Shown one piece after another: positions 1 through 64,000 of a stretch of DNA of 64,000 nucleotides. Numbering within the stretch: position 1 is the stretch's first letter; the number at the start of each line of letters is the position of its first letter. The translations under genes were made by a program, and so were the position numbers. The stretch spans positions 496,001 through 560,000 of the forward strand of contig NC_013740.1 in assembly GCF_000025305.1 (NCBI RefSeq). The letters are read 5' to 3'. This DNA comes from Acidaminococcus fermentans DSM 20731. Lineage in GTDB: Bacteria > Bacillota > Negativicutes > Acidaminococcales > Acidaminococcaceae. The notes under the pieces are model-generated. The model was not told where the DNA came from. It saw only the letters and a program-made list of their open reading frames with translations, and searched no databases.

Positions 1-1104
1 GCCACCCCCAACAAACGGGAAGCCTTCCACATCGGCTGGTCCCTGAGCCTGGGGGAACTGGGCTTTGTGTTCGCCCTGCTGGCCGGACTGGTGATCGGCA
101 ACTTCTTCCCGGGTCTGGCCCGGTACCTGTCCCATGCGGCCAAACCGGAGTGGTACATTAAAACCGGCATCGTGATCCTGGGGGCCAACATCGGGATCCA
201 GGCCATCAGTGCCCTGGGCCTGGCCAGCACCGTCATCCTCCGGGGGCTGTGCGCTGTGGTGGAAGCCTATCTGATCTACTGGCCGGTGGTGTATTTTGTG
301 GCCCGGAAATTCTTCAAATTCACGCCGGAATGGGCCGCTCCCATGGCTTCCGGCATCTCCATCTGCGGGGTGGCTGCCGCCATTGCCACCGGCAGCGCCA
401 TCAAGGCCCGGCAGATCATCCCCACCATCCTGGCGTCGGTGATCATTGTCTTCGTGGCGGTTGAACTGCTGATCCTGCCCTTTGCCGCCGCCTATTTCCT
501 GCCGGGGGATCCCATGGTGGCCGGCTCCTGGCTGGGGCTGGTGGTGAAAAGTGACGGCGGGGCCGTGGCCTCCGGGGCCATTGCCGACAGCCTGATCCGC
601 AGCCGTGCCCTGGAACTGTTCGGAGTCCGCTACCAGGAAGGCTGGATCCTCATGGCCGCCACCACTTCCAAGGTATTCATCGACATTTTCATCGGTGTAT
701 GGTCCTTTATCCTGGCGGTGGTCTGGTCCGTATACCATCTGAACGACCCCAAGGCAGCTGCCGGCAGCGGCAGGGTTTCCAAAGGGGAAATCTGGAACCG
801 GTTCCCCAAATTCATCCTGGGCTTCGTCCTGGCCCTGGTGGGGATCTTCCTGGCCGGCTGGGCCCATCCCTCCATTGTGGCCGGCGCCAAAGCCGGTGCC
901 GGGCAGGCCAACCTGCTCCGGGCGGTGTTCTTCGGTCTCTGCTTCTTCTCCATCGGTCTGGTGACCAATGTGCGGAAACTGTGGAAGGCCGGCCTGAGCC
1001 GGGTAATCGGGGTGTATTCCGTTGCCCTGGCCGGATTCATCATCTGGGTGGGGCTGGGCATTTCCTACATTTTCTATCATGGCATCCTGCCGCCCACCCT
1101 GTAA
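1..1104 (+). CDS. YeiH/UPF0324 family permease (5' end outside window)
   Basis: The window opens inside this gene; the reading frame is open from base 1 and stops at TAA 1102-1104, giving 367 residues without the true start. The protein is almost entirely hydrophobic, with about ten predicted membrane segments, and carries glycine-rich stretches such as GIVILGANIG and SGISICGVAAAIATGSA that are typical of the UPF0324/YeiH family (annotated as putative sulfate exporters). The transported substrate is not established for most members. A small membrane protein gene follows 46 bases downstream and probably shares the transcript, which ends at the terminator at 1373. Confidence 0.85.
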   Translation, partial: ATPNKREAFHIGWSLSLGELGFVFALLAGLVIGNFFPGLARYLSHAAKPEWYIKTGIVILGANIGIQAISALGLASTVILRGLCAVVEAYLIYWPVVYFVARKFFKFTPEWAAPMASGISICGVAAAIATGSAIKARQIIPTILASVIIVFVAVELLILPFAAAYFLPGDPMVAGSWLGLVVKSDGGAVASGAIADSLIRSRALELFGVRYQEGWILMAATTSKVFIDIFIGVWSFILAVVWSVYHLNDPKAAAGSGRVSKGEIWNRFPKFILGFVLALVGIFLAGWAHPSIVAGAKAGAGQANLLRAVFFGLCFFSIGLVTNVRKLWKAGLSRVIGVYSVALAGFIIWVGLGISYIFYHGILPPTL

Positions 1105-1150
1105 GGAAGGGTTGAAAGTCCCATTCTGTCCAAGAAAGAAGGTATATAAT

Positions 1151-1372
1151 ATGGAAAGCGAAATTTTGACCAATGTCCATTCCACGGCGGACCAGTATTA
1201 TGAAAAACAGGTGGTCCGTCCCACCGGGGCCCGGGTCCACGCTGCCGAGCTGGACGCCGACGAAGAAGAATACTTCCCCCTCCAGCCCATCGAGAAAAAA
1301 CTCTGCGCCTGGTCCCTGGGAGTGGGGCTGACCCTGATGGCGGTGTTTATTGGAGTGTTTGAGAGAATATGA
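1151..1372 (+). CDS. Small single-span membrane protein, unknown function
   Basis: This 73-residue protein begins at ATG 1151 after an AAGAAGG ribosome-binding site at 1137-1143. The first 48 residues are polar and acidic (the run LDADEEEYFP is visible); the C-terminal 25 residues form one hydrophobic helix (SLGVGLTLMAVFIGVF). It follows the YeiH-type permease and precedes a strong terminator, so it may be an accessory subunit or a short regulator of that permease. I do not recognise the family. The good start site and its place between a gene and a terminator argue that it is real. Confidence 0.55.
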   Translation: MESEILTNVHSTADQYYEKQVVRPTGARVHAAELDADEEEYFPLQPIEKKLCAWSLGVGLTLMAVFIGVFERI

Positions 1373-1412
1373 AAAAAAGGGGCTGTTGCATGCGCAACAG
1401 CTCCCCTTTTTT
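1373..1412. terminator. Bidirectional rho-independent terminator
   Basis: An A-run, GGGGCTGTTGC, a four-base loop, GCAACAGCTCCCC and a T-run. It lies between the convergent small membrane gene (+) and sdaAA (-), and has a T-tract on both strands. Confidence 0.9.
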
Positions 1413-2295
1413 ATTCCTTCCCAAACACCTTTTCCTTCAGCTTTATCCCCGTTTTGGTGACGGCCAGGCCGCCTCCGGCAGTTTCCCGGAGAGAGGCGGG
1501 GAGAGCATTGCCCACGGCCCGCATGGCTTCCACACATTCATCCACGGGAATGCAGGAGCGGATCCCGGCCAGGGCCATATCCGCTGCGGAGAAGGCGATG
1601 ACCACCCCGCTGGCATTCCGTTTGATGCAGGGGATTTCCACCAGTCCGGCCACCGGGTCGCAGACCAGGCCTAGCTGGTTGGCGATGGCCATGGCACAGG
1701 CATCGGCAGCCTGCTGGGGCGTCCCCCCGGCCAGTTCCACCAGGGCTGCTGCTGCCATGCCGGAAGCGCTGCCGCATTCTGCCTGGCAGCCGCCCTGGGC
1801 ACCGGCGATGCAGGCGTTCTGGGCGATGACCATGCCGAAAGCACCGGCGGTGAAGATGGACATGATCACATCTTTCCGGTCCATGCCCTTTTCTTCCATC
1901 ATGGTCAGGAGACAGCCGGGGAGGATGCCGCAGCTGCCGGCGGTGGGGGTGGCCACGATCCGGCCCATGGAGGCATTGCAGCCGGCCACGGACAGGGCCC
2001 GGGCAATGGCGTGGTCAATGATGGTGCCGGACAGGCCTCCCTGGGTCCGTGCCGCATAGTCGTTCATTTTCCAGCCTTCTCCGCCGGTGAGTCCGGAAGT
2101 GGAGCGCTGGTCTTTCTTTTCTCCGAATTTTACTGCATCGGCCATTACGTCCAGATCAGTGGACATTTTGTCGAACAGTTCTTCCGGACGTTGTTCCATG
2201 GATTCTGCCTGGTCCGCCAGGACCAGTTCACTGATTTTTTTTCCGCTTTTTTCTGCGGCTTCCACCAGTTCAGCAATGGATGTATAGGTAAACAT
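1411..2295 (-). CDS. sdaAA: L-serine dehydratase, Fe-S dependent, alpha subunit
   Basis: This is the alpha subunit of the two-subunit, [4Fe-4S]-dependent L-serine ammonia-lyase, which converts serine to pyruvate and ammonia in the cytoplasm. The 294 residues contain the cluster-binding cysteine segments PTAGSCGILPGC, NACIAGAQGGCQAEC and LVCDPVAGLVEIPC. The start is ATG 2295, preceded by GAGGAG at about 2302-2308; that site overlaps the stop codon of sdaAB, so the two subunits are probably translationally coupled. A further in-frame start 15 bases upstream would lie over the ribosome-binding site and is rejected. The enzyme needs Fe-S clusters, which the suf operon at 34.5 kb could supply. Confidence 0.95.
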   Translation of the reverse strand: MFTYTSIAELVEAAEKSGKKISELVLADQAESMEQRPEELFDKMSTDLDVMADAVKFGEKKDQRSTSGLTGGEGWKMNDYAARTQGGLSGTIIDHAIARALSVAGCNASMGRIVATPTAGSCGILPGCLLTMMEEKGMDRKDVIMSIFTAGAFGMVIAQNACIAGAQGGCQAECGSASGMAAAALVELAGGTPQQAADACAMAIANQLGLVCDPVAGLVEIPCIKRNASGVVIAFSAADMALAGIRSCIPVDECVEAMRAVGNALPASLRETAGGGLAVTKTGIKLKEKVFGKE

Positions 2296-2306
2296 AAGAT
2301 TCCTCC

Positions 2307-2972
2307 TCAAATAGCCCGGATCAGGACCACGTTGGTCACGTACTGGACGGAACGGATGGTTTCGATCACGTCCGCCGGGGGCATCCCGTCGATTTCAATG
2401 GTCATCATGGCAATGCCGCCTTTCACCGGACGGGACAGCTTGAAGTTGGCGATGTTCACGTCCTTGTGTTTCTGCCACATGATGTTGGTCACCGCGGCAA
2501 TGACCCCCGGACGGTCGTAGTGGGGCACCAGGATGGTATTCCGTTCTCCGGTGAAGTCCACTTTCATGCCGTCCACATAGTCCACCCGGATGTTGCCGCC
2601 GCCGATGCTGGCCCCCTGGACCGTATGCTGGCTGCCGTCTTCACAGGTTACCTGGATCCGGGCGGTGTTGGGATGGGTATTGGGGATGTCCGTGGGGATG
2701 TATGTATAATGGATGCCTTTTTTGTCGGCAATGGAGAAGATGCTGCGGATTTCTTCCGAATAGCTGTGGTAGCCCAGGATCCCGGCCAGCAGGGCCTTGT
2801 CGGTGCCATGACCCTTGTAGGTCTTGGCAAAGGAACCGGACAGTTCGATCCGGATGTCCCTGGGCTCGCTCTGGAGCAGTTTGTTGGCCACCCGTCCCAG
2901 ACGGACGGCACCGGCTGTATGGGAACTGGAGGGACCGATCATCACCGGCCCGATGATATCAAATATATTCAT
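2307..2972 (-). CDS. sdaAB: L-serine dehydratase, Fe-S dependent, beta subunit
   Basis: The beta subunit of the same serine dehydratase, 221 residues. The N-terminus carries the family signature GPVMIGPSSSHTAGAVRLG, and the last 70 residues form an ACT-type domain beginning near RPGVIAAVTNIM. The chosen start is ATG 2972 after AGGAGG, which matches the family length; an in-frame extension to 3101 would cross the promoter and is rejected. It has its own promoter at 3101-3130 on the minus strand and is the first gene of a two-gene unit with sdaAA, 11 bases away. The upstream symporter on the same strand suggests serine uptake and breakdown are linked. Confidence 0.95.
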   Translation of the reverse strand: MNIFDIIGPVMIGPSSSHTAGAVRLGRVANKLLQSEPRDIRIELSGSFAKTYKGHGTDKALLAGILGYHSYSEEIRSIFSIADKKGIHYTYIPTDIPNTHPNTARIQVTCEDGSQHTVQGASIGGGNIRVDYVDGMKVDFTGERNTILVPHYDRPGVIAAVTNIMWQKHKDVNIANFKLSRPVKGGIAMMTIEIDGMPPADVIETIRSVQYVTNVVLIRAI

Positions 2973-3048
2973 GGGAAACCTCCTGAAAAATAGATAGAAA
3001 AAACGTCCCAGTCTCCTTTTCCGACCAAAACCGGAGCAGGGGGAAGAA

Positions 3049-3099
3049 GTCAGGGAAAAGGGGATTGCAATAGGAAGGATTGACTTGTTTTTCCCTGAC
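3049..3099. promoter_or_regulatory. Inverted repeat at the sdaAB transcription start
   Basis: GTCAGGGAAAA at 3049-3059 is exactly complementary to TTTTCCCTGAC at 3089-3099. One arm sits at the predicted transcription start of sdaAB, the other about 40 bases into the leader. It could be an operator or a leader hairpin. Confidence 0.45.
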
Positions 3100-3100
3100 A

Positions 3101-3130
3101 ACTATACCCATGGTGCCTGAAACTTGTCAA
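3101..3130 (-). promoter_or_regulatory. Sigma-70 promoter of sdaAB-sdaAA
   Basis: On the minus strand, TTGACA (3130-3125), an 18-base spacer, then TATAGT (3106-3101). The -35 is a perfect consensus match. Confidence 0.7.
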
Positions 3131-3182
3131 GCAGACAGCTGCAGATGGGGATCAGATGGAGATGGAACGCTTTTGGCAGAAA

Positions 3183-4373
3183 TTATTTTTTGATCCAGGT
3201 TTTGTAGATCTTGTCCACAATCACCGCAATGGCGTTGTCCCCGGATACGTTGCAGGCAGTCCCGAAGGAATCCTGGGTAATGTACAGGGCCACCATCAGG
3301 GCGCAGATGGGACCATTGGGGTCTCCCTGTTCTTTCCCGAAGATCATCCACAGGAAGGGCAGGGCCGTCATGATGGATCCGCCGGGAGCACCCGGAGAAG
3401 CCACCATGGCAACGCCCAGGGTCATAATGAAGGGGATGACCGTGCCCAGGTGGATGGGGATCTGGTACATGAGACAGACCGCCGTGGCACAAGCAGTAAT
3501 GGTGATCATGGAACCGCACATGTGGATGTTGGCGCACAGAGGAATCACGAAGTTGCGGATCTGTTCGCAGACCCCGTCAGCCTTGGAGCATTCCAGGTTG
3601 ACCGGAATGGTGGCTGCGGAAGACTGGGTCCCCAGGGCGGTGGTATAGCCCGGGATCTGGTTCTTCATCAGGGTGAAGGGGTTTTTCCCGCTGAAGGAAC
3701 CGGCAATCATGAACTGGACAAACAACAAGATCAGATGCATGGCGATGACCACCAGGAAAACTTTCCAGAGTACACTCAGGATCACGAAGGTCTTGCCGGA
3801 ACGGGTCATGTCCACAAAAGTGCCGCAAATGTACAGGGGCAGGAAGGGGACGATGGCGTGGGTCAGGACCTGGTCGATAATCTTGGAGAAATCCTTGAAG
3901 CCGTTGTACAGGGTGTCGCCGATTTCCTTGCCCCGGAGGGAGGACAGGCACAGGCCGATGATGAAAGCCAGCACCACGGCGGAGATGGTGTCCAGGATGG
4001 GCGGGATCGTAATGGAGAAGAAGGGCGGCAGGCTCTTGCCGGCGGTCTTGGCCAGTTCATCCAGCACCCCGGCGCTGATAAAGGACGGGAAAAGGGTGTC
4101 AGCCACCGTGAAGGAGAAGGTGCCTCCCACCAGGGTGGAACCGTAGGCGATGACGGCAGTAATCAGGAGCAGTTTCCCTGCTCCCTGGGACAGATCGGCG
4201 ATCCCCATGGTCACGTAGGCCAGGATCATCAAAGGAATGACGAATTTCAGGAAATTGCTGAAGATGCCGGAAAGGGTAACGACGGTGCGGCAGATATCTT
4301 CCGGCAGATACTGTCCAATAAGGATACCGATAATGATGGCAATGATGATTTTTGGTACAAGACCGAGTTTCAT
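3183..4373 (-). CDS. Dicarboxylate/amino acid:cation symporter (DAACS family), probable serine/threonine or related uptake
   Basis: A 396-residue membrane protein of the sodium-dependent dicarboxylate/amino acid symporter family (GltP/GltT/SstT relatives). The serine-rich hairpin region is visible as QSSAATIPVNLECSK. The membrane motif that reads NMDGT in glutamate/aspartate carriers is HMCGS here (residues 284-288), so the aspartate is missing and the substrate is probably not a dicarboxylate. The start ATG 4373 follows GGGGAGG. It lies directly upstream of sdaAB-sdaAA on the same strand and is divergent from a LysR gene, which suggests serine or another small neutral amino acid as substrate. 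That substrate is an inference from position. Confidence 0.88.
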   Translation of the reverse strand: MKLGLVPKIIIAIIIGILIGQYLPEDICRTVVTLSGIFSNFLKFVIPLMILAYVTMGIADLSQGAGKLLLITAVIAYGSTLVGGTFSFTVADTLFPSFISAGVLDELAKTAGKSLPPFFSITIPPILDTISAVVLAFIIGLCLSSLRGKEIGDTLYNGFKDFSKIIDQVLTHAIVPFLPLYICGTFVDMTRSGKTFVILSVLWKVFLVVIAMHLILLFVQFMIAGSFSGKNPFTLMKNQIPGYTTALGTQSSAATIPVNLECSKADGVCEQIRNFVIPLCANIHMCGSMITITACATAVCLMYQIPIHLGTVIPFIMTLGVAMVASPGAPGGSIMTALPFLWMIFGKEQGDPNGPICALMVALYITQDSFGTACNVSGDNAIAVIVDKIYKTWIKK

Positions 4374-4431
4374 GAAAATGTAACCTCCCCTGAACTTGAC
4401 AAACCCTGTCCCGCCGGCTGGGAGATCACGT

Positions 4432-4460
4432 TTGACTTTTCTGTTTATTCAGTGTACTAT
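4432..4460 (+). promoter_or_regulatory. Promoter of the LysR gene
   Basis: TTGACT (4432-4437), 17-base spacer, TACTAT (4455-4460). Its -10 box overlaps that of the opposing symporter promoter. Confidence 0.6.
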
Positions 4461-4479
4461 GGTTGTGCTCATAAAGCAA
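4451..4479 (-). promoter_or_regulatory. Promoter of the symporter gene
   Basis: On the minus strand TTGCTT (4479-4474), 17-base spacer, TACACT (4456-4451). It overlaps the LysR promoter face to face, so only one may be occupied at a time. Confidence 0.5.
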
Positions 4480-4489
4480 ATTAATAAAC

Positions 4490-4502
4490 TCGATTTAATC
4501 GA
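4490..4502. promoter_or_regulatory. Candidate LysR operator (T-N11-A palindrome)
   Basis: The sequence TCGATTTAATCGA is a perfect 13-bp palindrome with the T-N11-A form that LysR-type regulators bind. It lies between the LysR start and the -35 box of the divergent symporter promoter, as expected for an autoregulated activator. Confidence 0.55.
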
Positions 4503-4539
4503 TGAAAATTTCTCATAATTGAAAAAGGCGGTTGACAGA

Positions 4540-5499
4540 ATGGAACTAAGAGAATTAAAAAGCTTTCTGAAAATTATGGAAGTGCAAAGTTTTTCCAGGG
4601 CGGCGAAGGAATTGGGATACTCACAGTCCGCTCTGAGTGTACAAATACATTCTCTGGAAAGTGAACTGGGGGTCCGGCTCTTTGACCGGCTGGGCAGGCA
4701 GGTGGTCCTGACACCCCCGGGCAGGGAACTGGCCCGCCGGGCACTGCCCATTCTCCAGCAAGTGGAGGAAGTGGAGAACGTGATGCACAACCGGCCGCCG
4801 GCCCAGGCCCTGCGGCTGGGGATGATCGAAAGCCTGTGCAAGGCCCACATGTCCCGGGTGATGGAGTATGCGGCCCGGAACCTGCCGGATCTCCACATTA
4901 CGATTACCATTGATTCCCCCAGTGTGCTGCTGGATGCCCTGAACCACAACAAGGTGGATCTGGTGTATGTGCTGGACAAACCTTTATTTGATGTAAAATG
5001 GGTGAAAGTGTTCCAGAAACGGGAAAACATCGTGTTTGTCTGTTCCCAGGATTCGCCCCTGGCCCGGAAAAAGGAAGTGGAGCTGGAAGAAGTGATCCGG
5101 CAGCCTTTTTTCCTGACGGAAAAGGAGGACAATTACCGGCTGAGTCTGGATCAGCATCTGGCGGCCCGGCAGTGTGCCCTGGAGCCTTTATTGGAAGTCA
5201 GTGACACCGGGTTCATCCTGGACATGGTCCAACGGAATCTGGGACTGTCCTTCCTGCCCCAGTACGTGGTGGAAAACAGTCTGTGGCAGGACCGGCTCCA
5301 TATCCTCCGGGTACGGGATTTCCGTATGCACATGTACCGGCAGCTGTTCTACCACAAGGACAAATGGCTGACCCAGGCCATGAAAGTATTCCTTCAGCTG
5401 GCTGTCCGGGAAAATCCTCCGGAAGACGGGGAGAAAATCCCCGATTTTTCCGGAAATCCGGAGGAGGACCCTTGCACGGAAGGGGGGAGTATGATATAA
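4540..5499 (+). CDS. LysR-family transcriptional regulator
   Basis: A 319-residue LysR-type regulator. The N-terminal winged helix-turn-helix is clear ([15 protein letters not shown], then [19 protein letters not shown] at about residues 20-38), followed by a periplasmic-binding-protein-like effector domain from about residue 90. The start ATG 4540 follows AAAAAGGCGG; an upstream in-frame TTG is less likely. It is divergent from the symporter and the serine dehydratase genes, and a T-N11-A palindrome lies between them, so control of serine uptake and breakdown is the simplest inference. The rpmE promoter lies inside the last 30 bases of this gene. Confidence 0.92.
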
Positions 5500-5500
5500 T
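5472..5500 (+). promoter_or_regulatory. Promoter of the rpmE operon
   Basis: TTGCAC (5472-5477), 17-base spacer, TATAAT (5495-5500), with an extended -10 (TGATATAAT). It is embedded in the 3' end of the LysR gene. Confidence 0.8.
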
Positions 5501-5557
5501 TGTCAAGCGTTAATGTCGGGATATATTAATGCAATTTCAGAAAGAGGTGTTTCAGGA

Positions 5558-5764
5558 ATGAAAAAGGGAATCCATCCTAACTACGGTGAATGCACCGTGA
5601 TTTGTGGCTGTGGGAATACATTCAAAACTGGCAGTGTGAAAAAGGAACTGCGCGTGGACGTTTGCTCCAAATGCCATCCTTTCTTCACTGGTAAACAGCG
5701 TGATATGTCTGCCAGAGGCCGGATCGAAAAATTCAACAAACGGTACGGCAAAGACGCAAAATAA
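5558..5764 (+). CDS. rpmE: 50S ribosomal protein L31
   Basis: Ribosomal protein L31, 68 residues, of the zinc-binding type: the cysteines C16, C18, C36 and C39 (in CGCG and CSKC) are all present. The start ATG 5558 ([10 protein letters not shown]) follows AAAGAGGTG; a longer frame beginning at 5513 is rejected because it is not part of L31. It is the first gene of the rpmE-DUF1385-prfA-prmC block that is conserved in Firmicutes. The zinc-binding form is normally the housekeeping copy. Confidence 0.96.
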
Positions 5765-5779
5765 AAAATGCGCATGAAC

Positions 5780-5815
5780 AGGGAGTGACTTGCAGACATT
5801 GCAGCACTCCTTTTC
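5780..5815 (+). terminator. Weak terminator/attenuator after rpmE
   Basis: GGAGTG and CACTCC pair around an imperfect inner stem and are followed by TTTTCTT. It probably only reduces transcription into the next genes. Confidence 0.4.
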
Positions 5816-5836
5816 TTGTATCCGGGGAGTCATGGT

Positions 5837-6721
5837 ATGACCAAAAAATTAAGTGTCGGTGGCCAGGCGGTCATCGAGGGAGTGATGATGCGGGGACCGG
5901 GGAAGCTTGCCGTGGCGGTGCGGAAACCCAACGGGGAAATCACCGTGGACCTGAAGGACGCCGGGAGCGTCAGCGACCGGTACCCCATTCTGAAGAAGCC
6001 CTTTCTCCGGGGCGTGGTGTCCCTGGTGGAATCCCTGAGCTACGGGATGAAGGCCCTGTCTTTTTCCGCCCAGGCTTCCGGGGAGGAAGAAGAGGGCGAA
6101 GAGAGCATGAGCAGTCTGGAACTGGCGGGGACCATTGCCGTTTCCGTGGGGCTGGCGGTGCTGCTGTTCGTGGTGCTGCCCACGGGGGCCATGAAGCTGC
6201 TCCAGAATGAGGGGTTCAGTCCCATGGTGCTGAATCTGTGTGAAGGCCTGCTGAGGCTGGGAATCTTCCTGCTGTACATCTGGGGGATTTCCCGGCAGAA
6301 GGATATCCAGCGGGTGTTCCAGTACCACGGGGCGGAACACAAGACCATCTATACCTATGAACACGGGCTGCCCCTGCGGGTGGAGAACGTGCGGCCCTTT
6401 TCCACTCTCCATCCCCGGTGCGGCACCAATTTCCTGATGATCGTCATGCTCATCAGCATTTTCATCTTTACTTTCCTGGGCTGGCCCAGCCTGTGGGAGC
6501 GGATCCTGTCCCGGATCCTGCTGATGCCGGTAGTGGCGGGCATCAGCTACGAAATCATCCGGTTCGCCGGGAAGCATATGGAAAAACCCTGGGTCCGGGC
6601 AGCCATCCTGCCGGGCCTGGCGCTCCAGAAACTGACCACCCGCCAGCCGGACGACGACCAGATCGAAGTGGCCATCGCTTCCCTGAAAGCGGTGCTGCCG
6701 CCGGAAGAAATCATTGAATAA
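5837..6721 (+). CDS. DUF1385 membrane protein (YqhQ-like)
   Basis: A 294-residue protein of the DUF1385/YqhQ family. The N-terminal signature VGGQAVIEGVMMRGPGKLA is followed by membrane segments at about residues 90-115, 130-150 and 205-250, and by the family motif YHGAEHKTIYTYEHGLPL between them. The family is of unknown biochemical function but is regularly found beside prfA/prmC in Firmicutes, as here. The start ATG 5837 fits the family N-terminus and follows a GGGGAG site. prfA begins 12 bases after the stop. Confidence 0.9.
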   Translation: MTKKLSVGGQAVIEGVMMRGPGKLAVAVRKPNGEITVDLKDAGSVSDRYPILKKPFLRGVVSLVESLSYGMKALSFSAQASGEEEEGEESMSSLELAGTIAVSVGLAVLLFVVLPTGAMKLLQNEGFSPMVLNLCEGLLRLGIFLLYIWGISRQKDIQRVFQYHGAEHKTIYTYEHGLPLRVENVRPFSTLHPRCGTNFLMIVMLISIFIFTFLGWPSLWERILSRILLMPVVAGISYEIIRFAGKHMEKPWVRAAILPGLALQKLTTRQPDDDQIEVAIASLKAVLPPEEIIE

Positions 6722-6733
6722 CGGGGAATCATT

Positions 6734-7810
6734 ATGTTTGAGAATTTGGACAAACTCCAGGATCTGGAAGACCGGTACCTGGACCTGGAAGCCAAGATCA
6801 GCGATCCGGAGGTGATCGCCCGGCAGGAGGAATGGCTGAAATACACCAAAGCCCATGCCAAACTGACGGAAATCGTCACGGTATACCGGGAATACAAGAA
6901 ACTGGTGGACACCTGGAAGGACGATGAAGCCATTGTCAAAGCCCGGGAAGACCAGGAACTGACCGCCATGGCGGAAGAGGAAATGCAGGAACTCCAGCCC
7001 CGGCTGGAAGCCTATGAAGAAAAGCTGACCCTGCTGCTGCTGCCCAGGGACCCCAATGATGAAAAGAACATCATCATGGAAATCCGGGCCGGAGCCGGCG
7101 GGGACGAAGCGGCCCTGTTTGCCGGGGACCTGTTCCGGATGTACACCCGGTATGCGGAGCAGAAGGGGTGGAAGGTGGAACTGATGGATTCCAGTCCCAC
7201 GGGCCTGGGGGGCTTCAAGGAAGTGGTATTTATGGTGTCCGGCACCGACGTGTACAGCCATATGAAATTCGAAAGCGGCGTGCACCGGGTCCAGCGGGTG
7301 CCGGATACGGAATCCCAGGGCCGGGTCCATACCTCCACGGTGACGGTGGCGGTGATGCCGGAAGCCCAGGAAGTGGACATTGAACTGAATCCGGCGGATA
7401 TCCGGGTGGATACCTACCGGGCCGGCGGAGCCGGGGGCCAGTACGTGAACAAGACGGAAAGCGCCGTGCGGATGACCCACATCCCCACCGGCATCGTGGC
7501 TCAGTGCCAGGATGAAAAATCCCAGGCCAAGAACCGGGAAAAGTGCCTGCGGGTGCTCCGGTCCCGGATACTGGAAGCGGAGCAGGAAAAACAGCGGGCT
7601 GCCACGGCTGCGGAACGGAAAAGCCAGGTGGGGACCGGGGACCGGAGTGAACGGATCCGGACCTACAATTATCCCCAGGGGCGGGTCACCGACCACCGGA
7701 TCGGGCTCACCCTCCACAAGCTGCCGGACATCATCAACGGAGATCTGGATGAGCTCCTGGATGCCCTGATGATGGCGGAACAGGCCAAAAAACTCCAGCA
7801 GGTGAAATAA
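6734..7810 (+). CDS. prfA: Peptide chain release factor 1
   Basis: RF1, 358 residues, recognises UAA and UAG stop codons and triggers peptide release on the ribosome. The catalytic GGQ motif is present in [12 protein letters not shown], and the stop-codon reading PxT tripeptide of RF1 is seen as PDT in [10 protein letters not shown], which distinguishes it from RF2 (SPF). The next gene, prmC, encodes the methylase that modifies the GGQ glutamine and starts one base after this stop codon. Confidence 0.97.
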
Positions 7811-7811
7811 G

Positions 7812-8720
7812 ATGCAGGAACAAAAAACCGTTTGGACCATATTGAAAATCCTTCAGTGGACCCAGCAGTACTTCCAGTCCAAAGGCGTGGAAAATCCGCG
7901 CCTGGATGCGGAAGTGCTGCTTTGTGCTGTGCTGGACAAGAGCCGGATCCAGCTGTACACCAATTTTGATGAGCCCCTGGAAGAACAGGAACTGAAACAG
8001 TACCGGGGCTATGTGGCCCGGCGGGCAGCCAGGGAACCGGTGGCCTACATCCTGGGACACAAGGGGTTCCTCCAGTATGATTTCAAGGTGACAAAAGACA
8101 CCCTGATCCCCCGACCGGAAACAGAGCTCCTGGTGGAACAGCTGGTGAGCCTGAACCGGGACCGGGGACCGGTACGGATCCTGGATCTGGGCTGCGGCAG
8201 CGGGGCCATCATCGATTCCCTGCTGGCGGAACTGCCGGAAGCCCGGGGCATGGGCGTAGATATCAGTCCAGGGGCGGCAGCGGTGACCCGGGAAAATGCC
8301 CAAAGCCTCGGGGTGGGGGACCGGCTGGAAACGGTGGTGTCCGATCTCTACGAAAAAGTGCCCCGGGAGGAAAAATTCCAGGTGCTGGTCTCCAACCCGC
8401 CCTACATTCCGGAAGGGGATCTGGCCGGGCTCCAGGCGGAAGTCCACCGGGAACCCCGGCGGGCCCTGGACGGAGGCCGGGACGGACTGGATTTTTACCG
8501 GCGGATCCTCCGGGATCTGTGGTCGTATCTGGATCCGGAAGGGATGGCCGCTTTTGAAATCGGCCAGGGCCAGGGAGAAGATGTGGCCCGTCTGTGCCGG
8601 GAAGCCGGCCTTGACTGTGTGAAAGTACGGAAAGATTATGGGGACATGGACCGGATGGTCTTTGCCGCCAAAGGGGGTACGGTCTATGGAAACGCAATAC
8701 TGGAAATTAAAGGACGATGA
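7812..8720 (+). CDS. prmC: Peptide chain release factor N5-glutamine methyltransferase
   Basis: PrmC (HemK), 302 residues, methylates the glutamine of the GGQ motif of release factors using S-adenosylmethionine. The N-terminal helical domain is followed by a class I methyltransferase fold with the SAM-binding motif ILDLGCGSGAI and the catalytic NPPY motif in VSNPPYIPEGD. It starts one base after the prfA stop, and its own end overlaps the next gene by 35 bases, which indicates tight co-expression. Confidence 0.96.
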   Translation: MQEQKTVWTILKILQWTQQYFQSKGVENPRLDAEVLLCAVLDKSRIQLYTNFDEPLEEQELKQYRGYVARRAAREPVAYILGHKGFLQYDFKVTKDTLIPRPETELLVEQLVSLNRDRGPVRILDLGCGSGAIIDSLLAELPEARGMGVDISPGAAAVTRENAQSLGVGDRLETVVSDLYEKVPREEKFQVLVSNPPYIPEGDLAGLQAEVHREPRRALDGGRDGLDFYRRILRDLWSYLDPEGMAAFEIGQGQGEDVARLCREAGLDCVKVRKDYGDMDRMVFAAKGGTVYGNAILEIKGR

Positions 8721-9792
8721 ACCACTGGAGGCCCAGCTGGCCCCGGCGGCCCGCCTGCTGCAGCAGGGGGAAGTGGTGGCCTTCCCCACGGAGACGGTGT
8801 ACGGTCTGGGGGCGGACGGCCTGAACGGGGAGGCCTGCCGGAAGATCTTTGCCGCCAAGGGACGGCCGGCGGACAATCCGCTGATCCTCCACATCAGTGA
8901 AAAGGAAGAAATCCTGCCTCTCACTTCTGGTCTTTCTCCCATGGCGGAAAAACTCATGGAAGCCTTCTGGCCCGGTCCTATGACCCTGATTGTGCCCAAG
9001 TCGGACCGGATCCCGGAGGTGGTCACCGCCGGACAGGAAACGGTGGCGGTCCGGTTCCCCAGCAATCCGGTGGCCCGGGCGCTGATCCGGCTCACCGGAC
9101 GGCCTCTGGCGGCTCCCTCCGCCAACAAATCCGGGAAGCCCAGCCCCACCAACGCCCAGGATGTGCTCCAGGACATGGACGGTATCATCGGCGGCGTGGT
9201 GGACGGCGGTGCCTGTGACATCGGGGTGGAAAGCACCATCATCGATACCACCGGGACGGTGCCGGTGATCCTCCGTCCAGGGGGCATCACCGAAGAGATG
9301 ATCCAGGAGGTCATGGGAGAAGTGGAACTGGATCCGGGACTGGTGCGGCCGGACCAGAAACCCAAAGCGCCGGGCATGAAGTACCGGCATTATGCCCCCA
9401 AGGCTCCCATGGTGCTCATTGAAGGACCGGAAGCCGGCCTGGGTGTGATCCGGGCGGCCATCATGGCGGAAGCCTGGGGCCTGAAAGTGGGGGTGCTGGC
9501 CCTGGATGAAACGGTCGGGCATCTGCCCCATGCCGCCCATCTGGTAATCTGCAACGCCGGAAAGGATCTGGGGGACCTGGCGGAGAACCTGTACACGGAA
9601 CTCCGGGAATTCGACCGGCAGCAGGTGGACATCATCCTGGGAGAAGGGGTGTCCACCCGGGGACTGGGCCTGGCCATCATGAACCGGATGCGGAAAAGTG
9701 CCGGCCACAACATCCTGGTCTACGACCGGGGCCTGTTCCGGAAAAAAAGCGGCCAGGTGCCGGAGTTCCTGCAGGGAATGGTAATAGAGTAA
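8686..9792 (+). CDS. Threonylcarbamoyl-AMP synthase, Sua5 type
   Basis: A 368-residue Sua5/YrdC/YwlC protein that makes threonylcarbamoyl-AMP from threonine, bicarbonate and ATP for the t6A modification of tRNA. The N-terminal YrdC domain is recognised from VVAFPTETVYGLGADG, FAAKGRPADNPL and SANKSGKPSPT. About 130 further residues form the C-terminal Sua5 domain, so this is the long two-domain form. The start ATG 8686 lies inside the end of prmC after AAGGGGGT; a start further upstream is less likely. Confidence 0.94.
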   Translation: METQYWKLKDDEPLEAQLAPAARLLQQGEVVAFPTETVYGLGADGLNGEACRKIFAAKGRPADNPLILHISEKEEILPLTSGLSPMAEKLMEAFWPGPMTLIVPKSDRIPEVVTAGQETVAVRFPSNPVARALIRLTGRPLAAPSANKSGKPSPTNAQDVLQDMDGIIGGVVDGGACDIGVESTIIDTTGTVPVILRPGGITEEMIQEVMGEVELDPGLVRPDQKPKAPGMKYRHYAPKAPMVLIEGPEAGLGVIRAAIMAEAWGLKVGVLALDETVGHLPHAAHLVICNAGKDLGDLAENLYTELREFDRQQVDIILGEGVSTRGLGLAIMNRMRKSAGHNILVYDRGLFRKKSGQVPEFLQGMVIE

Positions 9793-9859
9793 CAGGTGTG
9801 TTACAATAAATACGATATGCGGAGACCGCATGGTACTTTGATACAGGGAGGCAAAACTT

Positions 9860-10297
9860 ATGAAAATCATGATCGGCTGTGATCACGGCGGTTTTGAATT
9901 GAAGGAAGTTTTGAAGAAATATCTGGCGGACAAGGGGTATGAAGTGGAAGACGCGGGAGCCTATACCCCGGACCGGGTGGATTATCCGGACTATGCCAAA
10001 AAAGTGGGAGAAGCGGTGGCTGCCGGCAAGGCGGACCAGGGCATCCTGATCTGCGGCACCGGCCTGGGCATGTCCATTGCCGCCAACAAGATCCACGGCA
10101 TCCGGGCAGCGGTCTGCGGAGACTGCTACAGCGCGGAAAAAGCCCGTGAACACAACAACGCCAACATCCTGTGCCTGGGGGCACGGGTGCTGGGCACCGG
10201 CCTGGCGGAACAGATCGTGGATGCCTATCTGGGAGCTTCTTTCCTGGGCAGCTACCATACCCAGCGGGTCCAGAAGATCATGGACTTGGAGAAATAA
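9860..10297 (+). CDS. rpiB: Ribose-5-phosphate isomerase B
   Basis: RpiB, 145 residues, interconverts ribose 5-phosphate and ribulose 5-phosphate. The family signature GCDHGGFELKE at the N-terminus and the phosphate-binding, active-site segment ILICGTGLGMSIAANK are present. The start follows GGGAGG. With the transketolase at 49 kb it would provide non-oxidative pentose phosphate interconversion. The neighbouring gene order (sua5, rpiB, ywlG, glyA, upp) matches the ywlC-to-upp region of Bacillus. Confidence 0.95.
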   Translation: MKIMIGCDHGGFELKEVLKKYLADKGYEVEDAGAYTPDRVDYPDYAKKVGEAVAAGKADQGILICGTGLGMSIAANKIHGIRAAVCGDCYSAEKAREHNNANILCLGARVLGTGLAEQIVDAYLGASFLGSYHTQRVQKIMDLEK

Positions 10298-10306
10298 GGT
10301 GATGGC

Positions 10307-10849
10307 ATGAATCTGGAAGCCCTTGCACAGGAAATCGAAGAAGACGCGGAAGAACTGATCAGTGTGGCCAAGGGAAAATCCGGCCAGGTCCTGGTGGTGG
10401 GCTGCAGCAGCAGCGAGGTGCTGGGGAACAAAATCGGCACCGGCGGCTCCATGAAAGTGGCTAAGGTGCTGTACACCACCCTGCGGAAAGTGTGCCGGAA
10501 ACACAAGATGATCCTGGCCGCCCAGTGCTGTGAGCATCTGAACCGGGCCCTGGTGGTGGACCAGAAAGCCATGGAAAAATTCGGCTGGCAGCAGGTGACG
10601 GTCCGTCCCATCGAGCATGCCGGCGGCGCTTTTGCCGCCACTGCGTACAATGAACTGAAGAATCCGGTGGTGGTGGAAGAAATCCAGGCGGATATGGGAC
10701 TGGATATCGGCCAGACACTGATCGGCATGCACCTGAAGCGGGTGGCGGTGCCGGTGCGCCTTTCCCGGAAGAAACTGGGCAATGCGGTGCTGACGGCAGC
10801 ACGGACCCGTCCGCCTCTCATCGGTGGGGAACGGGCTGTCTACAAATAA
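10307..10849 (+). CDS. UPF0340 family protein (YwlG-like)
   Basis: A 180-residue protein of the UPF0340/TIGR01440 family. Family features include [16 protein letters not shown] near residue 27 and CEHLNRALV near residue 82. The biochemical function is not known. It sits between rpiB and glyA as in Bacillus, where the homologue is ywlG. An ATG five bases upstream reads only three codons, so the start is ATG 10307, nine bases after the rpiB stop. Confidence 0.9.
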
Positions 10850-10902
10850 AACGGAGGGCCCCGGCCCGTTCCGTACCTATCCAACAAGGAGGAAGAAACG
10901 AG

Positions 10903-12150
10903 ATGAACAACCAGGAACTGCGTCAGGCAGATCCTCAGATTGCCGCCGCAATCGGAGATGAATTGGGCAGACAGCGGCACAAGATCGAGCTGATTGCTTC
11001 GGAAAACTTCGTATCTCCCGCGGTGATGGAAGCCATGGGCACGGTCCTCACCAACAAGTATGCGGAAGGGTATCCCGGCCACCGGTATTATGGGGGCTGC
11101 GAATTCGTGGACAAGGTGGAAGAACTGGCCCGGCAGAGAGCCTGTGAGCTGTTCGGTGCGGAACATGCCAATGTGCAGCCCCACTGCGGTGCCAATGCCA
11201 ATCTGGCGGCGTTCTTTGCCTTTGTCCAGCCGGGAGATACGGTGATGGGCATGAACCTGTCTGAAGGGGGCCATCTGTCCCACGGATCCCCGGTGAATAT
11301 TTCCGGGAAATATTTCCACATCGTCCCGTATGGGGTGGATCCGGAAACGGAACGGATCGATTATGACAAACTGGAAAAGACCGCGGAAGAATGCCGGCCC
11401 AAAATGATCATCGGCGGGGCCAGCGCCTATCCCCGGATTATCGACTTTGAACGGATGGCGGCCATTGCCCACAAAGTGGGAGCCTTCCTGATGATCGATA
11501 TGGCTCACATTGCCGGTCTGGTGGCAGCCGGGCTCCATCCCAGTCCGGTTCCCTATGCGGACGTGGTGACCACCACCACCCACAAGACCCTCCGGGGACC
11601 CCGGGGCGGCATGATCCTGTGCCCGGAAAAATACGCCAAACAGATCGACAAGGCAGTATTCCCCGGCACCCAGGGCGGTCCCCTGATGCACATCATCGCT
11701 GCCAAGGCGGTGGCGCTGGGTGAAGCTCTGAAACCGGAATTCAGGGATTACCAGAAACAGATCATCAAAAATGCGGCGGCCATGGCGGATGAGCTGACCA
11801 GACAGGACCTGCGGCTGGTTTCCGGCGGCACGGACAACCACCTGGTGCTGGTGGATACCCGGTCCAAGAACCTGACCGGCAAGGATGCGGAACATATGCT
11901 GGATGCCATCGGCATCACCTGCAACAAGAACACCATCCCCAATGATCCGGCCAGTCCCTTTGTGACCAGCGGCATCCGTCTGGGTGCACCGGCTGCCACC
12001 ACCCGGGGATTCCTGGAAGAGGACTTCCGGGAAGTGGCCCGGATCATCGGCCTGGTGCTGAGCAATCCCGGGAAAGAAGAAGCCCAGAAGGAAGCGGCTG
12101 CCCGGGTGGCCGTCCTGTGCGACAAACATCCTCTCTATCCGAATCTGTAA
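10903..12150 (+). CDS. glyA: Serine hydroxymethyltransferase
   Basis: SHMT, 415 residues, a PLP enzyme that converts serine and tetrahydrofolate to glycine and methylene-tetrahydrofolate. The N-terminal motif [16 protein letters not shown], the [13 protein letters not shown] segment and the PLP-lysine motif [14 protein letters not shown] are all present. The start follows AAGGAGGAAG. A GC-rich hairpin lies in the 53-base gap upstream but has no T-tract. The enzyme adds a second route from serine next to the serine dehydratase. Confidence 0.97.
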
Positions 12151-12172
12151 TTGGGAAAGGAGCCTGAAATCC

Positions 12173-12799
12173 ATGCAAATCCATGTTGTGAACCATCCTC
12201 TGATCAAAGAAAAGATGACCCATTTGCGGGATAAAAAAACAGCTCCCCGGAACTTCCGGCGGCTGCTGGATGAAATTGCCCAGCTGTTGCTGTTTGAAGT
12301 GACCCGGGATTTGCCCATCCGGGAAGTGCCGGTGACCACACCCATTGCGGAAACCACCGGCTATGCCCTGGATATCAGCGGCATTACCGTAGTGCCCATC
12401 CTCCGGGCCGGGCTGGGCTTCCTGGACGCGGTGCTGGACCTGATCCCGGAAGCACGGGTGGGTCATATCGGCCTGACCCGGGATGAGGAAACCCTGGAAC
12501 CCATCAAATATTACTGCAAGATCCCCAAGGACAAGGATGCGGAAATCATCCTTATCGATCCCATGCTGGCCACCGGCGGCAGTGCGGCAGCAGCCCTGAC
12601 CATGCTGAAGGAAGAAGGATACAAACACTTCCGGTTCATGTGTCTGGTGGCCGCTCCGGAAGGGGTGGAACTGGTGAACCGGGAACATCCGGATGTTCCC
12701 ATCTACACTGCAGCCCTGGATGACCATCTCAACGAGCACGGATACATCGTACCGGGCCTGGGAGATGCCGGGGACCGGGTGTTCGGGACGGTGGAATAA
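12173..12799 (+). CDS. upp: Uracil phosphoribosyltransferase
   Basis: Upp, 208 residues, salvages uracil to UMP with PRPP. The PRPP-binding loop is seen in LIDPMLATGGSAAAAL, and the uracil-binding C-terminus in YIVPGLGDAGDR. The family length is normal. It follows glyA by 22 bases with AAAGGAG upstream, and the pyrimidine enzyme dCMP deaminase follows four bases later, so nucleotide salvage genes are grouped. Confidence 0.96.
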   Translation: MQIHVVNHPLIKEKMTHLRDKKTAPRNFRRLLDEIAQLLLFEVTRDLPIREVPVTTPIAETTGYALDISGITVVPILRAGLGFLDAVLDLIPEARVGHIGLTRDEETLEPIKYYCKIPKDKDAEIILIDPMLATGGSAAAALTMLKEEGYKHFRFMCLVAAPEGVELVNREHPDVPIYTAALDDHLNEHGYIVPGLGDAGDRVFGTVE

Positions 12800-12802
12800 G
12801 CC

Positions 12803-13255
12803 ATGGAAAGACCTGACTGGGACAGTTATTTCATGGAAATCGCAGAAGTGGTTTCCAAGCGGTCCACCTGCCTGCGGAGAAAGGTGGGAGCCGTACTGGT
12901 GAAGGACAGGCAGATCCTGGCCACCGGGTACAACGGGACCCCTAAGGGGCTGCCCCATTGTGAACAGGTGGGCTGCCTGCGGGAGAAGCTCCATGTGCCC
13001 AGCGGACAGAACCACGAACTGTGCCGGGGCATCCATGCGGAGCAGAATGCGGTGATCCAGGCGGCGGTGAACGGGGTATCCACCCTGGGGGCCACGCTGT
13101 ACTGCACCCATCAGCCCTGTGTGGTATGTTCCAAGATCCTGATCAACGCCGGCATCAAGCGGATCGTCTACGCCAATCCCTATCCGGACAAACTGGCGCA
13201 GGAAATGCTCCACGCGGATACGTCCCTGGAGCTGGAAGAGTTTCATAAGAAGTGA
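12803..13255 (+). CDS. Deoxycytidylate (dCMP) deaminase, ComEB-like
   Basis: A 150-residue zinc-dependent dCMP/cytidine deaminase-family enzyme, expected to convert dCMP to dUMP for thymidylate synthesis. The zinc and catalytic motifs are HAEQNA and QPCVVCSK, separated by about 25 residues as usual. In Firmicutes the homologue is often called ComEB, but the competence name does not imply a DNA-uptake role. It is the last gene of the rpmE block and is followed at once by a strong terminator. Confidence 0.93.
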
Positions 13256-13302
13256 AAAAGGGGATGTTGCACATATATTTTTCATGTGCAACATCCCTTT
13301 TT
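13256..13302. terminator. Bidirectional terminator
   Basis: A long stem, AAAGGGATGTTGCACAT paired with ATGTGCAACATCCCTTT, with A- and T-runs on the flanks. It separates the convergent dCMP deaminase (+) and FliB-like (-) genes. Confidence 0.92.
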
Positions 13303-13306
13303 GCTG

Positions 13307-14179
13307 TCAGGTCTGCTGCGACAGCAGCAGACCTACATTCTCCGTATCATATTCAATCTGTTCGGACCAGCGGCGGGCGGCTTCCAGAGGATCCCCGGTG
13401 CGGGCGGCCTGGAGCAGGATGAACCGGGTGCTGTCCAGGGCGTACCGGGCCAGGAGCTCCATGCCGTATGGTTCTTCCTGATCCAGCTGCCGGTAGAAGA
13501 TGAACTGGTACAGCCGGTCGAAAAAGGCCAGAGACGTTTTTTCCGTATAGGCCCGGTACCGGTCCAGAGCGGCCGGGAGATTTTCCCGGATGGCCGCCAG
13601 GTCCTTTGTCCAGGCAGCGTCAATGGGTTCCGTGGCTCCCAGGTCCCGGATGATCCGTTTCAGTTCCTCCAGGGTCAGATCCGGGGCAAAATGGAGGCTG
13701 TCTTCCGGCAGGGCTTCCAGTCCCATTTCTTCCAGCAGCTCCGGAAAGGTAAACGATTCCCCGGTTTCTTCCTGGGTGAAGTGGAGAGGGCCGGGGAGGG
13801 CGGACAGAATCTCGCAGGTCTTTTCACAGCACAGACCGGTGCCGCAGAGAATGTATTCATACACGTAGGTGAAGAACCGGGGATGGACGGTGCAGATGTC
13901 ACAGAGGGCGTCTTCTCCCTGTTCTTTGATTACCCGGCAGAGACCGTCAGGATCCAGCAGGTAACAGTACCCCTCCGGATTCAGCCGGAAGTGCCAGGTA
14001 CCGTCTTTTTCCCGGACCATGGCCCGGCGCAGATCGTCTCCCAGTTTTCCCGGCAGCTGACTGTAGTACGCCGCCGTATCTTCATCGATGTCGATTTCCC
14101 ACACCTGGCAGCAAGTGTGGCGGCAGGCTCCTCCTTTGCAGGAAAAATCGTTGAACCCTTCCGGGATGATGGAAATCAT
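13307..14179 (-). CDS. FliB-like lysine N-methylase family protein (cysteine-cluster protein)
   Basis: A 290-residue protein of the type annotated as flagellin lysine-N-methylase (FliB). The N-terminus has a cysteine cluster (C14, C19, C23, C24 in CKGGACRHTCC), followed by further clusters (ALCDICTVHPRFF and CGTGLCCEKTC), as expected for an Fe-S or metal-binding enzyme. No flagellar gene is seen in the window, so the substrate may be another protein. The start ATG 14179 follows AAGGAGG. It is divergent from a radical SAM gene with only 158 bases between them, and the two may be functionally linked. Family assignment is fairly sure; function is not. Confidence 0.75.
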   Translation of the reverse strand: MISIIPEGFNDFSCKGGACRHTCCQVWEIDIDEDTAAYYSQLPGKLGDDLRRAMVREKDGTWHFRLNPEGYCYLLDPDGLCRVIKEQGEDALCDICTVHPRFFTYVYEYILCGTGLCCEKTCEILSALPGPLHFTQEETGESFTFPELLEEMGLEALPEDSLHFAPDLTLEELKRIIRDLGATEPIDAAWTKDLAAIRENLPAALDRYRAYTEKTSLAFFDRLYQFIFYRQLDQEEPYGMELLARYALDSTRFILLQAARTGDPLEAARRWSEQIEYDTENVGLLLSQQT

Positions 14180-14204
14180 GGAAATGCCTCCTTTTCATGG
14201 TTTT

Positions 14205-14213
14205 ATTATACCA
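14205..14213 (-). promoter_or_regulatory. Extended -10 promoter of the FliB-like gene
   Basis: On the minus strand TGGTATAAT, 26 bases upstream of the start codon, with only a weak -35. Confidence 0.5.
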
Positions 14214-14233
14214 TGGAAGTTCTTCTGAAAAAA

Positions 14234-14263
14234 TTGGAACACTTTCACGGTTTATGGTAAAAT
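14234..14263 (+). promoter_or_regulatory. Promoter of the radical SAM gene
   Basis: TTGGAA (14234-14239), 18-base spacer, TAAAAT (14258-14263). It is divergent from the FliB-like promoter. Confidence 0.55.
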
Positions 14264-14337
14264 ATAAGCTAGATTCGTATGTAAAGTTTGCCTTCGGTCC
14301 CCGGTGGGGCCGGAATAGAAGTTCGAGGGGATTGACC

Positions 14338-15318
14338 ATGATCAAGAGAGAAAAAACCGCAGTGGAAGCAGCCGTCCATCCGTACAAGACCCGCAGCGGC
14401 GGGGCCACGGTGACCGTTTTCGTGCCGTATGACTGCCGGAACCACTGCCCGTTCTGTGTGAATAAAGAAGAATATGCGGATATGACGGGGTTTTCCCTGG
14501 AAGCCATTTGCCAGAGCATCCGGAAAATGGATGCCCTGACTCCCTACTGTGATTTCGTTTTCACGGGCGGGGAACCGCTGGCCAACCTGAAAAGCCTCCA
14601 GGCGATGCTGGACCAGGTGTCCGATACCCACAAGGTGTACATCAACACCACCCTGCCGGTGAGCCGGGAACAGAGTGAAGAGGAAGTCCTGGCTTTCCTG
14701 AAAAAAAATGCGGGGAAAATCACCTGTCTGAACATTTCCCGGCACATGCAGCATTATGTGGAAGAGTCCAACGACCAGATGCTGGCCCGTCTGCCGGTCC
14801 GGTTCCGGATCAACTGCGTGCTGTACAAAAAGTATCCCAAGGATCAGCTGATTCCCTTTATGGAACGGTTCCGGAAGGTCCATGCCCCTTCCATCCAGTT
14901 CCGGTTCGACTATACGGAAACCACGCCGGAAAACCTGTATGACGAGCCTCATGACCAGATCCTCCGGGATCTGAAGCAGGTGGCCTGCTATACGGGACTG
15001 GACGGCTGCCGGATGCGCTGCGGTTTCCATTTCCGTTACAAGGATCTGGAACTGGTGTACCACAAGACCCTGCCCTACAGCACCATTGTGGAAAAGGATC
15101 CGGAGGATGGGAAGACCTATGCCATCCTGTACGATATCCTGATCAAACAGAACGGCCGGATCGATTCTGACTGGGATGGGACGGTGATGGATGTGGACGC
15201 CTATGCCCACTGCAAATTCGAACCGTACGACCTGAAATGGCTGGAACGGGTACCGGCCCGTCAGGTGGAGGAAGAAGAAGAAGCCCTGCTGGGTGCGGAA
15301 CCCTGCACGGCGGTGTGA
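14338..15318 (+). CDS. Radical SAM protein, unknown substrate
   Basis: A 326-residue radical SAM enzyme. The [4Fe-4S] cluster motif CxxxCxxC is CRNHCPFC at residues 33-40, followed by the glycine-rich SAM-binding stretch FVFTGGEPLANLKS. Other cysteines occur near GLDGCRMRCGF, but I see no SPASM-type C-terminal cluster. The start ATG 14338 follows GAGGGG; an earlier frame start at 14197 would overlap the promoter. The gene appears to be a single-gene unit, divergent from the FliB-like methylase and ending at a terminator. The reaction cannot be told from the sequence. Confidence 0.85.
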   Translation: MIKREKTAVEAAVHPYKTRSGGATVTVFVPYDCRNHCPFCVNKEEYADMTGFSLEAICQSIRKMDALTPYCDFVFTGGEPLANLKSLQAMLDQVSDTHKVYINTTLPVSREQSEEEVLAFLKKNAGKITCLNISRHMQHYVEESNDQMLARLPVRFRINCVLYKKYPKDQLIPFMERFRKVHAPSIQFRFDYTETTPENLYDEPHDQILRDLKQVACYTGLDGCRMRCGFHFRYKDLELVYHKTLPYSTIVEKDPEDGKTYAILYDILIKQNGRIDSDWDGTVMDVDAYAHCKFEPYDLKWLERVPARQVEEEEEALLGAEPCTAV

Positions 15319-15321
15319 AGG

Positions 15322-15352
15322 AAAGGGGGTGTTGCCTTGCAGCACCCCCTTT
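15322..15352 (+). terminator. Terminator after the radical SAM gene
   Basis: AAAGGGGGTGTTGC, loop CTT, GCAGCACCCCCTTT. The hairpin also carries the -35 box of the following promoter. Confidence 0.8.
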
Positions 15353-15360
15353 GTTATAAT
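15332..15360 (+). promoter_or_regulatory. Promoter of the chorismate mutase gene, inside the terminator
   Basis: TTGCCT (15332-15337), 17-base spacer, TATAAT (15355-15360). The -35 lies in the stem and loop of the preceding terminator. Confidence 0.6.
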
Positions 15361-15401
15361 GGGAAAAAATCCAGAAGCAGGGTAGGAAAGGAAGAATTGT
15401 T

Positions 15402-15968
15402 ATGAAACTTGATCAGGTTCGTGAAAAAATCGATGCCATCGACCCCCAGATCCGTTCTCTTCTCATGGAACGGCTGGACTGCTCCAAAATGGTGGCGGAA
15501 GCCAAGCAGGAAGCCGGGGAAATCAATATTTACCGGGCGGACCGGGAACAGGCCATCCTGAAAAAACTGTCCCAGGGAGTCCCGGAAGACCGGCTGCCGG
15601 AATATCTGGCGGTGGTGCGGAAAATCATGGAGACCAGCCGGATGTACCAGTATGGCATGCTCTTTGACTGGAATCCCCAGCTGTTTGCCAAACTGGCCGA
15701 AAACATTGAAATCCGGCCCGGAGGCACCCGGGTGGTGGTCCGGCTCACCCGTCCGGATCAGCCCAACGCCATGAGCAGCATCCTGAACATGGTGGGAGAT
15801 TACGGATACAATATGCAGTACATGGAACTGCTCCATTTCAACAAACCGGAAAAGACCGTGACCTTTGATCTGACCATCCTGGGAGATCTCAGCGAAACCA
15901 ACATGCAGAAGCTCATGTTCCAGCTGTCCAAGGAAAGTCAGGATTTCCAGATTCTGAAGAACGAATAA
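15402..15968 (+). CDS. Chorismate mutase (AroQ type) with a C-terminal regulatory-like domain
   Basis: A 188-residue protein. The first 90 residues form an AroQ-type chorismate mutase domain, with the active-site-like residues R7, R24, K35, R48 and E49 in the expected pattern. The remaining 95 residues (TRVVVRLTRPDQPNAMSSIL and on) resemble an ACT domain, suggesting feedback control by an aromatic amino acid, but no prephenate dehydratase domain lies between them. It converts chorismate to prephenate for phenylalanine and tyrosine synthesis. No other aromatic pathway gene is adjacent; an SLC13 permease follows nine bases later. Confidence 0.82.
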   Translation: MKLDQVREKIDAIDPQIRSLLMERLDCSKMVAEAKQEAGEINIYRADREQAILKKLSQGVPEDRLPEYLAVVRKIMETSRMYQYGMLFDWNPQLFAKLAENIEIRPGGTRVVVRLTRPDQPNAMSSILNMVGDYGYNMQYMELLHFNKPEKTVTFDLTILGDLSETNMQKLMFQLSKESQDFQILKNE

Positions 15969-15977
15969 GAGGCTGCC

Positions 15978-17435
15978 ATGACAAAATCACAAAAAGACAT
16001 ATTCTGGCTGGCAGCTTCTCTGGCTGCGGGTTTCGCCGTCCGCTTCCTGCCGGCTCCGGCGCCCCTGACCCAGGAAGGGCTGGCTGTTCTGGGGATTTTC
16101 CTTACTTCCCTGATGATGTGGATCACCATTTCCATTGACTGGCCCAGCCTGATCACTGTGTTCCTGCTGGGTTTCCTGCCCCATTTCGGATTTGGGAACA
16201 CCCTGAAGGGAACCTTTGGGAACACCACGGTGGCCTTTCTGCTGTTCACCTTTATGCTGGTGTATCCCCTCTCCCAGACACATTTCGTCCGGCGCTGCAC
16301 GGTGACCTTCATCACCAACGCCATTGCCCGGCGGGGGCCCTGGTCCTTTGTGGCCTTCCTGTTCTTTGCCGTCACCTTCATGGGGCTGTTCATTTCGCCC
16401 TCCGTGCTGTTTGTGGCCTTCATGCCCTTCCTGGAAGATATTTTCCAGGTGCTGGGGCTGAAGAAGGGGAGTCCTTCCGCCAACATGATCATGCTGGGGA
16501 CGGCCTTCTGCATCAGCCTGTCCTCCGGGATGACCGCCATCGGCCATGTGTGGCCCACCATGGCCATGGGGTACTATACGGCGGCCACCGGCCGGGATGT
16601 GAACCAGTTCCAGTACATGGCCATGGGGATCCCCACCGGGGTGCTCCTGGTGGTCCTGCTGCTGCTGGTATTCAAATTCCTGTTCCGTCCGGCGGATATC
16701 CACGCCATCGATCCCCAGAAGGCAATGGGGCTCCGGGGAACGGTGCCCCGGGCGGACAGCCGGGAAAAGATCATCCTGGGGACCATGGCCCTGACGGTCC
16801 TGCTGTGGGTGGGGCCCAGTCTGGTGAAGGGCTGGAATCCCGGCCTTTACAAGAGCATCAGCAGCCTGACCACGGCCATGCCTCCCCTTCTGGGCTGCAT
16901 CATCCTGTTCATTGCCCGTCATGAGGGGAAACCCATCATGAATTTTAAAGAAGTGATGACCAAGGGAGTGCTGTGGGCTTCCATCGTGATGACCGGGGCG
17001 GCCACCATGCTGGGTTCCGCCCTGACCCACAATGAAATGGGCATCAAGGCCTGGCTCAGCGGCATGCTGGCTCCCGTGGCCAGCGGGCTGCCCGTACTGG
17101 GATTGATCCTGTTTTTCTTTGCCTGGTGCGTGCTGGAGACCAACTTCTCTTCCAACATCGTCACCACCACCGTGGTCAGCGCCGTGGCCCTGTCCGTGTG
17201 CCAGGCCCTGCCGGCAGGAGTGATTTCCGTGGGAGCGGTGGTCTGCCTGATCGGCTTCGGGGCCGGTATCTGCAACATGACCCCGGCGGGCCAGTCCACC
17301 ATCAATACGGTGGCCATCGGGTCCGGCTGGACCACAGCCCGGGATATGTTCGTCTGGGGCGGTATCTTCGCCCTGCTGGCCATCCTGGCCATGACCTTCG
17401 TGGGCTATCCCATCGGGAGCGTGATTTTGGGGTAG
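15978..17435 (+). CDS. SLC13/DASS family anion permease
   Basis: A 485-residue integral membrane protein with about 11-12 predicted helices, of the divalent anion:sodium symporter type (SLC13, sodium:dicarboxylate or sulfate). The family-like segments SPSVLFVAFMPFLEDIF and NFSSNIVTTTVVSAVALSVC (the second resembling the conserved asparagine-serine motif) are present. It lies nine bases after the chorismate mutase gene and likely shares its transcript. A dicarboxylate substrate would fit an amino-acid fermenter, but the sequence alone does not settle this. Confidence 0.85.
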   Translation: MTKSQKDIFWLAASLAAGFAVRFLPAPAPLTQEGLAVLGIFLTSLMMWITISIDWPSLITVFLLGFLPHFGFGNTLKGTFGNTTVAFLLFTFMLVYPLSQTHFVRRCTVTFITNAIARRGPWSFVAFLFFAVTFMGLFISPSVLFVAFMPFLEDIFQVLGLKKGSPSANMIMLGTAFCISLSSGMTAIGHVWPTMAMGYYTAATGRDVNQFQYMAMGIPTGVLLVVLLLLVFKFLFRPADIHAIDPQKAMGLRGTVPRADSREKIILGTMALTVLLWVGPSLVKGWNPGLYKSISSLTTAMPPLLGCIILFIARHEGKPIMNFKEVMTKGVLWASIVMTGAATMLGSALTHNEMGIKAWLSGMLAPVASGLPVLGLILFFFAWCVLETNFSSNIVTTTVVSAVALSVCQALPAGVISVGAVVCLIGFGAGICNMTPAGQSTINTVAIGSGWTTARDMFVWGGIFALLAILAMTFVGYPIGSVILG

Positions 17436-17447
17436 GGGTTGTATTTT

Positions 17448-17468
17448 GTCAACGGTCAGCTGTCAGCA
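17448..17468 (+). repeat. Heptad repeat, family A (three units)
   Basis: Three 7-bp units in register: GTCAACG, GTCAGCT, GTCAGCA. They lie between the SLC13 stop and the next terminator. Confidence 0.7.
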
Positions 17469-17481
17469 GCCGGCTGACAGA

Positions 17482-17517
17482 ACAAAGGGGGTGCTGCACG
17501 TGCCGCACTCCCTTTGT
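17482..17517 (+). terminator. Terminator after the SLC13 permease
   Basis: ACAAAGGGGGTGCTGC and GCCGCACTCCCTTTGT form a long imperfect stem with a four-base loop. Confidence 0.75.
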
Positions 17518-17519
17518 TC

Positions 17520-17528
17520 TGCTATAAT
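17520..17528 (+). promoter_or_regulatory. Extended -10 promoter of the zinc-ribbon gene
   Basis: TGCTATAAT directly follows the terminator; any -35 box would have to lie in the terminator stem. Confidence 0.5.
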
Positions 17529-17562
17529 AAACAGGAAAGCAAATGACAGGAGGTCGGGAACG

Positions 17563-18384
17563 ATGGTCAGATTTTGTCCTCATTGCGGGAAGGAACTGGA
17601 ACCGGGTGTGCGGTTCTGCCCTTCCTGTGGGAAAGCGGTTCCGGAAACAGAAAGCAAGGGAGCAGGGGGAACACAGACGGCCGGACCGGTTGAAAGCAAA
17701 CCGGCTTCCGGCAGCAGAAACAGGATCCTGGCGGGAGGGCTCGTTGTGCTGCTGCTCCTGGGAGGCGGCGCTTTTTATATCCAGCAGCAGAAATCCCGGG
17801 ATGCTTCCCAGGCGGCAGCCATAGCGGCCCAGGAAGCCAAACAGGAAAAGAAGGAAAAAACGGCGGAGAAACAGGAAGCCAATGACTCCATCGGGACCGT
17901 CCAGAAAATCATGGAACAGGAAGGCATTTCCGGAAAAGTCCTGGCCACGTCCTATGGGCATGATCCCAACGGCAGTCTGAGTTTGATCGGGGGCAAGGGA
18001 CGCCGCCTTCTGGTCATCGATGAAAAGAATCACCAGAAGGCTTTCGTGGAAGCCACTTCAAAATTGTACCAGTTCATCAATCACCGTACAGGGAATCTTC
18101 CTCCTGTCATCTTCCAGATGAGAGTCCTCAATGAGAAACCCGGAGAGGATGAAAAAGCCGGATACTGGGATGGAACCAGCCATGTGATCCCCATCTATGC
18201 CCAGTATTCCTTTGACGGGGAGGGAAAAGTGGTGCCGGGTATGCTGAATACCGGCGCAGGTGCCAGGCCGTCCCATTACCATGGCTATCTCCAGGAACAG
18301 CGCCATGTGGATCTGGCCAACCTGGTGCTGACGGAAATGCAGGCCCTCCACGAAAATGCCAATGCCAATCATATCATGCTGTAA
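17563..18384 (+). CDS. Zinc-ribbon, single-span membrane protein, unknown function
   Basis: A 273-residue protein. The N-terminus is a zinc ribbon with two CxxC pairs (CPHC and CPSC). A low-complexity linker is followed by one membrane helix at about residues 49-67 (ILAGGLVVLLLLGGGAFYI), then a charged Lys/Glu/Ala-rich stretch likely to be coiled coil, and a globular C-terminal region of about 150 residues exposed outside the membrane. The start ATG 17563 after AGGAGGT puts the zinc ribbon at the very N-terminus. I do not recognise the C-terminal domain. It forms a unit with its own promoter between a terminator and another unknown membrane gene. Confidence 0.8.
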   Translation: MVRFCPHCGKELEPGVRFCPSCGKAVPETESKGAGGTQTAGPVESKPASGSRNRILAGGLVVLLLLGGGAFYIQQQKSRDASQAAAIAAQEAKQEKKEKTAEKQEANDSIGTVQKIMEQEGISGKVLATSYGHDPNGSLSLIGGKGRRLLVIDEKNHQKAFVEATSKLYQFINHRTGNLPPVIFQMRVLNEKPGEDEKAGYWDGTSHVIPIYAQYSFDGEGKVVPGMLNTGAGARPSHYHGYLQEQRHVDLANLVLTEMQALHENANANHIML

Positions 18385-18481
18385 CCGCGGCTGACGGATT
18401 TCCTCCGGGCCTCAATCAGGTCTCCGGAGAAGAAGTCCGGCACAGCTGACACTGAAAACATACTGGAAAGGTTTTGATCAT

Positions 18482-18832
18482 ATGGAATTTTTTCTCTTTG
18501 TGGTAATGCTGTCCGTAGTTTCTTTCTGTATGGCCGTGCTTTGCTACGGTCTGACCCTGCGGTTTTTCAAGGGATCCAAGGTGGTCCAGTATATCCTGAC
18601 GCCTCTTTGTGTGGTGGGCTGGGATTTCCTGGTAGTGATCCAGGGAGAGCCTCTTCGCTGGGTGCTGGCCGCTCTGCCCATTTTGGCGGTGGTGGGGCTG
18701 TTCCTGTATGCCCGGAAAAAGTATGAAGAGAATCCGGAACCCCTGGAACTTGCCCGGAGACAGAACGGCTTCACTCCGGACCGGAAAATGCGCCGGTACC
18801 AGAAAAGAAATCAGAAAAAAGTAAAAAAATAA
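18482..18832 (+). CDS. Small membrane protein, unknown function
   Basis: A 116-residue protein with three hydrophobic segments (about residues 3-28, 36-54 and 58-76) and a strongly basic C-terminal tail (RRYQKRNQKKVKK) that would face the cytoplasm. The start ATG 18482 follows GGAAAGG. It lies between the zinc-ribbon membrane gene and the UspA cluster. No family is recognised. The 97 bases before it hold no clear promoter or terminator. Confidence 0.6.
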   Translation: MEFFLFVVMLSVVSFCMAVLCYGLTLRFFKGSKVVQYILTPLCVVGWDFLVVIQGEPLRWVLAALPILAVVGLFLYARKKYEENPEPLELARRQNGFTPDRKMRRYQKRNQKKVKK

Positions 18833-18892
18833 AAGGGATTTTTTCCAAAAAGACGAATACTATCCATAAAGAACAAGGAAGGGGATGAGCAG

Positions 18893-19336
18893 ATGTTCCA
18901 GAAAATCCTGGTCCCTGTAGATGGGTCTGAAACAGGATGGAAAGCCCTGAAAACAGCGGCTGTCCTGGGAGAAAAATTCCAGGGAGAGCTGCAGGTGTTC
19001 ACCGTGACGGAACCCTATGACAGCCTCAGCCTGTTCCAGATTACCCTGGATGAAAACATCATGGACCGCAGCAACCGGGAATTGAAGAAAGCCAGCCTGG
19101 CGATCCTGGATGCAGCAAAGGAAAAACTCACGGAATATGACTTCAAAGGCGGGGTTTCCTATGAAGAAAAAGCTGGGAATCCGGCGGAACTGATCCTGGA
19201 GAAATCCCGGGAAGATGGCTGTGATTCAGTGGTCATGGGCAGCCGGGGGCTCAGCGGGATCACCGAATTCCTGTTGGGCAGTGTCAGCTCCAAAGTTTCC
19301 CAGTATGCGGAAGTTCCTGTATTTGTGGTGAAATGA
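18893..19336 (+). CDS. Universal stress protein UspA family, copy 1
   Basis: A 147-residue UspA-domain protein, the first of five tandem copies. It has the N-terminal strand KILVPVDGSE and the ATP-binding pattern G-x2-G-x9-G-S in GSRGLSGITEFLLGS. UspA proteins act in the cytoplasm in stress survival; those with this motif usually bind ATP. The stop codon TGA overlaps the preferred upstream ATG of the next copy, and copies 1-3 are packed within 15 bases of each other, so they form one unit. Confidence 0.94.
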   Translation: MFQKILVPVDGSETGWKALKTAAVLGEKFQGELQVFTVTEPYDSLSLFQITLDENIMDRSNRELKKASLAILDAAKEKLTEYDFKGGVSYEEKAGNPAELILEKSREDGCDSVVMGSRGLSGITEFLLGSVSSKVSQYAEVPVFVVK

Positions 19337-19350
19337 CGGGAGGTGTTGGT

Positions 19351-19794
19351 ATGTTCCAGAAGATCGTTGTTCCGGTGGATGGATCCAAGACGGCTTGGAA
19401 GGCATTGGATACGGCAGCTTCTCTGGCTGGAAAGTATGGAGGGGACCTGGTGGTCGTCAATGTGGTGGAACCTTATGACGCCATCAGCAGCATGTCCATG
19501 CATCTGGACCGGGTGGTCCTGGAAAAGGCATTGAAGGCCATGAAAAAGGCCAGCCTCGATGTGCTGGATGATGCCAAGGCCAGACTGGAAAAGGCAGGTT
19601 TTGCCGGGAAGGCAGATTTTGTGGAAAAAGAGGGAAATGCCGCGGAACTGATCCTCTCCGTAGCCCGGAAAGAAGGGGCTGATTCGGTGGTCATGGGCAG
19701 CCGGGGCCTCAGCGGGATCACGGAATTCCTGCTGGGCAGCGTCAGCACCAAGGTGACCCAGTATGCGGAAATTCCTGTTCTTGTGGTGAAATAA
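19351..19794 (+). CDS. Universal stress protein UspA family, copy 2
   Basis: A 147-residue UspA protein, close to copy 1 (shared segments GSRGLSGITEFLLGSVS and QYAE-P-VVK). The ATP-binding G-x2-G-x9-G-S pattern is intact. ATG 19351 is chosen over ATG 19333 because the ribosome-binding site GGGAGGTG lies between the two. The similarity to its neighbours over the last 60 residues is strong, so the cluster arose by local duplication. Confidence 0.94.
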   Translation: MFQKIVVPVDGSKTAWKALDTAASLAGKYGGDLVVVNVVEPYDAISSMSMHLDRVVLEKALKAMKKASLDVLDDAKARLEKAGFAGKADFVEKEGNAAELILSVARKEGADSVVMGSRGLSGITEFLLGSVSTKVTQYAEIPVLVVK

Positions 19795-19807
19795 AGGAGG
19801 CATGTCT

Positions 19808-20245
19808 ATGTTCAAAAAAATCCTGGTACCGGTGGATGGCTCCCAGACTTCCTGGAAGGCACTGGATACTGCCAGATCCCTGGCGGAAAAATATGATGGC
19901 AGGCTGCTGGTGATTACGGTGATGATCCCCTATGGGTCCGGCAGCTTCCTGCAGATGTCCCTGGATCAGACCCTGATCGATCAGAACAATGCAGCCATGA
20001 AAAAGGCCGGCTTTGCCACCCTGGATATGGCCAAGGATAAACTGGGCAGTTACGCAGGGGATGTGGAATATCTGGAAGAAACCGGGAATCCGGCGGAACT
20101 GATCCTGGATGCATGCAAGGAAAAAGGCTGTGATACCATCGTCATCGGCAGCCGGGGCCTCAGCGGCGTGGAGGAATTCCTGCTGGGCAGTGTGAGCAGC
20201 AAGGTTTCCCAGTATGCCAAAGTTCCGGTTGTGGTGGTAAAATAA
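19808..20245 (+). CDS. Universal stress protein UspA family, copy 3
   Basis: A 145-residue UspA protein with KILVPVDGSQ at the N-terminus and GSRGLSGVEEFLLGS as the ATP-binding loop. AGGAGG at 19795-19800 fits the start ATG 19808; the earlier ATG 19802 would be only one base from the ribosome-binding site. It ends the first three-gene unit, before the terminator at 20264. Confidence 0.94.
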   Translation: MFKKILVPVDGSQTSWKALDTARSLAEKYDGRLLVITVMIPYGSGSFLQMSLDQTLIDQNNAAMKKAGFATLDMAKDKLGSYAGDVEYLEETGNPAELILDACKEKGCDTIVIGSRGLSGVEEFLLGSVSSKVSQYAKVPVVVVK

Positions 20246-20263
20246 CAGTTTTTCATAACGGGC

Positions 20264-20295
20264 AAAAAAATTGCTGCTTCGGCAGCAATTTTTTT
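20264..20295 (+). terminator. Terminator after UspA copy 3
   Basis: AAAAAAATTGCTGC, loop TTCG, GCAGCAATTTTTTT. A stable UUCG-type loop. Confidence 0.88.
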
Positions 20296-20310
20296 GAAAA
20301 GAAGCAGGGT

Positions 20311-20339
20311 TTTACAGTCTTGCGGTGAATATATACTAT
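20311..20339 (+). promoter_or_regulatory. Promoter of UspA copy 4
   Basis: TTTACA (20311-20316), 17-base spacer, TACTAT (20334-20339). It shows that copies 4-5 are controlled separately from copies 1-3. Confidence 0.55.
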
Positions 20340-20383
20340 AGTAAGAAAAGAAATGTAAAGGAAAATGCGTTGGAGGTGGTTGT

Positions 20384-20821
20384 ATGTTTGAAAAAATCTT
20401 GGTTCCGGTGGATGGTTCCGAAACTTCTTGGAGAGCTCTGGCAGAAGCCAAAGAACTGGCAGAGGCCTTCAAGGGCGAATTGCTGGTGGTCAATGTGATC
20501 CAGCCCTACAACAATTCGGCCATGCTGGTGGTGCCCCTGGATCAGGCTACCATCAGTCAGGGGAATGAAGAACTGACGAAAATCGGCAACAGCGTACTGG
20601 ATACGGCCAAGGAAAAACTGAAGGACTTCAAGGGCAAAGCGGAATTCGACCTGGAAGTGGGTCATCCGTCCGAACGGGTCCTGGCCGTGTGCAAGGAAAA
20701 GAAATGCACGGCTATCGTCATTGGCAGCCGGGGTCTCAGCGGCATTGCCGAGTTCTTCCTGGGCAGCGTCAGCAGCAAGGTTTCCCAGTATGCCGACGTA
20801 CCGGTACTGATCGTAAAATAA
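20384..20821 (+). CDS. Universal stress protein UspA family, copy 4
   Basis: A 145-residue UspA protein with KILVPVDGSE and the ATP-binding loop GSRGLSGIAEFFLGS. It follows its own promoter and a GGAGGTGG ribosome-binding site. The 138-base gap upstream holds only the terminator and this promoter. It is more diverged from copies 1-3 in the first 90 residues than in the last 50. Confidence 0.94.
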   Translation: MFEKILVPVDGSETSWRALAEAKELAEAFKGELLVVNVIQPYNNSAMLVVPLDQATISQGNEELTKIGNSVLDTAKEKLKDFKGKAEFDLEVGHPSERVLAVCKEKKCTAIVIGSRGLSGIAEFFLGSVSSKVSQYADVPVLIVK

Positions 20822-20855
20822 AGGGAATACAAGTTCCTGCAAAGGAGGAGTCTCT

Positions 20856-21290
20856 ATGATCAACAAAATCCTGGTTCCTGTAGACGGTTCGAAGATTGCG
20901 CTCCGTGCCCTGGAATTTGCCATGGAGATCGGCGGCAAATTCGGGTCGGAAATCATTGTCATCAATATCGATGTGCCCTATGACCTGAGCCGGATCAAAC
21001 CTCCTCGGAGAGACAAGAACGGCAATGTGATCCCGGTGGAAGCCGCGGCGCCCACTCCGCTGGAAGAAGCGGAAAAGGAAGCCAAGAAGGCAGGGTATGA
21101 ACGAATCACCTTCAAGAAAGTGGTGGACATCGATCCGGCAGAACGGATCTGTGCCGAAGCGGAAAAGGACGATACGGATCTGATCATCATGGGGAACCGG
21201 GGCATGGGTGTGCTGGCCGGATTCTTCCTGGGCAGTGTCAGCACCAAAGTATCCCAGAGTGCCCATTGCCCGGTGACCATTGTGAAGTAA
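20856..21290 (+). CDS. Universal stress protein UspA family, copy 5
   Basis: A 144-residue UspA protein and the most diverged of the five: it carries an insertion of basic and proline residues (KPPRRDKNGNVIPVEAAAPT) near residue 46, and its loop is GNRGMGVLAGFFLGS, still matching G-x2-G-x9-G-S. The start follows AAAGGAGGAG. It probably shares the transcript of copy 4 and ends at the long terminator at 21324. Confidence 0.94.
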   Translation: MINKILVPVDGSKIALRALEFAMEIGGKFGSEIIVINIDVPYDLSRIKPPRRDKNGNVIPVEAAAPTPLEEAEKEAKKAGYERITFKKVVDIDPAERICAEAEKDDTDLIIMGNRGMGVLAGFFLGSVSTKVSQSAHCPVTIVK

Positions 21291-21323
21291 GAGCGGGATC
21301 ACCACAACTCCAAACGCTGGAAT

Positions 21324-21376
21324 AAAAAGGGGACTGTGAAGAAATGAGAAATTCATTTCTTCACAGTCCCCTTTTT
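21324..21376. terminator. Long bidirectional terminator
   Basis: A stem of about 23 bp (GGGGACTGTGAAGAAATGA with its complement) with A- and T-runs, between convergent uspA copy 5 and the NhaC gene. Confidence 0.93.
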
Positions 21377-22914
21377 CATTTCGCCAATCTCCTCTTCGCT
21401 CGTCTGTGGAGCAGGAACAGGGACAACAGAAGCAGGCCGATGCCGGTGACCAGGGTCAGCAGGGCACTGCCGCCGGAAAAACCGGCAGCCAGGTAAGCCA
21501 CGAAGCAGCAGGCGGCCACCACACAGGCATAGGGGATCTGGGTGCCCACATGCTGGATGTGGCTGCAGCCGGCCCCGGAAGAGGACAGGATGGTGGTATC
21601 GGAAATGGGGGAACAGTGGTCCCCGAACACGGAGCCGGCCAGGGTGGCAGACAGGGTGACGGTCATGATGGTGGGGGTGGCGGACTGGCAGATGAACACT
21701 ACAATGGGGATGAACAGTCCGAAGGTGCCCCAGGCGGTGCCGATGGAGAAGGACAGGCCGGCGGCCACCAGGAAGACGATGGCCGGCAGCAGTTCCATGG
21801 GCAGGTGGCTGGTCTGGACCAGCATGCCGATGAATTTCCCGGTTCCCAGGTAGTTCTGGCACAGGGTGCCAATGGTCCAGGCCAGGGTCAGGATGATGTA
21901 GGCCGGCACCATGGTGTTGATCCCGGCACCGATGCTGTCCATGAATTGCCGGAAGGTCAGCAGTTTCCGGGGAACAAACTGGAAGAAGGCCACCAGCAGG
22001 GCCCAGAATCCGCCCAGTACCAGAGCGGCGGAAGAGTTGCTGTTGCCGATGGCTGCCTGGAAGGAAAGCCCCTTGGACCAGTATCCGCCGTTGTAGAGCA
22101 TGGCCAGGATGGTGAAGACAATCAGGGCGGCAATGGGAATCAGCAGGTCATACACCGTGCCTTTGGCGGTTACCGGCTGCTGCTGTTGGGCGGCCTTCTG
22201 GTCAATGGCCCCCAGTTCACCCTTGGTTTCCGCCAGGTATTCCACTTTGGCCATGGGACCGAATTCCAGATCCGTCAGGGACAGGACGGTGACCATCAGG
22301 ATGGACAGGATGGCATACATGTTGTAGGGGATGGTGGCGAAGAAGGCGGACATTTCGTTGGGGAAGGCTCCGGTTTCGTAGAGCGTGGAGCCCACGGCTG
22401 CCGCCCAACTGGAAATGGGGGCGATGATGCAGACGGGGGCGGCGGTGGTATCGATGATATATGCCAGCTTGGCCCGGGAAATCCGGTATTTGTCCGTCAC
22501 CGGCTTCATGACTGTACCCACGGTCAGGCAGTTGAAGTAGTCATCGATGAAGATCAGGATGCCCAGGATACTGGTAGCCAGTTCCGCGGCCCGCCGGCTG
22601 GTGATCTTCCGGGTGGCCCATTGGCCGTAGGCCTGGGAACCGCCGGCCTTGTTCACCACACAGACCAGGGCACCCAGCAGGGCCAGGAACAGGATGATAT
22701 TGAATTTGTCCGGGGTCCCTACGGTCTTGGACATGATTTCAAAAGCGGCAGAACTCATGGCCACCAGACCGCCGCCGGAAGCAGCTGCATAAATCAGGCC
22801 GCCGGACAGGATCCCCAGCATCAGGGAAGAAATCACTTCTTTGGTGACAAGCGCAAGAGAGATGGCAATAATCGGGGGCAGCAGGGAAAGAATCCCCACA
22901 TCAACAGGTTCCAT
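21376..22914 (-). CDS. Na+/H+ antiporter NhaC family protein
   Basis: A 512-residue membrane protein with about 12 hydrophobic segments of the NhaC family. Family-like features are LGILIFIDDYFNCLTVGTVM and IDTTAAPVCIIAPISSWAA, with charged residues inside the membrane. Expected role is sodium/proton exchange, or exchange of organic acids or amines against cations, which some relatives do. The start ATG 22914 follows AAGGAG. It is divergent from the AGCS symporter, with which it would complement sodium cycling. Confidence 0.87.
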   Translation of the reverse strand: MEPVDVGILSLLPPIIAISLALVTKEVISSLMLGILSGGLIYAAASGGGLVAMSSAAFEIMSKTVGTPDKFNIILFLALLGALVCVVNKAGGSQAYGQWATRKITSRRAAELATSILGILIFIDDYFNCLTVGTVMKPVTDKYRISRAKLAYIIDTTAAPVCIIAPISSWAAAVGSTLYETGAFPNEMSAFFATIPYNMYAILSILMVTVLSLTDLEFGPMAKVEYLAETKGELGAIDQKAAQQQQPVTAKGTVYDLLIPIAALIVFTILAMLYNGGYWSKGLSFQAAIGNSNSSAALVLGGFWALLVAFFQFVPRKLLTFRQFMDSIGAGINTMVPAYIILTLAWTIGTLCQNYLGTGKFIGMLVQTSHLPMELLPAIVFLVAAGLSFSIGTAWGTFGLFIPIVVFICQSATPTIMTVTLSATLAGSVFGDHCSPISDTTILSSSGAGCSHIQHVGTQIPYACVVAACCFVAYLAAGFSGGSALLTLVTGIGLLLLSLFLLHRRAKRRLAK

Positions 22915-23012
22915 AATCGACTCCTTTTTGTTCAGAAATTGTAGGTTGGTTTAAAAAATATGTTTTATTTTATCATATTTCTCCTGTCATTTCACAAATA
23001 TGCCTGAATTTG

Positions 23013-23040
23013 TTGAAAATCTTTCAGACTGTGTTATAGT
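23013..23040 (+). promoter_or_regulatory. Promoter of the AGCS symporter
   Basis: TTGAAA (23013-23018), 16-base spacer, TATAGT (23035-23040). Confidence 0.55.
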
Positions 23041-23073
23041 AAAAGAAATCAAATACGAATGAGGGAGATGCTC

Positions 23074-24600
23074 ATGGAAAATTTGTTTGCATGGATCAAT
23101 TCCGTTCTGAAGTTTGTCGGCCCCCTTTCTGACTTTTTCTGGGACATTCCCACCCAGTTTTCCTGGTACAAAAATCTGCCTTTGTTGGGAAGCTTTTCGT
23201 TCGCCATTATCGTCCTGGTGGGGTCGGGGATCTACTTTACCCTGCGGCTCCACTGCATCCAGCTGACCCACATGGGGGAGGCCATCCGTCTCCTGATCCG
23301 CCGGCGCAGTGCAGAAACGGGGATATCGCCTCTGGCCGCCTTTATGCTCAGTTCCGCCATGCGGGTGGGTCCTGGGAACATCCTGGGAGTCACCGGGGCC
23401 ATTTCCGTAGGAGGACCGGGAGCCTTGTTCTGGATGTGGGTTTCCGCCTTTTTCGGTATGGGTACCGCCTTTGTGGAAGGGACCATGGCCCAGCTGTTCA
23501 AGGAAAAACGCCGGGGACAGTTTGTAGGCGGTCTGCCTTTTTACGGCAGGGCCCTGTTCGGCGGCAGCCGGACTGTGGGGATTTTTCTTTCCCTGCTGTA
23601 CATTTTCTATGCCCTGGGCTGTCTGCCGGCCCAGGGATATAATGTGGTTTCTTCCGTGGGCGCCATCGGATCCCTGGTTTCCGGGGTGGAGGTTCCCACC
23701 AAATCGTTCTTTTATTACGGAACAGCGGCGGTGGTCCTGCTTTTTACGGCTGTGCTGGCTTTCGGGGGCATCAAGAAAGTCACCCGGGCCACCAATGCCA
23801 TGGTGCCGGTGATGGCCGTGATCTATGTGGCCACTACGGTGCTGCTGATCGTGACCAATGTCCAGTCCGTTCCCTATTTCTTTGAAGCGGTATTTACCGG
23901 GGCCTTCCGGCCGGAAGCCTTTTTCGGCGGGGTGTTCGGCACCGTCCTGGTACAAGGGGTAAAACGGGGGCTCATGAGCAACGAAGCCGGCCAGGGAACC
24001 ATTACCATGTCCGCGGCTTCCGCCGATGATGAACATCCCTGTGAACAGGGACTTCTGTCCGCTGCCGGGGTGTTCCTGGATACCCACATCATCTGCACCA
24101 TGACCGGGTTCATTGTGATCATGGCCCATGCCTGGACCCAGGATCCCACGGCCTGGAAAGCCGCCGGCAAGCTGCCCAGGTATCTGCTGTCCGTAACCAG
24201 CATGACCCCTACGGCGGGCATCAACACTGCAGTGACACTGGCCCTGACCCTGTGCTTCTGCCTGTTCGCCTATACCTGCCTGATTGGGATGATTTCCTTC
24301 TCGGAAATCGCTTCGGCCCGGCTGAGCCAAAATCCCCGGGTCATCGTTGCCGTCCGCTGCCTGTGTCTTTTGGTGGCCGCTTTCGGGATCCTGGTGAACA
24401 TTGCCGGCTATGACCTGAGCAACCTGTGGGCCTTCTCCGATCTGGCCAACATCGTCATGGTCTACTGCAACGTGCCTCTGCTGTACAAAGGCTTCCAGTA
24501 CGTGCTGAAAGCTCAGCGCCACTTTGTCAGCGGCAGCACCGAACCCTTTGACGGAAAGAAAATCCTGGGGATCGATACCCCCTGCTGGCCGAGGAAATAA
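23074..24600 (+). CDS. Alanine/glycine:cation symporter (AGCS family)
   Basis: A 508-residue sodium-coupled symporter of the AGCS family (alanine, glycine or related neutral amino acids). Family features are RVGPGNILGVTGAISVGGPGALFWMW near residue 95 (shown here in part), KRGLMSNEAGQGT near residue 300, and about ten hydrophobic segments. The start ATG 23074 lies six bases after GAGGGAG; earlier ATGs at 23059 and 23068 would overlap that site. It is a single-gene unit between its own promoter and a bidirectional terminator. Confidence 0.93.
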   Translation: MENLFAWINSVLKFVGPLSDFFWDIPTQFSWYKNLPLLGSFSFAIIVLVGSGIYFTLRLHCIQLTHMGEAIRLLIRRRSAETGISPLAAFMLSSAMRVGPGNILGVTGAISVGGPGALFWMWVSAFFGMGTAFVEGTMAQLFKEKRRGQFVGGLPFYGRALFGGSRTVGIFLSLLYIFYALGCLPAQGYNVVSSVGAIGSLVSGVEVPTKSFFYYGTAAVVLLFTAVLAFGGIKKVTRATNAMVPVMAVIYVATTVLLIVTNVQSVPYFFEAVFTGAFRPEAFFGGVFGTVLVQGVKRGLMSNEAGQGTITMSAASADDEHPCEQGLLSAAGVFLDTHIICTMTGFIVIMAHAWTQDPTAWKAAGKLPRYLLSVTSMTPTAGINTAVTLALTLCFCLFAYTCLIGMISFSEIASARLSQNPRVIVAVRCLCLLVAAFGILVNIAGYDLSNLWAFSDLANIVMVYCNVPLLYKGFQYVLKAQRHFVSGSTEPFDGKKILGIDTPCWPRK

Positions 24601-24651
24601 AAAAGGGGCTGTTACACACGTATTTTTCACGTGCAACAGCCCTTTTTTTTA
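24601..24651. terminator. Bidirectional terminator
   Basis: GGGGCTGTT and AACAGCCC pair around an inner CACG/CGTG stem, flanked by A- and T-runs, between the convergent AGCS and aminotransferase genes. Confidence 0.9.
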
Positions 24652-24653
24652 TT

Positions 24654-25847
24654 TTACTTCCCTTCTTTGATTTCCTTCAGCGCTTCCGCCATCCGTCTGA
24701 CCCCTTCCACAATCCGGTCATCCGGCATGTTGGAATAGTTGATCCGCATGTGCCGGTCGTTCTTGATGTTGGGATAGAAGAATTCGCCCAGCACACCGGC
24801 CACGTTCTTTTCGATGCATTTGTCGAAGACCTTCCGGGCGCTGACTCCTTCCGGGAAGGTCAGCCACAGGAACAGGCCCCCTTCCGGACGGGTCCAGGTG
24901 GTGCCGTCGGTGAAGGTTTCTTCCATGGTCTTCAGCAGCAGGTCACGGCGGTGTTTGTACAGTTTGTTGATTTCTGCCACATGTTCATCCAGGCTGTATT
25001 CATCCATGTACCGGTCGATGATGGCCTGATCGAAGGCGGAGGTGTGCAGGTCAGCACTCTGTTTTACCTTGACGAATTCTTTCATCAGGGTGACGGGAGC
25101 CGCCAGCCAGCCAATCCGCAGACCAGGGCAGAAGGTCTTGGAGAAGGTCCCCATGGCCATGACCAGGTCCTTGGTGTCCATGCTCTGGAGGGAGGGGAGA
25201 GTTTCCCCTTCGTACCGGAGTTCCCCATAGGGGTTGTCTTCCAGTACGGGGATATTGTATTTGTTGACCACTTCCATGAATTTCTGCCGCCGTTCCAGGC
25301 TCCAGCAGATGCCAGTGGGGTTCTGGAAATCCGGGATCACGTAGATCAGTTTGGCCCGGGGCGTTTCCGCCAGGATCTTGTCCAGTTCTTCCGGGATCAT
25401 CCCTTTGTCGTCAGTGGGGACTTCCTTGAATACGGGCTGGTAGGCCTTGAAAGCGTTGATGGCTGCCAGGTAGGTGGGGCTTTCCATCAGCACCACATCC
25501 CCTTCGTCAAAGAAAATCTTCCCGGCCATATCCAGGTTCTGCTGGGAACCAGTGGTGATCAGGATGTTTTCGGCACCCAGATGGGATTTGTATTTCCGGT
25601 TCATCCGGTCGGCAATCTTGGCCCGCAGGGAAGGACGGCCTTCCGTGGTGGCATACTGGAGCACCTTGTGGCCTTCCGCAGCGCAGACTTCCTGACAGAC
25701 TTTGCCGATTTCCTCCACCGGGAACAGTTCCGGTGCCGGCAGTCCTCCGGCAAAGGAAATCACTTCCGGACGCTGGGTCACCTTCAGGATTTCCCGGACG
25801 GCGGAAGCCTGCATCCCGGCCATGCGTTTGGCAAATTTGTATTCCAT
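24654..25847 (-). CDS. PLP-dependent aminotransferase, class I/II (2-aminoadipate/valine-pyruvate type)
   Basis: A 397-residue fold-type I aminotransferase related to 2-aminoadipate (LysN-like) and MocR-type transaminases, but without a GntR DNA-binding domain. Visible motifs are ISFAGGLPAPELFP near the start, TTGSQQNLDMAGKIF, the PLP-contacting DFQNPTG, and the PLP-lysine motif GTFSKTFCPGLRIGWL. The amino donor cannot be told from sequence. The start ATG 25847 follows GGGGAGG; an in-frame start 18 bases upstream is less likely. The gene is divergent from polA across an AT-rich region with palindromes. Confidence 0.9.
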   Translation of the reverse strand: MEYKFAKRMAGMQASAVREILKVTQRPEVISFAGGLPAPELFPVEEIGKVCQEVCAAEGHKVLQYATTEGRPSLRAKIADRMNRKYKSHLGAENILITTGSQQNLDMAGKIFFDEGDVVLMESPTYLAAINAFKAYQPVFKEVPTDDKGMIPEELDKILAETPRAKLIYVIPDFQNPTGICWSLERRQKFMEVVNKYNIPVLEDNPYGELRYEGETLPSLQSMDTKDLVMAMGTFSKTFCPGLRIGWLAAPVTLMKEFVKVKQSADLHTSAFDQAIIDRYMDEYSLDEHVAEINKLYKHRRDLLLKTMEETFTDGTTWTRPEGGLFLWLTFPEGVSARKVFDKCIEKNVAGVLGEFFYPNIKNDRHMRINYSNMPDDRIVEGVRRMAEALKEIKEGK

Positions 25848-25966
25848 AATCAAAAACCTCCCCAAAAAATCAGCTGTCCTTTCCGGACAGGCCCAATTTC
25901 ATTTTATCTTAGAAAATGCTATCACTATCTTTTTTTACCGTCAAGCTAATGAATTTAATATCCAGT

Positions 25967-26011
25967 ATACAAAATATGAATATATTCATTTTTGTATCGT
26001 TTTGTACAAAA
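25967..26011. promoter_or_regulatory. AT-rich palindromes in the aminotransferase/polA gap
   Basis: A 31-bp imperfect palindrome (25967-25997, centred on GAATATATTC, ends ATACAAA/TTTGTAT) is followed by the perfect palindrome TTTTGTACAAAA (26000-26011). The surrounding 150 bases are far more AT-rich than the rest of the window. They look like binding sites for a dimeric regulator. Confidence 0.5.
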
Positions 26012-26100
26012 ATAGAACAGTATTTATAAGCATACTGAAATGCCATGAATTAGAGCATCCGGGTATATCGGCAACGGTTCACGATGAACGGGGGCAAGTA

Positions 26101-26109
26101 TGATATAAT
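26101..26109 (+). promoter_or_regulatory. Extended -10 promoter of polA
   Basis: TGATATAAT, 34 bases upstream of the polA start. No good -35 is seen, which is common with an extended -10. Confidence 0.6.
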
Positions 26110-26143
26110 GGAAGGAATTAGAATACACTGAGGATGGTGCGAC

Positions 26144-28762
26144 ATGGACGAAAAATTCCTTCTCATCGACGGCAGCAGCCTGATCCACCGGGCTTTCTTC
26201 GCGCTGCCGCCCCTGACCAATAAAAACGGCGTGAACACCGGGGCGGTGTACGGCCTGTGCAACATGATCCTGAAGCTGCTCCAGGAAATCCAGCCCAGCT
26301 ATATGCTGGTGGCTTTTGACAAATCCCGGAAAACCTTCCGGACAGAAAAATTCCCGGAATACAAGGGACAGCGGAAAGCCACCCCTCCGGAACTGAAAGA
26401 ACAGTTCCCCCTGTCCATCCAATTGCTCCAGAGCATGGGGATCCCCACCCTGGAAGTGGACAATTATGAAGCGGATGACATTATCGGAACCCTGTCCAGC
26501 GGGGCTCCGGAGAATGTGCAGGTACGGATCGTCACCGGGGACCGGGATGAGTTCCAGCTGATTAAGGGCAATGTCCAGGTGCTGTTCACCAAAAAGGGCA
26601 TCTCCAATATCGCCGTCTATGATGAAAAAGCCTTCGGGGAAGAATACCAGGGGCTGCAGCCCCGGCAGATCATCGATCTGAAAGGGCTGATGGGGGATAC
26701 CAGCGACAATATCCCCGGAGTGCCCGGGGTGGGGCCCAAAACGGCCCTGAAGCTGATCACGGAATACCGGACGGTGGAAAATGTCCTGGACCATGCGGAA
26801 GAAGTCAAAGGCAAGGCCCTGAAGGAAAAACTCCGGAACAACCGGGAACAGGCCCTTCTGTCCAAGGACCTGGCCACCATCTGTCTCCAGGTGCCCATCG
26901 ACCGGGATCCCGGAGCCTATGTGCTCACCGGGCTTACGGAGGAAAGCCGGCAGCTGATGCAGGAACTCCAGTTCAAGAACCTGTGGGACCGGTTCGTACC
27001 GGTACTGGGCTGTGCCGCCGGGACGGACGCCGGCAGCAGCGATCCCCTTTCCCTGTTCGGGCAGCCGGTGGCGGCGGAAACCCTGGATACGGTGGAAATC
27101 ACCAGCGATGCCCAGGGGGAAGCTCTGGTGGAAGAAATCCGCGCCCGGGGCAAACAGGTGGCCCTGGCCTGGCAGCTGAAGGGCAGCCTGCCGGTGCTGG
27201 AAATGGAACGGCTGGATCTGGCCTTTGCCGGGAAACACTATGTGTTCTGCCCGGAAACCGCCGGGAAGGAAGCGGTACTGTCCCTGCTCCAGGATCCTGC
27301 CATCTCCAAGGCGGCAGCGGATCCCAAAGAACTGTACAAATACATGATGGGGCAGGGAAAGAATCTCCAGGGCATTACCGATGACCCGGCTCTGGCCGGC
27401 TATCTCTACGAACCGGGCGCCTCCGGATACGGAATCCAGGCACTGGGCGAAGAATTCCTGCCCGCCGCCAGCGGAGAAGGGGCCCAGGATACGGCGGCCC
27501 TGGTGCCGGTGCTCCGGGAAAAGCTGGAGGAACGGGGACTGACCCGGCTCTATGAAGACATCGAGCTGCCGTTGACGGAAAATCTGGCGGAAATGGAGTT
27601 TACCGGCATTGCGGTGGACCAGGCCATGCTGGATGAGGTCACAGGGGAAATGACGAAAAAGGTCCAGGCACTGGAACAGCAGGCCTGGGATCAGGCAGGA
27701 GAACAGTTCAACCTGAATTCCCCCAAACAGCTGGGGGTGCTGCTGTTTGAAAAACTGGGGCTGCCCATCATCAAAAAGACCAAGACCGGGTATTCCACCG
27801 ATGTGTCCGTTCTGGAAGCCCTCCAGGGAGAACATCCTCTGATTGAAACCCTGATCAGTTACCGGCAGCTGTCCAAACTGCTTTCCACCTATCTTCTGGG
27901 GCTCCATCCCCTGATCAACCCTGCCACCGGACGGATCCACACCCATTTCAACCAGATGGCAACAGTCACCGGCCGTCTGTCCAGTACGGAACCCAATCTC
28001 CAGAACATCCCCACCCGGACAGAAGTGGGCAAACGGATGCGGGAAATGTTCGTGCCCGGGGAAGGGTACGACCTGCTCATGAGCTGCGACTATTCCCAGG
28101 TGGAGCTCCGGGTGATGGCCAGCATCGCCCAGGACGAACTGCTGCTGGATTCCTTCCGCCACGGCCAGGATGTCCATGCCCGGACGGCTTCGGAAATTTT
28201 CGGAGTGCCCCTGGACCAGGTGACGCCCTACATGCGGAGCAAGGCCAAGACGGTGAACTTCGGGATCATCTACGGCATCAGCGATTTCGGCCTGGCCCGG
28301 CAGCTGGGGGTGCCCCGGGGCGAAGCGGCCCAATATATTGAAAGCTATTTTGCCCGGTACACCGGGGTGAAGGCGTATATGGAACGGGAAAAACAGAAGG
28401 CCCGGGAAATGGGCTATGTGGAGACACTGTTCGGCCGCCGCCGGTATCTGCCGGACATCAACGCCAAGAACTTCAACCGCCGGAGCTTTGCGGAACGGAC
28501 TGCCATCAATACCCCCATCCAGGGGACGGCGGCGGATATCATCAAGGTGGCCATGCTGAAGGTGGCCCGGAACCTGAAGGAAGCCCGGGTGAAGAGCCGG
28601 GTGCTGCTCCAGGTCCACGACGAACTGGTACTGGAAATCCCGGCGGCTGAACAGGAAACCGTAGGGAAAATCGTCAAGGAAACCATGGAACATGCCGTGG
28701 ATCTGGCCGTTCCCCTGGTGGCCGATGTGGCCGTAGGGAAGAACTGGGCCCGGGCCAAGTAA
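26144..28762 (+). CDS. polA: DNA polymerase I
   Basis: DNA polymerase I, 872 residues, for Okazaki-fragment processing and repair. The 5'-3' exonuclease domain covers about residues 1-290 (YEADDIIGTL, TGDRDEFQLI, GDTSDNIPGVPGVGPKTA). The polymerase domain shows motif A (SCDYSQVELRVMA), motif B (RSKAKTVNFGIIYGIS) and motif C (QVHDELVLE). The central 3'-5' exonuclease domain lacks the metal-binding DxE motif, so proofreading is probably absent, as in Bacillus stearothermophilus Pol I. mutM and coaE follow closely. Confidence 0.97.
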   Translation: MDEKFLLIDGSSLIHRAFFALPPLTNKNGVNTGAVYGLCNMILKLLQEIQPSYMLVAFDKSRKTFRTEKFPEYKGQRKATPPELKEQFPLSIQLLQSMGIPTLEVDNYEADDIIGTLSSGAPENVQVRIVTGDRDEFQLIKGNVQVLFTKKGISNIAVYDEKAFGEEYQGLQPRQIIDLKGLMGDTSDNIPGVPGVGPKTALKLITEYRTVENVLDHAEEVKGKALKEKLRNNREQALLSKDLATICLQVPIDRDPGAYVLTGLTEESRQLMQELQFKNLWDRFVPVLGCAAGTDAGSSDPLSLFGQPVAAETLDTVEITSDAQGEALVEEIRARGKQVALAWQLKGSLPVLEMERLDLAFAGKHYVFCPETAGKEAVLSLLQDPAISKAAADPKELYKYMMGQGKNLQGITDDPALAGYLYEPGASGYGIQALGEEFLPAASGEGAQDTAALVPVLREKLEERGLTRLYEDIELPLTENLAEMEFTGIAVDQAMLDEVTGEMTKKVQALEQQAWDQAGEQFNLNSPKQLGVLLFEKLGLPIIKKTKTGYSTDVSVLEALQGEHPLIETLISYRQLSKLLSTYLLGLHPLINPATGRIHTHFNQMATVTGRLSSTEPNLQNIPTRTEVGKRMREMFVPGEGYDLLMSCDYSQVELRVMASIAQDELLLDSFRHGQDVHARTASEIFGVPLDQVTPYMRSKAKTVNFGIIYGISDFGLARQLGVPRGEAAQYIESYFARYTGVKAYMEREKQKAREMGYVETLFGRRRYLPDINAKNFNRRSFAERTAINTPIQGTAADIIKVAMLKVARNLKEARVKSRVLLQVHDELVLEIPAAEQETVGKIVKETMEHAVDLAVPLVADVAVGKNWARAK

Positions 28763-28772
28763 GGAGGATGCC

Positions 28773-29594
28773 ATGCCGGAACTGCCGGAAGTGGAGCAGG
28801 TGCGGATCAGCCTGCTGCCCCATATTGTGGGAAAAACCATCGAAAAGGTCCGGGTGGATCTGCCCAAAATGATCCTCCACCCGGATCCGGACGCCTTTGC
28901 ACGCCGGCTCCAGGGAGCCCGGTTCACCGGTGTCCGGCGTCGGGGCAAATACCTGGGGCTGGAACTGGAAGGGGGCGACTGGCTGCTGGTCCATCTCCGG
29001 ATGACCGGCGCCCTGCTGGCCCTGCCCAAGGACCAGCAGGAACCGCCCTACACCCGGATGGCCTTTTTCCTGTCCGGGAGGGAGAACCTGTATTTTACGG
29101 ATATCCGGACCTTTGGGGTGGCCGCTCTGGTGGGAGAGGACGGCTGGAGGGACAAGGGGTATGAAAGCCTGGGACCGGAACCTCTGGAACCGGCCCTCAC
29201 CGCAGAGTACCTCCGGGCCAGAGCCAAAGGGAAAACCACGGTGGTGAAAGGGTTCATCCTGGACCAGTCCGTGATCGCCGGCCTGGGGAACATCTATGCG
29301 GATGAGGCCCTGTTCGCCGCCGGGATCCGACCCACCCGCCGGGTGAACCGCCTGACCCGGAAGGAATGGGAAGCTCTGACCCTCGGAGTCCGGGCGGTGA
29401 TCCATCAGGGACTGGAGCATCACGGGACCACCTTCCGAAACTATCAGGATGCGGATGGGAAAATGGGGGACAACAGCCGGTATCTCCAGGTGTACCACCG
29501 GAAGGGGCTGCCCTGCCGGCGCTGCGGCACCCTGCTGAAACAGATCAAAGTGGCCGGACGGGGCAGCGTATACTGTCCCCACTGCCAGAAATAA
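28773..29594 (+). CDS. mutM: Formamidopyrimidine-DNA glycosylase
   Basis: Fpg/MutM, 273 residues, removes oxidised purines such as 8-oxoguanine and cleaves the abasic site. The catalytic N-terminus PELPEVE, the conserved lysine in RRRGKYLGLEL and the C-terminal zinc finger (CRRC and CPHC) are all present. It starts ten bases after polA with AAGGAGG, in the polA-mutM-coaE order common in Firmicutes. Confidence 0.96.
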   Translation: MPELPEVEQVRISLLPHIVGKTIEKVRVDLPKMILHPDPDAFARRLQGARFTGVRRRGKYLGLELEGGDWLLVHLRMTGALLALPKDQQEPPYTRMAFFLSGRENLYFTDIRTFGVAALVGEDGWRDKGYESLGPEPLEPALTAEYLRARAKGKTTVVKGFILDQSVIAGLGNIYADEALFAAGIRPTRRVNRLTRKEWEALTLGVRAVIHQGLEHHGTTFRNYQDADGKMGDNSRYLQVYHRKGLPCRRCGTLLKQIKVAGRGSVYCPHCQK

Positions 29595-29604
29595 GGAGGA
29601 CGCC

Positions 29605-30192
29605 ATGACAGTCATTGGTCTTACCGGAGGCATTGCTTCAGGAAAAAGCACCGTCAGTGCCTATTTGAAAGAAAAGGGGATTCCCGTATTCGATGCGGAC
29701 GGAGCGGCCTGGGAGGTGGAAAAGGCCGGGTCCCCCTGTCTCCGGGAGCTGACGGATGCTTTCGGGGAAGGGATCCTGACCCCGGAAGGGGAACTGGACC
29801 GGAAGGAAATGGCCCGGCGGGCTTTCCATGATCCCGGGGTCCTGCAGCAGCTGAATGCCATCGTCCACCGGGCAGTGGAGCAGAAAAGGGATGGGTTCCT
29901 GGCTGCCCACCGGCAGGATCCGGTGGTGATCCTGGATGCTCCGCTGCTGCTGGAATGCGGCTGGGAAAAGGTGACGGATACCGTATGGCTGGTCTACCTC
30001 CCGGAAGAGGAGCAGATCCGACGGGCCATGATCCGGTCCGGCATGACCCGGGAAGAAGTGACGGACCGGATCCGGAAGCAGATGTCTCTGGAAGAAAAAA
30101 AGAAAAAAGCCCAGGTGGTCCTGGACAACCAGGGCAGCCTGGAGGCCCTGTACCGGCAGGTGGACCGGGAACTGGCACGGATCCTCCCCTGA
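29605..30192 (+). CDS. coaE: Dephospho-CoA kinase
   Basis: CoaE, 195 residues, phosphorylates the ribose 3' position of dephospho-CoA in the last step of coenzyme A synthesis. The P-loop is GLTGGIASGKST, and the conserved DAPLLLE segment of the family follows near residue 113. It starts ten bases after mutM with AAGGAGG. The length is normal. Confidence 0.95.
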   Translation: MTVIGLTGGIASGKSTVSAYLKEKGIPVFDADGAAWEVEKAGSPCLRELTDAFGEGILTPEGELDRKEMARRAFHDPGVLQQLNAIVHRAVEQKRDGFLAAHRQDPVVILDAPLLLECGWEKVTDTVWLVYLPEEEQIRRAMIRSGMTREEVTDRIRKQMSLEEKKKKAQVVLDNQGSLEALYRQVDRELARILP

Positions 30193-30267
30193 GTTTACCG
30201 GATTGTTGCAAAGAGCGGTTGAAACACCATCAGCAGATTTGATATGATAATAGATAAAAAAGAATGA

Positions 30268-30304
30268 GCGCCGGTCGGAAAGCGGATGTTTCCTCCAACG
30301 GCGC
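30268..30304 (+). promoter_or_regulatory. Two-part hairpin in the transglycosylase leader
   Basis: GCGCCG/CGGCGC (30268-30273 and 30299-30304) encloses GGAAA/TTTCC (30277-30281 and 30289-30293). It has no T-tract and lies 26 bases before the TTG start. Confidence 0.35.
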
Positions 30305-30329
30305 AGCAGATATATTGTGAGGGATAGGA

Positions 30330-30929
30330 TTGGAACGGAAAAGAAACAAAAAACGGCCAGGATGTCTGCCGGTGGTGCTGATTTTCCTGCTGCTGATGGT
30401 GGCCGGCTATTTTGGCTGGAAAACGGATACGGCCCAGCGGAAATTCGTGTACAACTGGCCCTATGCCCGGGAAATCCATCTGTACAGCGCCCAGTACCGG
30501 GTGGATCCTTTTCTGGCAGTGGCTGTGATCAAAAATGAAAGCAATTTCAAACCGGAGGCCAAATCCAAGGCCGGGGCCCTGGGCCTGATGCAGATTACTC
30601 CGGAAACCGGCGCATGGATCGCCAAATGCACGGATTTCCCCAATTTCCGGGATTCCATGCTGCTGAAGCCGGAGCTCAACATCAAATTCGGCTGCTGGTA
30701 TCTGGCGGAACTGGAACATGAATTCCACGGCAATGAAGTGCTGATGCTGGCGGCCTACAATGCAGGCCGGGGCACGGTGAAGGAATGGATGAAGGACAAC
30801 GGCTGGGGCTATGATTTCAACAGCATCTCCCAGATTCCCTTCAGCGACACCCGGGCCTATGTGCAGAAGGTTTTGGACGACCGGAACAACTACCAAAATT
30901 TATACAAAAAAACTTTAAAAAACTATTGA
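30330..30929 (+). CDS. Lytic transglycosylase, SLT family, membrane-anchored
   Basis: A 199-residue soluble-lytic-transglycosylase-like enzyme that cleaves peptidoglycan. A basic N-terminus (ERKRNKKRPG) is followed by one membrane helix (VVLIFLLLMVAGYFGW), so the domain is anchored outside the membrane. The SLT motifs are complete: the catalytic glutamate in IKNESNF, GLMQI, and AAYNAGRG. The start is TTG 30330, six bases after GAGGG; there is no ATG before the membrane helix. The tRNA promoter overlaps its stop codon. Confidence 0.9.
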   Translation: MERKRNKKRPGCLPVVLIFLLLMVAGYFGWKTDTAQRKFVYNWPYAREIHLYSAQYRVDPFLAVAVIKNESNFKPEAKSKAGALGLMQITPETGAWIAKCTDFPNFRDSMLLKPELNIKFGCWYLAELEHEFHGNEVLMLAAYNAGRGTVKEWMKDNGWGYDFNSISQIPFSDTRAYVQKVLDDRNNYQNLYKKTLKNY

Positions 30930-30954
30930 CGGGAATTCCCGATTGTGGTATTAT
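30926..30954 (+). promoter_or_regulatory. Promoter of the tRNA-Leu cluster
   Basis: TTGACG (30926-30931), 17-base spacer, TATTAT (30949-30954). It overlaps the transglycosylase stop codon. Confidence 0.65.
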
Positions 30955-30983
30955 TTCTTTGTTGCCGATTGAGAAACAAACAA

Positions 30984-31070
30984 GCGGGCATGGCGGAACT
31001 GGCAGACGCGCTAGCTTCAGGAGCTAGTGGGGGCAACCCCGTGGAGGTTCAATTCCTCTTGCCCGCACCA
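30984..31070 (+). tRNA. tRNA-Leu (anticodon CAG), copy 1
   Basis: A class II tRNA of 87 bases. The acceptor stem GCGGGCA pairs with TGCCCGC, and ACCA at 31067-31070 gives an encoded CCA end. The anticodon stem CTAGC/GCTAG encloses TTCAGGA, so the anticodon is CAG, reading CTG, the main leucine codon here. The long variable arm GTGGGGGCAACCCCGT is typical of leucine. Confidence 0.95.
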
Positions 31071-31100
31071 AACTTTTCACCTCAGCAATCACACAACTTT

Positions 31101-31186
31101 GCGGTTGTGGCGGAAAGGCAGACGCGTCAGCTTGAGGGGCTGGTGAGGGAAACCTCATGCGGGTTCAAGTCCCGCCAACCGCACCA
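31101..31186 (+). tRNA. tRNA-Leu (anticodon GAG)
   Basis: A class II tRNA of 86 bases with acceptor stem GCGGTTG/CAACCGC and an encoded CCA. The anticodon loop TTGAGGG gives anticodon GAG, which reads CTC and CTT. The variable arm is GTGAGGGAAACCTCAT. Confidence 0.95.
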
Positions 31187-31238
31187 ACTTTCCAAACACG
31201 CGGGGAAAAACGAGAGGGCTCGACAACAAATTTCATAT

Positions 31239-31325
31239 GCGGGCATGGCGGAATTGGCAGACGCGCTAGCTTCAGGAGCTAGTGGGGGCAACCCCGTGGA
31301 GGTTCAAGTCCTCTTGCCCGCACCA
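31239..31325 (+). tRNA. tRNA-Leu (anticodon CAG), copy 2
   Basis: An 87-base duplicate of the first tRNA-Leu(CAG). It differs at two positions: AATTGGC in place of AACTGGC in the D arm, and TTCAAGT in place of TTCAATT in the T loop. The encoded CCA is at 31323-31325. Confidence 0.95.
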
Positions 31326-31335
31326 TTCAAAAGTG

Positions 31336-31365
31336 AGCATACCGTGAAAGCGGTGTGCTTTTTTT
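31336..31365 (+). terminator. Terminator of the tRNA cluster
   Basis: AGCATACCG, loop, CGGTGTGCT (one G-T pair), followed by seven T. Confidence 0.85.
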
Positions 31366-31514
31366 GTGCGTGGAAAGGGAAATGGGCCGCCGGGCTGCGG
31401 CTGCCTTTCATTGTATGATGCTGGATCGGACGCGCCTTTGGTTTGTCCTTGCCTCTCCAGAAGAACTCAAAACAAGCAAAGGATGAAAAGAAAAGCACAG
31501 TCCTGTTTTTATTA

Positions 31515-31543
31515 GAAAGAACCTGTCAGCCACGGGTTCTTTC
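31515..31543. terminator. Possible hairpin/terminator
   Basis: GAAAGAACC pairs with GGTTCTTTC over an 11-base loop. The T-tract is poor. The rest of the tRNA-to-WYL gap (31366-31514) shows no gene. Confidence 0.35.
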
Positions 31544-31551
31544 CATCAGCA

Positions 31552-31565
31552 ATTGACCATTGACA
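31552..31565 (-). repeat. Heptad repeat, family A (two units)
   Basis: ATTGACC and ATTGACA in register, the complement of the GTCAACx-type unit found elsewhere. Confidence 0.45.
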
Positions 31566-31568
31566 AAC

Positions 31569-31595
31569 AGAGGGGGGCGCCTGGCGCCCCCCTCT
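31569..31595 (-). terminator. GC-rich hairpin terminator of the WYL regulator gene
   Basis: AGAGGGGGGCGC and GCGCCCCCCTCT form a 12-bp perfect stem with a 3-base loop that overlaps the WYL stop codon. The T-tract is weak on the minus strand. Confidence 0.6.
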
Positions 31596-32586
31596 ATTTA
31601 TATACTCCCAAAATCCGTTCTGCTTCCTTGACCATCTTTTCCCGCACCCAGCCGGGACTGGTGATTTCCACTCCGGTCCCCAGGGCCATGATCCAGCCCA
31701 GGAACTGGTCGCTGACTTCCACTTTTACCGTCAGCCGCACCTGGTCCGGCCCGTCGGGGACCAGCATGATGTCCTTGCCGAACCGGTCGATGAATATGCC
31801 CACCTTGTCCTGGCTGATTTTCAGTTCCACATCGGTCTGTTCTCCATTGAACATGCCGAAATGCATATTGGCATATTTGGGGATATCCAGCTGGGCAATG
31901 GCTTTCTGGCCTTCCCGGGGCTGGTCTTCCAGCAGTTCCAGATCCTTGATCTTGTCCACCCGGTAGTGGCGGATTTCTCCGGTTTCCCCATAGTAAGCGG
32001 CCAGATAGTAGTTTTCATCGGACAGGATCATCAGCCAGGGACTGACCTGGAACCAGTTCCCCTTGTTCCGGGGCACCAGTTCTTTCCGGGTGTTCCACCG
32101 GGTATAGTGGAAGCGGACCTGGACATTGGTGTTGATGGCCTGGTGGAGTTTGTCCACGGTCAGATACACGTTCCGGTTCATGGTCTTCACCCGGCCGGCG
32201 ATGACCACCTGGCGCTGGAGACTTTTTCCCTGTTCCCGGCTGGCCAGTTTTTCCAGTTTCCTGATGAGAGCATGGGATTTTTTATCCGGGATGAACCGGG
32301 CGGCCTGGACGGAATCCACCAGCAGCTTCAGTTCGGCCAGTTCGAATTCCCGTTTGCCCAGGTGGTAGGTGCAGTTCCGTCCGCTGTTGGAACTGATGAT
32401 GTCCAGACCGAAGTTCCGCAGTTCGTCAAAATCGCTGTACAGGGTCTTCCGGTCCGCATTGACCCCGTGTTTCTGGAGCCATTCTGCAATCTGCTGCAGG
32501 GTGAGACCGTGGTCATCATCGGTTTCCTCCTGGAAAATCTTTTCCAGGTACAGCATCTTCTGTTTCTGGTTGATCCCTTTGGTCAT
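31594..32586 (-). CDS. WYL-domain transcriptional regulator
   Basis: A 330-residue regulator with an N-terminal helix-turn-helix (ILTLQQIAEWL-type segment, ADRKTLYSDFDELRNFGL) and a central WYL domain around SPWLMILSDENYYLAAYYG (residues ~187-205) and RHYRVDKI. WYL domains sense nucleic acids or small ligands. The start ATG 32586 follows GGAGG. It is divergent from a GntP-type permease with 178 bases between them and probably regulates it or itself; the ligand is unknown. Confidence 0.88.
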   Translation of the reverse strand: MTKGINQKQKMLYLEKIFQEETDDDHGLTLQQIAEWLQKHGVNADRKTLYSDFDELRNFGLDIISSNSGRNCTYHLGKREFELAELKLLVDSVQAARFIPDKKSHALIRKLEKLASREQGKSLQRQVVIAGRVKTMNRNVYLTVDKLHQAINTNVQVRFHYTRWNTRKELVPRNKGNWFQVSPWLMILSDENYYLAAYYGETGEIRHYRVDKIKDLELLEDQPREGQKAIAQLDIPKYANMHFGMFNGEQTDVELKISQDKVGIFIDRFGKDIMLVPDGPDQVRLTVKVEVSDQFLGWIMALGTGVEITSPGWVREKMVKEAERILGVYK

Positions 32587-32685
32587 GGCAGTTTTCCTCC
32601 CTGGACGTTTTTCTTCTATGATACCTTTTCCGGGAAGAAAAGGGAACAGAAAAAGAAGAAAAGAGTCCGGCCGCTGAAAAAACAG

Positions 32686-32713
32686 TTTACATTTTTGGGA
32701 AACAGCGTATACT
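32686..32713 (+). promoter_or_regulatory. Promoter of the GntP permease
   Basis: TTTACA (32686-32691), 16-base spacer, TATACT (32708-32713). CGCTG and CAGCG flank the -35 region. Confidence 0.5.
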
Positions 32714-32764
32714 ATAATCCGAGAGGCCGAAATATTCTAACTTTTTTGAGGGGATGTGTGGAAA

Positions 32765-34165
32765 ATGACTGGCTTACCGTTAATTTTTGCTTTTGTGATT
32801 GCCATCATCGTTATGATCGTAGCCATTTCCAAATTCCGTATCCATCCTTTCCTGGCTATCCTGGGTGTTTCCGTGATCTTCGGTCTGATCGGCGGAATCC
32901 CTCTGGTCAAGCACGGGAAAGTGTTGGGAATCGCTGATGTGGTCAGTGCCGGGTTCGCCGGGACTTTTACCAGCATCGGCATCGTGATCATCATGGGGGC
33001 CCTGATCGGGACCATCCTGGAAAAGACCGGGGCGGCCCTGAAAATGGCTGACTGCGTGGTGCGCCTGGTGGGGAAGAACAACACCAGCCTGGCTGTACTG
33101 ATCATGGGGTGGATCGTATCCATTCCGGTGTTCTGTGACAGTGGGTTCGTCATCCTGAACCCCATCCGGAAGGCGCTGGTCCGCCGGACCCACTGCTCTG
33201 CGGTGGCAACGGCTGTGGCCATGTCCATGGGGCTGTATATCTCCCATTGCTTCATTCCGCCCACACCAGGGCCCATTGCCGCTGCCAACACCATTTATGA
33301 AGGGATGGGCATGGAACCCAACCTGATCCTGATTATCGGGCTGGGGACTGCGTCCTCCATCCTGCCCATGATCGCCGCCTATTTCTATGCCAATTATATC
33401 GGCTCCAAAGTGAAATCCAAGGAAGAACAGGCGGAAAGAGCGGATCCCGCAGAGACCCAGCAGACCTATGAAGACCTGATCAAAAGCTATGGCCAGCTGC
33501 CCAGTGCCTTTATGAGCTTTGCCCCCATCGTGGTTCCCATTATCCTCATGGGGCTGTCCAGTGCCATGGCCATGAGCGGGAACCGGACGGATATCATCAC
33601 CTTCCTGGGGACGCCCATCATCGCCATTAGCGTAGGGGTGCTCCTGGGGATCCTGGTCCTGATGCAGAGCAGCATCCAGGACAAGATGAAAGCCTTTTAC
33701 CAGATTACCGATGACACCCTGAAAGTGGTGGGGCCCATCCTGTTCATCACCGCCGCCGGCGGCGTACTGGGGAAGGTCATCGCTTCCACCAGCATGGTGG
33801 CCTTCATCAAGGCCAATTCCAGCACCCTGGCCAGCCTGGGGATTTTCTTCCCCTTCCTGCTGTCCGCCATCCTGAAGACGGCCCAGGGGTCTTCCACCGT
33901 GGCCATCACCACTACGGCCGGGATCATGGCACCCCTCATGGGGACCCTGGGACTGGGGACTCCCATGCTGGCCGCCATTACGGTTATTGCCATCGGGGCT
34001 GGTGCCATGACGGTGTCCCATGCCAATGACTCCTATTTCTGGGTGGTCACCAACTTCGGGGACATGGAAGTCCAGGACGGCTACCGGGCCCAGACCATGG
34101 GGACCCTGGTAACCGGCATCGCCGCCATGATCAATGTGTATATTTTGTATCTGATTCTGGGGTGA
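32765..34165 (+). CDS. GntP family permease (organic acid:H+ symporter)
   Basis: A 466-residue membrane protein of the GntP (gluconate:H+ symporter) family with about 12 hydrophobic segments. Family features include SIPVFCDSGFVILNPIRKAL and SHCFIPPTPGPIAAANTI. Members carry gluconate, glycerate or other hydroxy acids; a specific substrate cannot be assigned. ATG 32765 is preferred over GTG 32756 because GAGGGG ends 11 bases before it. It is divergent from the WYL regulator and ends at a long terminator. Confidence 0.9.
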   Translation: MTGLPLIFAFVIAIIVMIVAISKFRIHPFLAILGVSVIFGLIGGIPLVKHGKVLGIADVVSAGFAGTFTSIGIVIIMGALIGTILEKTGAALKMADCVVRLVGKNNTSLAVLIMGWIVSIPVFCDSGFVILNPIRKALVRRTHCSAVATAVAMSMGLYISHCFIPPTPGPIAAANTIYEGMGMEPNLILIIGLGTASSILPMIAAYFYANYIGSKVKSKEEQAERADPAETQQTYEDLIKSYGQLPSAFMSFAPIVVPIILMGLSSAMAMSGNRTDIITFLGTPIIAISVGVLLGILVLMQSSIQDKMKAFYQITDDTLKVVGPILFITAAGGVLGKVIASTSMVAFIKANSSTLASLGIFFPFLLSAILKTAQGSSTVAITTTAGIMAPLMGTLGLGTPMLAAITVIAIGAGAMTVSHANDSYFWVVTNFGDMEVQDGYRAQTMGTLVTGIAAMINVYILYLILG

Positions 34166-34179
34166 GGATAAAGGGATTG

Positions 34180-34200
34180 GTCAACGGTCAGCTGTCAAAA
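34180..34200 (+). repeat. Heptad repeat, family A (three units)
   Basis: GTCAACG, GTCAGCT and GTCAAAA in register, joined directly to the following terminator. Confidence 0.65.
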
Positions 34201-34250
34201 AAGGGGCTGTGAAAAAATGATTTCTCATTTTTTCACAGTCCCTCTTTTTC
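34197..34250 (+). terminator. Terminator after the GntP permease
   Basis: A stem of over 20 bp: GGGGCTGTGAAAAAATGA with its complement, and T-run. It is nearly identical to the one at 41994. The gap 34251-34523 holds the suf promoter and leader. Confidence 0.9.
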
Positions 34251-34317
34251 TGTTTCATCTCTAACAGGATTTTTCAAAAAATCTTCAAAAAAATTCCCCT
34301 GACTGCACTATGATATA

Positions 34318-34346
34318 TTGTCGAACCAGGGAAAATCATTTATAAT
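34318..34346 (+). promoter_or_regulatory. Promoter of the suf operon
   Basis: TTGTCG (34318-34323), 17-base spacer, TATAAT (34341-34346). The start codon is about 170 bases further on, leaving a long leader. Confidence 0.65.
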
Positions 34347-34352
34347 AGGGAA

Positions 34353-34523
34353 AGGATTCAGGTGAATATTTTTTGATTACAGTAGAACCGGGATCCGATC
34401 CCTTTTCTTATTTCCCCACGGTTCCGTTCCTTTGCGCAGGGCGGGATCCGGAGCGGTAAGATACAAAGAAGGTTTAAATTCAGTACACAGGCGTTGAAGG
34501 GCCTGTGGGTAGGAGAGGTTAGT
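34353..34523 (+). promoter_or_regulatory. Long leader of the suf operon
   Basis: About 170 transcribed bases with no gene. A hairpin CACAGGC/GCCTGTG (34486-34507) stands just before the ribosome-binding site GGAGAGG. I recognise no riboswitch class. Confidence 0.4.
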
Positions 34524-35261
34524 ATGAGTGAATTATTGCGAGTGGAAGGATTGAAAGTTGCCGTTGAAGGTAAGGAAATCCTGAAAGGCCTGGATCTGGT
34601 CATCAACAAGGGTGAAACTCATGTGATCATGGGCTCCAACGGTGCCGGCAAATCCACCCTGTTCAACACCATTATGGGCAACCCCAAATACGTTGTGACC
34701 GAAGGCCACATTTACTTTGAAGGAAAAGAAATCACCCACGAACCGGTGAACGAAAGAGCCAAAGCCGGGATCTTCATGGCTTTCCAGGCTCCCATCTCCG
34801 TCCAGGGGATTACCGTGGAAAACTTCATCCGCAACGCCAAAGGCACCATCTCCGGGGAAAAACAGCGGATCATGCCTTTCCGGAAGAAACTCCACCAGGA
34901 AATGGATGCCCTGTCCATGGACCGGAGCTATGCGGAACGGTATGTAAATGACGGGTTCTCCGGCGGGGAACGGAAAAAGAATGAAATCCTCCAGATGTGT
35001 ATGCTGGAACCGAAACTGACCCTGCTGGATGAAATCGATTCCGGTCTGGACGTGGATGCCGTACGGATCGTTTCCCAGGCAGTGAACAAATACCATGACG
35101 AAAACAACTCCCTGCTGATCATCACCCATCACAGCGAAATCCTGCAAAAACTCCATCCGGATGTGGTCCATGTGCTGATCAACGGCCGGATCGTGAAGAC
35201 CGGGGATGCTTCCCTGATCGGAGAAATCGAAGCCAACGGCTACGACGCTTACAAGAAATAA
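34524..35261 (+). CDS. sufC: Fe-S cluster assembly ATPase SufC
   Basis: SufC, 245 residues, the ABC-type ATPase of the SufBCD scaffold for iron-sulfur cluster assembly. Walker A is GSNGAGKST, the signature is FSGGERKKNEI and Walker B is LTLLDEIDSGLD, with the family-typical EIDSGLD. The start ATG 34524 (MSELLRVEG) follows GGAGAGG; an upstream in-frame ATG is not supported. It leads a five-gene sufCBDSU operon. Confidence 0.97.
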   Translation: MSELLRVEGLKVAVEGKEILKGLDLVINKGETHVIMGSNGAGKSTLFNTIMGNPKYVVTEGHIYFEGKEITHEPVNERAKAGIFMAFQAPISVQGITVENFIRNAKGTISGEKQRIMPFRKKLHQEMDALSMDRSYAERYVNDGFSGGERKKNEILQMCMLEPKLTLLDEIDSGLDVDAVRIVSQAVNKYHDENNSLLIITHHSEILQKLHPDVVHVLINGRIVKTGDASLIGEIEANGYDAYKK

Positions 35262-35277
35262 CAGGCGGGTGAGCAGA

Positions 35278-36744
35278 ATGACCGAAGAAAAGAAAGCAGC
35301 GCTGGCCGGGGAAACCGCGGCTGACGAACAGAAACTGCAGAAAGAACGGAAGACCATCGACGCGTTGACTGATTTCAGCAACATGTACGATTTCAAAAAG
35401 GATTCCAATCACGAATACAAGACGGAAGCCGGGCTGACGCCGGATGTGGTCCGGGAAATCTCCGCCAAGAAGGATGAACCCCAATGGATGCTGGATGCCC
35501 GGCTGAAATCCCTGGATCTGTATTACCAGATCCCCTATCCGGTGTGGGGCCCGGATATCAGCGGCCTGGACATGGCCAACATCGTCACCTACGTGCGGCC
35601 CAATGCCCGGATGAGTGCCAACTGGAACGACCTGCCCGAAGACATCAAGGATACCTTTGACCGTCTGGGGATCCCGGAAGCGGAAAAGACTTCCCTGTCC
35701 GGGGTGGGAGCCCAGTACGATTCAGAAGTGGTGTACCACAGCATCCAGGACGAACTGGTGCAGCAGGGGGTCATCTACACTGATTTCGACACGGCCGTCA
35801 AGAAATATGAAGACATTGTCCGGAAGCACTTCATGAAGCTGATTCCGCCGACGGACCACAAGTTTGCGGCTCTCCACGGGGCGGTATGGTCCGGGGGATC
35901 CTTCGTGTACGTGCCGGAAGGGGTGGATGTTTCCATTCCCCTCCAGAGCTATTTCCGGCTGAACGCACCGGGAGCCGGCCAGTTCGAACATACCATGATC
36001 ATTGTGGAAAAAGGTGCCAAGGTCCATTTCATCGAAGGCTGTTCCGCCCCCAAGTACAACGTGGCCAACCTCCACGCCGGGGCGGTGGAACTGTTCATCG
36101 GGGATGACGCCACCCTGACCTATTCCACCATTGAAAACTGGTCCAAGAACATGTACAACATGAACACCAAACGGGCCATTGTGGGGAAGAACGGTACCAT
36201 CAACTGGGTGACCGGGTCCTTTGGATCCCACACCTCCTGCCTGTATCCCATGAGCATCCTCAACGGGGAAGGAGCCCACTGTGAATTCACCGGGGTCACC
36301 TTTGCCGGCAAGGGGCAGTATCTGGATACCGGGTCCAAAGTGGTCCACAATGCCCCCCACACCACCAGCAACATCAACTCCAAGTCCATTTCCAAGGACG
36401 GCGGGGTGTGCATTTACCGGGGCAGCGTGGTGATCAACGAATGTGCGGAAGGATCCAAATCCAATGTGAGCTGCGAATCCCTGATGCTGGATGAACAGTC
36501 CCAGTCCGATACCATTCCGGCCATTGTGATCAAGAACGACAATGTGGATCTGGGCCATGAAGCCAAGATCGGCCGGATTTCCGATGAAGCCATCTTCTAC
36601 CTGATGAGCCGCGGCCTCAGCGAGGATGAAGCCCGGGCCATGCTGGTACGGGGCTTTGTGGATCCGGTTTCCAAGGCTCTGCCTCTGGAATATGCGGTGG
36701 AAATGAACAATCTGATCAATCTGGAACTGAAAGGTTCCATGTAA
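35278..36744 (+). CDS. sufB: Fe-S cluster assembly protein SufB
   Basis: SufB, 488 residues, the cluster-building scaffold subunit that pairs with SufC and SufD. Characteristic segments are NIVTYVRPNARMSANW-like residues near 105, FIEGCSAPKYNVANLHAG, and the C-terminal EAKIGRISDEAIFYLMSRG. ATG 35278 is preferred over GTG 35269 because AGGCGG sits nine bases ahead. The gene follows sufC by 16 bases. The order C-B-D-S-U places sufB second, rather than last as in Bacillus. Confidence 0.96.
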   Translation: MTEEKKAALAGETAADEQKLQKERKTIDALTDFSNMYDFKKDSNHEYKTEAGLTPDVVREISAKKDEPQWMLDARLKSLDLYYQIPYPVWGPDISGLDMANIVTYVRPNARMSANWNDLPEDIKDTFDRLGIPEAEKTSLSGVGAQYDSEVVYHSIQDELVQQGVIYTDFDTAVKKYEDIVRKHFMKLIPPTDHKFAALHGAVWSGGSFVYVPEGVDVSIPLQSYFRLNAPGAGQFEHTMIIVEKGAKVHFIEGCSAPKYNVANLHAGAVELFIGDDATLTYSTIENWSKNMYNMNTKRAIVGKNGTINWVTGSFGSHTSCLYPMSILNGEGAHCEFTGVTFAGKGQYLDTGSKVVHNAPHTTSNINSKSISKDGGVCIYRGSVVINECAEGSKSNVSCESLMLDEQSQSDTIPAIVIKNDNVDLGHEAKIGRISDEAIFYLMSRGLSEDEARAMLVRGFVDPVSKALPLEYAVEMNNLINLELKGSM

Positions 36745-36760
36745 AAGGGAGGCGGAGATC

Positions 36761-37885
36761 ATGACCAAAGAACAATTCAACGCACTTCCGCGTCCCACTT
36801 TCCGGTGGATGAAAGTGAACCACCTGGAACTGGATCCCCTGGCTGAAAAAGCCCTGGCGCCGGTGGAACTGGCCGTCCGTCAGGAAGGCACGGCAGAGGT
36901 ACGCACCTATGAAGGCAACGGGCTGCCGGATCTGGGGGATTTCCAGGGTGCCAGTGCGGAAGCCCTGGCCCAGGCCCGGCAGGGTGGCAATGTGAACTGC
37001 AGCGTAACGGTCCCTGCAGGGGAAGAAGCTTCTGTGTGGATCAACTATACGGTAACGGAAGCGGTTCCCCGTCTGGTGGGGCAGCTGAAGATCCAGGCAG
37101 GGAAGGATAGCCGGCTCCATGTGTACGAGCTGTTTGAAGGAGATGCGGCAGAGGGTCTGGTGAACCTGCTCCAGTTTGTGGAAGCGGAAGACGGGGCCCA
37201 GGTTACCATCAGCAAGGTCCAGGTGCACGGGGAACAGGTCCGGCACATCGATCAGCGGCTGACCCGGGAAGGGAAGGAAGCCCGTGTGAAGTTTGTCAGC
37301 GCTGAAGTGGGCGGCCGTCAGAACCTGGTGTACGTGCGCACGGATCTGGATCACGACGAAGCGGAATTCAAAAGCGCTTCCATGTATCTGGGCAGCGATG
37401 ACCAGCTGTTCGACTATTCCTACTGGGTGCCCAACAAGGGCTGCAAGACGGATACGGACATCCTGACCACCGGTGCACTGATGGGCAAAAGCAAGAAATA
37501 TTTCCGGGGGACCATCGATTTCCTCCGGGGCGGCAAGAAGGCTGTGGGCAACGAATCCGACGTGTGCCTGCTGCTGAACAAGGGCGTCCATTCCATTTCC
37601 GTTCCTTTGCTTCTGTGCAAGGAAGATGATGTGGTGGGCAACCATGCCTCCAGTTCCGGCCAGATCGACCAGGATATGCTCTTCTATCTGATGAGCCGGG
37701 GCTTCAATGAAGCCGGTGCCCAGCTGATCATCGTGGAAAGCAACATCCGGCCGGTAATCGACCAGCTGGGAGATGAAAATCTGGAAAACAGGGCGCTCCA
37801 GGCTGTACGGACGAAAATGCAGTTCTGCCACCAGAAAGGAAATTGCCATGATAAATGTACGCAGAGATTTCCCCATCTTGACTAA
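36761..37885 (+). CDS. sufD: Fe-S cluster assembly protein SufD
   Basis: SufD, 374 residues, a SufB paralogue of the scaffold. The C-terminal half shows LTTGALMGKSKKYFRGTIDF, NKGVHSISVPLLLC, and DQDMLFYLMSRGFNE, which align with the SufB/SufD core. The last 12 codons (to 37885) overlap the start of sufS by 38 bases in another frame, giving a short cysteine-containing tail. The overlap suggests translational coupling. Confidence 0.93.
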   Translation: MTKEQFNALPRPTFRWMKVNHLELDPLAEKALAPVELAVRQEGTAEVRTYEGNGLPDLGDFQGASAEALAQARQGGNVNCSVTVPAGEEASVWINYTVTEAVPRLVGQLKIQAGKDSRLHVYELFEGDAAEGLVNLLQFVEAEDGAQVTISKVQVHGEQVRHIDQRLTREGKEARVKFVSAEVGGRQNLVYVRTDLDHDEAEFKSASMYLGSDDQLFDYSYWVPNKGCKTDTDILTTGALMGKSKKYFRGTIDFLRGGKKAVGNESDVCLLLNKGVHSISVPLLLCKEDDVVGNHASSSGQIDQDMLFYLMSRGFNEAGAQLIIVESNIRPVIDQLGDENLENRALQAVRTKMQFCHQKGNCHDKCTQRFPHLD

Positions 37886-39068
37886 AGTCCACAACGGACA
37901 TCCTCTGGTGTACCTGGACAATGCGGCCACCACCCAGAAACCCTATCAGGTGATCCATGCTCTGGTGGACCTGCTGGAACACCACAACGGGAACCCCCAC
38001 CGGGGAGCCCATGTGCTGTCCATCGAAGCCGGGGAACTGTATGACAAGGCCCGGGAAGCGGTGCGGAAGTTCATCAACGCCAAGCATTTCGAAGAAGTGA
38101 TCTTTGTGCGGAACTCCACCGAAGGCCTGAACCTGATTGCCCGGAGTTATGGGGAAACCCATCTGAAAAAGGGCGACAAAGTGGTGATCCCCATTTCCGA
38201 ACACCATTCCAACCTGGTTCCCTGGCAGAGAGCCTGCCGGAAGACCGGTGCGGAACTGGTCTATATGTACCTGGATGAAACCGGGCACTTTACGGAAGAA
38301 GATCTGGCCAAGATCGACGAACGGACCAAAATCGTTTCCTTTGCAGCGGTGAGCAACGTGCTGGGCATGGTGCGGCCGGTGAAGGAAGTGGTGGAACGGG
38401 CCCACAAGGTGGGGGCCATCGCCATTGTGGATGGAGCCCAGTCCACCCCCCACATGAAGACGGATGTCCAGGATCTGGACTGCGACTTCTACGTTTTTTC
38501 CGGCCACAAGATGCTGGGTTCCACCGGCACCGGGGTGGTGTACGGGAAAAAGGCCCTGCTGGAAGAAATGGAACCCTTCCTGCTGGGCGGGGATATGATC
38601 GAATATGTCCAGGAACAGACCACCAGCTTCAATGAACTGCCCTACAAGTTCGAAGCCGGGTCTCAGAATGTGGAAGGGGCCGTGGCCCTCCATGCGGCCA
38701 TCGATTACCTGAACGACATCGGCATGGACCAGGTGGAGGAACACGAACGGGAACTGACCGACCGGTGCCTGGAAGGGATGCTGAAGATGCCCCATATCCA
38801 TATCCTGGGGAGCACGGATCCCAAAGAAAAGACCGGGGTCATCTCCTTTACCATCGACGGGGTCCATCCCCACGATGCGGCCACCATCCTGGACAGCTAC
38901 GGCATTGCCATCCGCAGCGGACACCACTGTGCCCAGCCTCTGGGGGCCCATCTCCATGTGGAAGCGTCCAACCGGGTCAGCTTCTACATCTACAACACCC
39001 TGGAAGAAGTGGATTATTTCCTTTCCAAACTGCCGGAAGTCCGGAAAGTCATGGGCTTCAAAGATTGA
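37848..39068 (+). CDS. sufS: Cysteine desulfurase SufS
   Basis: SufS, 406 residues, a PLP enzyme that takes sulfur from cysteine for cluster assembly. The PLP-lysine motif is FSGHKMLGSTGTG and the catalytic cysteine lies in RSGHHCAQPL, as in group II desulfurases. The start ATG 37848 follows AGAAAGGAA inside the end of sufD. SufU, its sulfur acceptor, is encoded next. Confidence 0.96.
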   Translation: MINVRRDFPILTKVHNGHPLVYLDNAATTQKPYQVIHALVDLLEHHNGNPHRGAHVLSIEAGELYDKAREAVRKFINAKHFEEVIFVRNSTEGLNLIARSYGETHLKKGDKVVIPISEHHSNLVPWQRACRKTGAELVYMYLDETGHFTEEDLAKIDERTKIVSFAAVSNVLGMVRPVKEVVERAHKVGAIAIVDGAQSTPHMKTDVQDLDCDFYVFSGHKMLGSTGTGVVYGKKALLEEMEPFLLGGDMIEYVQEQTTSFNELPYKFEAGSQNVEGAVALHAAIDYLNDIGMDQVEEHERELTDRCLEGMLKMPHIHILGSTDPKEKTGVISFTIDGVHPHDAATILDSYGIAIRSGHHCAQPLGAHLHVEASNRVSFYIYNTLEEVDYFLSKLPEVRKVMGFKD

Positions 39069-39091
39069 TAGAAGGAAACAGGTGAACGATA

Positions 39092-39532
39092 ATGGAAGAC
39101 ATGAACCAACTGTATTCTGACATTATCCTGGAACACAATCAGGATCAGGCCAACAAACATGAGCTGGATCCCCATAATCTCCAGGAACACGGTCACAATC
39201 CCAGCTGCGGGGATGACATCACCCTCCAGGCGGATATCCAGGACGGGATCATCAAAGATGCCGCCTATACCGGCCACGGCTGTGCCATCAGCCAGGCATC
39301 CACGGATATCATGATCGATCTGATCCGGGGGAAATCCGTCAAGGAAGCTCTCCGGCTGGTGGATCTGTTCCTGGCCATGATCAAGCGGGAAGAAACGGAT
39401 GACGGCAAGCTGGAAGAACTGGACGAAGCCATCGCCCTGAAAAACATCTCCAACATGCCCGCCCGGGTAAAATGCGCGGTCCTTGCCTGGCACACCCTGA
39501 AGGATGCCCTGGAGAAGGAAGAGGAGAAATAA
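39092..39532 (+). CDS. sufU: Fe-S assembly sulfurtransferase SufU
   Basis: SufU, 146 residues, accepts sulfur from SufS and passes it to SufBCD. The zinc-binding residues are present: the cysteine in NPSCGDD, the one in GHGCAISQAS, and the one near RVKCAVLAWHTL. The start ATG 39092 follows AGGTGAA; a second ATG nine bases downstream is possible. It closes the operon; no iron-responsive regulator is encoded beside it. Confidence 0.94.
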   Translation: MEDMNQLYSDIILEHNQDQANKHELDPHNLQEHGHNPSCGDDITLQADIQDGIIKDAAYTGHGCAISQASTDIMIDLIRGKSVKEALRLVDLFLAMIKREETDDGKLEELDEAIALKNISNMPARVKCAVLAWHTLKDALEKEEEK

Positions 39533-39644
39533 GGTCCTGGTTCGCAGCACCGGAAGCGGGCTTGTCGGCAATCAACGGGATTTTCCAATGCTTGTCGAAA
39601 TGACCCTGTTTGTGCATTTTGAGAAATAGAACTAAAATTTGAAG

Positions 39645-39684
39645 AAGTGTTGTTCGTGCTTTTTGGACGGACAACACTTTTTTG
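39645..39684 (+). terminator. Terminator after the suf operon
   Basis: AAGTGTTGT pairs with ACAACACTT over a 17-base loop and is followed by T's. It lies about 110 bases after sufU. Confidence 0.7.
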
Positions 39685-39729
39685 TTGAAAGAAGAGGGAA
39701 GTCCAGCTTCTTGTATGCTGCATGGAGTT

Positions 39730-39778
39730 GCGACATGGCTGTCCAGGCCCGCGACCCATGACCCTTGGCCCGCGACGG
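39730..39778 (+). repeat. Heptad repeat, family C (seven units)
   Basis: Seven 7-bp units in one register: GCGACAT, GGCTGTC, CAGGCCC, GCGACCC, ATGACCC, TTGGCCC, GCGACGG. GGCCCGCGAC appears twice, 21 bases apart. The remaining gap (39533-39882) holds only terminators and a promoter. Confidence 0.6.
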
Positions 39779-39809
39779 GGTGTGAAAAATATATTTTCAC
39801 CCCCCTTTT
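39777..39809 (+). terminator. Second terminator in the suf/pnp gap
   Basis: GGGG and GTGAAAA pair with TTTTCAC and CCCC around ATATA, followed by TTTT. Confidence 0.65.
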
Positions 39810-39833
39810 ATGGCTTTTTCCCCGCCGGTGTAG

Positions 39834-39839
39834 TATAAT
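39834..39839 (+). promoter_or_regulatory. -10 box of pnp
   Basis: TATAAT, 44 bases before the start codon; no good -35 is seen. Confidence 0.45.
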
Positions 39840-39882
39840 CTACCCATAATGTCAAGAGTGAAACAGAAGGAGGATGCAGAGG

Positions 39883-41955
39883 ATGCATAGTTTTAGCACG
39901 GATTTTGGAGGCCGGACCCTTACCATTGAAACCGGTAAGATTGCCAAACAGGCCAATGGGGCTGTTCTGGTCCGCTACGGCGAAACCGCCGTGGTGGTGG
40001 CTGCAACGGGGACCGATACTCCCAGGGAAGGGGTGGATTTCTTCCCGCTGACAGTGGATTTTGAAGAAAAAATGTATGCGGTGGGCAAAATCCCCGGCGG
40101 GTTCCTGCGGAGAGAAGGGCGGCCGGCAGAAACGGCCATCCTGACTTCCCGGCTCATCGACCGGCCCATCCGTCCCATGTTCCCGGACGGGTACCACAAC
40201 GATGTGCAGATCGTATGCACGGCGGTATCCGTGGATCCGGACAACGCTCCGGACATTCCGGCCATGATCGGTGCATCCTGTGCCCTGTCCATTTCCGATA
40301 TTCCCTTTGAAGGGCCCATTGCCGGTGTGCGGGTGGGGCTCATCGACGGCCAGTTCATTGTGGAACCTACGGTGGAACAGGCCAAGGTCAGCGAACTGAA
40401 CCTGGCAGTGGCCGGCACCAAGGATGCCATCCTGATGGTGGAAGCCGGAGCCAAGGAAGTTTCCGAAGAAGTGATGCTGGATGCCATCTGGTTTGCCCAT
40501 GGGGAAATCAAGAAACTGGTGGAATTCCAGGAAAAGATCCAGGCGGAAGTGGGCAAGCCCAAAATGGACTTTGAGGTCTACACGCCTCCTGAAGAATTGG
40601 CGAAGGAAATCGAAGCCTACGGGGAACCCAAGATCCACGATGCCCTGATGGATCCGGACAAACTGCACCGGGACAAAATGGTCAGCGAAGCCAAGGAAGA
40701 GATCCTGGCCCACTTTACGGAACTGTATCCGGACAATGAAATCGACATTGCCCATGTGGTGGCCAAACTGGTGAAACGGGTATTCCGGCACATCATCACC
40801 GTGGACAAGATCCGTCCGGACGGCCGTGCCCTGGACGAAGTCCGTCCCATCAGCTGCGAAGTGGGTCTCCTGGCCCGTCCGCACGGCTGCAGCCTGTTTA
40901 CCCGTGGACAGACCCAGGTGCTCAACTGCCTGGCTCTGGCGCCTCTCCGGGAAGCACAGAACCTGGAAACCCTGGCCGGCGACATCCAGAAACGGTACAT
41001 CCACCACTACAACTTCCCGCCCTACAGCGTGGGCGAAACCAAACCTCTGCGCAGCCCGGGCCGCCGGGAAATCGGCCATGGGGCCCTGGCAGAACGGGCT
41101 TTGCTGCCGGTGATTCCCTCTGAAGAAGAATTCCCCTACACCATCCGTCTGGTGTCTGAAGTGCTGGAATCTAACGGGTCTTCCTCCATGGCCAGCACCT
41201 GCGCCAGCACCCTGTCCCTGATGGATGCCGGCGTGCCCATCAAGGCGCCTGTTTCCGGCGTGGCCATGGGCCTGGTGAAGGAAGGAGAAAACTTCACCAT
41301 CCTCACCGATATCCAGGGGCTGGAAGATGCCAACGGGGATATGGACTTCAAGGTGGCCGGTACCTCCAAAGGGATCACCGCCATCCAGATGGATATCAAA
41401 GTGGACGGACTGACCAAGGACATCCTCCAGGCTGCCCTGGCCCAGGCCAAGAAAGGCCGTGCCTTCATCTTGGGCAAGATGCTGGAATGCATTGCGGAAC
41501 CCCGGAAACAGCTGAAGAAATATGCGCCCAAGATCACCACCATCAAGGTGAACCCGGAGAAGATCAAAGACATCATCGGGCCTGGGGGCAAGATTATCAA
41601 GAAAATCGTGGAAGATACCGGAGCCCAGATCGACATCAACGATGACGGCACCGTATACATTGCCGCTGCTGACAGCGAATCTGCTGATGCGGCCATCAAG
41701 ACCATCCAGGATATCACTGCGGAACCGGAAGTGGGCAAGATCTATACCGGCAAAGTGACCCGGATCATGAACTTCGGGGCCTTTGTGGAATTCATGCCCG
41801 GCCGGGAAGGGCTGGTACACATTTCCCAGCTGGCCAAGGAACGGGTGGAAAAAGTGGAAGACGTGGTCAATGTGGGCGATGAAATCGTGGTCAAACTGGT
41901 GGAAATCGATTCCAAAGGACGGCTGAACCTGTCCCGGAAGGCTTGCTTGAAATAA
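39883..41955 (+). CDS. pnp: Polyribonucleotide nucleotidyltransferase (PNPase)
   Basis: PNPase, 690 residues, a 3'-5' phosphorolytic exoribonuclease. Two RNase PH-like domains are separated by a helical linker; the second holds the conserved GTLSL-like and [19 protein letters not shown] segments. The C-terminus has a KH domain ([15 protein letters not shown]) and an S1 domain ([18 protein letters not shown]). The start ATG 39883 lies nine bases after AAGGAGG, better than ATG 39874, which touches it. The C-terminus ends soon after the S1 domain. Confidence 0.97.
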
Positions 41956-41967
41956 AAAAAGGGGACT

Positions 41968-41995
41968 GCTGACAGCTGACCGTTGACAGCTGACA
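41968..41995 (-). repeat. Heptad repeat, family A (four units)
   Basis: Four 7-bp units in register on the plus strand: GCTGACA, GCTGACC, GTTGACA, GCTGACA. They are the complement of the family A unit and directly precede a terminator. Confidence 0.75.
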
Positions 41996-42043
41996 AAAAA
42001 GGGGCTGTGAAAAAATGATTTCTCATTTTTTCACAGCCCCTTT
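41994..42043 (+). terminator. Terminator after pnp
   Basis: GGGGCTGTGAAAAAATGA with its exact complement and a T-run; nearly identical to the hairpin at 34197. Confidence 0.92.
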
Positions 42044-42055
42044 CTATGCTACAAT
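42028..42055 (+). promoter_or_regulatory. Promoter inside the pnp terminator arm
   Basis: TTTTCA (42028-42033), 16-base spacer, TACAAT (42050-42055) in an extended TGCTACAAT. The -35 lies in the descending arm of the terminator. Confidence 0.5.
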
Positions 42056-42089
42056 GATACCGTACACACAGAAACAAGGAGATCATACT

Positions 42090-42572
42090 ATGGGATTGTT
42101 TTTCAGAAAGACGAAAGTGAAGCTGATGGCTCCGGTGACCGGGATGGTGATTCCCCTGGAACAGGTTCCGGACCAGGCCTTTGCCCAGAAAATGCTGGGG
42201 GATGGGGTGGCCGTCCGGCCGGAAAAAGGAGAACTGGTGGCTCCCTGTGACGGAAAAATCACCTATGTGCCGGATACGGCCCATGCCATTGCCCTGACGG
42301 AAGGACATGGACTGGAGATCCTGCTCCATGTGGGCGTGAATACGGTGGAACAGCAGGGAAAGGGATTCCGTGCCCTGGTGAAAACCGGGGATATGGTCAA
42401 AATGGGGCAGCCCCTGCTGGCCTTTGACCAGGAATGTCTGGAAAAGGCCGGCTGTGATCTTGCCACCCCCATGGTGATCACCAACGGAAATAAGGTGGGC
42501 AAAATGGAAAAGGTGCCATCCGGTCCGGTGCAGGCCGGGCATGATCCGGTGCTGATCATTACCCTCAGCTGA
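42090..42572 (+). CDS. PTS EIIA-Glc-type (Crr-like) domain protein
   Basis: A 160-residue stand-alone glucose-type IIA protein. The two histidines of the active site are present: H80 in ILLHVGVNTV (the phosphorylated one) and H65 in DTAHAIAL. The fold segment VAPCDGKITYVPDT is typical. It may take part in sugar transport or, alone, in regulation; no HPr, enzyme I or EIIBC gene lies in the window. The start ATG 42090 follows AAGGAGA. A zinc-ribbon gene follows 16 bases later. Confidence 0.88.
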   Translation: MGLFFRKTKVKLMAPVTGMVIPLEQVPDQAFAQKMLGDGVAVRPEKGELVAPCDGKITYVPDTAHAIALTEGHGLEILLHVGVNTVEQQGKGFRALVKTGDMVKMGQPLLAFDQECLEKAGCDLATPMVITNGNKVGKMEKVPSGPVQAGHDPVLIITLS

Positions 42573-42588
42573 GACGGGAGGTGGGAAC

Positions 42589-43020
42589 ATGCAGGTAAAA
42601 GGCAGCGGCGGCAGTTTTGTGGAGCAGGTCTACAACCTGGCTCCGGCAGTGGCCTGGGAACTGGGACTCCAGGTGTGCCGGGAGATGCAGGTGGATGTGG
42701 CCCAGCAGGATGATGCCGGGATGCTCCTGAACGGATCCCTGGTTTCCGAAGAAAAATCCTTCCTGTTCGGGAAACCCAAGCGGAAGGAAATCGTGTTTGC
42801 CGTGCAGCCCCTGGAACAGGGGTGTACGGTGATCTTGGACATCCATAAAAAGCGGATGGAAGTCTACAGCCTGACACCCCAGAACCGGGAAACGGACAAG
42901 TTCGTAGCCCTGTTCGAAGAAAAGGCCCAGGCCTATCTGGACCGGCGGATCTGCCCCCAGTGCCATGCGGCCCTGCCGAAGAACGTGGCTTTCTGTCCCT
43001 TCTGCGGGGCAAAACTGTAA
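42589..43020 (+). CDS. Zinc-ribbon protein, unknown function
   Basis: A 143-residue protein with an unrecognised N-terminal domain of about 110 residues and a C-terminal zinc ribbon (CPQC and CPFC pairs, residues ~121-139). There are no membrane segments. The start follows GGGAGGTGG. Its tight position behind the EIIA-like gene suggests a shared role, but nothing in the sequence tells what. It ends next to a bidirectional terminator. Confidence 0.7.
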   Translation: MQVKGSGGSFVEQVYNLAPAVAWELGLQVCREMQVDVAQQDDAGMLLNGSLVSEEKSFLFGKPKRKEIVFAVQPLEQGCTVILDIHKKRMEVYSLTPQNRETDKFVALFEEKAQAYLDRRICPQCHAALPKNVAFCPFCGAKL

Positions 43021-43021
43021 C

Positions 43022-43056
43022 AAAAAAAGCTGACTGCCGAAGCAGCCAGCTTTTTT
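43022..43056. terminator. Bidirectional terminator
   Basis: AAAAAAGCTG-A-CTGC, loop CGAA, GCAG-C-CAGCTTTTTT. It serves the zinc-ribbon gene and, on the other strand, rpmB. Confidence 0.88.
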
Positions 43057-43073
43057 ATGTCGTAACCTATAGC

Positions 43074-43265
43074 TTAGATGGCGCGGGTTACCTTGCCGGA
43101 ACGTAAGCAGCGAGTGCACACGTTGATGCTCTTCACTTCACCGTCTACCACCGCTTTAACCTTTTGAACGTTAGGTTTCCAAGAACGTTTTACATGTCTA
43201 TTGGAATGGCTGACGTTGTTGCCGGACAGCTCACCTTTGTTGCAGATTTCACAGATGCATGCCAT
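43074..43265 (-). CDS. rpmB: 50S ribosomal protein L28
   Basis: L28, 63 residues, of the zinc-binding type with cysteines C5, C8, C50 and C53 (CEIC and CTRC). The start ATG 43265 follows AAGGAGG. It is alone on the minus strand between the bidirectional terminator and a divergent promoter region shared with recG. Confidence 0.96.
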   Translation of the reverse strand: MACICEICNKGELSGNNVSHSNRHVKRSWKPNVQKVKAVVDGEVKSINVCTRCLRSGKVTRAI

Positions 43266-43322
43266 GGTCCCACCTCCTTCAAGTTATAAGGCAATGCTTT
43301 ATTTTTAAAACTCAATGTAGCT

Positions 43323-43352
43323 ATTTTAACACAAATTGGATTATAATTGCAA
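43323..43352 (-). promoter_or_regulatory. Promoter of rpmB
   Basis: On the minus strand TTGCAA (43352-43347), 18-base spacer, TAAAAT (43328-43323). A TATAAT on the plus strand (43343-43348) may serve recG. Confidence 0.55.
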
Positions 43353-43384
43353 GTAGAAAACCATGAGAAAAGGAGAAAATGACC

Positions 43385-45448
43385 ATGTGGTGGCAGGAAC
43401 CAGTAACCAGACTCAAAGGCATCGGGCCCAAAAAGGCCCTGGAATTCGAAAATATCAATGTTGTAACCATCGGCGACCTGCTGAACCATTTTCCCCGGCA
43501 GGGATGCTATCTGGATTATTCCCATATCCGGACCATCGGTGAGCTGACCACCGGAGGGGAAATGCAGCTGTTCCGGGGGACCATCGTACGGATGAACAAC
43601 CGGCGGAGTGCCCGGAACCTGAAGTACGCCACCATCACCATCGGGGACGGCACCGGGTTTGCGGAAATCGTCCTGTTCGGGGCCCAGACCTACATGACCC
43701 GGGTCTATCACACCGGGGATGAGGTGCTGGTCATCGGCAAGGTGATGCCGGGACGCACGGCCAAAAGCGTTACGGGGGCGTCCCTGTCCCATGTAAAAGA
43801 GGACGGAGCGGAAGCACCGGGGATTCTTCCCACCTATGCCCTCACCGGCAGCCTGACCCAGAACCAGGTCCGGGGAGCAGTGCGCCAGGCCCTGGCCCTG
43901 GCCCGGAAGGAACTGCCGGAATGCCTGCCGGAAAAAATCCTCCGGGCCAAACAGTTCCTGCCCCGGCTGGAAGCCCTGGAGAACATCCACTTTCCCAAAA
44001 GTCCGGAACTTCTGGAAAAGGCCCGGCAGCGGCTGATTTTCGAGGAACTGTTCTTTCTCCAGTGCGGCCTGCTCCACCACCGGGTGGAGATCAAGAAGGA
44101 CAGCCAGGGCATTAAAATGGCCCGGTGCGGGACGCTGGTCCGGAAGGTTCTGGACAACCTGGGCTTTTCCCTGACGGACAGCCAGAAAAAAGCCTGGCAG
44201 GAAATCGACGATGATATGCAGAGTCCGGAGCCCATGAATCGGCTGGTCCAGGGGGATGTGGGCTCCGGGAAAACGGCCCTGGCTCTCCTGGCCCTGGCCA
44301 AGGCGGTGGAGAACGGCTATCAGGGATGCCTGATGGCGCCTACGGAAATCCTGGCAGAGCAGCACTACCAGGAGATGCAGAAGGTGCTGGAACCGGCCGG
44401 CATCCGTACGGCCCTTTTGACCGGGGGACTTTCTGCCAAAACCCGCCGGCAGGTATTGGAAGGGCTGGCGGATGGTTCCATCCAGGCGGTAGTGGGGACC
44501 TATGCTCTGATCCAGGACAAGGTGGTGTTCCACTCCCTGGCCCTGGCCATTACCGACGAACAGCACCGGTTCGGGGTGGCTCAGCGGGCCAAACTCCAGG
44601 CCAAGAGCCAGTACGCGCCCCATGTGCTGGTCATGACCGCCACGCCCATTCCCCGTACCCTGGCCCTCACGGTGTACGGAGACCTGGATGTGTCCCTGAT
44701 GAAGGGGCTGCCCCCGGGACGGAAACCGGTCCGGACCCTGTGCTATACGGAGGAGAAACGGCCGGCGGTGTATCAGGGAATGGTCCATCAGATCCGGGAG
44801 GGCCATCAGGCCTATGTGGTATGCCCGCTGATCGAGGAAAGCGAAGGGGTGGATGCCAAGGCGGCGGAGGAACTCTATGAGGAACTGACCTCCACCTATC
44901 TCCGGGGGATTCCCTGTGGCCTGCTCCACGGACGGTTGAAACCGGAAGAAAAGGATGCGGTGATGGAAAGCTTCGCCCGGAACGAGACCAAGGTGCTGAT
45001 CACCACCACCGTGGTGGAAGTGGGGGTGAACGTGCCCAACGCCACCCTGATGGTCATCGAGGGGGCGGACCGGTTCGGCCTGGCCCAGATGCACCAGCTC
45101 CGGGGCCGGGTGGGCCGGGGCAGCGCCCAGTCCTACTGTGTGCTGCTGACGGCCTCCACCAATCCGGTGACCCTGGAACGGCTCCAGATCATGCGCAGCT
45201 GCAGTGACGGATTTCTGCTGGCGGAAAAGGACCTGGAGCTCCGGGGGGCCGGCCAGTTCTTCGGGCTGCGGCAGCACGGGCTCAGCGACCTGTACATTGC
45301 GGACATCCTCCGGGATACGGATACCCTGGTGGAAGCCCGGAAAGCGGCCCAGTGGGCCATGGGGAATCCGTCAATCGCCAAAGAAGTGATCCGGGCCGCA
45401 GCCGTCACCCAGTTCGACGGCCGGTTCGAAAGGATATTCAATGCGTGA
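43385..45448 (+). CDS. recG: ATP-dependent DNA helicase RecG
   Basis: RecG, 687 residues, a fork-reversing and branch-migrating helicase of DNA repair. The N-terminal wedge/OB domain is followed by superfamily 2 motifs: GDVGSGKTALALL (Walker A), ITDEQHRFGVAQR (DEQH box), MTATPIPRTLALT, and the RGRVGRGSAQSYC motif. ATG 43385 is nine bases from AGGAG; ATG 43379, two codons earlier, is only three bases away but remains possible. An apparent C-terminal QFDGRFERIF matches the family end. Confidence 0.96.
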   Translation: MWWQEPVTRLKGIGPKKALEFENINVVTIGDLLNHFPRQGCYLDYSHIRTIGELTTGGEMQLFRGTIVRMNNRRSARNLKYATITIGDGTGFAEIVLFGAQTYMTRVYHTGDEVLVIGKVMPGRTAKSVTGASLSHVKEDGAEAPGILPTYALTGSLTQNQVRGAVRQALALARKELPECLPEKILRAKQFLPRLEALENIHFPKSPELLEKARQRLIFEELFFLQCGLLHHRVEIKKDSQGIKMARCGTLVRKVLDNLGFSLTDSQKKAWQEIDDDMQSPEPMNRLVQGDVGSGKTALALLALAKAVENGYQGCLMAPTEILAEQHYQEMQKVLEPAGIRTALLTGGLSAKTRRQVLEGLADGSIQAVVGTYALIQDKVVFHSLALAITDEQHRFGVAQRAKLQAKSQYAPHVLVMTATPIPRTLALTVYGDLDVSLMKGLPPGRKPVRTLCYTEEKRPAVYQGMVHQIREGHQAYVVCPLIEESEGVDAKAAEELYEELTSTYLRGIPCGLLHGRLKPEEKDAVMESFARNETKVLITTTVVEVGVNVPNATLMVIEGADRFGLAQMHQLRGRVGRGSAQSYCVLLTASTNPVTLERLQIMRSCSDGFLLAEKDLELRGAGQFFGLRQHGLSDLYIADILRDTDTLVEARKAAQWAMGNPSIAKEVIRAAAVTQFDGRFERIFNA

Positions 45449-45483
45449 GGGGACTGTTGCGTGAGAAACAGCCCTCGACTAAA

Positions 45484-45519
45484 GGAATGTGTATCTATCG
45501 TTACACATTCCTTTTTCTT
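45484..45519 (+). terminator. Terminator after recG
   Basis: GGAATGTGTA, loop, TACACATTCC and TTTTTCTTTT. A decayed hairpin (GGGGACTGTT/AACAGCCC without T-tract) precedes it at 45452-45476. Confidence 0.85.
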
Positions 45520-45559
45520 TTGGGAGAATAGGGAAAATTTTCTGTTAAAAGCAGGAAAA

Positions 45560-45635
45560 ACGGGAAGGAGCCCCGAAAAAGAGTACCATCAGACAGTTTG
45601 GGACTCTGGCTTCGGCAGCCGGCAATCCCACAACC
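45560..45635 (+). promoter_or_regulatory. Structured leader before the EF-G paralogue
   Basis: Two hairpins: CGGG/CCCG (45561-45575) and GGGA-CTGGCT / AGCCGG-TCCC (about 45600-45629). They lie 30 bases before the ribosome-binding site. I match them to no known riboswitch class. Confidence 0.35.
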
Positions 45636-45659
45636 ATACGGAACAAAGGGGGCTGTACA

Positions 45660-47732
45660 GTGAAAGAGTATACAGGTGATAAAATCAGAAACGTGGCAAT
45701 TGTAGGTCATGGGGGCGCAGGCACCACTTCCCTGACGGAAGCGCTGCTCTATCGCAGCGGGGCCATCAGCCGGATGTGCAAAGTGGAAGACGGACAGACC
45801 ACCACGGACTTTGAACCGGAAGAAATCAAACGGGGAGTCTCTGTCAGCGCCACCCTGGCTCCTGTGGAATGGCGGGATGTGAAGATCAACTTCATCGATA
45901 CCCCGGGCTTTGCGGATTTCGTGGCGGAAGTGAAGGGGGCGTTCCGGGCGGTGGACAGCGTGCTGATCGTGGTCAGTGCCACCAGCGGTGTCCAGATCGG
46001 CACGGAACAGTGCTGGAAACTGGCGGAAGAAGCCGGGCTGCCCCGGCTGATCTTTGTCAACAAGATGGACCGGGAAAATGCGGATTATGACAATATCCTG
46101 GACAATCTCCGGGCCAAGATCGGTAAACGGATCCTGCCCCTGGAACTGCCCCTGGGCAAGGAAGAGAATTTCTGCGGGGTCATCGACGTGTTCAACCAGA
46201 AAGCCTACAAGGGCAACGGCAACGGGGCTGACGAAATCGAAGTCCCGGACGACATGAAGGACTGGGTCCAGGATGCCCATGACAAAATGGTGGAAGCGGC
46301 AGTGGAAGCCGATGATGAAATCATGGAACGGTATCTGGAAGGAGAACCCATTTCCGATGAAGAAGTGATGAGCTGTCTGGTGAAGGGCATCCGGCAGGGC
46401 ATCATCTTCCCGGTGCTTTGCGGCTCCGCCTTCAAGAACATCGGACTGGGCCGGACCCTGTCCGCCATTGTGGACTACACCTTCCCGGCTATCCTGAACG
46501 AATACCATGTGACCAACCTGAAGAATGGTGAAGTGGAACGGCGGGATTCCAACGCCCCGCTGGCGGCCCTGGTGTTCAAGACCACCTCCGATCCCTTTGT
46601 GGGCCGGATGAGTTTCGTCCGGGTGTTCTCCGGGGTCATCAAAGCCGACAGCTCCGTGTACAACGCCAGCCGGGATGAAGTGGAAAAAGTGGGGACCATC
46701 TGCACCCTCCGGGGCAAGAACCAGATCCCCATGAAACAGATCCCTGCCGGGGATATCGGAGTGATTTCCCGTCTCCAGTTTACCATGACCGGGGATACCC
46801 TGAGCGCCAAAGAGACACCGGTGCAGTTCGCTCCCATTGAATATCCGCTGCCCATGTACAGCCGGGCCATCGCTCCCAAAAAGAAGGGGGACGAAGACAA
46901 GATCGCATCGGCCCTGAACAAACTGATGGATGAAGATCCCACCTTCATCGTCAGCCGGAACCCGGTGACCAAGGAAACCCTGATCAGCGGCATGGGGGAC
47001 CAGCATCTGGATATCCTGATGGAGCGGATGAAACGGAAATTCGGGGTGGATGCCGTGCTGAAACCGCCCATGGTGGAATACAGGGAAACCATCCGGGGTT
47101 CTGCGGAAGTGGAAGGCAAATACAAGAAACAGACCGGCGGCCACGGGCAGTACGGCCATGTGGTCATCAAGATGGAACCCCTGCCTCCGGGATCCGGGTT
47201 CGTGTTCGAGGACAAGATCTTTGGCGGCGCCGTGCCCCGGCAGTATATCCTGGCAGTGGAAAAGGGCATGAAGGAATCCATGGAACACGGGATCCTGGCA
47301 GGATACCCGGTGGTGGATTTGAAGATCACCCTGCTGGATGGTTCCTACCATACGGTGGACTCTTCGGAAATGGCCTTCAAAGTGGCATCCCACATGGCGT
47401 TCCAGAAAGCGGCGGAACTGTCCAAACCGGTACTGATGGAACCCTATTACAACCTGGATGTGTATTGTGATGAACGGATGACCGGGGATATCATCTCCGA
47501 CCTGAACAGCAAACGGGGACGGATCCTGGGGATGCAGTCCGCAGAAGACGGCCGGGCTGTGGTCAAGGCACAGGTGCCCTATGCGGAAATCCTGGATTAT
47601 GCAGTGGATCTCCGGGCACTGACACAGGGGACCGGGACCTTTGAAATGAAATTCGACCATTATGAAGATGTGCCGCCCAGACTGGCGGAAAAGATCATTG
47701 CCGACGCCAAGGCAGCGGCAGAAAAGAAATAA
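45660..47732 (+). CDS. Elongation factor G-like protein (FusA2 type) with degenerate GTPase motifs
   Basis: A 690-residue protein with the full EF-G domain order (G domain, domains II-V). The guanine-specificity motif NKMDREN is intact. The P-loop is GHGGAGTTS: the lysine of GxxxxGK[ST] is threonine (T22). In switch II, where canonical EF-G has DTPGHVDF, this has DTPGFADF, so the catalytic histidine is phenylalanine (F84). Histidine loss is known among EF-G-like paralogues, the lysine loss is less expected. The start is GTG 45660 after GGGGG. The main EF-G gene is not in this window. It may bind ribosomes without cycling GTP. Confidence 0.88.
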   Translation: MKEYTGDKIRNVAIVGHGGAGTTSLTEALLYRSGAISRMCKVEDGQTTTDFEPEEIKRGVSVSATLAPVEWRDVKINFIDTPGFADFVAEVKGAFRAVDSVLIVVSATSGVQIGTEQCWKLAEEAGLPRLIFVNKMDRENADYDNILDNLRAKIGKRILPLELPLGKEENFCGVIDVFNQKAYKGNGNGADEIEVPDDMKDWVQDAHDKMVEAAVEADDEIMERYLEGEPISDEEVMSCLVKGIRQGIIFPVLCGSAFKNIGLGRTLSAIVDYTFPAILNEYHVTNLKNGEVERRDSNAPLAALVFKTTSDPFVGRMSFVRVFSGVIKADSSVYNASRDEVEKVGTICTLRGKNQIPMKQIPAGDIGVISRLQFTMTGDTLSAKETPVQFAPIEYPLPMYSRAIAPKKKGDEDKIASALNKLMDEDPTFIVSRNPVTKETLISGMGDQHLDILMERMKRKFGVDAVLKPPMVEYRETIRGSAEVEGKYKKQTGGHGQYGHVVIKMEPLPPGSGFVFEDKIFGGAVPRQYILAVEKGMKESMEHGILAGYPVVDLKITLLDGSYHTVDSSEMAFKVASHMAFQKAAELSKPVLMEPYYNLDVYCDERMTGDIISDLNSKRGRILGMQSAEDGRAVVKAQVPYAEILDYAVDLRALTQGTGTFEMKFDHYEDVPPRLAEKIIADAKAAAEKK

Positions 47733-47737
47733 GATAA

Positions 47738-47779
47738 GGGGGGGCATGTGTGAAAAACTCACACATGCCCCTTTTTTTT
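47738..47779 (+). terminator. Terminator after the EF-G paralogue
   Basis: GGGGCATGTGTGA, loop AAAAC, TCACACATGCCCC and eight T. Confidence 0.93.
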
Positions 47780-47831
47780 CAGCGGCCGCTGGAAATCAAC
47801 TTTGCAAATTGATTTTGAAACAGCATAAACT

Positions 47832-47911
47832 GTAGGGGGCGCAGGCCCGGCGCCCCGCAAAACACATGGTCAACTGCTGAGTTGGCGGGCGGCCGGGCCT
47901 GCCGTCCCTAC
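47832..47911. repeat. 80-bp palindromic intergenic element
   Basis: The ends GTAGGG and CCCTAC begin an imperfect stem of about 27 bp (GCAGGCCCGGC pairs with GCCGGGCCTGC) around a loop that itself holds CAACT/AGTTG. It resembles REP- or MITE-type elements. A second small repeat, AATCAACTTT... with its complement, lies at 47796-47816. The gap 47733-48053 holds these, a terminator and a promoter. Confidence 0.65.
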
Positions 47912-47972
47912 GAAAACGATTGATACAACTGTTGCCATTATCCAACGTCAGCTTTGCTGGCCTCATTTGGCC

Positions 47973-47986
47973 GTTGACAGTTGACA
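47973..47986 (-). repeat. Heptad repeat, family A (two units)
   Basis: GTTGACA twice in register. The second copy supplies TTGACA for the promoter at 47981. Confidence 0.6.
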
Positions 47987-48009
47987 AGGGCTGTTGCTCA
48001 TGCTACAGT
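47981..48009 (+). promoter_or_regulatory. Promoter of the DMT transporter
   Basis: TTGACA (47981-47986, from a heptad unit), 17-base spacer, TACAGT (48004-48009) with an extended TGC. It lies 45 bases before the start codon. Confidence 0.6.
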
Positions 48010-48017
48010 CCCTTTTG
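47987..48017 (+). terminator. Imperfect hairpin overlapping the promoter
   Basis: GGGCTGT and ACAGTCCC pair with one bulge, followed by TTTTG. It belongs to the GGGCTGTT hairpin family. Confidence 0.4.
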
Positions 48018-48053
48018 TACACTAAAAAGAAAGGAAGAGAACTGGGGGAAAGC

Positions 48054-48908
48054 ATGGTGACATTGTCTACGGCAAAAAAAGGCATTCTGGCTTCCATCCT
48101 GGCGGCGGTGTTCTTCACCACCATGGATGTGGGGGCCAAAAAACTGATCCATCTGGGGACCGGGGAAATCACGTTCTTCCGGGGCGTGATCGGGCTTCTG
48201 CTGCTGCCCTTTATGGCCCGGATGGAATCCCGTCCGGTGTTTTCCGGAAAAGACCATTTGCTGCTCCATCTCCGGGGACTGTTCGGCTGTGCCTGTCTGC
48301 TGTTTTTCTTCTATTGTCTCAACGGACTGACCCTGGGGGATGCAGAGATCCTGACCCAGCTTTCCGCCTTTTTCATGTGCCTGCTGTCCCCGGTGTTCCT
48401 GAAGGGGAAGCTTCAGAAACGGGCGGTGCCCCGGCTGGGAATGATTGCCCTGGGGGCGGCCATTGTCCTCCAGGTGTGGAATTACCATTCCTTCAATCTG
48501 TTCGCGGTCTTTGGGATCCTGTCCGCCTTTTTTGCCGCCTGTGCCTATGTGTGCATCGGGATCATGACGGAACGGGGCGGGCATACCCAGACGGAACTGG
48601 TGTTTTACTTCCAGCTGTACAGTGCTCTGGGGGGCCTGCTGCTCATGGGACTGGGACATTGGGCCCTGCCGGTGGGAGCGGAATGGGGGTGGATCCTGGA
48701 ACTGGCCCTGTCGGCCCTTTTGGGGCAGGTGTGTCTGACCTGGGGCTGCACCCACATCCATCCCACCATGGTGAATTTCCTCATGTACACCGGGATCCTG
48801 TTCCACATCCTGGCCGGGGTCCTGCTGTGGGGAGAAACCCTGACCCTGTATTCCTGGGTGGGCGGCAGCCTGATCGTTCTGGGGAGCGTGCTGCTGCTGA
48901 AACAGTGA
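48054..48908 (+). CDS. DMT/EamA family transporter
   Basis: A 284-residue membrane protein with ten predicted helices, in two EamA-type halves (SILAAVFFTTMDVGAKKL at the start, YTGILFHILAGVLLWGE near the end). Such transporters export amino acids, metabolites or drugs; the substrate is unknown. The start ATG 48054 follows GGGGGA; the frame extends upstream over the hairpin and promoter and is therefore cut here. It is a single-gene unit. Confidence 0.88.
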   Translation: MVTLSTAKKGILASILAAVFFTTMDVGAKKLIHLGTGEITFFRGVIGLLLLPFMARMESRPVFSGKDHLLLHLRGLFGCACLLFFFYCLNGLTLGDAEILTQLSAFFMCLLSPVFLKGKLQKRAVPRLGMIALGAAIVLQVWNYHSFNLFAVFGILSAFFAACAYVCIGIMTERGGHTQTELVFYFQLYSALGGLLLMGLGHWALPVGAEWGWILELALSALLGQVCLTWGCTHIHPTMVNFLMYTGILFHILAGVLLWGETLTLYSWVGGSLIVLGSVLLLKQ

Positions 48909-48940
48909 AGGGTGCTGCTGCCCATGAAGCAGCACCCCTT
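48909..48940 (+). terminator. Terminator after the DMT transporter
   Basis: AGGGTGCTGCT and AGCAGCACCCCTT. Its end contains the first bases of the tkt -35 box. Confidence 0.75.
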
Positions 48941-48967
48941 GCGTTACCCCATTAAATGGCCTATAAT
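48939..48967 (+). promoter_or_regulatory. Promoter of the transketolase gene
   Basis: TTGCGT (48939-48944), 17-base spacer, TATAAT (48962-48967), abutting the terminator. Confidence 0.7.
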
Positions 48968-49023
48968 CAGAATGAATGACTGTAGTTGGCATTTTTTATA
49001 TCCGGTATGGAGGGATTTTTTTC

Positions 49024-51012
49024 ATGCAAAATATTGATACTGAAAGCATCAACACCCTGCGTTTTTTGTCCATCGATGAGGTGCAGGCGGCCAATTCCGG
49101 CCACCCGGGACTGCCTCTGGGAACCGCACCCCTGATGTACACCATCTGGGACCGGTTCATGAAATACAATCCTGAAAACCCCAACTGGTTCGACCGGGAC
49201 CGGTTCGTCCTGTCTCCGGGCCACGGCAGTGCCCTGCTTTATGCCATGCTCCATCTGGCCGGCTATGACCTGTCCCTGGAAGACCTGAAGAACTTCCGTC
49301 AGTGGGGCAGCAAGACTCCGGGCCATCCGGAATACGGCGTGACCCCCGGGGTGGATGTGTCCACGGGTCCTCTGGGCCACGGCTTTGCCATGGCTGTGGG
49401 TCTGGCCATGGCGGAAGAAATGATGGCTGCCCGGTACAACAGAGATGGGTACAAAGTGGTGGACCATTACACCTACGGCATCACCTCCGACGGGGACCAG
49501 ATGGAAGGGGTGGCTTCCGAAGCCGCTTCCCTGGCAGGGACCCTGGGGCTGGGCAAACTGATCTTCCTGTATGATGACAACAAGATCACCATTGAAGGCG
49601 GCACGGACATCGCTTTCCGGGAAGATGTGGGAGCCCGGTTCAAAGCCTATGGCTGGCAGGTCCTGCGGGTGGCTTCTTCGGAAGATGTGGAAGCCCTGAC
49701 CAAAGCCATCGAAGCCGCCAAAAAGGAAACGAAGAAACCGTCCCTGATCATCGTGAAGACCCATATCGGGTTCGGCAGTCCCCGGCAGGACATGGCCAGT
49801 GCCCACGGGGAACCCCTGGGTGCGGAAAACGTGGCAAAGACCAAGGAAGCCGCCGGCTGGGACGGCAGCCAGTCCTTTGTGGTACCGGAAGAAGTGAAGG
49901 CCCATTTCGACGCCAAACTGCCCCAGTGCCGGAAAAATGAAGAAGACTGGAACAAACTGGTGGAAGCCTACAGCAAAGCCTATCCGGAACTGGCCCAGGA
50001 ACTGACCGACCGGCTGGACGGGAAAATGGACCTGGATCTGAAGGAACTGATGGGTGCCTTCAAGGATACGGACAGTGTGGCCACCCGGGCCGCTTCCGGC
50101 ACGGTGCTCCAGCTGCTGGCGGACCGGATCCCGGCCCTTACCGGCGGCAGCGCCGACCTGGGGCCTTCCAACAAAACGGAAATGAAGGGCAAGGGGTTCT
50201 TCTCTGCAGAAGACCGGACCGGCCGGAACATCCACTTCGGCATCCGGGAACATGCCATGGGCTGTATCGTCAACGGCCTGTGTCTCCATGGAGGCATCCT
50301 GCCTTTCGGCGCCACTTTCCTGGTGTTTGCTGACTTCATGCGTCCCACGGTGCGGATGGCGGCGCTGATGGGCATCGGCAGCGTGTTCGTCTATACCCAT
50401 GACAGTGTGTTCGTAGGGGAAGACGGTCCTACCCATGAACCCATTGAACAGACCATGAGCCTGCGGCTGATCCCCAATGTGTCCGTATTCCGTCCGGCGG
50501 ACGCCCTGGAAACGGCTGTGGCCTGGAAAGCCGCCTGCGAAAACCGGAAGCAGCCCACTTGCCTGCTGCTGACCCGTCAGGGGCTGCCGGTGCTCCATGA
50601 CTATGCCAAGACCATTGCCAAGGGAGCACCCAAAGGAGCCTATGTGCTGAGCCCGTCTTCCAAAGACAAGGTGAAGGCCGTCCTCCTTGCCACCGGCAGT
50701 GAAGTCCACCTGGCCCTGGATGCCCAGAAGGCCCTGGAAGAAAAGGGCATCGGTGTCAATGTGGTGTCCATGCCCAGCTGGGATGTGTTCGAACAGCAGA
50801 GCAGCGCCTACAAGAAGAAAGTCCTGCCCAAGGATGTTCTGGCCATTGCACTGGAAGCCGGTGTCCGCACCGGCTGGGCCCGGTATACCGGCAGTGAGGA
50901 CAGAGTCCTGGGCATCGACCGGTTCGGTGCTTCCGCCCCCGGCAAGACAGTGTACAAAGAATTCGGATTCACCGTGGACCATGTGGTGGATATGGTGAAG
51001 AAACTGAAGTAA
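49024..51012 (+). CDS. tkt: Transketolase
   Basis: Transketolase, 662 residues, a thiamine-diphosphate enzyme of the pentose phosphate pathway. The ThDP motif GDG...N is seen in TSDGDQMEGVASEAAS and DDNKITIEG, with GHGSALLYAMLHL near the start, and the PYR domain has HDSVFVGEDGPTHEPIEQ. The start ATG 49024 follows GGAGGG at a good distance; an extension to 48976 would include the promoter end. Thiamine synthesis genes thiD and thiE follow, a sensible pairing as it needs thiamine diphosphate. Confidence 0.96.
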   Translation: MQNIDTESINTLRFLSIDEVQAANSGHPGLPLGTAPLMYTIWDRFMKYNPENPNWFDRDRFVLSPGHGSALLYAMLHLAGYDLSLEDLKNFRQWGSKTPGHPEYGVTPGVDVSTGPLGHGFAMAVGLAMAEEMMAARYNRDGYKVVDHYTYGITSDGDQMEGVASEAASLAGTLGLGKLIFLYDDNKITIEGGTDIAFREDVGARFKAYGWQVLRVASSEDVEALTKAIEAAKKETKKPSLIIVKTHIGFGSPRQDMASAHGEPLGAENVAKTKEAAGWDGSQSFVVPEEVKAHFDAKLPQCRKNEEDWNKLVEAYSKAYPELAQELTDRLDGKMDLDLKELMGAFKDTDSVATRAASGTVLQLLADRIPALTGGSADLGPSNKTEMKGKGFFSAEDRTGRNIHFGIREHAMGCIVNGLCLHGGILPFGATFLVFADFMRPTVRMAALMGIGSVFVYTHDSVFVGEDGPTHEPIEQTMSLRLIPNVSVFRPADALETAVAWKAACENRKQPTCLLLTRQGLPVLHDYAKTIAKGAPKGAYVLSPSSKDKVKAVLLATGSEVHLALDAQKALEEKGIGVNVVSMPSWDVFEQQSSAYKKKVLPKDVLAIALEAGVRTGWARYTGSEDRVLGIDRFGASAPGKTVYKEFGFTVDHVVDMVKKLK

Positions 51013-51018
51013 CGGATC

Positions 51019-51054
51019 GGGGGTTGCTGCCCACATGGTGCAGCAACCCCCTTT
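51019..51054 (+). terminator. Terminator after tkt
   Basis: GGGGGTTGCTGC, loop, GCAGCAACCCCC and TTT. No thiamine riboswitch sequence is seen between it and thiD. Confidence 0.8.
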
Positions 51055-51073
51055 ATGAAAGAAGGAGAAAATC

Positions 51074-51898
51074 ATGTTCCATCTGTTGACCATTGCCGGG
51101 TCGGATTCTTCCGGCGGCGCCGGCATCCAGGCAGACCTGAAGACTTTTGCCGCCCATGGCTGCTACGGCATGAGCGTGATCACCGCTGTGACGGCCCAGA
51201 ACACCACCGGAGTGACGGCCATCCAGAACATCGATCCGGAGGTGGTGGAAGCCCAGATCGATGCGGTGTTCCAGGATATCCGGGTGGACGGGGTCAAGGT
51301 GGGGATGGTGTCCAATTCCGCCCTGATCCGTGCCATCGCCAAAAAAATGCAGCAGTATGCACCCCCTGTTCTGGTGGTGGATCCGGTGATGGTGGCCACC
51401 TCCGGCAGTTATCTCCTGGAAAAAGAAGCCCGGAAGGATCTCCAGGAAAAGCTGCTGCCCCTGGCCACCCTGATCACCCCCAACATGCAGGAAGGGGAAG
51501 CCCTGTCGGGTCTTTCCATCCACAGCCGGGAAGACATGGAGAAGGCAGCGGCGGTGATCTGCCAGAAGGGTGCCCGGGCCGTACTCCTGAAGGGGGGACA
51601 CCTGGCGGAAACCGCTGACGACTACCTGCTGTATCCCGGAGAAGGGAACTGGCTCCAGGGCAAGTGGTTCCCGGGCCAGCGGTTTGCCAATCCCAACACC
51701 CACGGCACCGGCTGCAGCCTGTCCTCCGCCCTGGCTTCTGAAATGGCGGCCGGAGCCTCCCTGCCGGAAGCGGTGGAAAAAGCCAAAGCCTATGTGGCCC
51801 TGGGCATCCAGCACGGACTGGCGGTGGGCCATGGCCATGGACCCATCCATCATTTCGTGGATTTGTACCGGAAAGCCGGATGGGAGGAAGGCAAATGA
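51074..51898 (+). CDS. thiD: Hydroxymethylpyrimidine/phosphomethylpyrimidine kinase
   Basis: ThiD, 274 residues, phosphorylates HMP and HMP-P in thiamine synthesis. Family motifs are TIAGSDSSGGAGIQADLK at the N-terminus, VDPVMVATSG, and the C-terminal anion-hole segment THGTGCSLSSALAS. The start follows AAGGAG. The stop overlaps the thiE start by the sequence ATGA, so the two are coupled. Confidence 0.95.
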   Translation: MFHLLTIAGSDSSGGAGIQADLKTFAAHGCYGMSVITAVTAQNTTGVTAIQNIDPEVVEAQIDAVFQDIRVDGVKVGMVSNSALIRAIAKKMQQYAPPVLVVDPVMVATSGSYLLEKEARKDLQEKLLPLATLITPNMQEGEALSGLSIHSREDMEKAAAVICQKGARAVLLKGGHLAETADDYLLYPGEGNWLQGKWFPGQRFANPNTHGTGCSLSSALASEMAAGASLPEAVEKAKAYVALGIQHGLAVGHGHGPIHHFVDLYRKAGWEEGK

Positions 51899-52527
51899 AA
51901 AAATTCGATCTGAGCCTGTACCTGGTGACGGACCGGCACTGTCTCCGGGGACGGGATTTCTATGAAGCGGTGGAGGAAGCTCTCCGGGCCGGTGTGACAC
52001 TGCTCCAGCTACGGGAAAAGGACATGGGGCTGGAAGAACTGGTGGCAGAAGGACGGAAAGTCCGGAAACTCTGCCGGAAATACCAGGTGCCCTTCCTGGT
52101 GGACGACAATGTGGAGGCCGCCCGGATCCTGGAAGCGGACGGGGTCCATCTGGGACAGGAAGACGATGCCATCGAAAAAGCCCGTTCCGTACTGGGGCCG
52201 GAAGCCATCATCGGCATCTCCGCCCACAATCTGGAAGAAGCCCTGAAAGCCCAGGCAAGCGGTGCCGATTATCTGGGCGTGGGGGCCCTGTATCCCACCG
52301 GCAGCAAGAAGGATGCGTCCCTGCTGGCACCCGGGATGCTGGAAAAGATCGTCCAGGCAGTGAAAATCCCGGTGGTGGGCATCGGGGGCATCCATGAAGC
52401 CCAGCTGGATCAGGTGCTGGATCAGGGAGCGGCAGGCTGTGCCATGATCAGCGCCATCCTGGGAGCTGAAGATATTGGAGCTGCGGTGGAACGGATGAAG
52501 GCACGGATCCGGGCCCGGGAGAAATAA
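51895..52527 (+). CDS. thiE: Thiamine-phosphate synthase
   Basis: ThiE, 210 residues, joins HMP-PP and thiazole phosphate to thiamine phosphate. A TIM-barrel fold is shown by LYLVTDRHCLRGRDF, LQLREKDM, GVHLGQED, VGALYPTGSKKD and VVGIGGIHEAQ. Its ATG 51895 overlaps the thiD stop; a start 15 bases upstream lacks a better site. ThiM and the thiazole pathway are not present here. Confidence 0.95.
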   Translation: MKKFDLSLYLVTDRHCLRGRDFYEAVEEALRAGVTLLQLREKDMGLEELVAEGRKVRKLCRKYQVPFLVDDNVEAARILEADGVHLGQEDDAIEKARSVLGPEAIIGISAHNLEEALKAQASGADYLGVGALYPTGSKKDASLLAPGMLEKIVQAVKIPVVGIGGIHEAQLDQVLDQGAAGCAMISAILGAEDIGAAVERMKARIRAREK

Positions 52528-52539
52528 CAGGAGGCAGTT

Positions 52540-52941
52540 ATGGCAAGCGACCTGAAAACGGAAAAACTGGGAAAAAAACTCCTGTCCCGGTTTACCCGGC
52601 AGCTGACGGATCAGGTATTCCTGTTCCTCCAGCAGGATCCGGAACTGTACCAGGAATACCAGGCCCTGGTCCGGGAAAGTTCCTCCAACGGGGTCAACTC
52701 CGTCCTGGGCCGGATGATCACGGAAGCCTATGATCTGGTGAACCTGAACAAGGAAACCCATCCCCAGTCCCCGCTGCTGAAAAAGTACACCCGCCATGCC
52801 ATCCGGTGGGAGAAAGAGGATCTGGAGGTCCAGAAGAAGGTCCTGTACGGGGACCGGGACCTGTTCACTCCCAATCCCCGACCCAGCGAGGAGAAAAAGA
52901 CCGTCAGAAAGAAAGGACCGGACCAGGAAAGTCTTTTTTGA
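52540..52941 (+). CDS. Conserved-looking hypothetical protein
   Basis: A 133-residue, charged, soluble-looking protein without cysteine clusters or membrane segments. The central helical region (residues 25-75) contains VNSVLGRMITEAYDLVNLN, and the tail from about residue 105 is basic and disordered-looking. The start ATG 52540 follows AGGAGG. It ends the thiDE unit, 12 bases behind thiE, and precedes the terminator. I recognise no family and assign no function. Confidence 0.7.
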   Translation: MASDLKTEKLGKKLLSRFTRQLTDQVFLFLQQDPELYQEYQALVRESSSNGVNSVLGRMITEAYDLVNLNKETHPQSPLLKKYTRHAIRWEKEDLEVQKKVLYGDRDLFTPNPRPSEEKKTVRKKGPDQESLF

Positions 52942-52951
52942 AAAAAACACG

Positions 52952-52986
52952 CCTGTCAAGGAAAAATCCTTGACAGGTTTTTCTCT
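52952..52986 (+). terminator. Terminator before ylxM, sharing its arm with a promoter
   Basis: CCTGTCAAGG, loop AAAAAT, CCTTGACAGG and a T-rich tract. The descending arm contains TTGACA. Confidence 0.88.
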
Positions 52987-52998
52987 TTATAGTACAAT
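52970..52998 (+). promoter_or_regulatory. Promoter of the ylxM-ffh operon
   Basis: TTGACA (52970-52975, inside the terminator arm), 17-base spacer, TACAAT (52993-52998). A near-perfect promoter made from the terminator stem. Confidence 0.8.
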
Positions 52999-53015
52999 AG
53001 CACCCGGTGATATTC

Positions 53016-53381
53016 ATGCAGGATGAAGGCTTTGAAAAACGGATCCGCTTCGGTCAGCTGTACGCCATCTATGGCGGTCTGCTGACGGAGAAACAGCAGA
53101 AAATCATGGAAGAGTATTTCTACGATGACCTGTCACTGGGGGAAATCGCGGAAAATACCCGGACCAGCCGGCAGGCGGTCTATGATTTGCTGCGCCGGGT
53201 GGAACAGACCCTGGAAAAGTACGAAAGCCGGCTCCACCTGCTGCACCAGGATCAGGAACGGCAGTTCCGGCTGCGGGGAGCCGTAAAGCTCCTGGAAGCC
53301 TGCCGCACCAGTGACAGCACCGATCCCCGGCTGGGGAAGGTGGAAGGCATCCTGAAAAGCATCATTGACGAAAGCAGGTAA
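53016..53381 (+). CDS. ylxM: UPF0122 DNA-binding protein (YlxM-like)
   Basis: A 121-residue helix-turn-helix protein of the YlxM/UPF0122 family, usually next to ffh and thought to influence SRP expression or function. The sigma-70 region-4-like segment EIAENTRTSRQAVYDLLRRVE is visible. ATG 53016 fits a short leader after the promoter; GTG 53007 is also in frame. ffh begins two bases after the stop. Confidence 0.9.
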   Translation: MQDEGFEKRIRFGQLYAIYGGLLTEKQQKIMEEYFYDDLSLGEIAENTRTSRQAVYDLLRRVEQTLEKYESRLHLLHQDQERQFRLRGAVKLLEACRTSDSTDPRLGKVEGILKSIIDESR

Positions 53382-53383
53382 CT

Positions 53384-54730
53384 ATGGCTTTTGAAATCCT
53401 AACTGACAAACTGACGGCAGCCATCCAGAAGCTCCGGGGACAGAAAACCGTTTCCGAACAGGATCTGAAAGAGACCCTGCGGGAAGTGCGGCTGGCTCTC
53501 CTGGAAGCCGATGTGAATTTCAAGGTCGTCAAGGAATTTACCGCAAAGATCAGGGAGCGGGCCATGGGGCAGCAGGTTGACCCCAATCTCACTCCCGGCC
53601 AATATATTGTGAAAATCGTCCATGAAGAGCTGATCGAGCTCCTGGGCGGTACCCAGAGCAAGCTGAACGTGGCGGCCAATCCGCCTACGGTCATCATGCT
53701 GGTGGGGCTTCAGGGCGCCGGCAAGACCACCACGGTGGGCAAACTGGCCAATTACCTGAGAAAGAACGGGAAAAAGCCGCTGATGGTGGCCGGTGACGTA
53801 TACCGTCCTGCAGCCATCACCCAGCTGGAAGTCATTGGCAAACAGCTGGATATGCCGGTCTTTTCCATGGGGGATCAGGTCTCTCCGGTGGAAATCGCCA
53901 GAGAATCCCTGAAACGGGCCAATGCCCTGCTGTGCGATACCGTGCTCATCGATACCGCCGGCCGTCTCCATGTGGACGAAACCCTGATGAATGAGCTGAA
54001 AGACATGAAAACTGCGGTCAACCCGGATGAGATCCTGCTGGTGGTGGATGCCATGACCGGTCAGGACGCCGTTACGGTGGCCGATTCCTTCAACAAGGCC
54101 CTGGGCATCACAGGGCTGATCGTAACCAAACTGGACGGTGACGCCCGGGGCGGTGCCGTACTCAGTGTGAAGGCAGTGACCAACTGCCCGGTGAAGTTCG
54201 TGGGGATGGGGGAAAAACTGGATGCTCTCCAGCCTTTCTATCCTGACCGGATGGCTTCCCGGATCCTGGGTATGGGGGATGTACTGTCCCTGATCGAAAA
54301 GGCGCAGGAAGCCATCGATGTGGACTCTGCCAAGAAGATGGCAGAATCCCTGAAAAAGAATGAATTCACCCTGGATATGTTCCTGGATCAGATGAAACAG
54401 GTCAAGAAACTGGGGTCCCTGGAATCCATTCTCAGCATGATCCCCGGCATGGGAAAATTTGCCAAGCAGCTGGAAGGGGTGGATCTGGACGGCAAGGAAG
54501 TCCGTCGGCTGGAAGCCATCATCTATTCCATGACGCCCCAGGAACGGCAGAATCCCCGTATCATCAACGGGTCCCGGCGCAAGCGCATTGCCGCCGGTTG
54601 CGGTCAGCGGGTGCAGGATGTGAACCGGCTGCTGAAGCAGTTCGAAGAGAGCAAAAAGCTCATGAAGACCATGCAGGGCATGAACAAGTATGCACGGAAG
54701 GGCAGATTCAAACTGCCTTTCATGCAATAA
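53384..54730 (+). CDS. ffh: Signal recognition particle protein Ffh
   Basis: Ffh, 448 residues, binds signal peptides on ribosomes with SRP RNA and, with FtsY, targets them to the membrane. The N-domain is followed by the GTPase G-domain (GLQGAGKTTT, DTAGRLHVDE, TKLDGDARGGA) and the methionine-rich M domain with RIINGSRRKRIAAGCG. It is at the head of the rpsP-trmD block. No SRP RNA gene is seen nearby. Confidence 0.97.
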   Translation: MAFEILTDKLTAAIQKLRGQKTVSEQDLKETLREVRLALLEADVNFKVVKEFTAKIRERAMGQQVDPNLTPGQYIVKIVHEELIELLGGTQSKLNVAANPPTVIMLVGLQGAGKTTTVGKLANYLRKNGKKPLMVAGDVYRPAAITQLEVIGKQLDMPVFSMGDQVSPVEIARESLKRANALLCDTVLIDTAGRLHVDETLMNELKDMKTAVNPDEILLVVDAMTGQDAVTVADSFNKALGITGLIVTKLDGDARGGAVLSVKAVTNCPVKFVGMGEKLDALQPFYPDRMASRILGMGDVLSLIEKAQEAIDVDSAKKMAESLKKNEFTLDMFLDQMKQVKKLGSLESILSMIPGMGKFAKQLEGVDLDGKEVRRLEAIIYSMTPQERQNPRIINGSRRKRIAAGCGQRVQDVNRLLKQFEESKKLMKTMQGMNKYARKGRFKLPFMQ

Positions 54731-54757
54731 AACCAATCTGGCAAGGAGGTGAATGTT

Positions 54758-55030
54758 GTGGCAGTTAAAATCCGTCTGAAACGTATGGGTGCCAAAAAGA
54801 GCCCCTTCTATCGTATCGTCGTTGCTGACGAACGGGCTCCCCGTGACGGCCGTTTCATCGAAACCGTAGGTACCTACGATTCTACCGTTGATCCCGCCGT
54901 GGTTACCATCGACGAAGAAAAAGCTCTGTCCTGGATGAAGAAGGGGGCACAACCGACTGATACGGTTCGCTCCATGTTCAGCAAACAGGGTCTGATGGCG
55001 AAACTGGCTGGCGAAAAGGCAGCCAAATAA
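54758..55030 (+). CDS. rpsP: 30S ribosomal protein S16
   Basis: S16, 90 residues, with the family start [21 protein letters not shown]. The start is GTG 54758, seven bases after AAGGAGG; an earlier GTG 54749 overlaps the ribosome-binding site. It begins the rpsP-khpA-ylqD-rimM-trmD series. Confidence 0.96.
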
Positions 55031-55041
55031 GGAGGAAGACT

Positions 55042-55269
55042 ATGAAAGAGATAGTTGAAGTGATTGCTAAGGCTATCGTGAATAATCCCTCCGAGGTCCA
55101 GGTGGAGGAAGAAAGGACCGGATCTTCCGTGATCCTGAAACTCCACGTGGCGCCTGAAGATATGGGTAAAGTGATCGGCAAACAAGGCCGCATTGCCAAG
55201 GCCATCCGTCTGGTGATGAAAGCAGCTGCTACCCGCGAAAACGTGAAAGTCATCGTTGATATCGACTAA
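55042..55269 (+). CDS. khpA: KH-domain RNA-binding protein KhpA (YlqC-like)
   Basis: A 75-residue single KH-domain protein. The GxxG loop is in VIGKQGRIAKAIRL. Homologues form a small RNA-binding partner of KhpB and influence RNA stability and cell shape in Gram-positive bacteria. It lies between rpsP and ylqD as usual, with AAGGAGG upstream. Confidence 0.94.
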   Translation: MKEIVEVIAKAIVNNPSEVQVEEERTGSSVILKLHVAPEDMGKVIGKQGRIAKAIRLVMKAAATRENVKVIVDID

Positions 55270-55280
55270 AGGTGGTTACC

Positions 55281-55688
55281 ATGGATAAAATGATCGTTCG
55301 GGTGCCTGTAGTCATCAAGGCCAAGGTCACTGAAGACCTGAAAGCCAAGATCATTGCAGATATGAAACGTCAGGTCCAGGCGGCGGAATTGGATTTTGAA
55401 CAGTTCCAGTTCAATGCCAAGCGGGCACTGAATGAACAGGCCCCTGCCGGTCCGGAAGCTGTCCGTGGGCTCCAGGAGCAGATCGAATACGAGAAGGCCC
55501 AGCGGGGCCATGCTCTCCAGGAGCTGAAAGACAAGCTGGAACGGGCTGAAAACCTGGAAATCGGCAGTGAAGTCGGTCATGGTACACTGGAACGTTCCGT
55601 AGAAATCACTGTGGGCAGCGACCTGGAAGCCCTGATGGGGGCGGAAATCGTCGTGGAAGACGGCAAAGTCGTCGGGTTCAGAGAATAA
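55281..55688 (+). CDS. YlqD family protein
   Basis: A 135-residue protein of the YlqD family, a frequent member of the rpsP-rimM region whose function is unknown. The middle (residues ~35-90) is a long charged helix likely to form a coiled coil (ELDFEQFQFNAKRALNEQ, LKDKLERAENLEIG). ATG 55281 is preferred over GTG 55272 because of its position after AAAGGTGG. Confidence 0.85.
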   Translation: MDKMIVRVPVVIKAKVTEDLKAKIIADMKRQVQAAELDFEQFQFNAKRALNEQAPAGPEAVRGLQEQIEYEKAQRGHALQELKDKLERAENLEIGSEVGHGTLERSVEITVGSDLEALMGAEIVVEDGKVVGFRE

Positions 55689-55692
55689 GCCT

Positions 55693-56187
55693 ATGGAACA
55701 GCATATCGTGATTGGCAAAATTGTCGCCCCGCATGGCGTGCGGGGCGAATTTCGCATTATGCCGCAGACGGATCATCCGGAGCGGTACGCCAAAATGAAA
55801 AAAATCACCCTGGACAATGGTCGGGAATATACGGTGGTCAGCCTTCGTCAGCACAAGAATGTATACCTGATGAAGGTGGAAGGCATCGATTCCATGAACG
55901 ATGCGGAAACCCTCCGGGGCCGGACCATCGTCCTGCGTCCGGAAGAACTGCCTCCCCTGCCGGAGGGCCAGTTCTACGTCCGGGACATCATCGGATTTGC
56001 CGCCGTGACTCCGGAAGGAGAAACGGTGGGGACCCTGAAGGATGTGCTCAGTCCCGGTTCCACCGATGTGTTCGTGATTGCTCCGCCCCAGGGGGAAGAT
56101 ATCCTGGTGGCCGCCATTGGGGACAACATCCGGAACATCGACTGGGAAAAGAAGCAGATTACCGTAGTGCTGCCGGAGTGGATCTGA
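55693..56187 (+). CDS. rimM: 16S rRNA processing protein RimM
   Basis: RimM, 164 residues, assists maturation of the 30S head. The N-terminal barrel begins IVIGKIVAPHGVRGEFRI, and the PRC-barrel domain includes GQFYVRDIIGFAAVT. It starts four bases after ylqD and trmD follows one base after the stop, the normal order. Confidence 0.95.
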   Translation: MEQHIVIGKIVAPHGVRGEFRIMPQTDHPERYAKMKKITLDNGREYTVVSLRQHKNVYLMKVEGIDSMNDAETLRGRTIVLRPEELPPLPEGQFYVRDIIGFAAVTPEGETVGTLKDVLSPGSTDVFVIAPPQGEDILVAAIGDNIRNIDWEKKQITVVLPEWI

Positions 56188-56188
56188 T

Positions 56189-56950
56189 ATGAAATTTGTT
56201 TTTGTTACCCTGTTTCCGGAAATGATCCGCAGCGCCTGTGAATGGAGCATCCTGGGCCGGGCGGCCCGGGAAGGCCTGCTGTCCGTAGAGTGTGTGGATC
56301 CCCGGTACTATGCCACGGACCGTCACCGGAGTGTGGATGATACCACCTGCGGGGGCGGAGCCGGCATGGTGCTGAAGCCACAGACCTTTCTGGCGGCTTT
56401 GGACCGGGCCCGGGAACTGGCACCGGGGGCCCTGGTGGCGGCCATGACGCCGGTGGGAGAATCCCTTGGGCAGGAACGGGTGTGTGATCTGGCCGGGAGC
56501 GGACGGGATCTGATCCTGCTCTGCGGACACTACGAAGGATTTGATGAACGGATCCTCGAGGAAGCGGATCTCCGGCTTTCCATCGGGGACTTTGTGCTTA
56601 CCGGGGGAGAACTGCCGGCCCTGTGCGTCATGGATGCGGTGGCCCGGTTCATTCCCGGGGTACTGGGCAAACAGGTCAGTGCGGAAGAGGATTCCTTCCA
56701 CCACAGTCTGCTGGAATATCCTCAGTACACCCGGCCGGTGGCGTACAGAGGGAAATCCGTGCCGGAGCTCCTGCTCTCCGGCGACCACGCAAAAATCGGC
56801 CAATGGCGGCGGAAGGAAAGCCTGCGGGCCACCTGCCGCTACCGTCCGGAGCTGCTGCGGTCCATGCAGTGGCAGAAGGGGGATGGGAAACTGTTCCTGG
56901 CCATGAAAGAAGAAGAAAAAGAGAAGTCCCAGAGGCACCGGGAAGACTGA
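56189..56950 (+). CDS. trmD: tRNA (guanine-37-N1)-methyltransferase
   Basis: TrmD, 253 residues, methylates G37 of tRNAs and prevents frameshifting. It has the knotted SPOUT fold motifs: DDTTCGGGAGMVLKPQ, LCGHYEGFDERI and LSIGDFVLTGGELPAL. It starts right behind rimM. The rplS promoter lies just after its stop. Confidence 0.97.
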   Translation: MKFVFVTLFPEMIRSACEWSILGRAAREGLLSVECVDPRYYATDRHRSVDDTTCGGGAGMVLKPQTFLAALDRARELAPGALVAAMTPVGESLGQERVCDLAGSGRDLILLCGHYEGFDERILEEADLRLSIGDFVLTGGELPALCVMDAVARFIPGVLGKQVSAEEDSFHHSLLEYPQYTRPVAYRGKSVPELLLSGDHAKIGQWRRKESLRATCRYRPELLRSMQWQKGDGKLFLAMKEEEKEKSQRHRED

Positions 56951-56969
56951 AGAAACCCAGGTTTTCCGG

Positions 56970-56999
56970 TTGCACTGGGAGCCGGCTGTATGGTATAAT
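56970..56999 (+). promoter_or_regulatory. Promoter of rplS
   Basis: TTGCAC (56970-56975), 18-base spacer, TATAAT (56994-56999) with extended TGGTATAAT. Confidence 0.75.
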
Positions 57000-57002
57000 A
57001 CA

Positions 57003-57079
57003 GCGTATGCATTAACGGGCGGTCCGCTGTTAGCACGTGGCTAGACATGAACGTCTTGGATTCTGAGGAGGAAAATATA
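57003..57079 (+). ncRNA. Possible L19 leader RNA
   Basis: About 75 transcribed bases before rplS contain two possible stems: TAACGGGCGG with CCGCTGTTA (57012-57031) and AGAC/GTCT (57043-57056). A leader that binds L19 is known in Firmicutes; I cannot confirm the match. Confidence 0.4.
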
Positions 57080-57080
57080 A

Positions 57081-57422
57081 ATGAACGTTATTGAAGCAAT
57101 CGAAAAGGAACAGCTGCGTTCCGACATTCCCGAATTCCGTCCTGGCGATACCCTGAAGGTATATGTGAAGGTTGTGGAAGGTACCCGTGAACGGGTTCAG
57201 CTGTTTGAAGGCGTCTGCATCGCCCGGAGCGGTTCCGGTGCCCGGGAAATGTTCACCGTCCGCCGTGTTGCTTCCGGCGTGGGCGTGGAAAGAATGTTCC
57301 CTGTTCATTCCCCGCGTCTGGAAAAGATCGTTGTATCCCACAGAGGTGTGGTACGCAGAGCCAAACTGTATTATCTGCGTAAACTGACCGGTAAAGCCGC
57401 TCGTATCAGAGAACGTCGGTAA
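57081..57422 (+). CDS. rplS: 50S ribosomal protein L19
   Basis: L19, 113 residues, with the family segments [20 protein letters not shown] and [16 protein letters not shown] (each shown in part), ending [19 protein letters not shown]. The start follows GAGGAGG. It has its own promoter and leader separate from trmD. Confidence 0.96.
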
Positions 57423-57433
57423 TCGGATCAATG

Positions 57434-57463
57434 AGGCAGTTGCTCCGGCAACTGCCTTTTTTA
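57434..57463 (+). terminator. Terminator after rplS
   Basis: GGCAGTTGC, loop TCCG, GCAACTGCC and six T. It leaves lepB to read-through or a weak promoter. Confidence 0.9.
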
Positions 57464-57483
57464 TTGTTGCAAAGGAGAACGTC

Positions 57484-58023
57484 ATGAGCGAAGAAAAGAA
57501 ATCCGGCTCCTGGCAGGATACGGTCAGTGACTGGCTGATCTCTATCATCGTGGCGGTGGTCCTGGCCTTCGGGATCCGTACCTTCCTGGTGGAACCCTAT
57601 ATGGTATCCGGACCTTCCATGATGAATACCCTCCAGGACCGGGAACGGCTGCTGGTGAACAAACTGGTCTATTACACCCGCCAGCCCAAACGGGGGGAGA
57701 TCATCGTATTCAAGTATCCCAGTGATACCCGCCGGGATTTCATCAAGCGGGTCATTGCCGTGGGCGGAGATACCATTGAGATCCGGGACGGGAAGACCTA
57801 TGTGAACGGGGAAGCCCTGGATGAAAGCTACATCCGGGAACCCTTCCATACCAACCTGCCCAGGACCACCGTTCCTGTCGGCCATATCTTTGTCATGGGG
57901 GACAACCGGAACAATTCGGAAGACAGCCGGTTCCGGGATGTGGGTTTTGTGGACCTGAGCCTGGTCAAAGGCAAGGCCAGCGTGATTTTCTGGCCCCTGG
58001 GCCAGGTAAGGGCGCTGCCGTGA
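57484..58023 (+). CDS. lepB: Signal peptidase I
   Basis: Type I signal peptidase, 179 residues, one N-terminal membrane helix (about residues 17-32) and an extracytoplasmic catalytic domain. The serine is S45 in SGPSMMNTL and the lysine K88 in RRDFIKRVI; the box GDNRNNSEDSR is also present. It cleaves signal peptides of exported proteins targeted by the SRP/Sec route. The start follows AAAGGAG. Confidence 0.95.
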   Translation: MSEEKKSGSWQDTVSDWLISIIVAVVLAFGIRTFLVEPYMVSGPSMMNTLQDRERLLVNKLVYYTRQPKRGEIIVFKYPSDTRRDFIKRVIAVGGDTIEIRDGKTYVNGEALDESYIREPFHTNLPRTTVPVGHIFVMGDNRNNSEDSRFRDVGFVDLSLVKGKASVIFWPLGQVRALP

Positions 58024-58032
58024 TAAAGGGGG

Positions 58033-58067
58033 GGGTGTTGCACGTTCTGTGCAACACCCTTTTTTTT
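58033..58067 (+). terminator. Terminator after lepB
   Basis: GGGTGTTGCAC, loop GTTCT, GTGCAACACCC and eight T. Confidence 0.93.
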
Positions 58068-58071
58068 GTCA

Positions 58072-58085
58072 GCTGACCGTTGACA
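58072..58085 (-). repeat. Heptad repeat, family A (two units)
   Basis: GCTGACC and GTTGACA in register between two terminators. Confidence 0.55.
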
Positions 58086-58120
58086 GGGAGTGTGAAAGCT
58101 ATTTTTTCACACCCCCTTTT
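58086..58120 (+). terminator. Second terminator after lepB
   Basis: GTGTGAAA and TTTCACAC around GCTATTT, with CCCCC/GGGAG ends and TTTT. Confidence 0.7.
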
Positions 58121-58160
58121 ACTGCACCAAATTCCCAATAATGACCCGATTTTTCCAGAA

Positions 58161-58190
58161 TTCGCTTCTCACAGGGAATCATGGTATAAT
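58161..58190 (+). promoter_or_regulatory. Promoter of rbgA
   Basis: TTCGCT (58161-58166), 18-base spacer, TATAAT (58185-58190) with extended TGGTATAAT. Confidence 0.55.
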
Positions 58191-58251
58191 GGAGCCTATG
58201 CATATTGGCGGGCAGTGCGGACTGCCTGATTGGATCAGAAAGGAAGTTTTC

Positions 58252-59139
58252 ATGGAAAATACAATCAGCGGAAAGAAATTCCACATCCAGTGGTTCCCCG
58301 GTCACATGACCAAAGCCAAGCGGATGATGGAAGCCAACCTGAAACTGGTGGATGTGGTGGTGGAACTGCTGGATGCCCGGATTCCCCGGTCCAGTGCCAA
58401 CCCCATGCTCCAGCAGCTGATCGGCGCCAAGCAGAAAATCGTGGTGCTGAACAAAACGGATATGGCAGATCCGGAACGGACCCAGGCCTGGCTGTCTTAT
58501 TTCAAGAAAAACAGCTTTACAGCCCTGGAAGTGGACTGCCAGAAAGGCAAAGGAGTCAAGGCCCTGGTCAGCGCCATCCAGAAAGCCGGGGAACCCACCC
58601 TGGAAAAATGGCGGAAAAAAGGGGTCCGGAACCGCTCCATCCGGGTCATGATCGTGGGGATCCCCAATGTGGGGAAATCCACCCTGATCAACCGTCTGCT
58701 GGGCAAGAACAAGGCAGCGGCCCAGAACAAGCCGGGGGTGACCCGGGGACCCCAGTGGGTGATCCTGGGCAAGGGGCTGGAACTGCTGGATACCCCGGGG
58801 GTGTTGTGGCCCAAGTTCGACAATCCGGAAACCGGATTCTGTCTGGCGGTCACCGGAGCCATCCGGGAAGAGGTGTTCGATCAGGAAACTGCCGTCCATA
58901 TCCTGGTCCAGCGGCTGCTGAAACTGTATCCTCAGGAATTGTCCGCCAGTTACAGGATTGAACTGGCTCCGGAAGATACGGTGGAAACCGTGGAAGAAAA
59001 AATCGCCCGGGCCCGGGGCTGTCTGAAAGCCGGCGGCGTCCTGGACATGAACAAGACCATCCAGATGATCCTCCGGGACTTCAAGACGGGGAAACTGGGT
59101 TCTTTTACCCTGGAAGCGCCGCCCCGGGAAGAGGCCTGA
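58252..59139 (+). CDS. rbgA: Ribosome biogenesis GTPase RbgA (YlqF)
   Basis: RbgA/YlqF, 295 residues, a circularly permuted GTPase needed for late 50S assembly. The motif order G4-G1-G3 is clear: [10 protein letters not shown], then GIPNVGKST, then [10 protein letters not shown]. The C-terminal ANTAR-like domain follows. The start ATG 58252 follows AAAGGAAG; the open frame extends upstream over the promoter. rnhB starts two bases after the stop. Confidence 0.95.
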
Positions 59140-59141
59140 CC

Positions 59142-59954
59142 ATGGGAACAGGAGAAAGCATCCAGCAGATCCGGGAAAAACTGAAGGGGAGGCCGGAACC
59201 TGCCGAACTGGAACGGTGGCGGCAGGATTCCCGGGCCGGAGTCCGGAAGCTGCTGGAAACCTATGACCGGAAACAGAAGGCCCAGGCAGAGGAACGGGAA
59301 CGGCTGGAAAGATTCCAGGATCTGGAACGGGCCTTCTGGGCAAGGGGCATGGACCAGGTGGCCGGCTGCGATGAAGCGGGCCGGGGACCTCTGGCCGGTC
59401 CGCTGGTAACGGCTGCTGTGATCCTGCCCCATTCCATCTGGCTGCCGGGCCTCAACGATTCCAAGAAAGTCACGGCGGCCCGGCGGGAAATCCTGTACGG
59501 GGAAATCCTGGAACAGGCGGTGAGTGTGACCGTGAGCATCCTGGGGCCCCGGGAAATCGACCGGCTGAACATCTACCAGGCGGCCAAAACCGCCATGACC
59601 CTGTGCCTGACCCATCTGAAGGTCCGGCCCCAGGCAGCCGTCACCGATGCCATGCCCCTGGAGATCCCGGGCATGGAGGTGGAAGATCTGGTCCACGGAG
59701 ACAGCAGAAGTGCGGCTGTGGCAGCGGCTTCCATCATTGCCAAGGTGACCCGGGATCATCTCATGGAGGACATGGACCGGCAGTATCCCCAGTATGGTTT
59801 TGCCAAACACAAGGGATACGGCACCGCCCGGCACATCCAGGCCATCCTGGACTGCGGGCCCACGCCCTGGCACCGGAGAAGTTTCGAACCGCTGAAATCC
59901 ATGGACCTGGAAGAAGAAAGCGTCAGCGAAAATCAGCTGCTGCAGCTGAAGTAA
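59142..59954 (+). CDS. rnhB: Ribonuclease HII
   Basis: RNase HII, 270 residues, removes ribonucleotides from DNA. The catalytic DEAGRGPLAGP begins at D77, and the segment VHGDSRSAAVAAASIIAKV is conserved. An N-terminal extension of about 70 residues precedes the catalytic domain, as in Bacillus RnhB. It follows rbgA as usual. Confidence 0.95.
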   Translation: MGTGESIQQIREKLKGRPEPAELERWRQDSRAGVRKLLETYDRKQKAQAEERERLERFQDLERAFWARGMDQVAGCDEAGRGPLAGPLVTAAVILPHSIWLPGLNDSKKVTAARREILYGEILEQAVSVTVSILGPREIDRLNIYQAAKTAMTLCLTHLKVRPQAAVTDAMPLEIPGMEVEDLVHGDSRSAAVAAASIIAKVTRDHLMEDMDRQYPQYGFAKHKGYGTARHIQAILDCGPTPWHRRSFEPLKSMDLEEESVSENQLLQLK

Positions 59955-59959
59955 AGGGA

Positions 59960-59975
59960 TGTTGCCTTTGCAACA
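59960..59975 (+). repeat. Short hairpin and repeat fragment after rnhB
   Basis: TGTTGC/GCAACA without T-tract. It is followed by GTCAACG (family A) and a GCCAG/CTGGC hairpin; both recur at 60410-60463. Confidence 0.35.
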
Positions 59976-60041
59976 GCCTGTCAACGGCTGAAGGATGCCA
60001 GCAGAACTGGCTTTGCATCATGCTGAAAGGAGGAAACAGTC

Positions 60042-60398
60042 ATGGTCCACCAGCGCCGCCGATTTGGCAACTGGGGAGAGGATGCGGCTGTCCGCTATCT
60101 GGAAACCCGGGGGTATGAAATCCTGGATCGGAACTACCGGAGCAGCTGGGGAGAAATCGACATCATTGCCCGGTACCGGGGCGTCCTGGCTTTTGTGGAA
60201 GTGAAGACCCGGCACAGTCTGAAATTCGGCCGTCCCGCTGCGGCCGTGACCCGGGAAAAACAGATCCGTCTCCGGAAAACCGCCTGGTGCTATCTCAGGG
60301 AAAACCAGGTGTTCCGGTACCGGAGCCGGTTCGATATCATCGAAATCCTGGATCTGTATGGGAAAATTTCTCTGAATCATTTGAAGAATTGTTTTTAA
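60042..60398 (+). CDS. yraN: UPF0102 endonuclease-like protein YraN
   Basis: YraN, 118 residues, of the UPF0102 family with a Holliday-junction-resolvase-like fold. The motifs GEDAAVRYLETRGYEIL, WGEIDIIA and FVEVKTR match its putative nuclease site (E, D and E-V-K). Function is unproven. It sits between rnhB and comM, the order seen in many Firmicutes. The start follows AAAGGAGG. Confidence 0.93.
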   Translation: MVHQRRRFGNWGEDAAVRYLETRGYEILDRNYRSSWGEIDIIARYRGVLAFVEVKTRHSLKFGRPAAAVTREKQIRLRKTAWCYLRENQVFRYRSRFDIIEILDLYGKISLNHLKNCF

Positions 60399-60409
60399 AA
60401 GTAAATTCT

Positions 60410-60437
60410 GTCGGTGGTCAGCTGTCAACGGTCAACT
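60410..60437 (+). repeat. Heptad repeat, family A (four units)
   Basis: GTCGGTG, GTCAGCT, GTCAACG, GTCAACT in register, then a composite hairpin and the family B array. Confidence 0.65.
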
Positions 60438-60440
60438 GCC

Positions 60441-60489
60441 GAAGGAAGCCAGCGAAGCTGGCTTTGCAAAGACAGCAGCCTTCTTTTTT
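60441..60489 (+). terminator. Composite terminator before comM
   Basis: Outer GAAGG/CCTTC encloses AGCCAGC/GCTGGCT and is followed by six T. Confidence 0.6.
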
Positions 60490-60493
60490 ACCT

Positions 60494-60563
60494 ACGATGA
60501 ACGACAAACGATGAACGACTCACGACAAACGATGAACGACTCACGATGAACGATACACGACAA
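60494..60563 (+). repeat. Heptad repeat, family B (ten units)
   Basis: Ten exact-register 7-bp units, each starting ACGA. The last three bases are TGA (four times), CAA (three), CTC (twice) and TAC (once). The array ends at the AGGAG (60564-60568) of comM. Confidence 0.9.
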
Positions 60564-60576
60564 AGGAGCTGATTCC

Positions 60577-62100
60577 ATGTATGCACGGACCTGGGGGGAG
60601 ACCACCCGAGGCATCAACGGAGAAATGGTTACGGTGGAGGTGGATGTGACCAACGGCATGCCGGCTTTTGAAATGGTGGGCCTTCCGGATACGGCGGTGA
60701 AAGAAGCCCGGGAGCGGGTGAAGGCGGCAGTGAAGAACTCCGGCTTCCGGTTTCCCGATACCCACATTACCGTCAACCTGGCCCCGGCAGACCTGAAAAA
60801 AGACGGAGCCGGACTGGATTTGCCCATCGCCCTGGGGGTGCTGGCGGCTAAAAAATACGTGAAACTGCCGGAACCCATGCCGGTATTTGCAGGAGAACTG
60901 GCCCTGGACGGGTCCCTGCGGCCGGTGAACGGGATCCTGCCCATGATCCTCCGGGCCCGGGCGGAAGGCCTGCCTTCCATGTTCATCCCTACCGGCAATG
61001 CCACGGAAGGAGAACTGGTGGACGGGATTGCCGTGTATACCGCGGACAATCTGGGGCAGATTGTGGATCATTTCCAGGGGAAACAGGTTCTGGAACCCCT
61101 GGCCAAGAAAGTGCTGGAACTGGAAAAGCCCTTGGAGGATACGGTGGATTTTGCCGATGTCCAGGGGCAGAAGGTGGCCAAACGGGCTCTGGAAATCGCC
61201 GCTGCCGGAGGACACAATGTGCTGATGGTGGGAGCTCCCGGTGCGGGCAAGACCATGCTGGCCCGCCGTCTGCCTTCCATCCTGCCTCCCATGACGGAAG
61301 AAGAGGCTCTGGAAGTGACCAAAATCTACAGCATCTCCGGGCTGCTGAAGGGTCGCCACGGCATCATGGTGGAACGGCCCTTCCGGAGTCCCCATCATAC
61401 CGTGTCCCAGTCGGCCCTGATCGGCGGGGGCAGCATCCCCCATCCGGGAGAGGTGACCCTCAGCCACCATGGGGTCCTGTTCCTGGATGAACTGCCGGAA
61501 TTTTCCCGGAGTGCTCTGGAAGTGCTCCGGCAGCCTCTGGAAGACGGGATGGTCACCATCAGCCGGGTCCAGGCGTCCCTGACCTATCCTGCCCGGTTCA
61601 TCCTGGTGGCGGCCCAGAACCCCTGTCCCTGCGGTTTCTGGGGAGAAGAGGACAATCTCCATCAGTGCACCTGCCGGCCCGGGGATATTGCCCGGTATCA
61701 GAAAAAAATCTCCGGTCCACTGTTGGACCGGATCGATATCCAGATCCATGTGCCCCGGCTCCAGTACCAGGAGATGAAAAGCCGGAAAAAAGAAGAAAGT
61801 TCAGCGGTGATCCGGCAGCGGGTGGTGGCGGCCCGGCAGATCCAGCGGGAACGGCTGAAAGGGACCCATCTTTTCTGCAACGCCAGCATGGGACGGAGGG
61901 AAGTGAAAGCCTTTTGTCCCCTGACTCCGCAGGCGGAAGCCCTGCTGGAAAAATATTTCGTCAGCCTGGGGCTCAGCGCCCGGAGCCATGACCGGATCAT
62001 CAAAGTGGCCCGGACCATCGCGGATCTGGCCGGCAGCCGGGAAATCACACCCCTCCATCTGGGGGAAGCCATCCAGCTGCGGACCAGTATCCAGGGATAG
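60577..62100 (+). CDS. comM: ComM/YifB family Mg-chelatase-like ATPase
   Basis: A 507-residue ComM-type AAA+ protein. Homologues act in branch migration of transforming DNA during natural transformation. An N-terminal Lon-like domain is followed by Walker A (VGAPGAGKTMLARRL), Walker B (FLDELPEFSR) and the C-terminal domain ending near LHLGEAIQLRTS. The start ATG 60577 lies after AGGAGCTG. The heptad array borders its ribosome-binding site, so it may tune expression. The next gene encodes a type IV pilus-type protein. Confidence 0.94.
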   Translation: MYARTWGETTRGINGEMVTVEVDVTNGMPAFEMVGLPDTAVKEARERVKAAVKNSGFRFPDTHITVNLAPADLKKDGAGLDLPIALGVLAAKKYVKLPEPMPVFAGELALDGSLRPVNGILPMILRARAEGLPSMFIPTGNATEGELVDGIAVYTADNLGQIVDHFQGKQVLEPLAKKVLELEKPLEDTVDFADVQGQKVAKRALEIAAAGGHNVLMVGAPGAGKTMLARRLPSILPPMTEEEALEVTKIYSISGLLKGRHGIMVERPFRSPHHTVSQSALIGGGSIPHPGEVTLSHHGVLFLDELPEFSRSALEVLRQPLEDGMVTISRVQASLTYPARFILVAAQNPCPCGFWGEEDNLHQCTCRPGDIARYQKKISGPLLDRIDIQIHVPRLQYQEMKSRKKEESSAVIRQRVVAARQIQRERLKGTHLFCNASMGRREVKAFCPLTPQAEALLEKYFVSLGLSARSHDRIIKVARTIADLAGSREITPLHLGEAIQLRTSIQG

Positions 62101-62116
62101 AAGGGAGAAGATGGCA

Positions 62117-64000
62117 ATGACAGAATATATGATATCATACCTCCCCGGAATGTTCTGGGGCATCGTGGGCTGCTGCCTGGGCAGCTTCCTGGATTTGTGG
62201 GCCCAGCGGATCCGGCGGGAGGAATCCATTTTTCGTCCCCGTTCCCACTGTGACAGCTGCGGTGCGGTGCTGGGTCCTCTGGAACTGATCCCCCTGGTGA
62301 GCTGGCTGGCCCAGAAGGGACGCTGCCGTCACTGCGGAGCGGAACTGTCCGGTTCCCTGTTCTGGCGGGAGGCTGCCTGCGGGGCCCTTTTTGTCCTGGT
62401 GGCCCGGATGCCCGGCTCTCCGGCGGTACTGGCCGTACGGCTGCTCTGCCTGTCCCTGATGCTGGTGGTTTCCTGGCTGGACATGGACGAACTCCAGCTG
62501 TATGAAGATTTTTTCCCTCCTCTGGGACTGCTGTTCCTGATCCTCCATGGACTGACGGATGGGGATTTCCTGGGGCCGGTGGCAGGTGCGGCCATCCTGT
62601 GGGCGCTGCTGGCCCTGATCCACTGGCAGGTCCCTGAGGGCATGGGAGCGGGAGATCCCAAACTGGCTGCGGTGATGGGCCTGTGGCTGGGACCGGTCCT
62701 GGGACTCCGGAGCTTTTTCCTGGCCATGGGCATGGCCTTCCTGTCCGTGGCTTTCCTGGGGTTCAAGACCCACAGCCGGTGGCAGGAACACATGGCCATG
62801 CAGGTCCCCCTGGCTCCTTTTTTCTTTGGAGCGGGACTGTTGCTGCGGAGCCGGGCTCTCCTGGGCCCCGTGGATACAGGCGGGATGCCGGAACTGTTCT
62901 GCTTCCTGGGAATCCTGGAACTGGACCGGACAAAGGGCCGGTACTGGCTGTCCAGGGCCGGGGAGTGGATCAGACGGCATCTGGCTCCCTGGCCCGGGCA
63001 TCTGCTGGCCGTCCAGGCCGGCGCCAGGACGGTGACCCTGGTCCAGGTACAAAGGAAGAAAGGCGGCTGGGAAGTGGAGCGGTTCCTGGAACTGGCCTGG
63101 CCGGAACGGATCCGCCGGGCTTTTTCCCGGGACCAGGGAGAAGAAGTGGCCCTGTGGCTCCAGGAGGTCTGTGCCAAACGGGGGCTGACCGCTTCCTCCG
63201 TGCTGTGGACCCTGAGCCCTGACCTGATGGAATTCCGGAACCTGCTCCTGCCCGGTTTGTCCCGGAAAGAACAGGCGGAGGCGGCATCCTGGGAAATCCT
63301 CCAGCAAATCGAATATCCTCCCGGGACCTTTGCCCTGGGGGTAGAAGCCGGACCGGAAACGGGAGAAGATATCCTGGCTGCCGCCGTCCCCCTGGCTCTT
63401 CTGGAAACTGGAGAAACCATTGCCCGGCAAATGGACTGGGAACTGCTCCGCCAGGAAGCAGCGCCGGCAGCCTGGGGACGCTGGATGGAGCAGGAACCTG
63501 CTGCTTTTCTCCTGGTCCGGGACCTGGACCGGATCCAGGGCGCCTGGTATGGATACGGCCGGCTGCTGGCCCTGCGGAATCTTCCCCTGGCCGATGGGGA
63601 AGAGGCAATGCCGGAAGAAACAGCCGGGCTCCTGTGGGACAAACTGCCGGCCGGAATCCGGGAACGGTTCCAGACAGGGCCCACCGGCTTGTATCTGGCA
63701 GGGGGCACGGAAGAGGAACAGCAGGCATGGAAGGAATTCTTCCAGCAGCAGTGGGACTGTCCGGTCCGGCTCCTGGAGGGAAAGGCCCAGTTCCAATGGG
63801 CGCCTTATTACACGGAAAAGCAGCCTTCCGGGCTGACCTCCGGCCTTTGCGGGGCCTTGGGAGCCGTACTGTCCGAAGGCAGGCCCAGTGCATTCTGCTT
63901 TGCTTCCGGCGGGGAAAGGGGACGGTGGCTGTCCGGCATCTCCTGGCTGGATCTGGGGAAGAAAATGGCGGCAGGTACGCTGGCACTCCTTTTGTGGGGC
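62117..64000 (+). CDS. Prepilin peptidase fused to a PilM/GspL-like domain (3' end outside window)
   Basis: One frame stays open for 628 codons from ATG 62117 to the window end. Residues 1-~250 are a prepilin peptidase (A24): two CxxC pairs (C45/C48, C70/C73), the catalytic aspartates D122 in SWLDMDE and D180 in GAGDPKL, and several membrane helices. From about residue 296 an actin-like PilM/GspL-type domain follows (AGARTVTLVQV; YLAGG at 526-530). Its nucleotide motifs look degenerate: Q300 replaces D of DIG, and the second is VRDLD (469-471). The last 15 residues start a membrane helix, as in GspL or PilN. ATG 62111 is a second possible start. Fusion by sequencing error cannot be excluded. 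Confidence 0.82.
   Translation, partial: MTEYMISYLPGMFWGIVGCCLGSFLDLWAQRIRREESIFRPRSHCDSCGAVLGPLELIPLVSWLAQKGRCRHCGAELSGSLFWREAACGALFVLVARMPGSPAVLAVRLLCLSLMLVVSWLDMDELQLYEDFFPPLGLLFLILHGLTDGDFLGPVAGAAILWALLALIHWQVPEGMGAGDPKLAAVMGLWLGPVLGLRSFFLAMGMAFLSVAFLGFKTHSRWQEHMAMQVPLAPFFFGAGLLLRSRALLGPVDTGGMPELFCFLGILELDRTKGRYWLSRAGEWIRRHLAPWPGHLLAVQAGARTVTLVQVQRKKGGWEVERFLELAWPERIRRAFSRDQGEEVALWLQEVCAKRGLTASSVLWTLSPDLMEFRNLLLPGLSRKEQAEAASWEILQQIEYPPGTFALGVEAGPETGEDILAAAVPLALLETGETIARQMDWELLRQEAAPAAWGRWMEQEPAAFLLVRDLDRIQGAWYGYGRLLALRNLPLADGEEAMPEETAGLLWDKLPAGIRERFQTGPTGLYLAGGTEEEQQAWKEFFQQQWDCPVRLLEGKAQFQWAPYYTEKQPSGLTSGLCGALGAVLSEGRPSAFCFASGGERGRWLSGISWLDLGKKMAAGTLALLLWG

Follow-up and report, generated by a model that had tools for sequence, protein, structure and literature searches.

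Heterocystous cyanobacteria carry tandem heptanucleotides (STRR) in their intergenic DNA. Heptamers reportedly dominate long simple sequence repeats, an excess for which Mrazek et al. are said to have proposed, in 2007, a 7-nt polymerase slippage step as the cause. The same 2007 study is cited for the heptamer excess and the 7-nt polymerase step in the accessible portions of two papers on particular lineages (PMC4679880, PMC4692102). The first of these describes TAACTGA direct repeats of marine Beggiatoaceae, which are intergenic, mostly in one orientation and positioned just 5' of start codons (MacGregor 2015, PMC4679880), and the second, in the part considered here, the (GGGANTN)n heptamers of Xanthomonas and the GGGGA(C/T)T heptamers of Nostoc, which are heterogeneous, G-rich and quadruplex-forming (PMC4692102). 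Tandem repeats of constant size and variable sequence have also been described from Bacillus, in excerpts of PMC8161180, with units of 52 or 20-21 nt. No description of heptamer arrays in Acidaminococcus or the Negativicutes was found among the listed titles and abstract openings of the open-licence literature, nor did the genome paper of A. fermentans, searched by term, describe such repeats, in agreement with an earlier note on this DNA, which knew of none for the lineage.

The stretch analysed here (the window, 64,000 nt) comprises positions 496001-560000 of the single 2,329,769-bp contig of Acidaminococcus fermentans DSM 20731 (G000), a length equal to the chromosome size given for A. fermentans VR4T in the section of the genome paper at hand (PMC3035267). 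Directly before comM, the earlier note had described ten consecutive ACGANNN units with four types of tail, followed by AGGAG and the comM ATG, and the sequence reads exactly so (Table 1). The units are, in order, ACGATGA, ACGACAA, ACGATGA, ACGACTC, ACGACAA, ACGATGA, ACGACTC, ACGATGA, ACGATAC and ACGACAA, with the tails TGA four times, CAA three times, CTC twice and TAC once, and the start of AGGAG precedes the ATG (60577) by 13 bases. That such a register exceeds chance was equally well founded: with at most one mismatch, ACGANNNACGANNNACGA has 9 matches in the window (8 exact), every one within the array, whereas 100 shuffles of the window that preserved dinucleotides gave 0.12 on average (sd 0.38) and never more than 2. 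Tandem Repeats Finder also reported periods of 14, 21 and 35 bases inside the array, a sign that blocks of whole units recur.

Table 1. Features of the comM leader and its surroundings, in window coordinates
Feature	Position	Strand	Basis
yraN (UPF0102), co-directional, upstream of comM	60042..60398	+	ORF, Pfam
Whole yraN-comM intergenic leader, 178 nt	60399..60576	+	Gap comparison; G008 counterpart 66 nt, without either array
Second, shorter array, GTCNNNN dialect: GTCGGTG GTCAGCT GTCAACG GTCAACT, then GCCGAAGG	60410..60437	+	Sequence
Hairpin AAGCCAGC-GAA-GCTGGCTT between GTC and ACGA arrays; core GCCAGCGAAGCTGGC at 60448-60462	60446..60464	+	Sequence, folding
ACGANNN heptamer array, ten exact in-register units	60494..60563	+	Sequence, Tandem Repeats Finder, shuffles
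AGGAG, presumed Shine-Dalgarno sequence of comM, abutting the 3' end of the array	60564..60568	+	Sequence
comM/yifB, YifB family Mg chelatase-like AAA ATPase, 507 aa	60577..62100	+	ORF, NCBIfam, Pfam

The comM product belongs to the YifB/ComM family (NCBIfam TIGR00368, 606.6 bits against a cut-off of 362.4; Pfam domains Mg_chelatase, ChlI and Mg_chelatase_C) and its gene is preceded by those for a ribosome-binding-type GTPase, RNase HII (rnhB) and YraN/UPF0102. The GTC array and the hairpin in the yraN-comM gap had been absent from the earlier note. On the other side of comM, a prepilin peptidase gene (A24_N_bact, Peptidase_A24) occupies 62117-64000 and runs past the window end; its long C-terminal part is continuous, has no Pfam match at 1e-5 and may represent a fusion with a second protein.

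A search of the whole genome for further ACGANNN arrays, as the earlier note had suggested, returned 17 sites with at least three in-register cores (44 pattern matches) and 12 with at least four (27 matches), the reversed-pattern control giving 0 at either threshold. With its ten exact cores the comM array is the longest of the 17, the runner-up having seven. At 16 of the 17 sites the array, read on the ACGA strand, faces the start of the next gene (binomial p = 0.0003 against one half), and the single remaining site, 680732, faces a gene 3' end. Eleven arrays stop near a Shine-Dalgarno (SD) sequence: the start codon follows the last core within about 25 nt in ten cases and at 41 nt in the eleventh, with an SD-like sequence in between at all 11. 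Five others (919362, 1014209, 1388623, 1397864 and 1424791) end roughly 70-120 nt from the start, 5' of an apparent promoter, and thus probably lie outside the transcript; promoters, like the SD sites of congeners, were judged by eye. From the SD-adjacent and promoter-adjacent ends together it appears that arrays of this genome tend to stop where the functional sequence of the next gene begins, be it promoter or SD. The genes that follow are unrelated in function, their products including exodeoxyribonuclease III, a ComF-like protein, a phosphoglycolate-phosphatase-like protein, amidohydrolases and a sulfide/dihydroorotate-dehydrogenase-like FAD protein, and 2 of 10 such genes lack an NCBIfam match. 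AGAG or AGTG heptamers occur within 150 nt 5' of 4 of the 17 ACGA arrays and of 9 of 376 upstream regions used as controls, numbers too small for a conclusion, and AGAGTGN heptamer arrays are found at 1460766-1460826 and 1514677-1514721 of the contig.

To what extent intergenic DNA favours a 7-base period was assessed in 464 kb of the same genome, with 386 called genes and 44,890 nt of intergenic DNA; genes were called with a codon-usage gene finder written for this analysis, whose starts may err by some bases. Tracts were scored at thresholds of 15, 17 or 19 matches in 21 at a given lag. Lag 7 yielded 60, 36 and 9 intergenic tracts at the three thresholds, with echoes at lags 14 (48), 21 (10) and 28 (4) at threshold 15, whereas the remaining lags from 4 to 30 gave 0-8, 0-2 and 0. 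In three Markov resamples, lag 7 averaged 2.3 tracts at threshold 15 and 0 at threshold 17. Coding DNA of the sample favoured multiples of 3 instead. Seven and its multiples are the sole clearly enriched intergenic repeat periods in the 464-kb sample. Tracts are present in 48 of 197 gaps of 60-1500 nt, 43 of the 48 holding a classified tract, and the 57 merged lag-7 tracts divide by dialect into 38 GTCNNNN, 8 ACGANNN, 5 AGAGNNN and 6 other, the last excluded from the orientation table.

The GTC dialect is associated with hairpins. Outward terminator-like hairpins flank both sides of 12 of the 38 GTC tracts, compared with 3 of 238 control points (Fisher p = 3e-9); counted per side, they occur to the left of 21 and to the right of 19 tracts, and at 26 and 31 of the 238 controls, respectively. 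Inward-facing hairpins were recorded at 16 of 38 tracts on the right and 3 of 38 on the left, figures that stand without a control. Gaps between convergent genes hold 10 of the 38 tracts (19 of 197 gaps overall) and gaps between divergent genes one (28 of 197). In the same test the GTC array of the comM leader had a terminator-like hairpin on neither side. Where classified arrays adjoin in one gap of the samples, 11 of 12 pairs are convergent, namely ten GTC pairs and the GTC-ACGA pair of the comM leader, in a count that omits five multi-tract gaps holding an unclassified tract. A GTC array lies within 350 nt 5' of the ACGA array at 2 of 17 sites, against 17 of 375 control gene upstreams; ACGA arrays are therefore not regular ends of GTC elements, and the regular inverted partner that a MITE-like element would have was not found for them. 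The idea that ACGA arrays are the inverted partner of GTC arrays, which fits the comM leader, was rejected because the partner is present at these two sites only. Near-identical intergenic elements were seen at 696856, 738453, 749917, 1386504, 1408573 and other positions of the contig. Their layout is a hairpin ending in CACCCC, four or five GTCWCTA heptamers, GCCGATGGAAGCCAGC and a second hairpin, mostly with a T-run (CACCCC-GTCACTA...-GCCGATGG), so that each has the appearance of a bidirectional terminator in which heptamers form the spacer. This family, measuring 28 or 35 nt from anchor to anchor, has 8 copies in the G000 sample and none in the samples of four other species; the length count is limited by our own search pattern and is no proof of unit steps.

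Comparison of comM in all nine Acidaminococcus species (one genome per species) revealed that the array is neither absent nor constant across relatives, either of which would have spoken against the earlier note. The leader holds 10 ACGA units in G000, 6 in G004 (one with a degenerate core) and 8 in G003 (two with degenerate cores), and no array in the other six species (G001, G002, G005, G006, G007 and G008). Nucleotide identity of comM to that of G000 is 87.8% in G004 and 83.8% in G008, and the terminal units TAC and CAA before AGGAG are common to the G000 and G004 leaders. In G003, comM matches as two overlapping pieces (contig C4, 2307116-2308637), suggestive of a frameshifted gene or a sequencing error. 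Three further leaders were compared in five species (G000, G001, G003, G004 and G008). Before the phosphatase gene at 1669878, only G000 and G004 have arrays. At 1469006 the FAD/NAD-binding gene is preceded by an array in G000, by a degenerate remnant in G004, by other heptamers and a hairpin in G003, and by no array in G008 or G001. The comF leader (1624763) has ACGA units only in G000, with ACTAACC heptamers abutting the SD in G008; the G003 comF match is divided between two distant places. At 577185-577377, between near-identical flanks, G000 has 193 nt and G008 179 nt, a difference of 14 bases or two units, and at 537956 the heptamers of the gap differ between G000, G003 and G008. Unit-number variation between species is thus supported.

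Among orthologous gaps, counted only where syntenic within the samples, 28 shared with G003 comprised one with a tract in both genomes, three with a tract in G003 alone and 24 with neither; the 53 shared with G008 comprised three with both, six with G000 alone, three with G008 alone and 41 with neither; and the one shared with G004 had no tract; the comM leaders of G003 and G004 were compared apart from these counts. Two or three species have an array before one and the same gene at six sites: comM, 664982, 898621, 938758 and 1879081, these five matched by eye, and 1669878. The ACGA core is constant and the tails vary, an observation biased by the fact that arrays were found by their core; the tails TGA, CCA, CTC, CAA and CGA recur in congeners. 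Lag-7 tracts are in excess in the samples of G003 (27), G004 (10) and G008 (13), and no excess was seen in that of G001 (2 tracts), a genome that matches A. provencensis Marseille-P4266 without a difference over 3 kb.

In a class-wide search, the pattern of four ACGA units was present in 9 of 300 genomes. A lag-7 peak also appeared in pieces of three more distant members of the class, G212, G217 and G250, the last with a smaller peak at 9, and weakly in G128; the first three were partly picked where arrays were known, so that no abundance can be read from them. ACGA arrays face gene 3' ends in 8 of 10 cases in the G212 sample, 8 of 10 in that of G250 and 3 of 9 in that of G217, the other six of G217 facing a gene start, and those of G212 and G250 are mostly in other unit dialects. 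The reversed control (AGCANNN, four units) matched 30 times in G128, 24 in G185, 10 in G212, 7 in G250 and also in a few others, and hence is no clean null across the class; its matches may be heptamer arrays of another dialect. Across genomes of 84,980 species, at least 120 matching stretches were found in many phyla, counted irrespective of their position relative to genes.

The earlier note had suggested that variation in copy number could change comM expression by altering leader spacing or structure. No promoter-like site was detected in 59900-60700, and no known structured RNA leader was recognised over the same interval (0 Rfam matches at E <= 1). Folding of the leader (60399-60620) did not differ from shuffles (z-score 0.0). 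Over the 11 SD-adjacent leaders, ViennaRNA gave no significant difference in the minimum free energy of the array from shuffles (p = 0.17) or in SD opening energy from leaders with the array deleted (p = 0.52) or shuffled (p = 0.58). The prediction for comM itself leans to a more open ribosome-binding site: opening the SD would cost 4.1 kcal/mol with the array and 6.1 kcal/mol with it either deleted or shuffled. The SD is likewise predicted to open more easily than in the deleted or shuffled versions for the other two of the three longest arrays tested (1469006, 56 nt, and 1669878, 49 nt, next to comM, 70 nt), whereas the arrays at 729891 and 898621 go the opposite way; with no overall significance, this weakens the idea of a spacer that keeps the SD open.

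We consider it probable that the comM array belongs, as the longest of ACGA type, to a population of degenerate 7-base-period arrays spread through the intergenic DNA of the whole genome, passive and grown by slippage, with any influence on comM expression incidental. It would be carried passively between yraN and comM in their common message, a co-transcription suggested by the lack of a promoter-like site in the leader, and would have grown as one to a few 7-base units at a time were duplicated in register, with replication slippage or recombination between short repeats, in spacer under little constraint, as the likeliest mechanism. Its right edge would lie at the ribosome-binding site because this is the first sequence of comM protected by selection, and before genes with an apparent promoter of their own in the gap (by eye) arrays would end ahead of that promoter instead. 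In sibling species, arrays would be gained, resized, degraded or swapped for other heptamer dialects. Dispersal over unrelated genes, the null structure tests and the lack of a promoter or Rfam match lead us to infer spacer DNA of a particular mutational kind, not a comM control element. As one instance of a 7-base pattern scattered through this bacterium and some close relatives, the array is probably no special comM switch, and comM-specific regulation was rejected as the main reading because of the like arrays at 16 other sites; the comM-specific role implied by the earlier note is not supported either by the many orthologues without an array, the five arrays well upstream of their genes or the lack of a significant structure effect over 11 leaders, although the comM leader itself leans to a more open ribosome-binding site. 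Some observations do count against the passive reading, namely the six sites at which two or three species share an array, which are at odds with pure turnover; the core kept while tails vary, not obviously expected from plain drift; the account by a 'first constrained element', which suits A. fermentans better than G004, since at 6 of the 9 G004 sites considered the array ends elsewhere than at an SD; and the predicted easing of SD opening by the three longest arrays.

Arrays before an SD might serve as a general post-transcriptional element that binds a common RNA-binding protein (S1, cold-shock or Csr-type) and tunes translation of about a dozen genes, a scheme that we regard as unlikely. 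It would account for the 11 of 17 sites near an SD, with the last core at most 41 nt from the start, and for the gene orientation shared by 16 of 17, but not for the five sites 5' of apparent promoters or the one facing a gene 3' end. Only 7 of 15 congener sites end at an SD (G003 4/5, G004 3/9, G001 0/1; by eye, for 15 of the 19 congener ACGA sites), and in the other families arrays mostly face 3' ends, G217 (3 of 9) excepted. A conserved core with restricted tails could reflect protein binding, for which the proposal made for TAACTGA in the available text on Beggiatoaceae (PMC4679880) is a precedent, and the lean of the three longest arrays to easier SD opening would agree with it, yet the RNA effect over the 11 leaders is not significant, many orthologues do without the array and the downstream genes have no common function. 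A contingency (phase-variable) leader, in which rapid change of unit number within a population would switch comM expression via spacing or structure, is highly improbable: with the array 5' of the SD, changes in unit number leave the SD-start distance and the frame unaltered, 59900-60700 offers no promoter-like site whose spacing could vary, comM is not a surface gene and the units are degenerate. Degenerate units should slip less often than perfect repeats. That unit number differs between species would suit a phase-variable leader, as would the capacity of tandem repeats between promoter and start to set expression, for which Moraxella uspA1/uspA2 are cited in the part of PMC4679880 used here.

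We also think it quite unlikely that the leader is a MITE-like mobile unit, a hairpin core between heptamer arrays inserted between yraN and comM with the ACGA array as one end. The succession of GTC array, hairpin and ACGA array, the short G008 gap that lacks both arrays, the convergence of neighbouring arrays and the recurrence of near-identical GTC elements are all as such a unit would have them, but the scarcity of GTC partners near ACGA arrays is not. The occurrence of different dialects in the same gap of siblings, together with 7 as the sole clearly enriched period, led us to propose that spacers of this lineage are built and rewritten in fixed steps of 7 nt, whether by polymerase slippage or template switching (perhaps at hairpins) or through a protein that reads a 7-nt period; the 7-base step would then be maintained and not the sequence, with the GTC dialect around terminator hairpins and the ACGA dialect before gene starts; we hold this as a tentative and somewhat doubtful possibility.

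Returning to the passive reading, the arrays are best read as extending to Acidaminococcus a kind of intergenic heptamer repeat reported from Beggiatoaceae, Xanthomonas and cyanobacteria. They bear on why bacteria prefer tandem repeats of exactly seven bases, a question that neither PMC4679880 nor PMC4692102 settles in the parts considered. The 2.3-Mb genome of a gut species with one clear period, several dialects and siblings that differ at the same sites is convenient for tests of slippage against function, and it cautions that a single heptamer leader should not be taken for a gene-specific switch. As in STRR/LSSR heptanucleotides, exact 7-nt tandem units occur above chance, are dispersed over many intergenic sites (17 ACGA sites; 57 lag-7 tracts in 464 kb) and differ in number between related genomes (10, 6, 8 and 0 at comM; 14 nt at 577185), and the kinship with heptanucleotide repeats known in cyanobacteria that the earlier note proposed therefore holds, for these and for other bacteria; the lineage and the unit sequences differ from those of cyanobacterial STRR and the repeats of Mrazek et al. 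With the Bacillus repeats they share constant length and variable sequence, but not unit size (PMC8161180, in part). Like the Xanthomonas and Nostoc heptamers, as described in the available text, they are degenerate, conserved at positions 1-4, intergenic and variable in length between sister species, and the frequent convergent pairs and scarcity between divergent genes reported there recur in the layout of the GTC arrays here; unlike them, the ACGA and GTC dialects are not G-tract repeats (PMC4692102). The resemblance to TAACTGA of the Beggiatoaceae, to the extent that the text at hand describes it, lies in 7-base tandem units that are intergenic, oriented before starts, without pattern in downstream function and patchy in phylogeny (PMC4679880), and oriented arrays directly 5' of starts are indeed found in our genome (16 of 17 sites, 11 of them within 41 nt) and more weakly in G004 (3 of 9). 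The Beggiatoaceae, however, favour a single heptamer and mostly show no canonical ribosome-binding site there (PMC4679880, same portion), whereas in A. fermentans several dialects occur side by side, the ACGANNN unit is degenerate and 11 of the 17 ACGA arrays have an SD after them.
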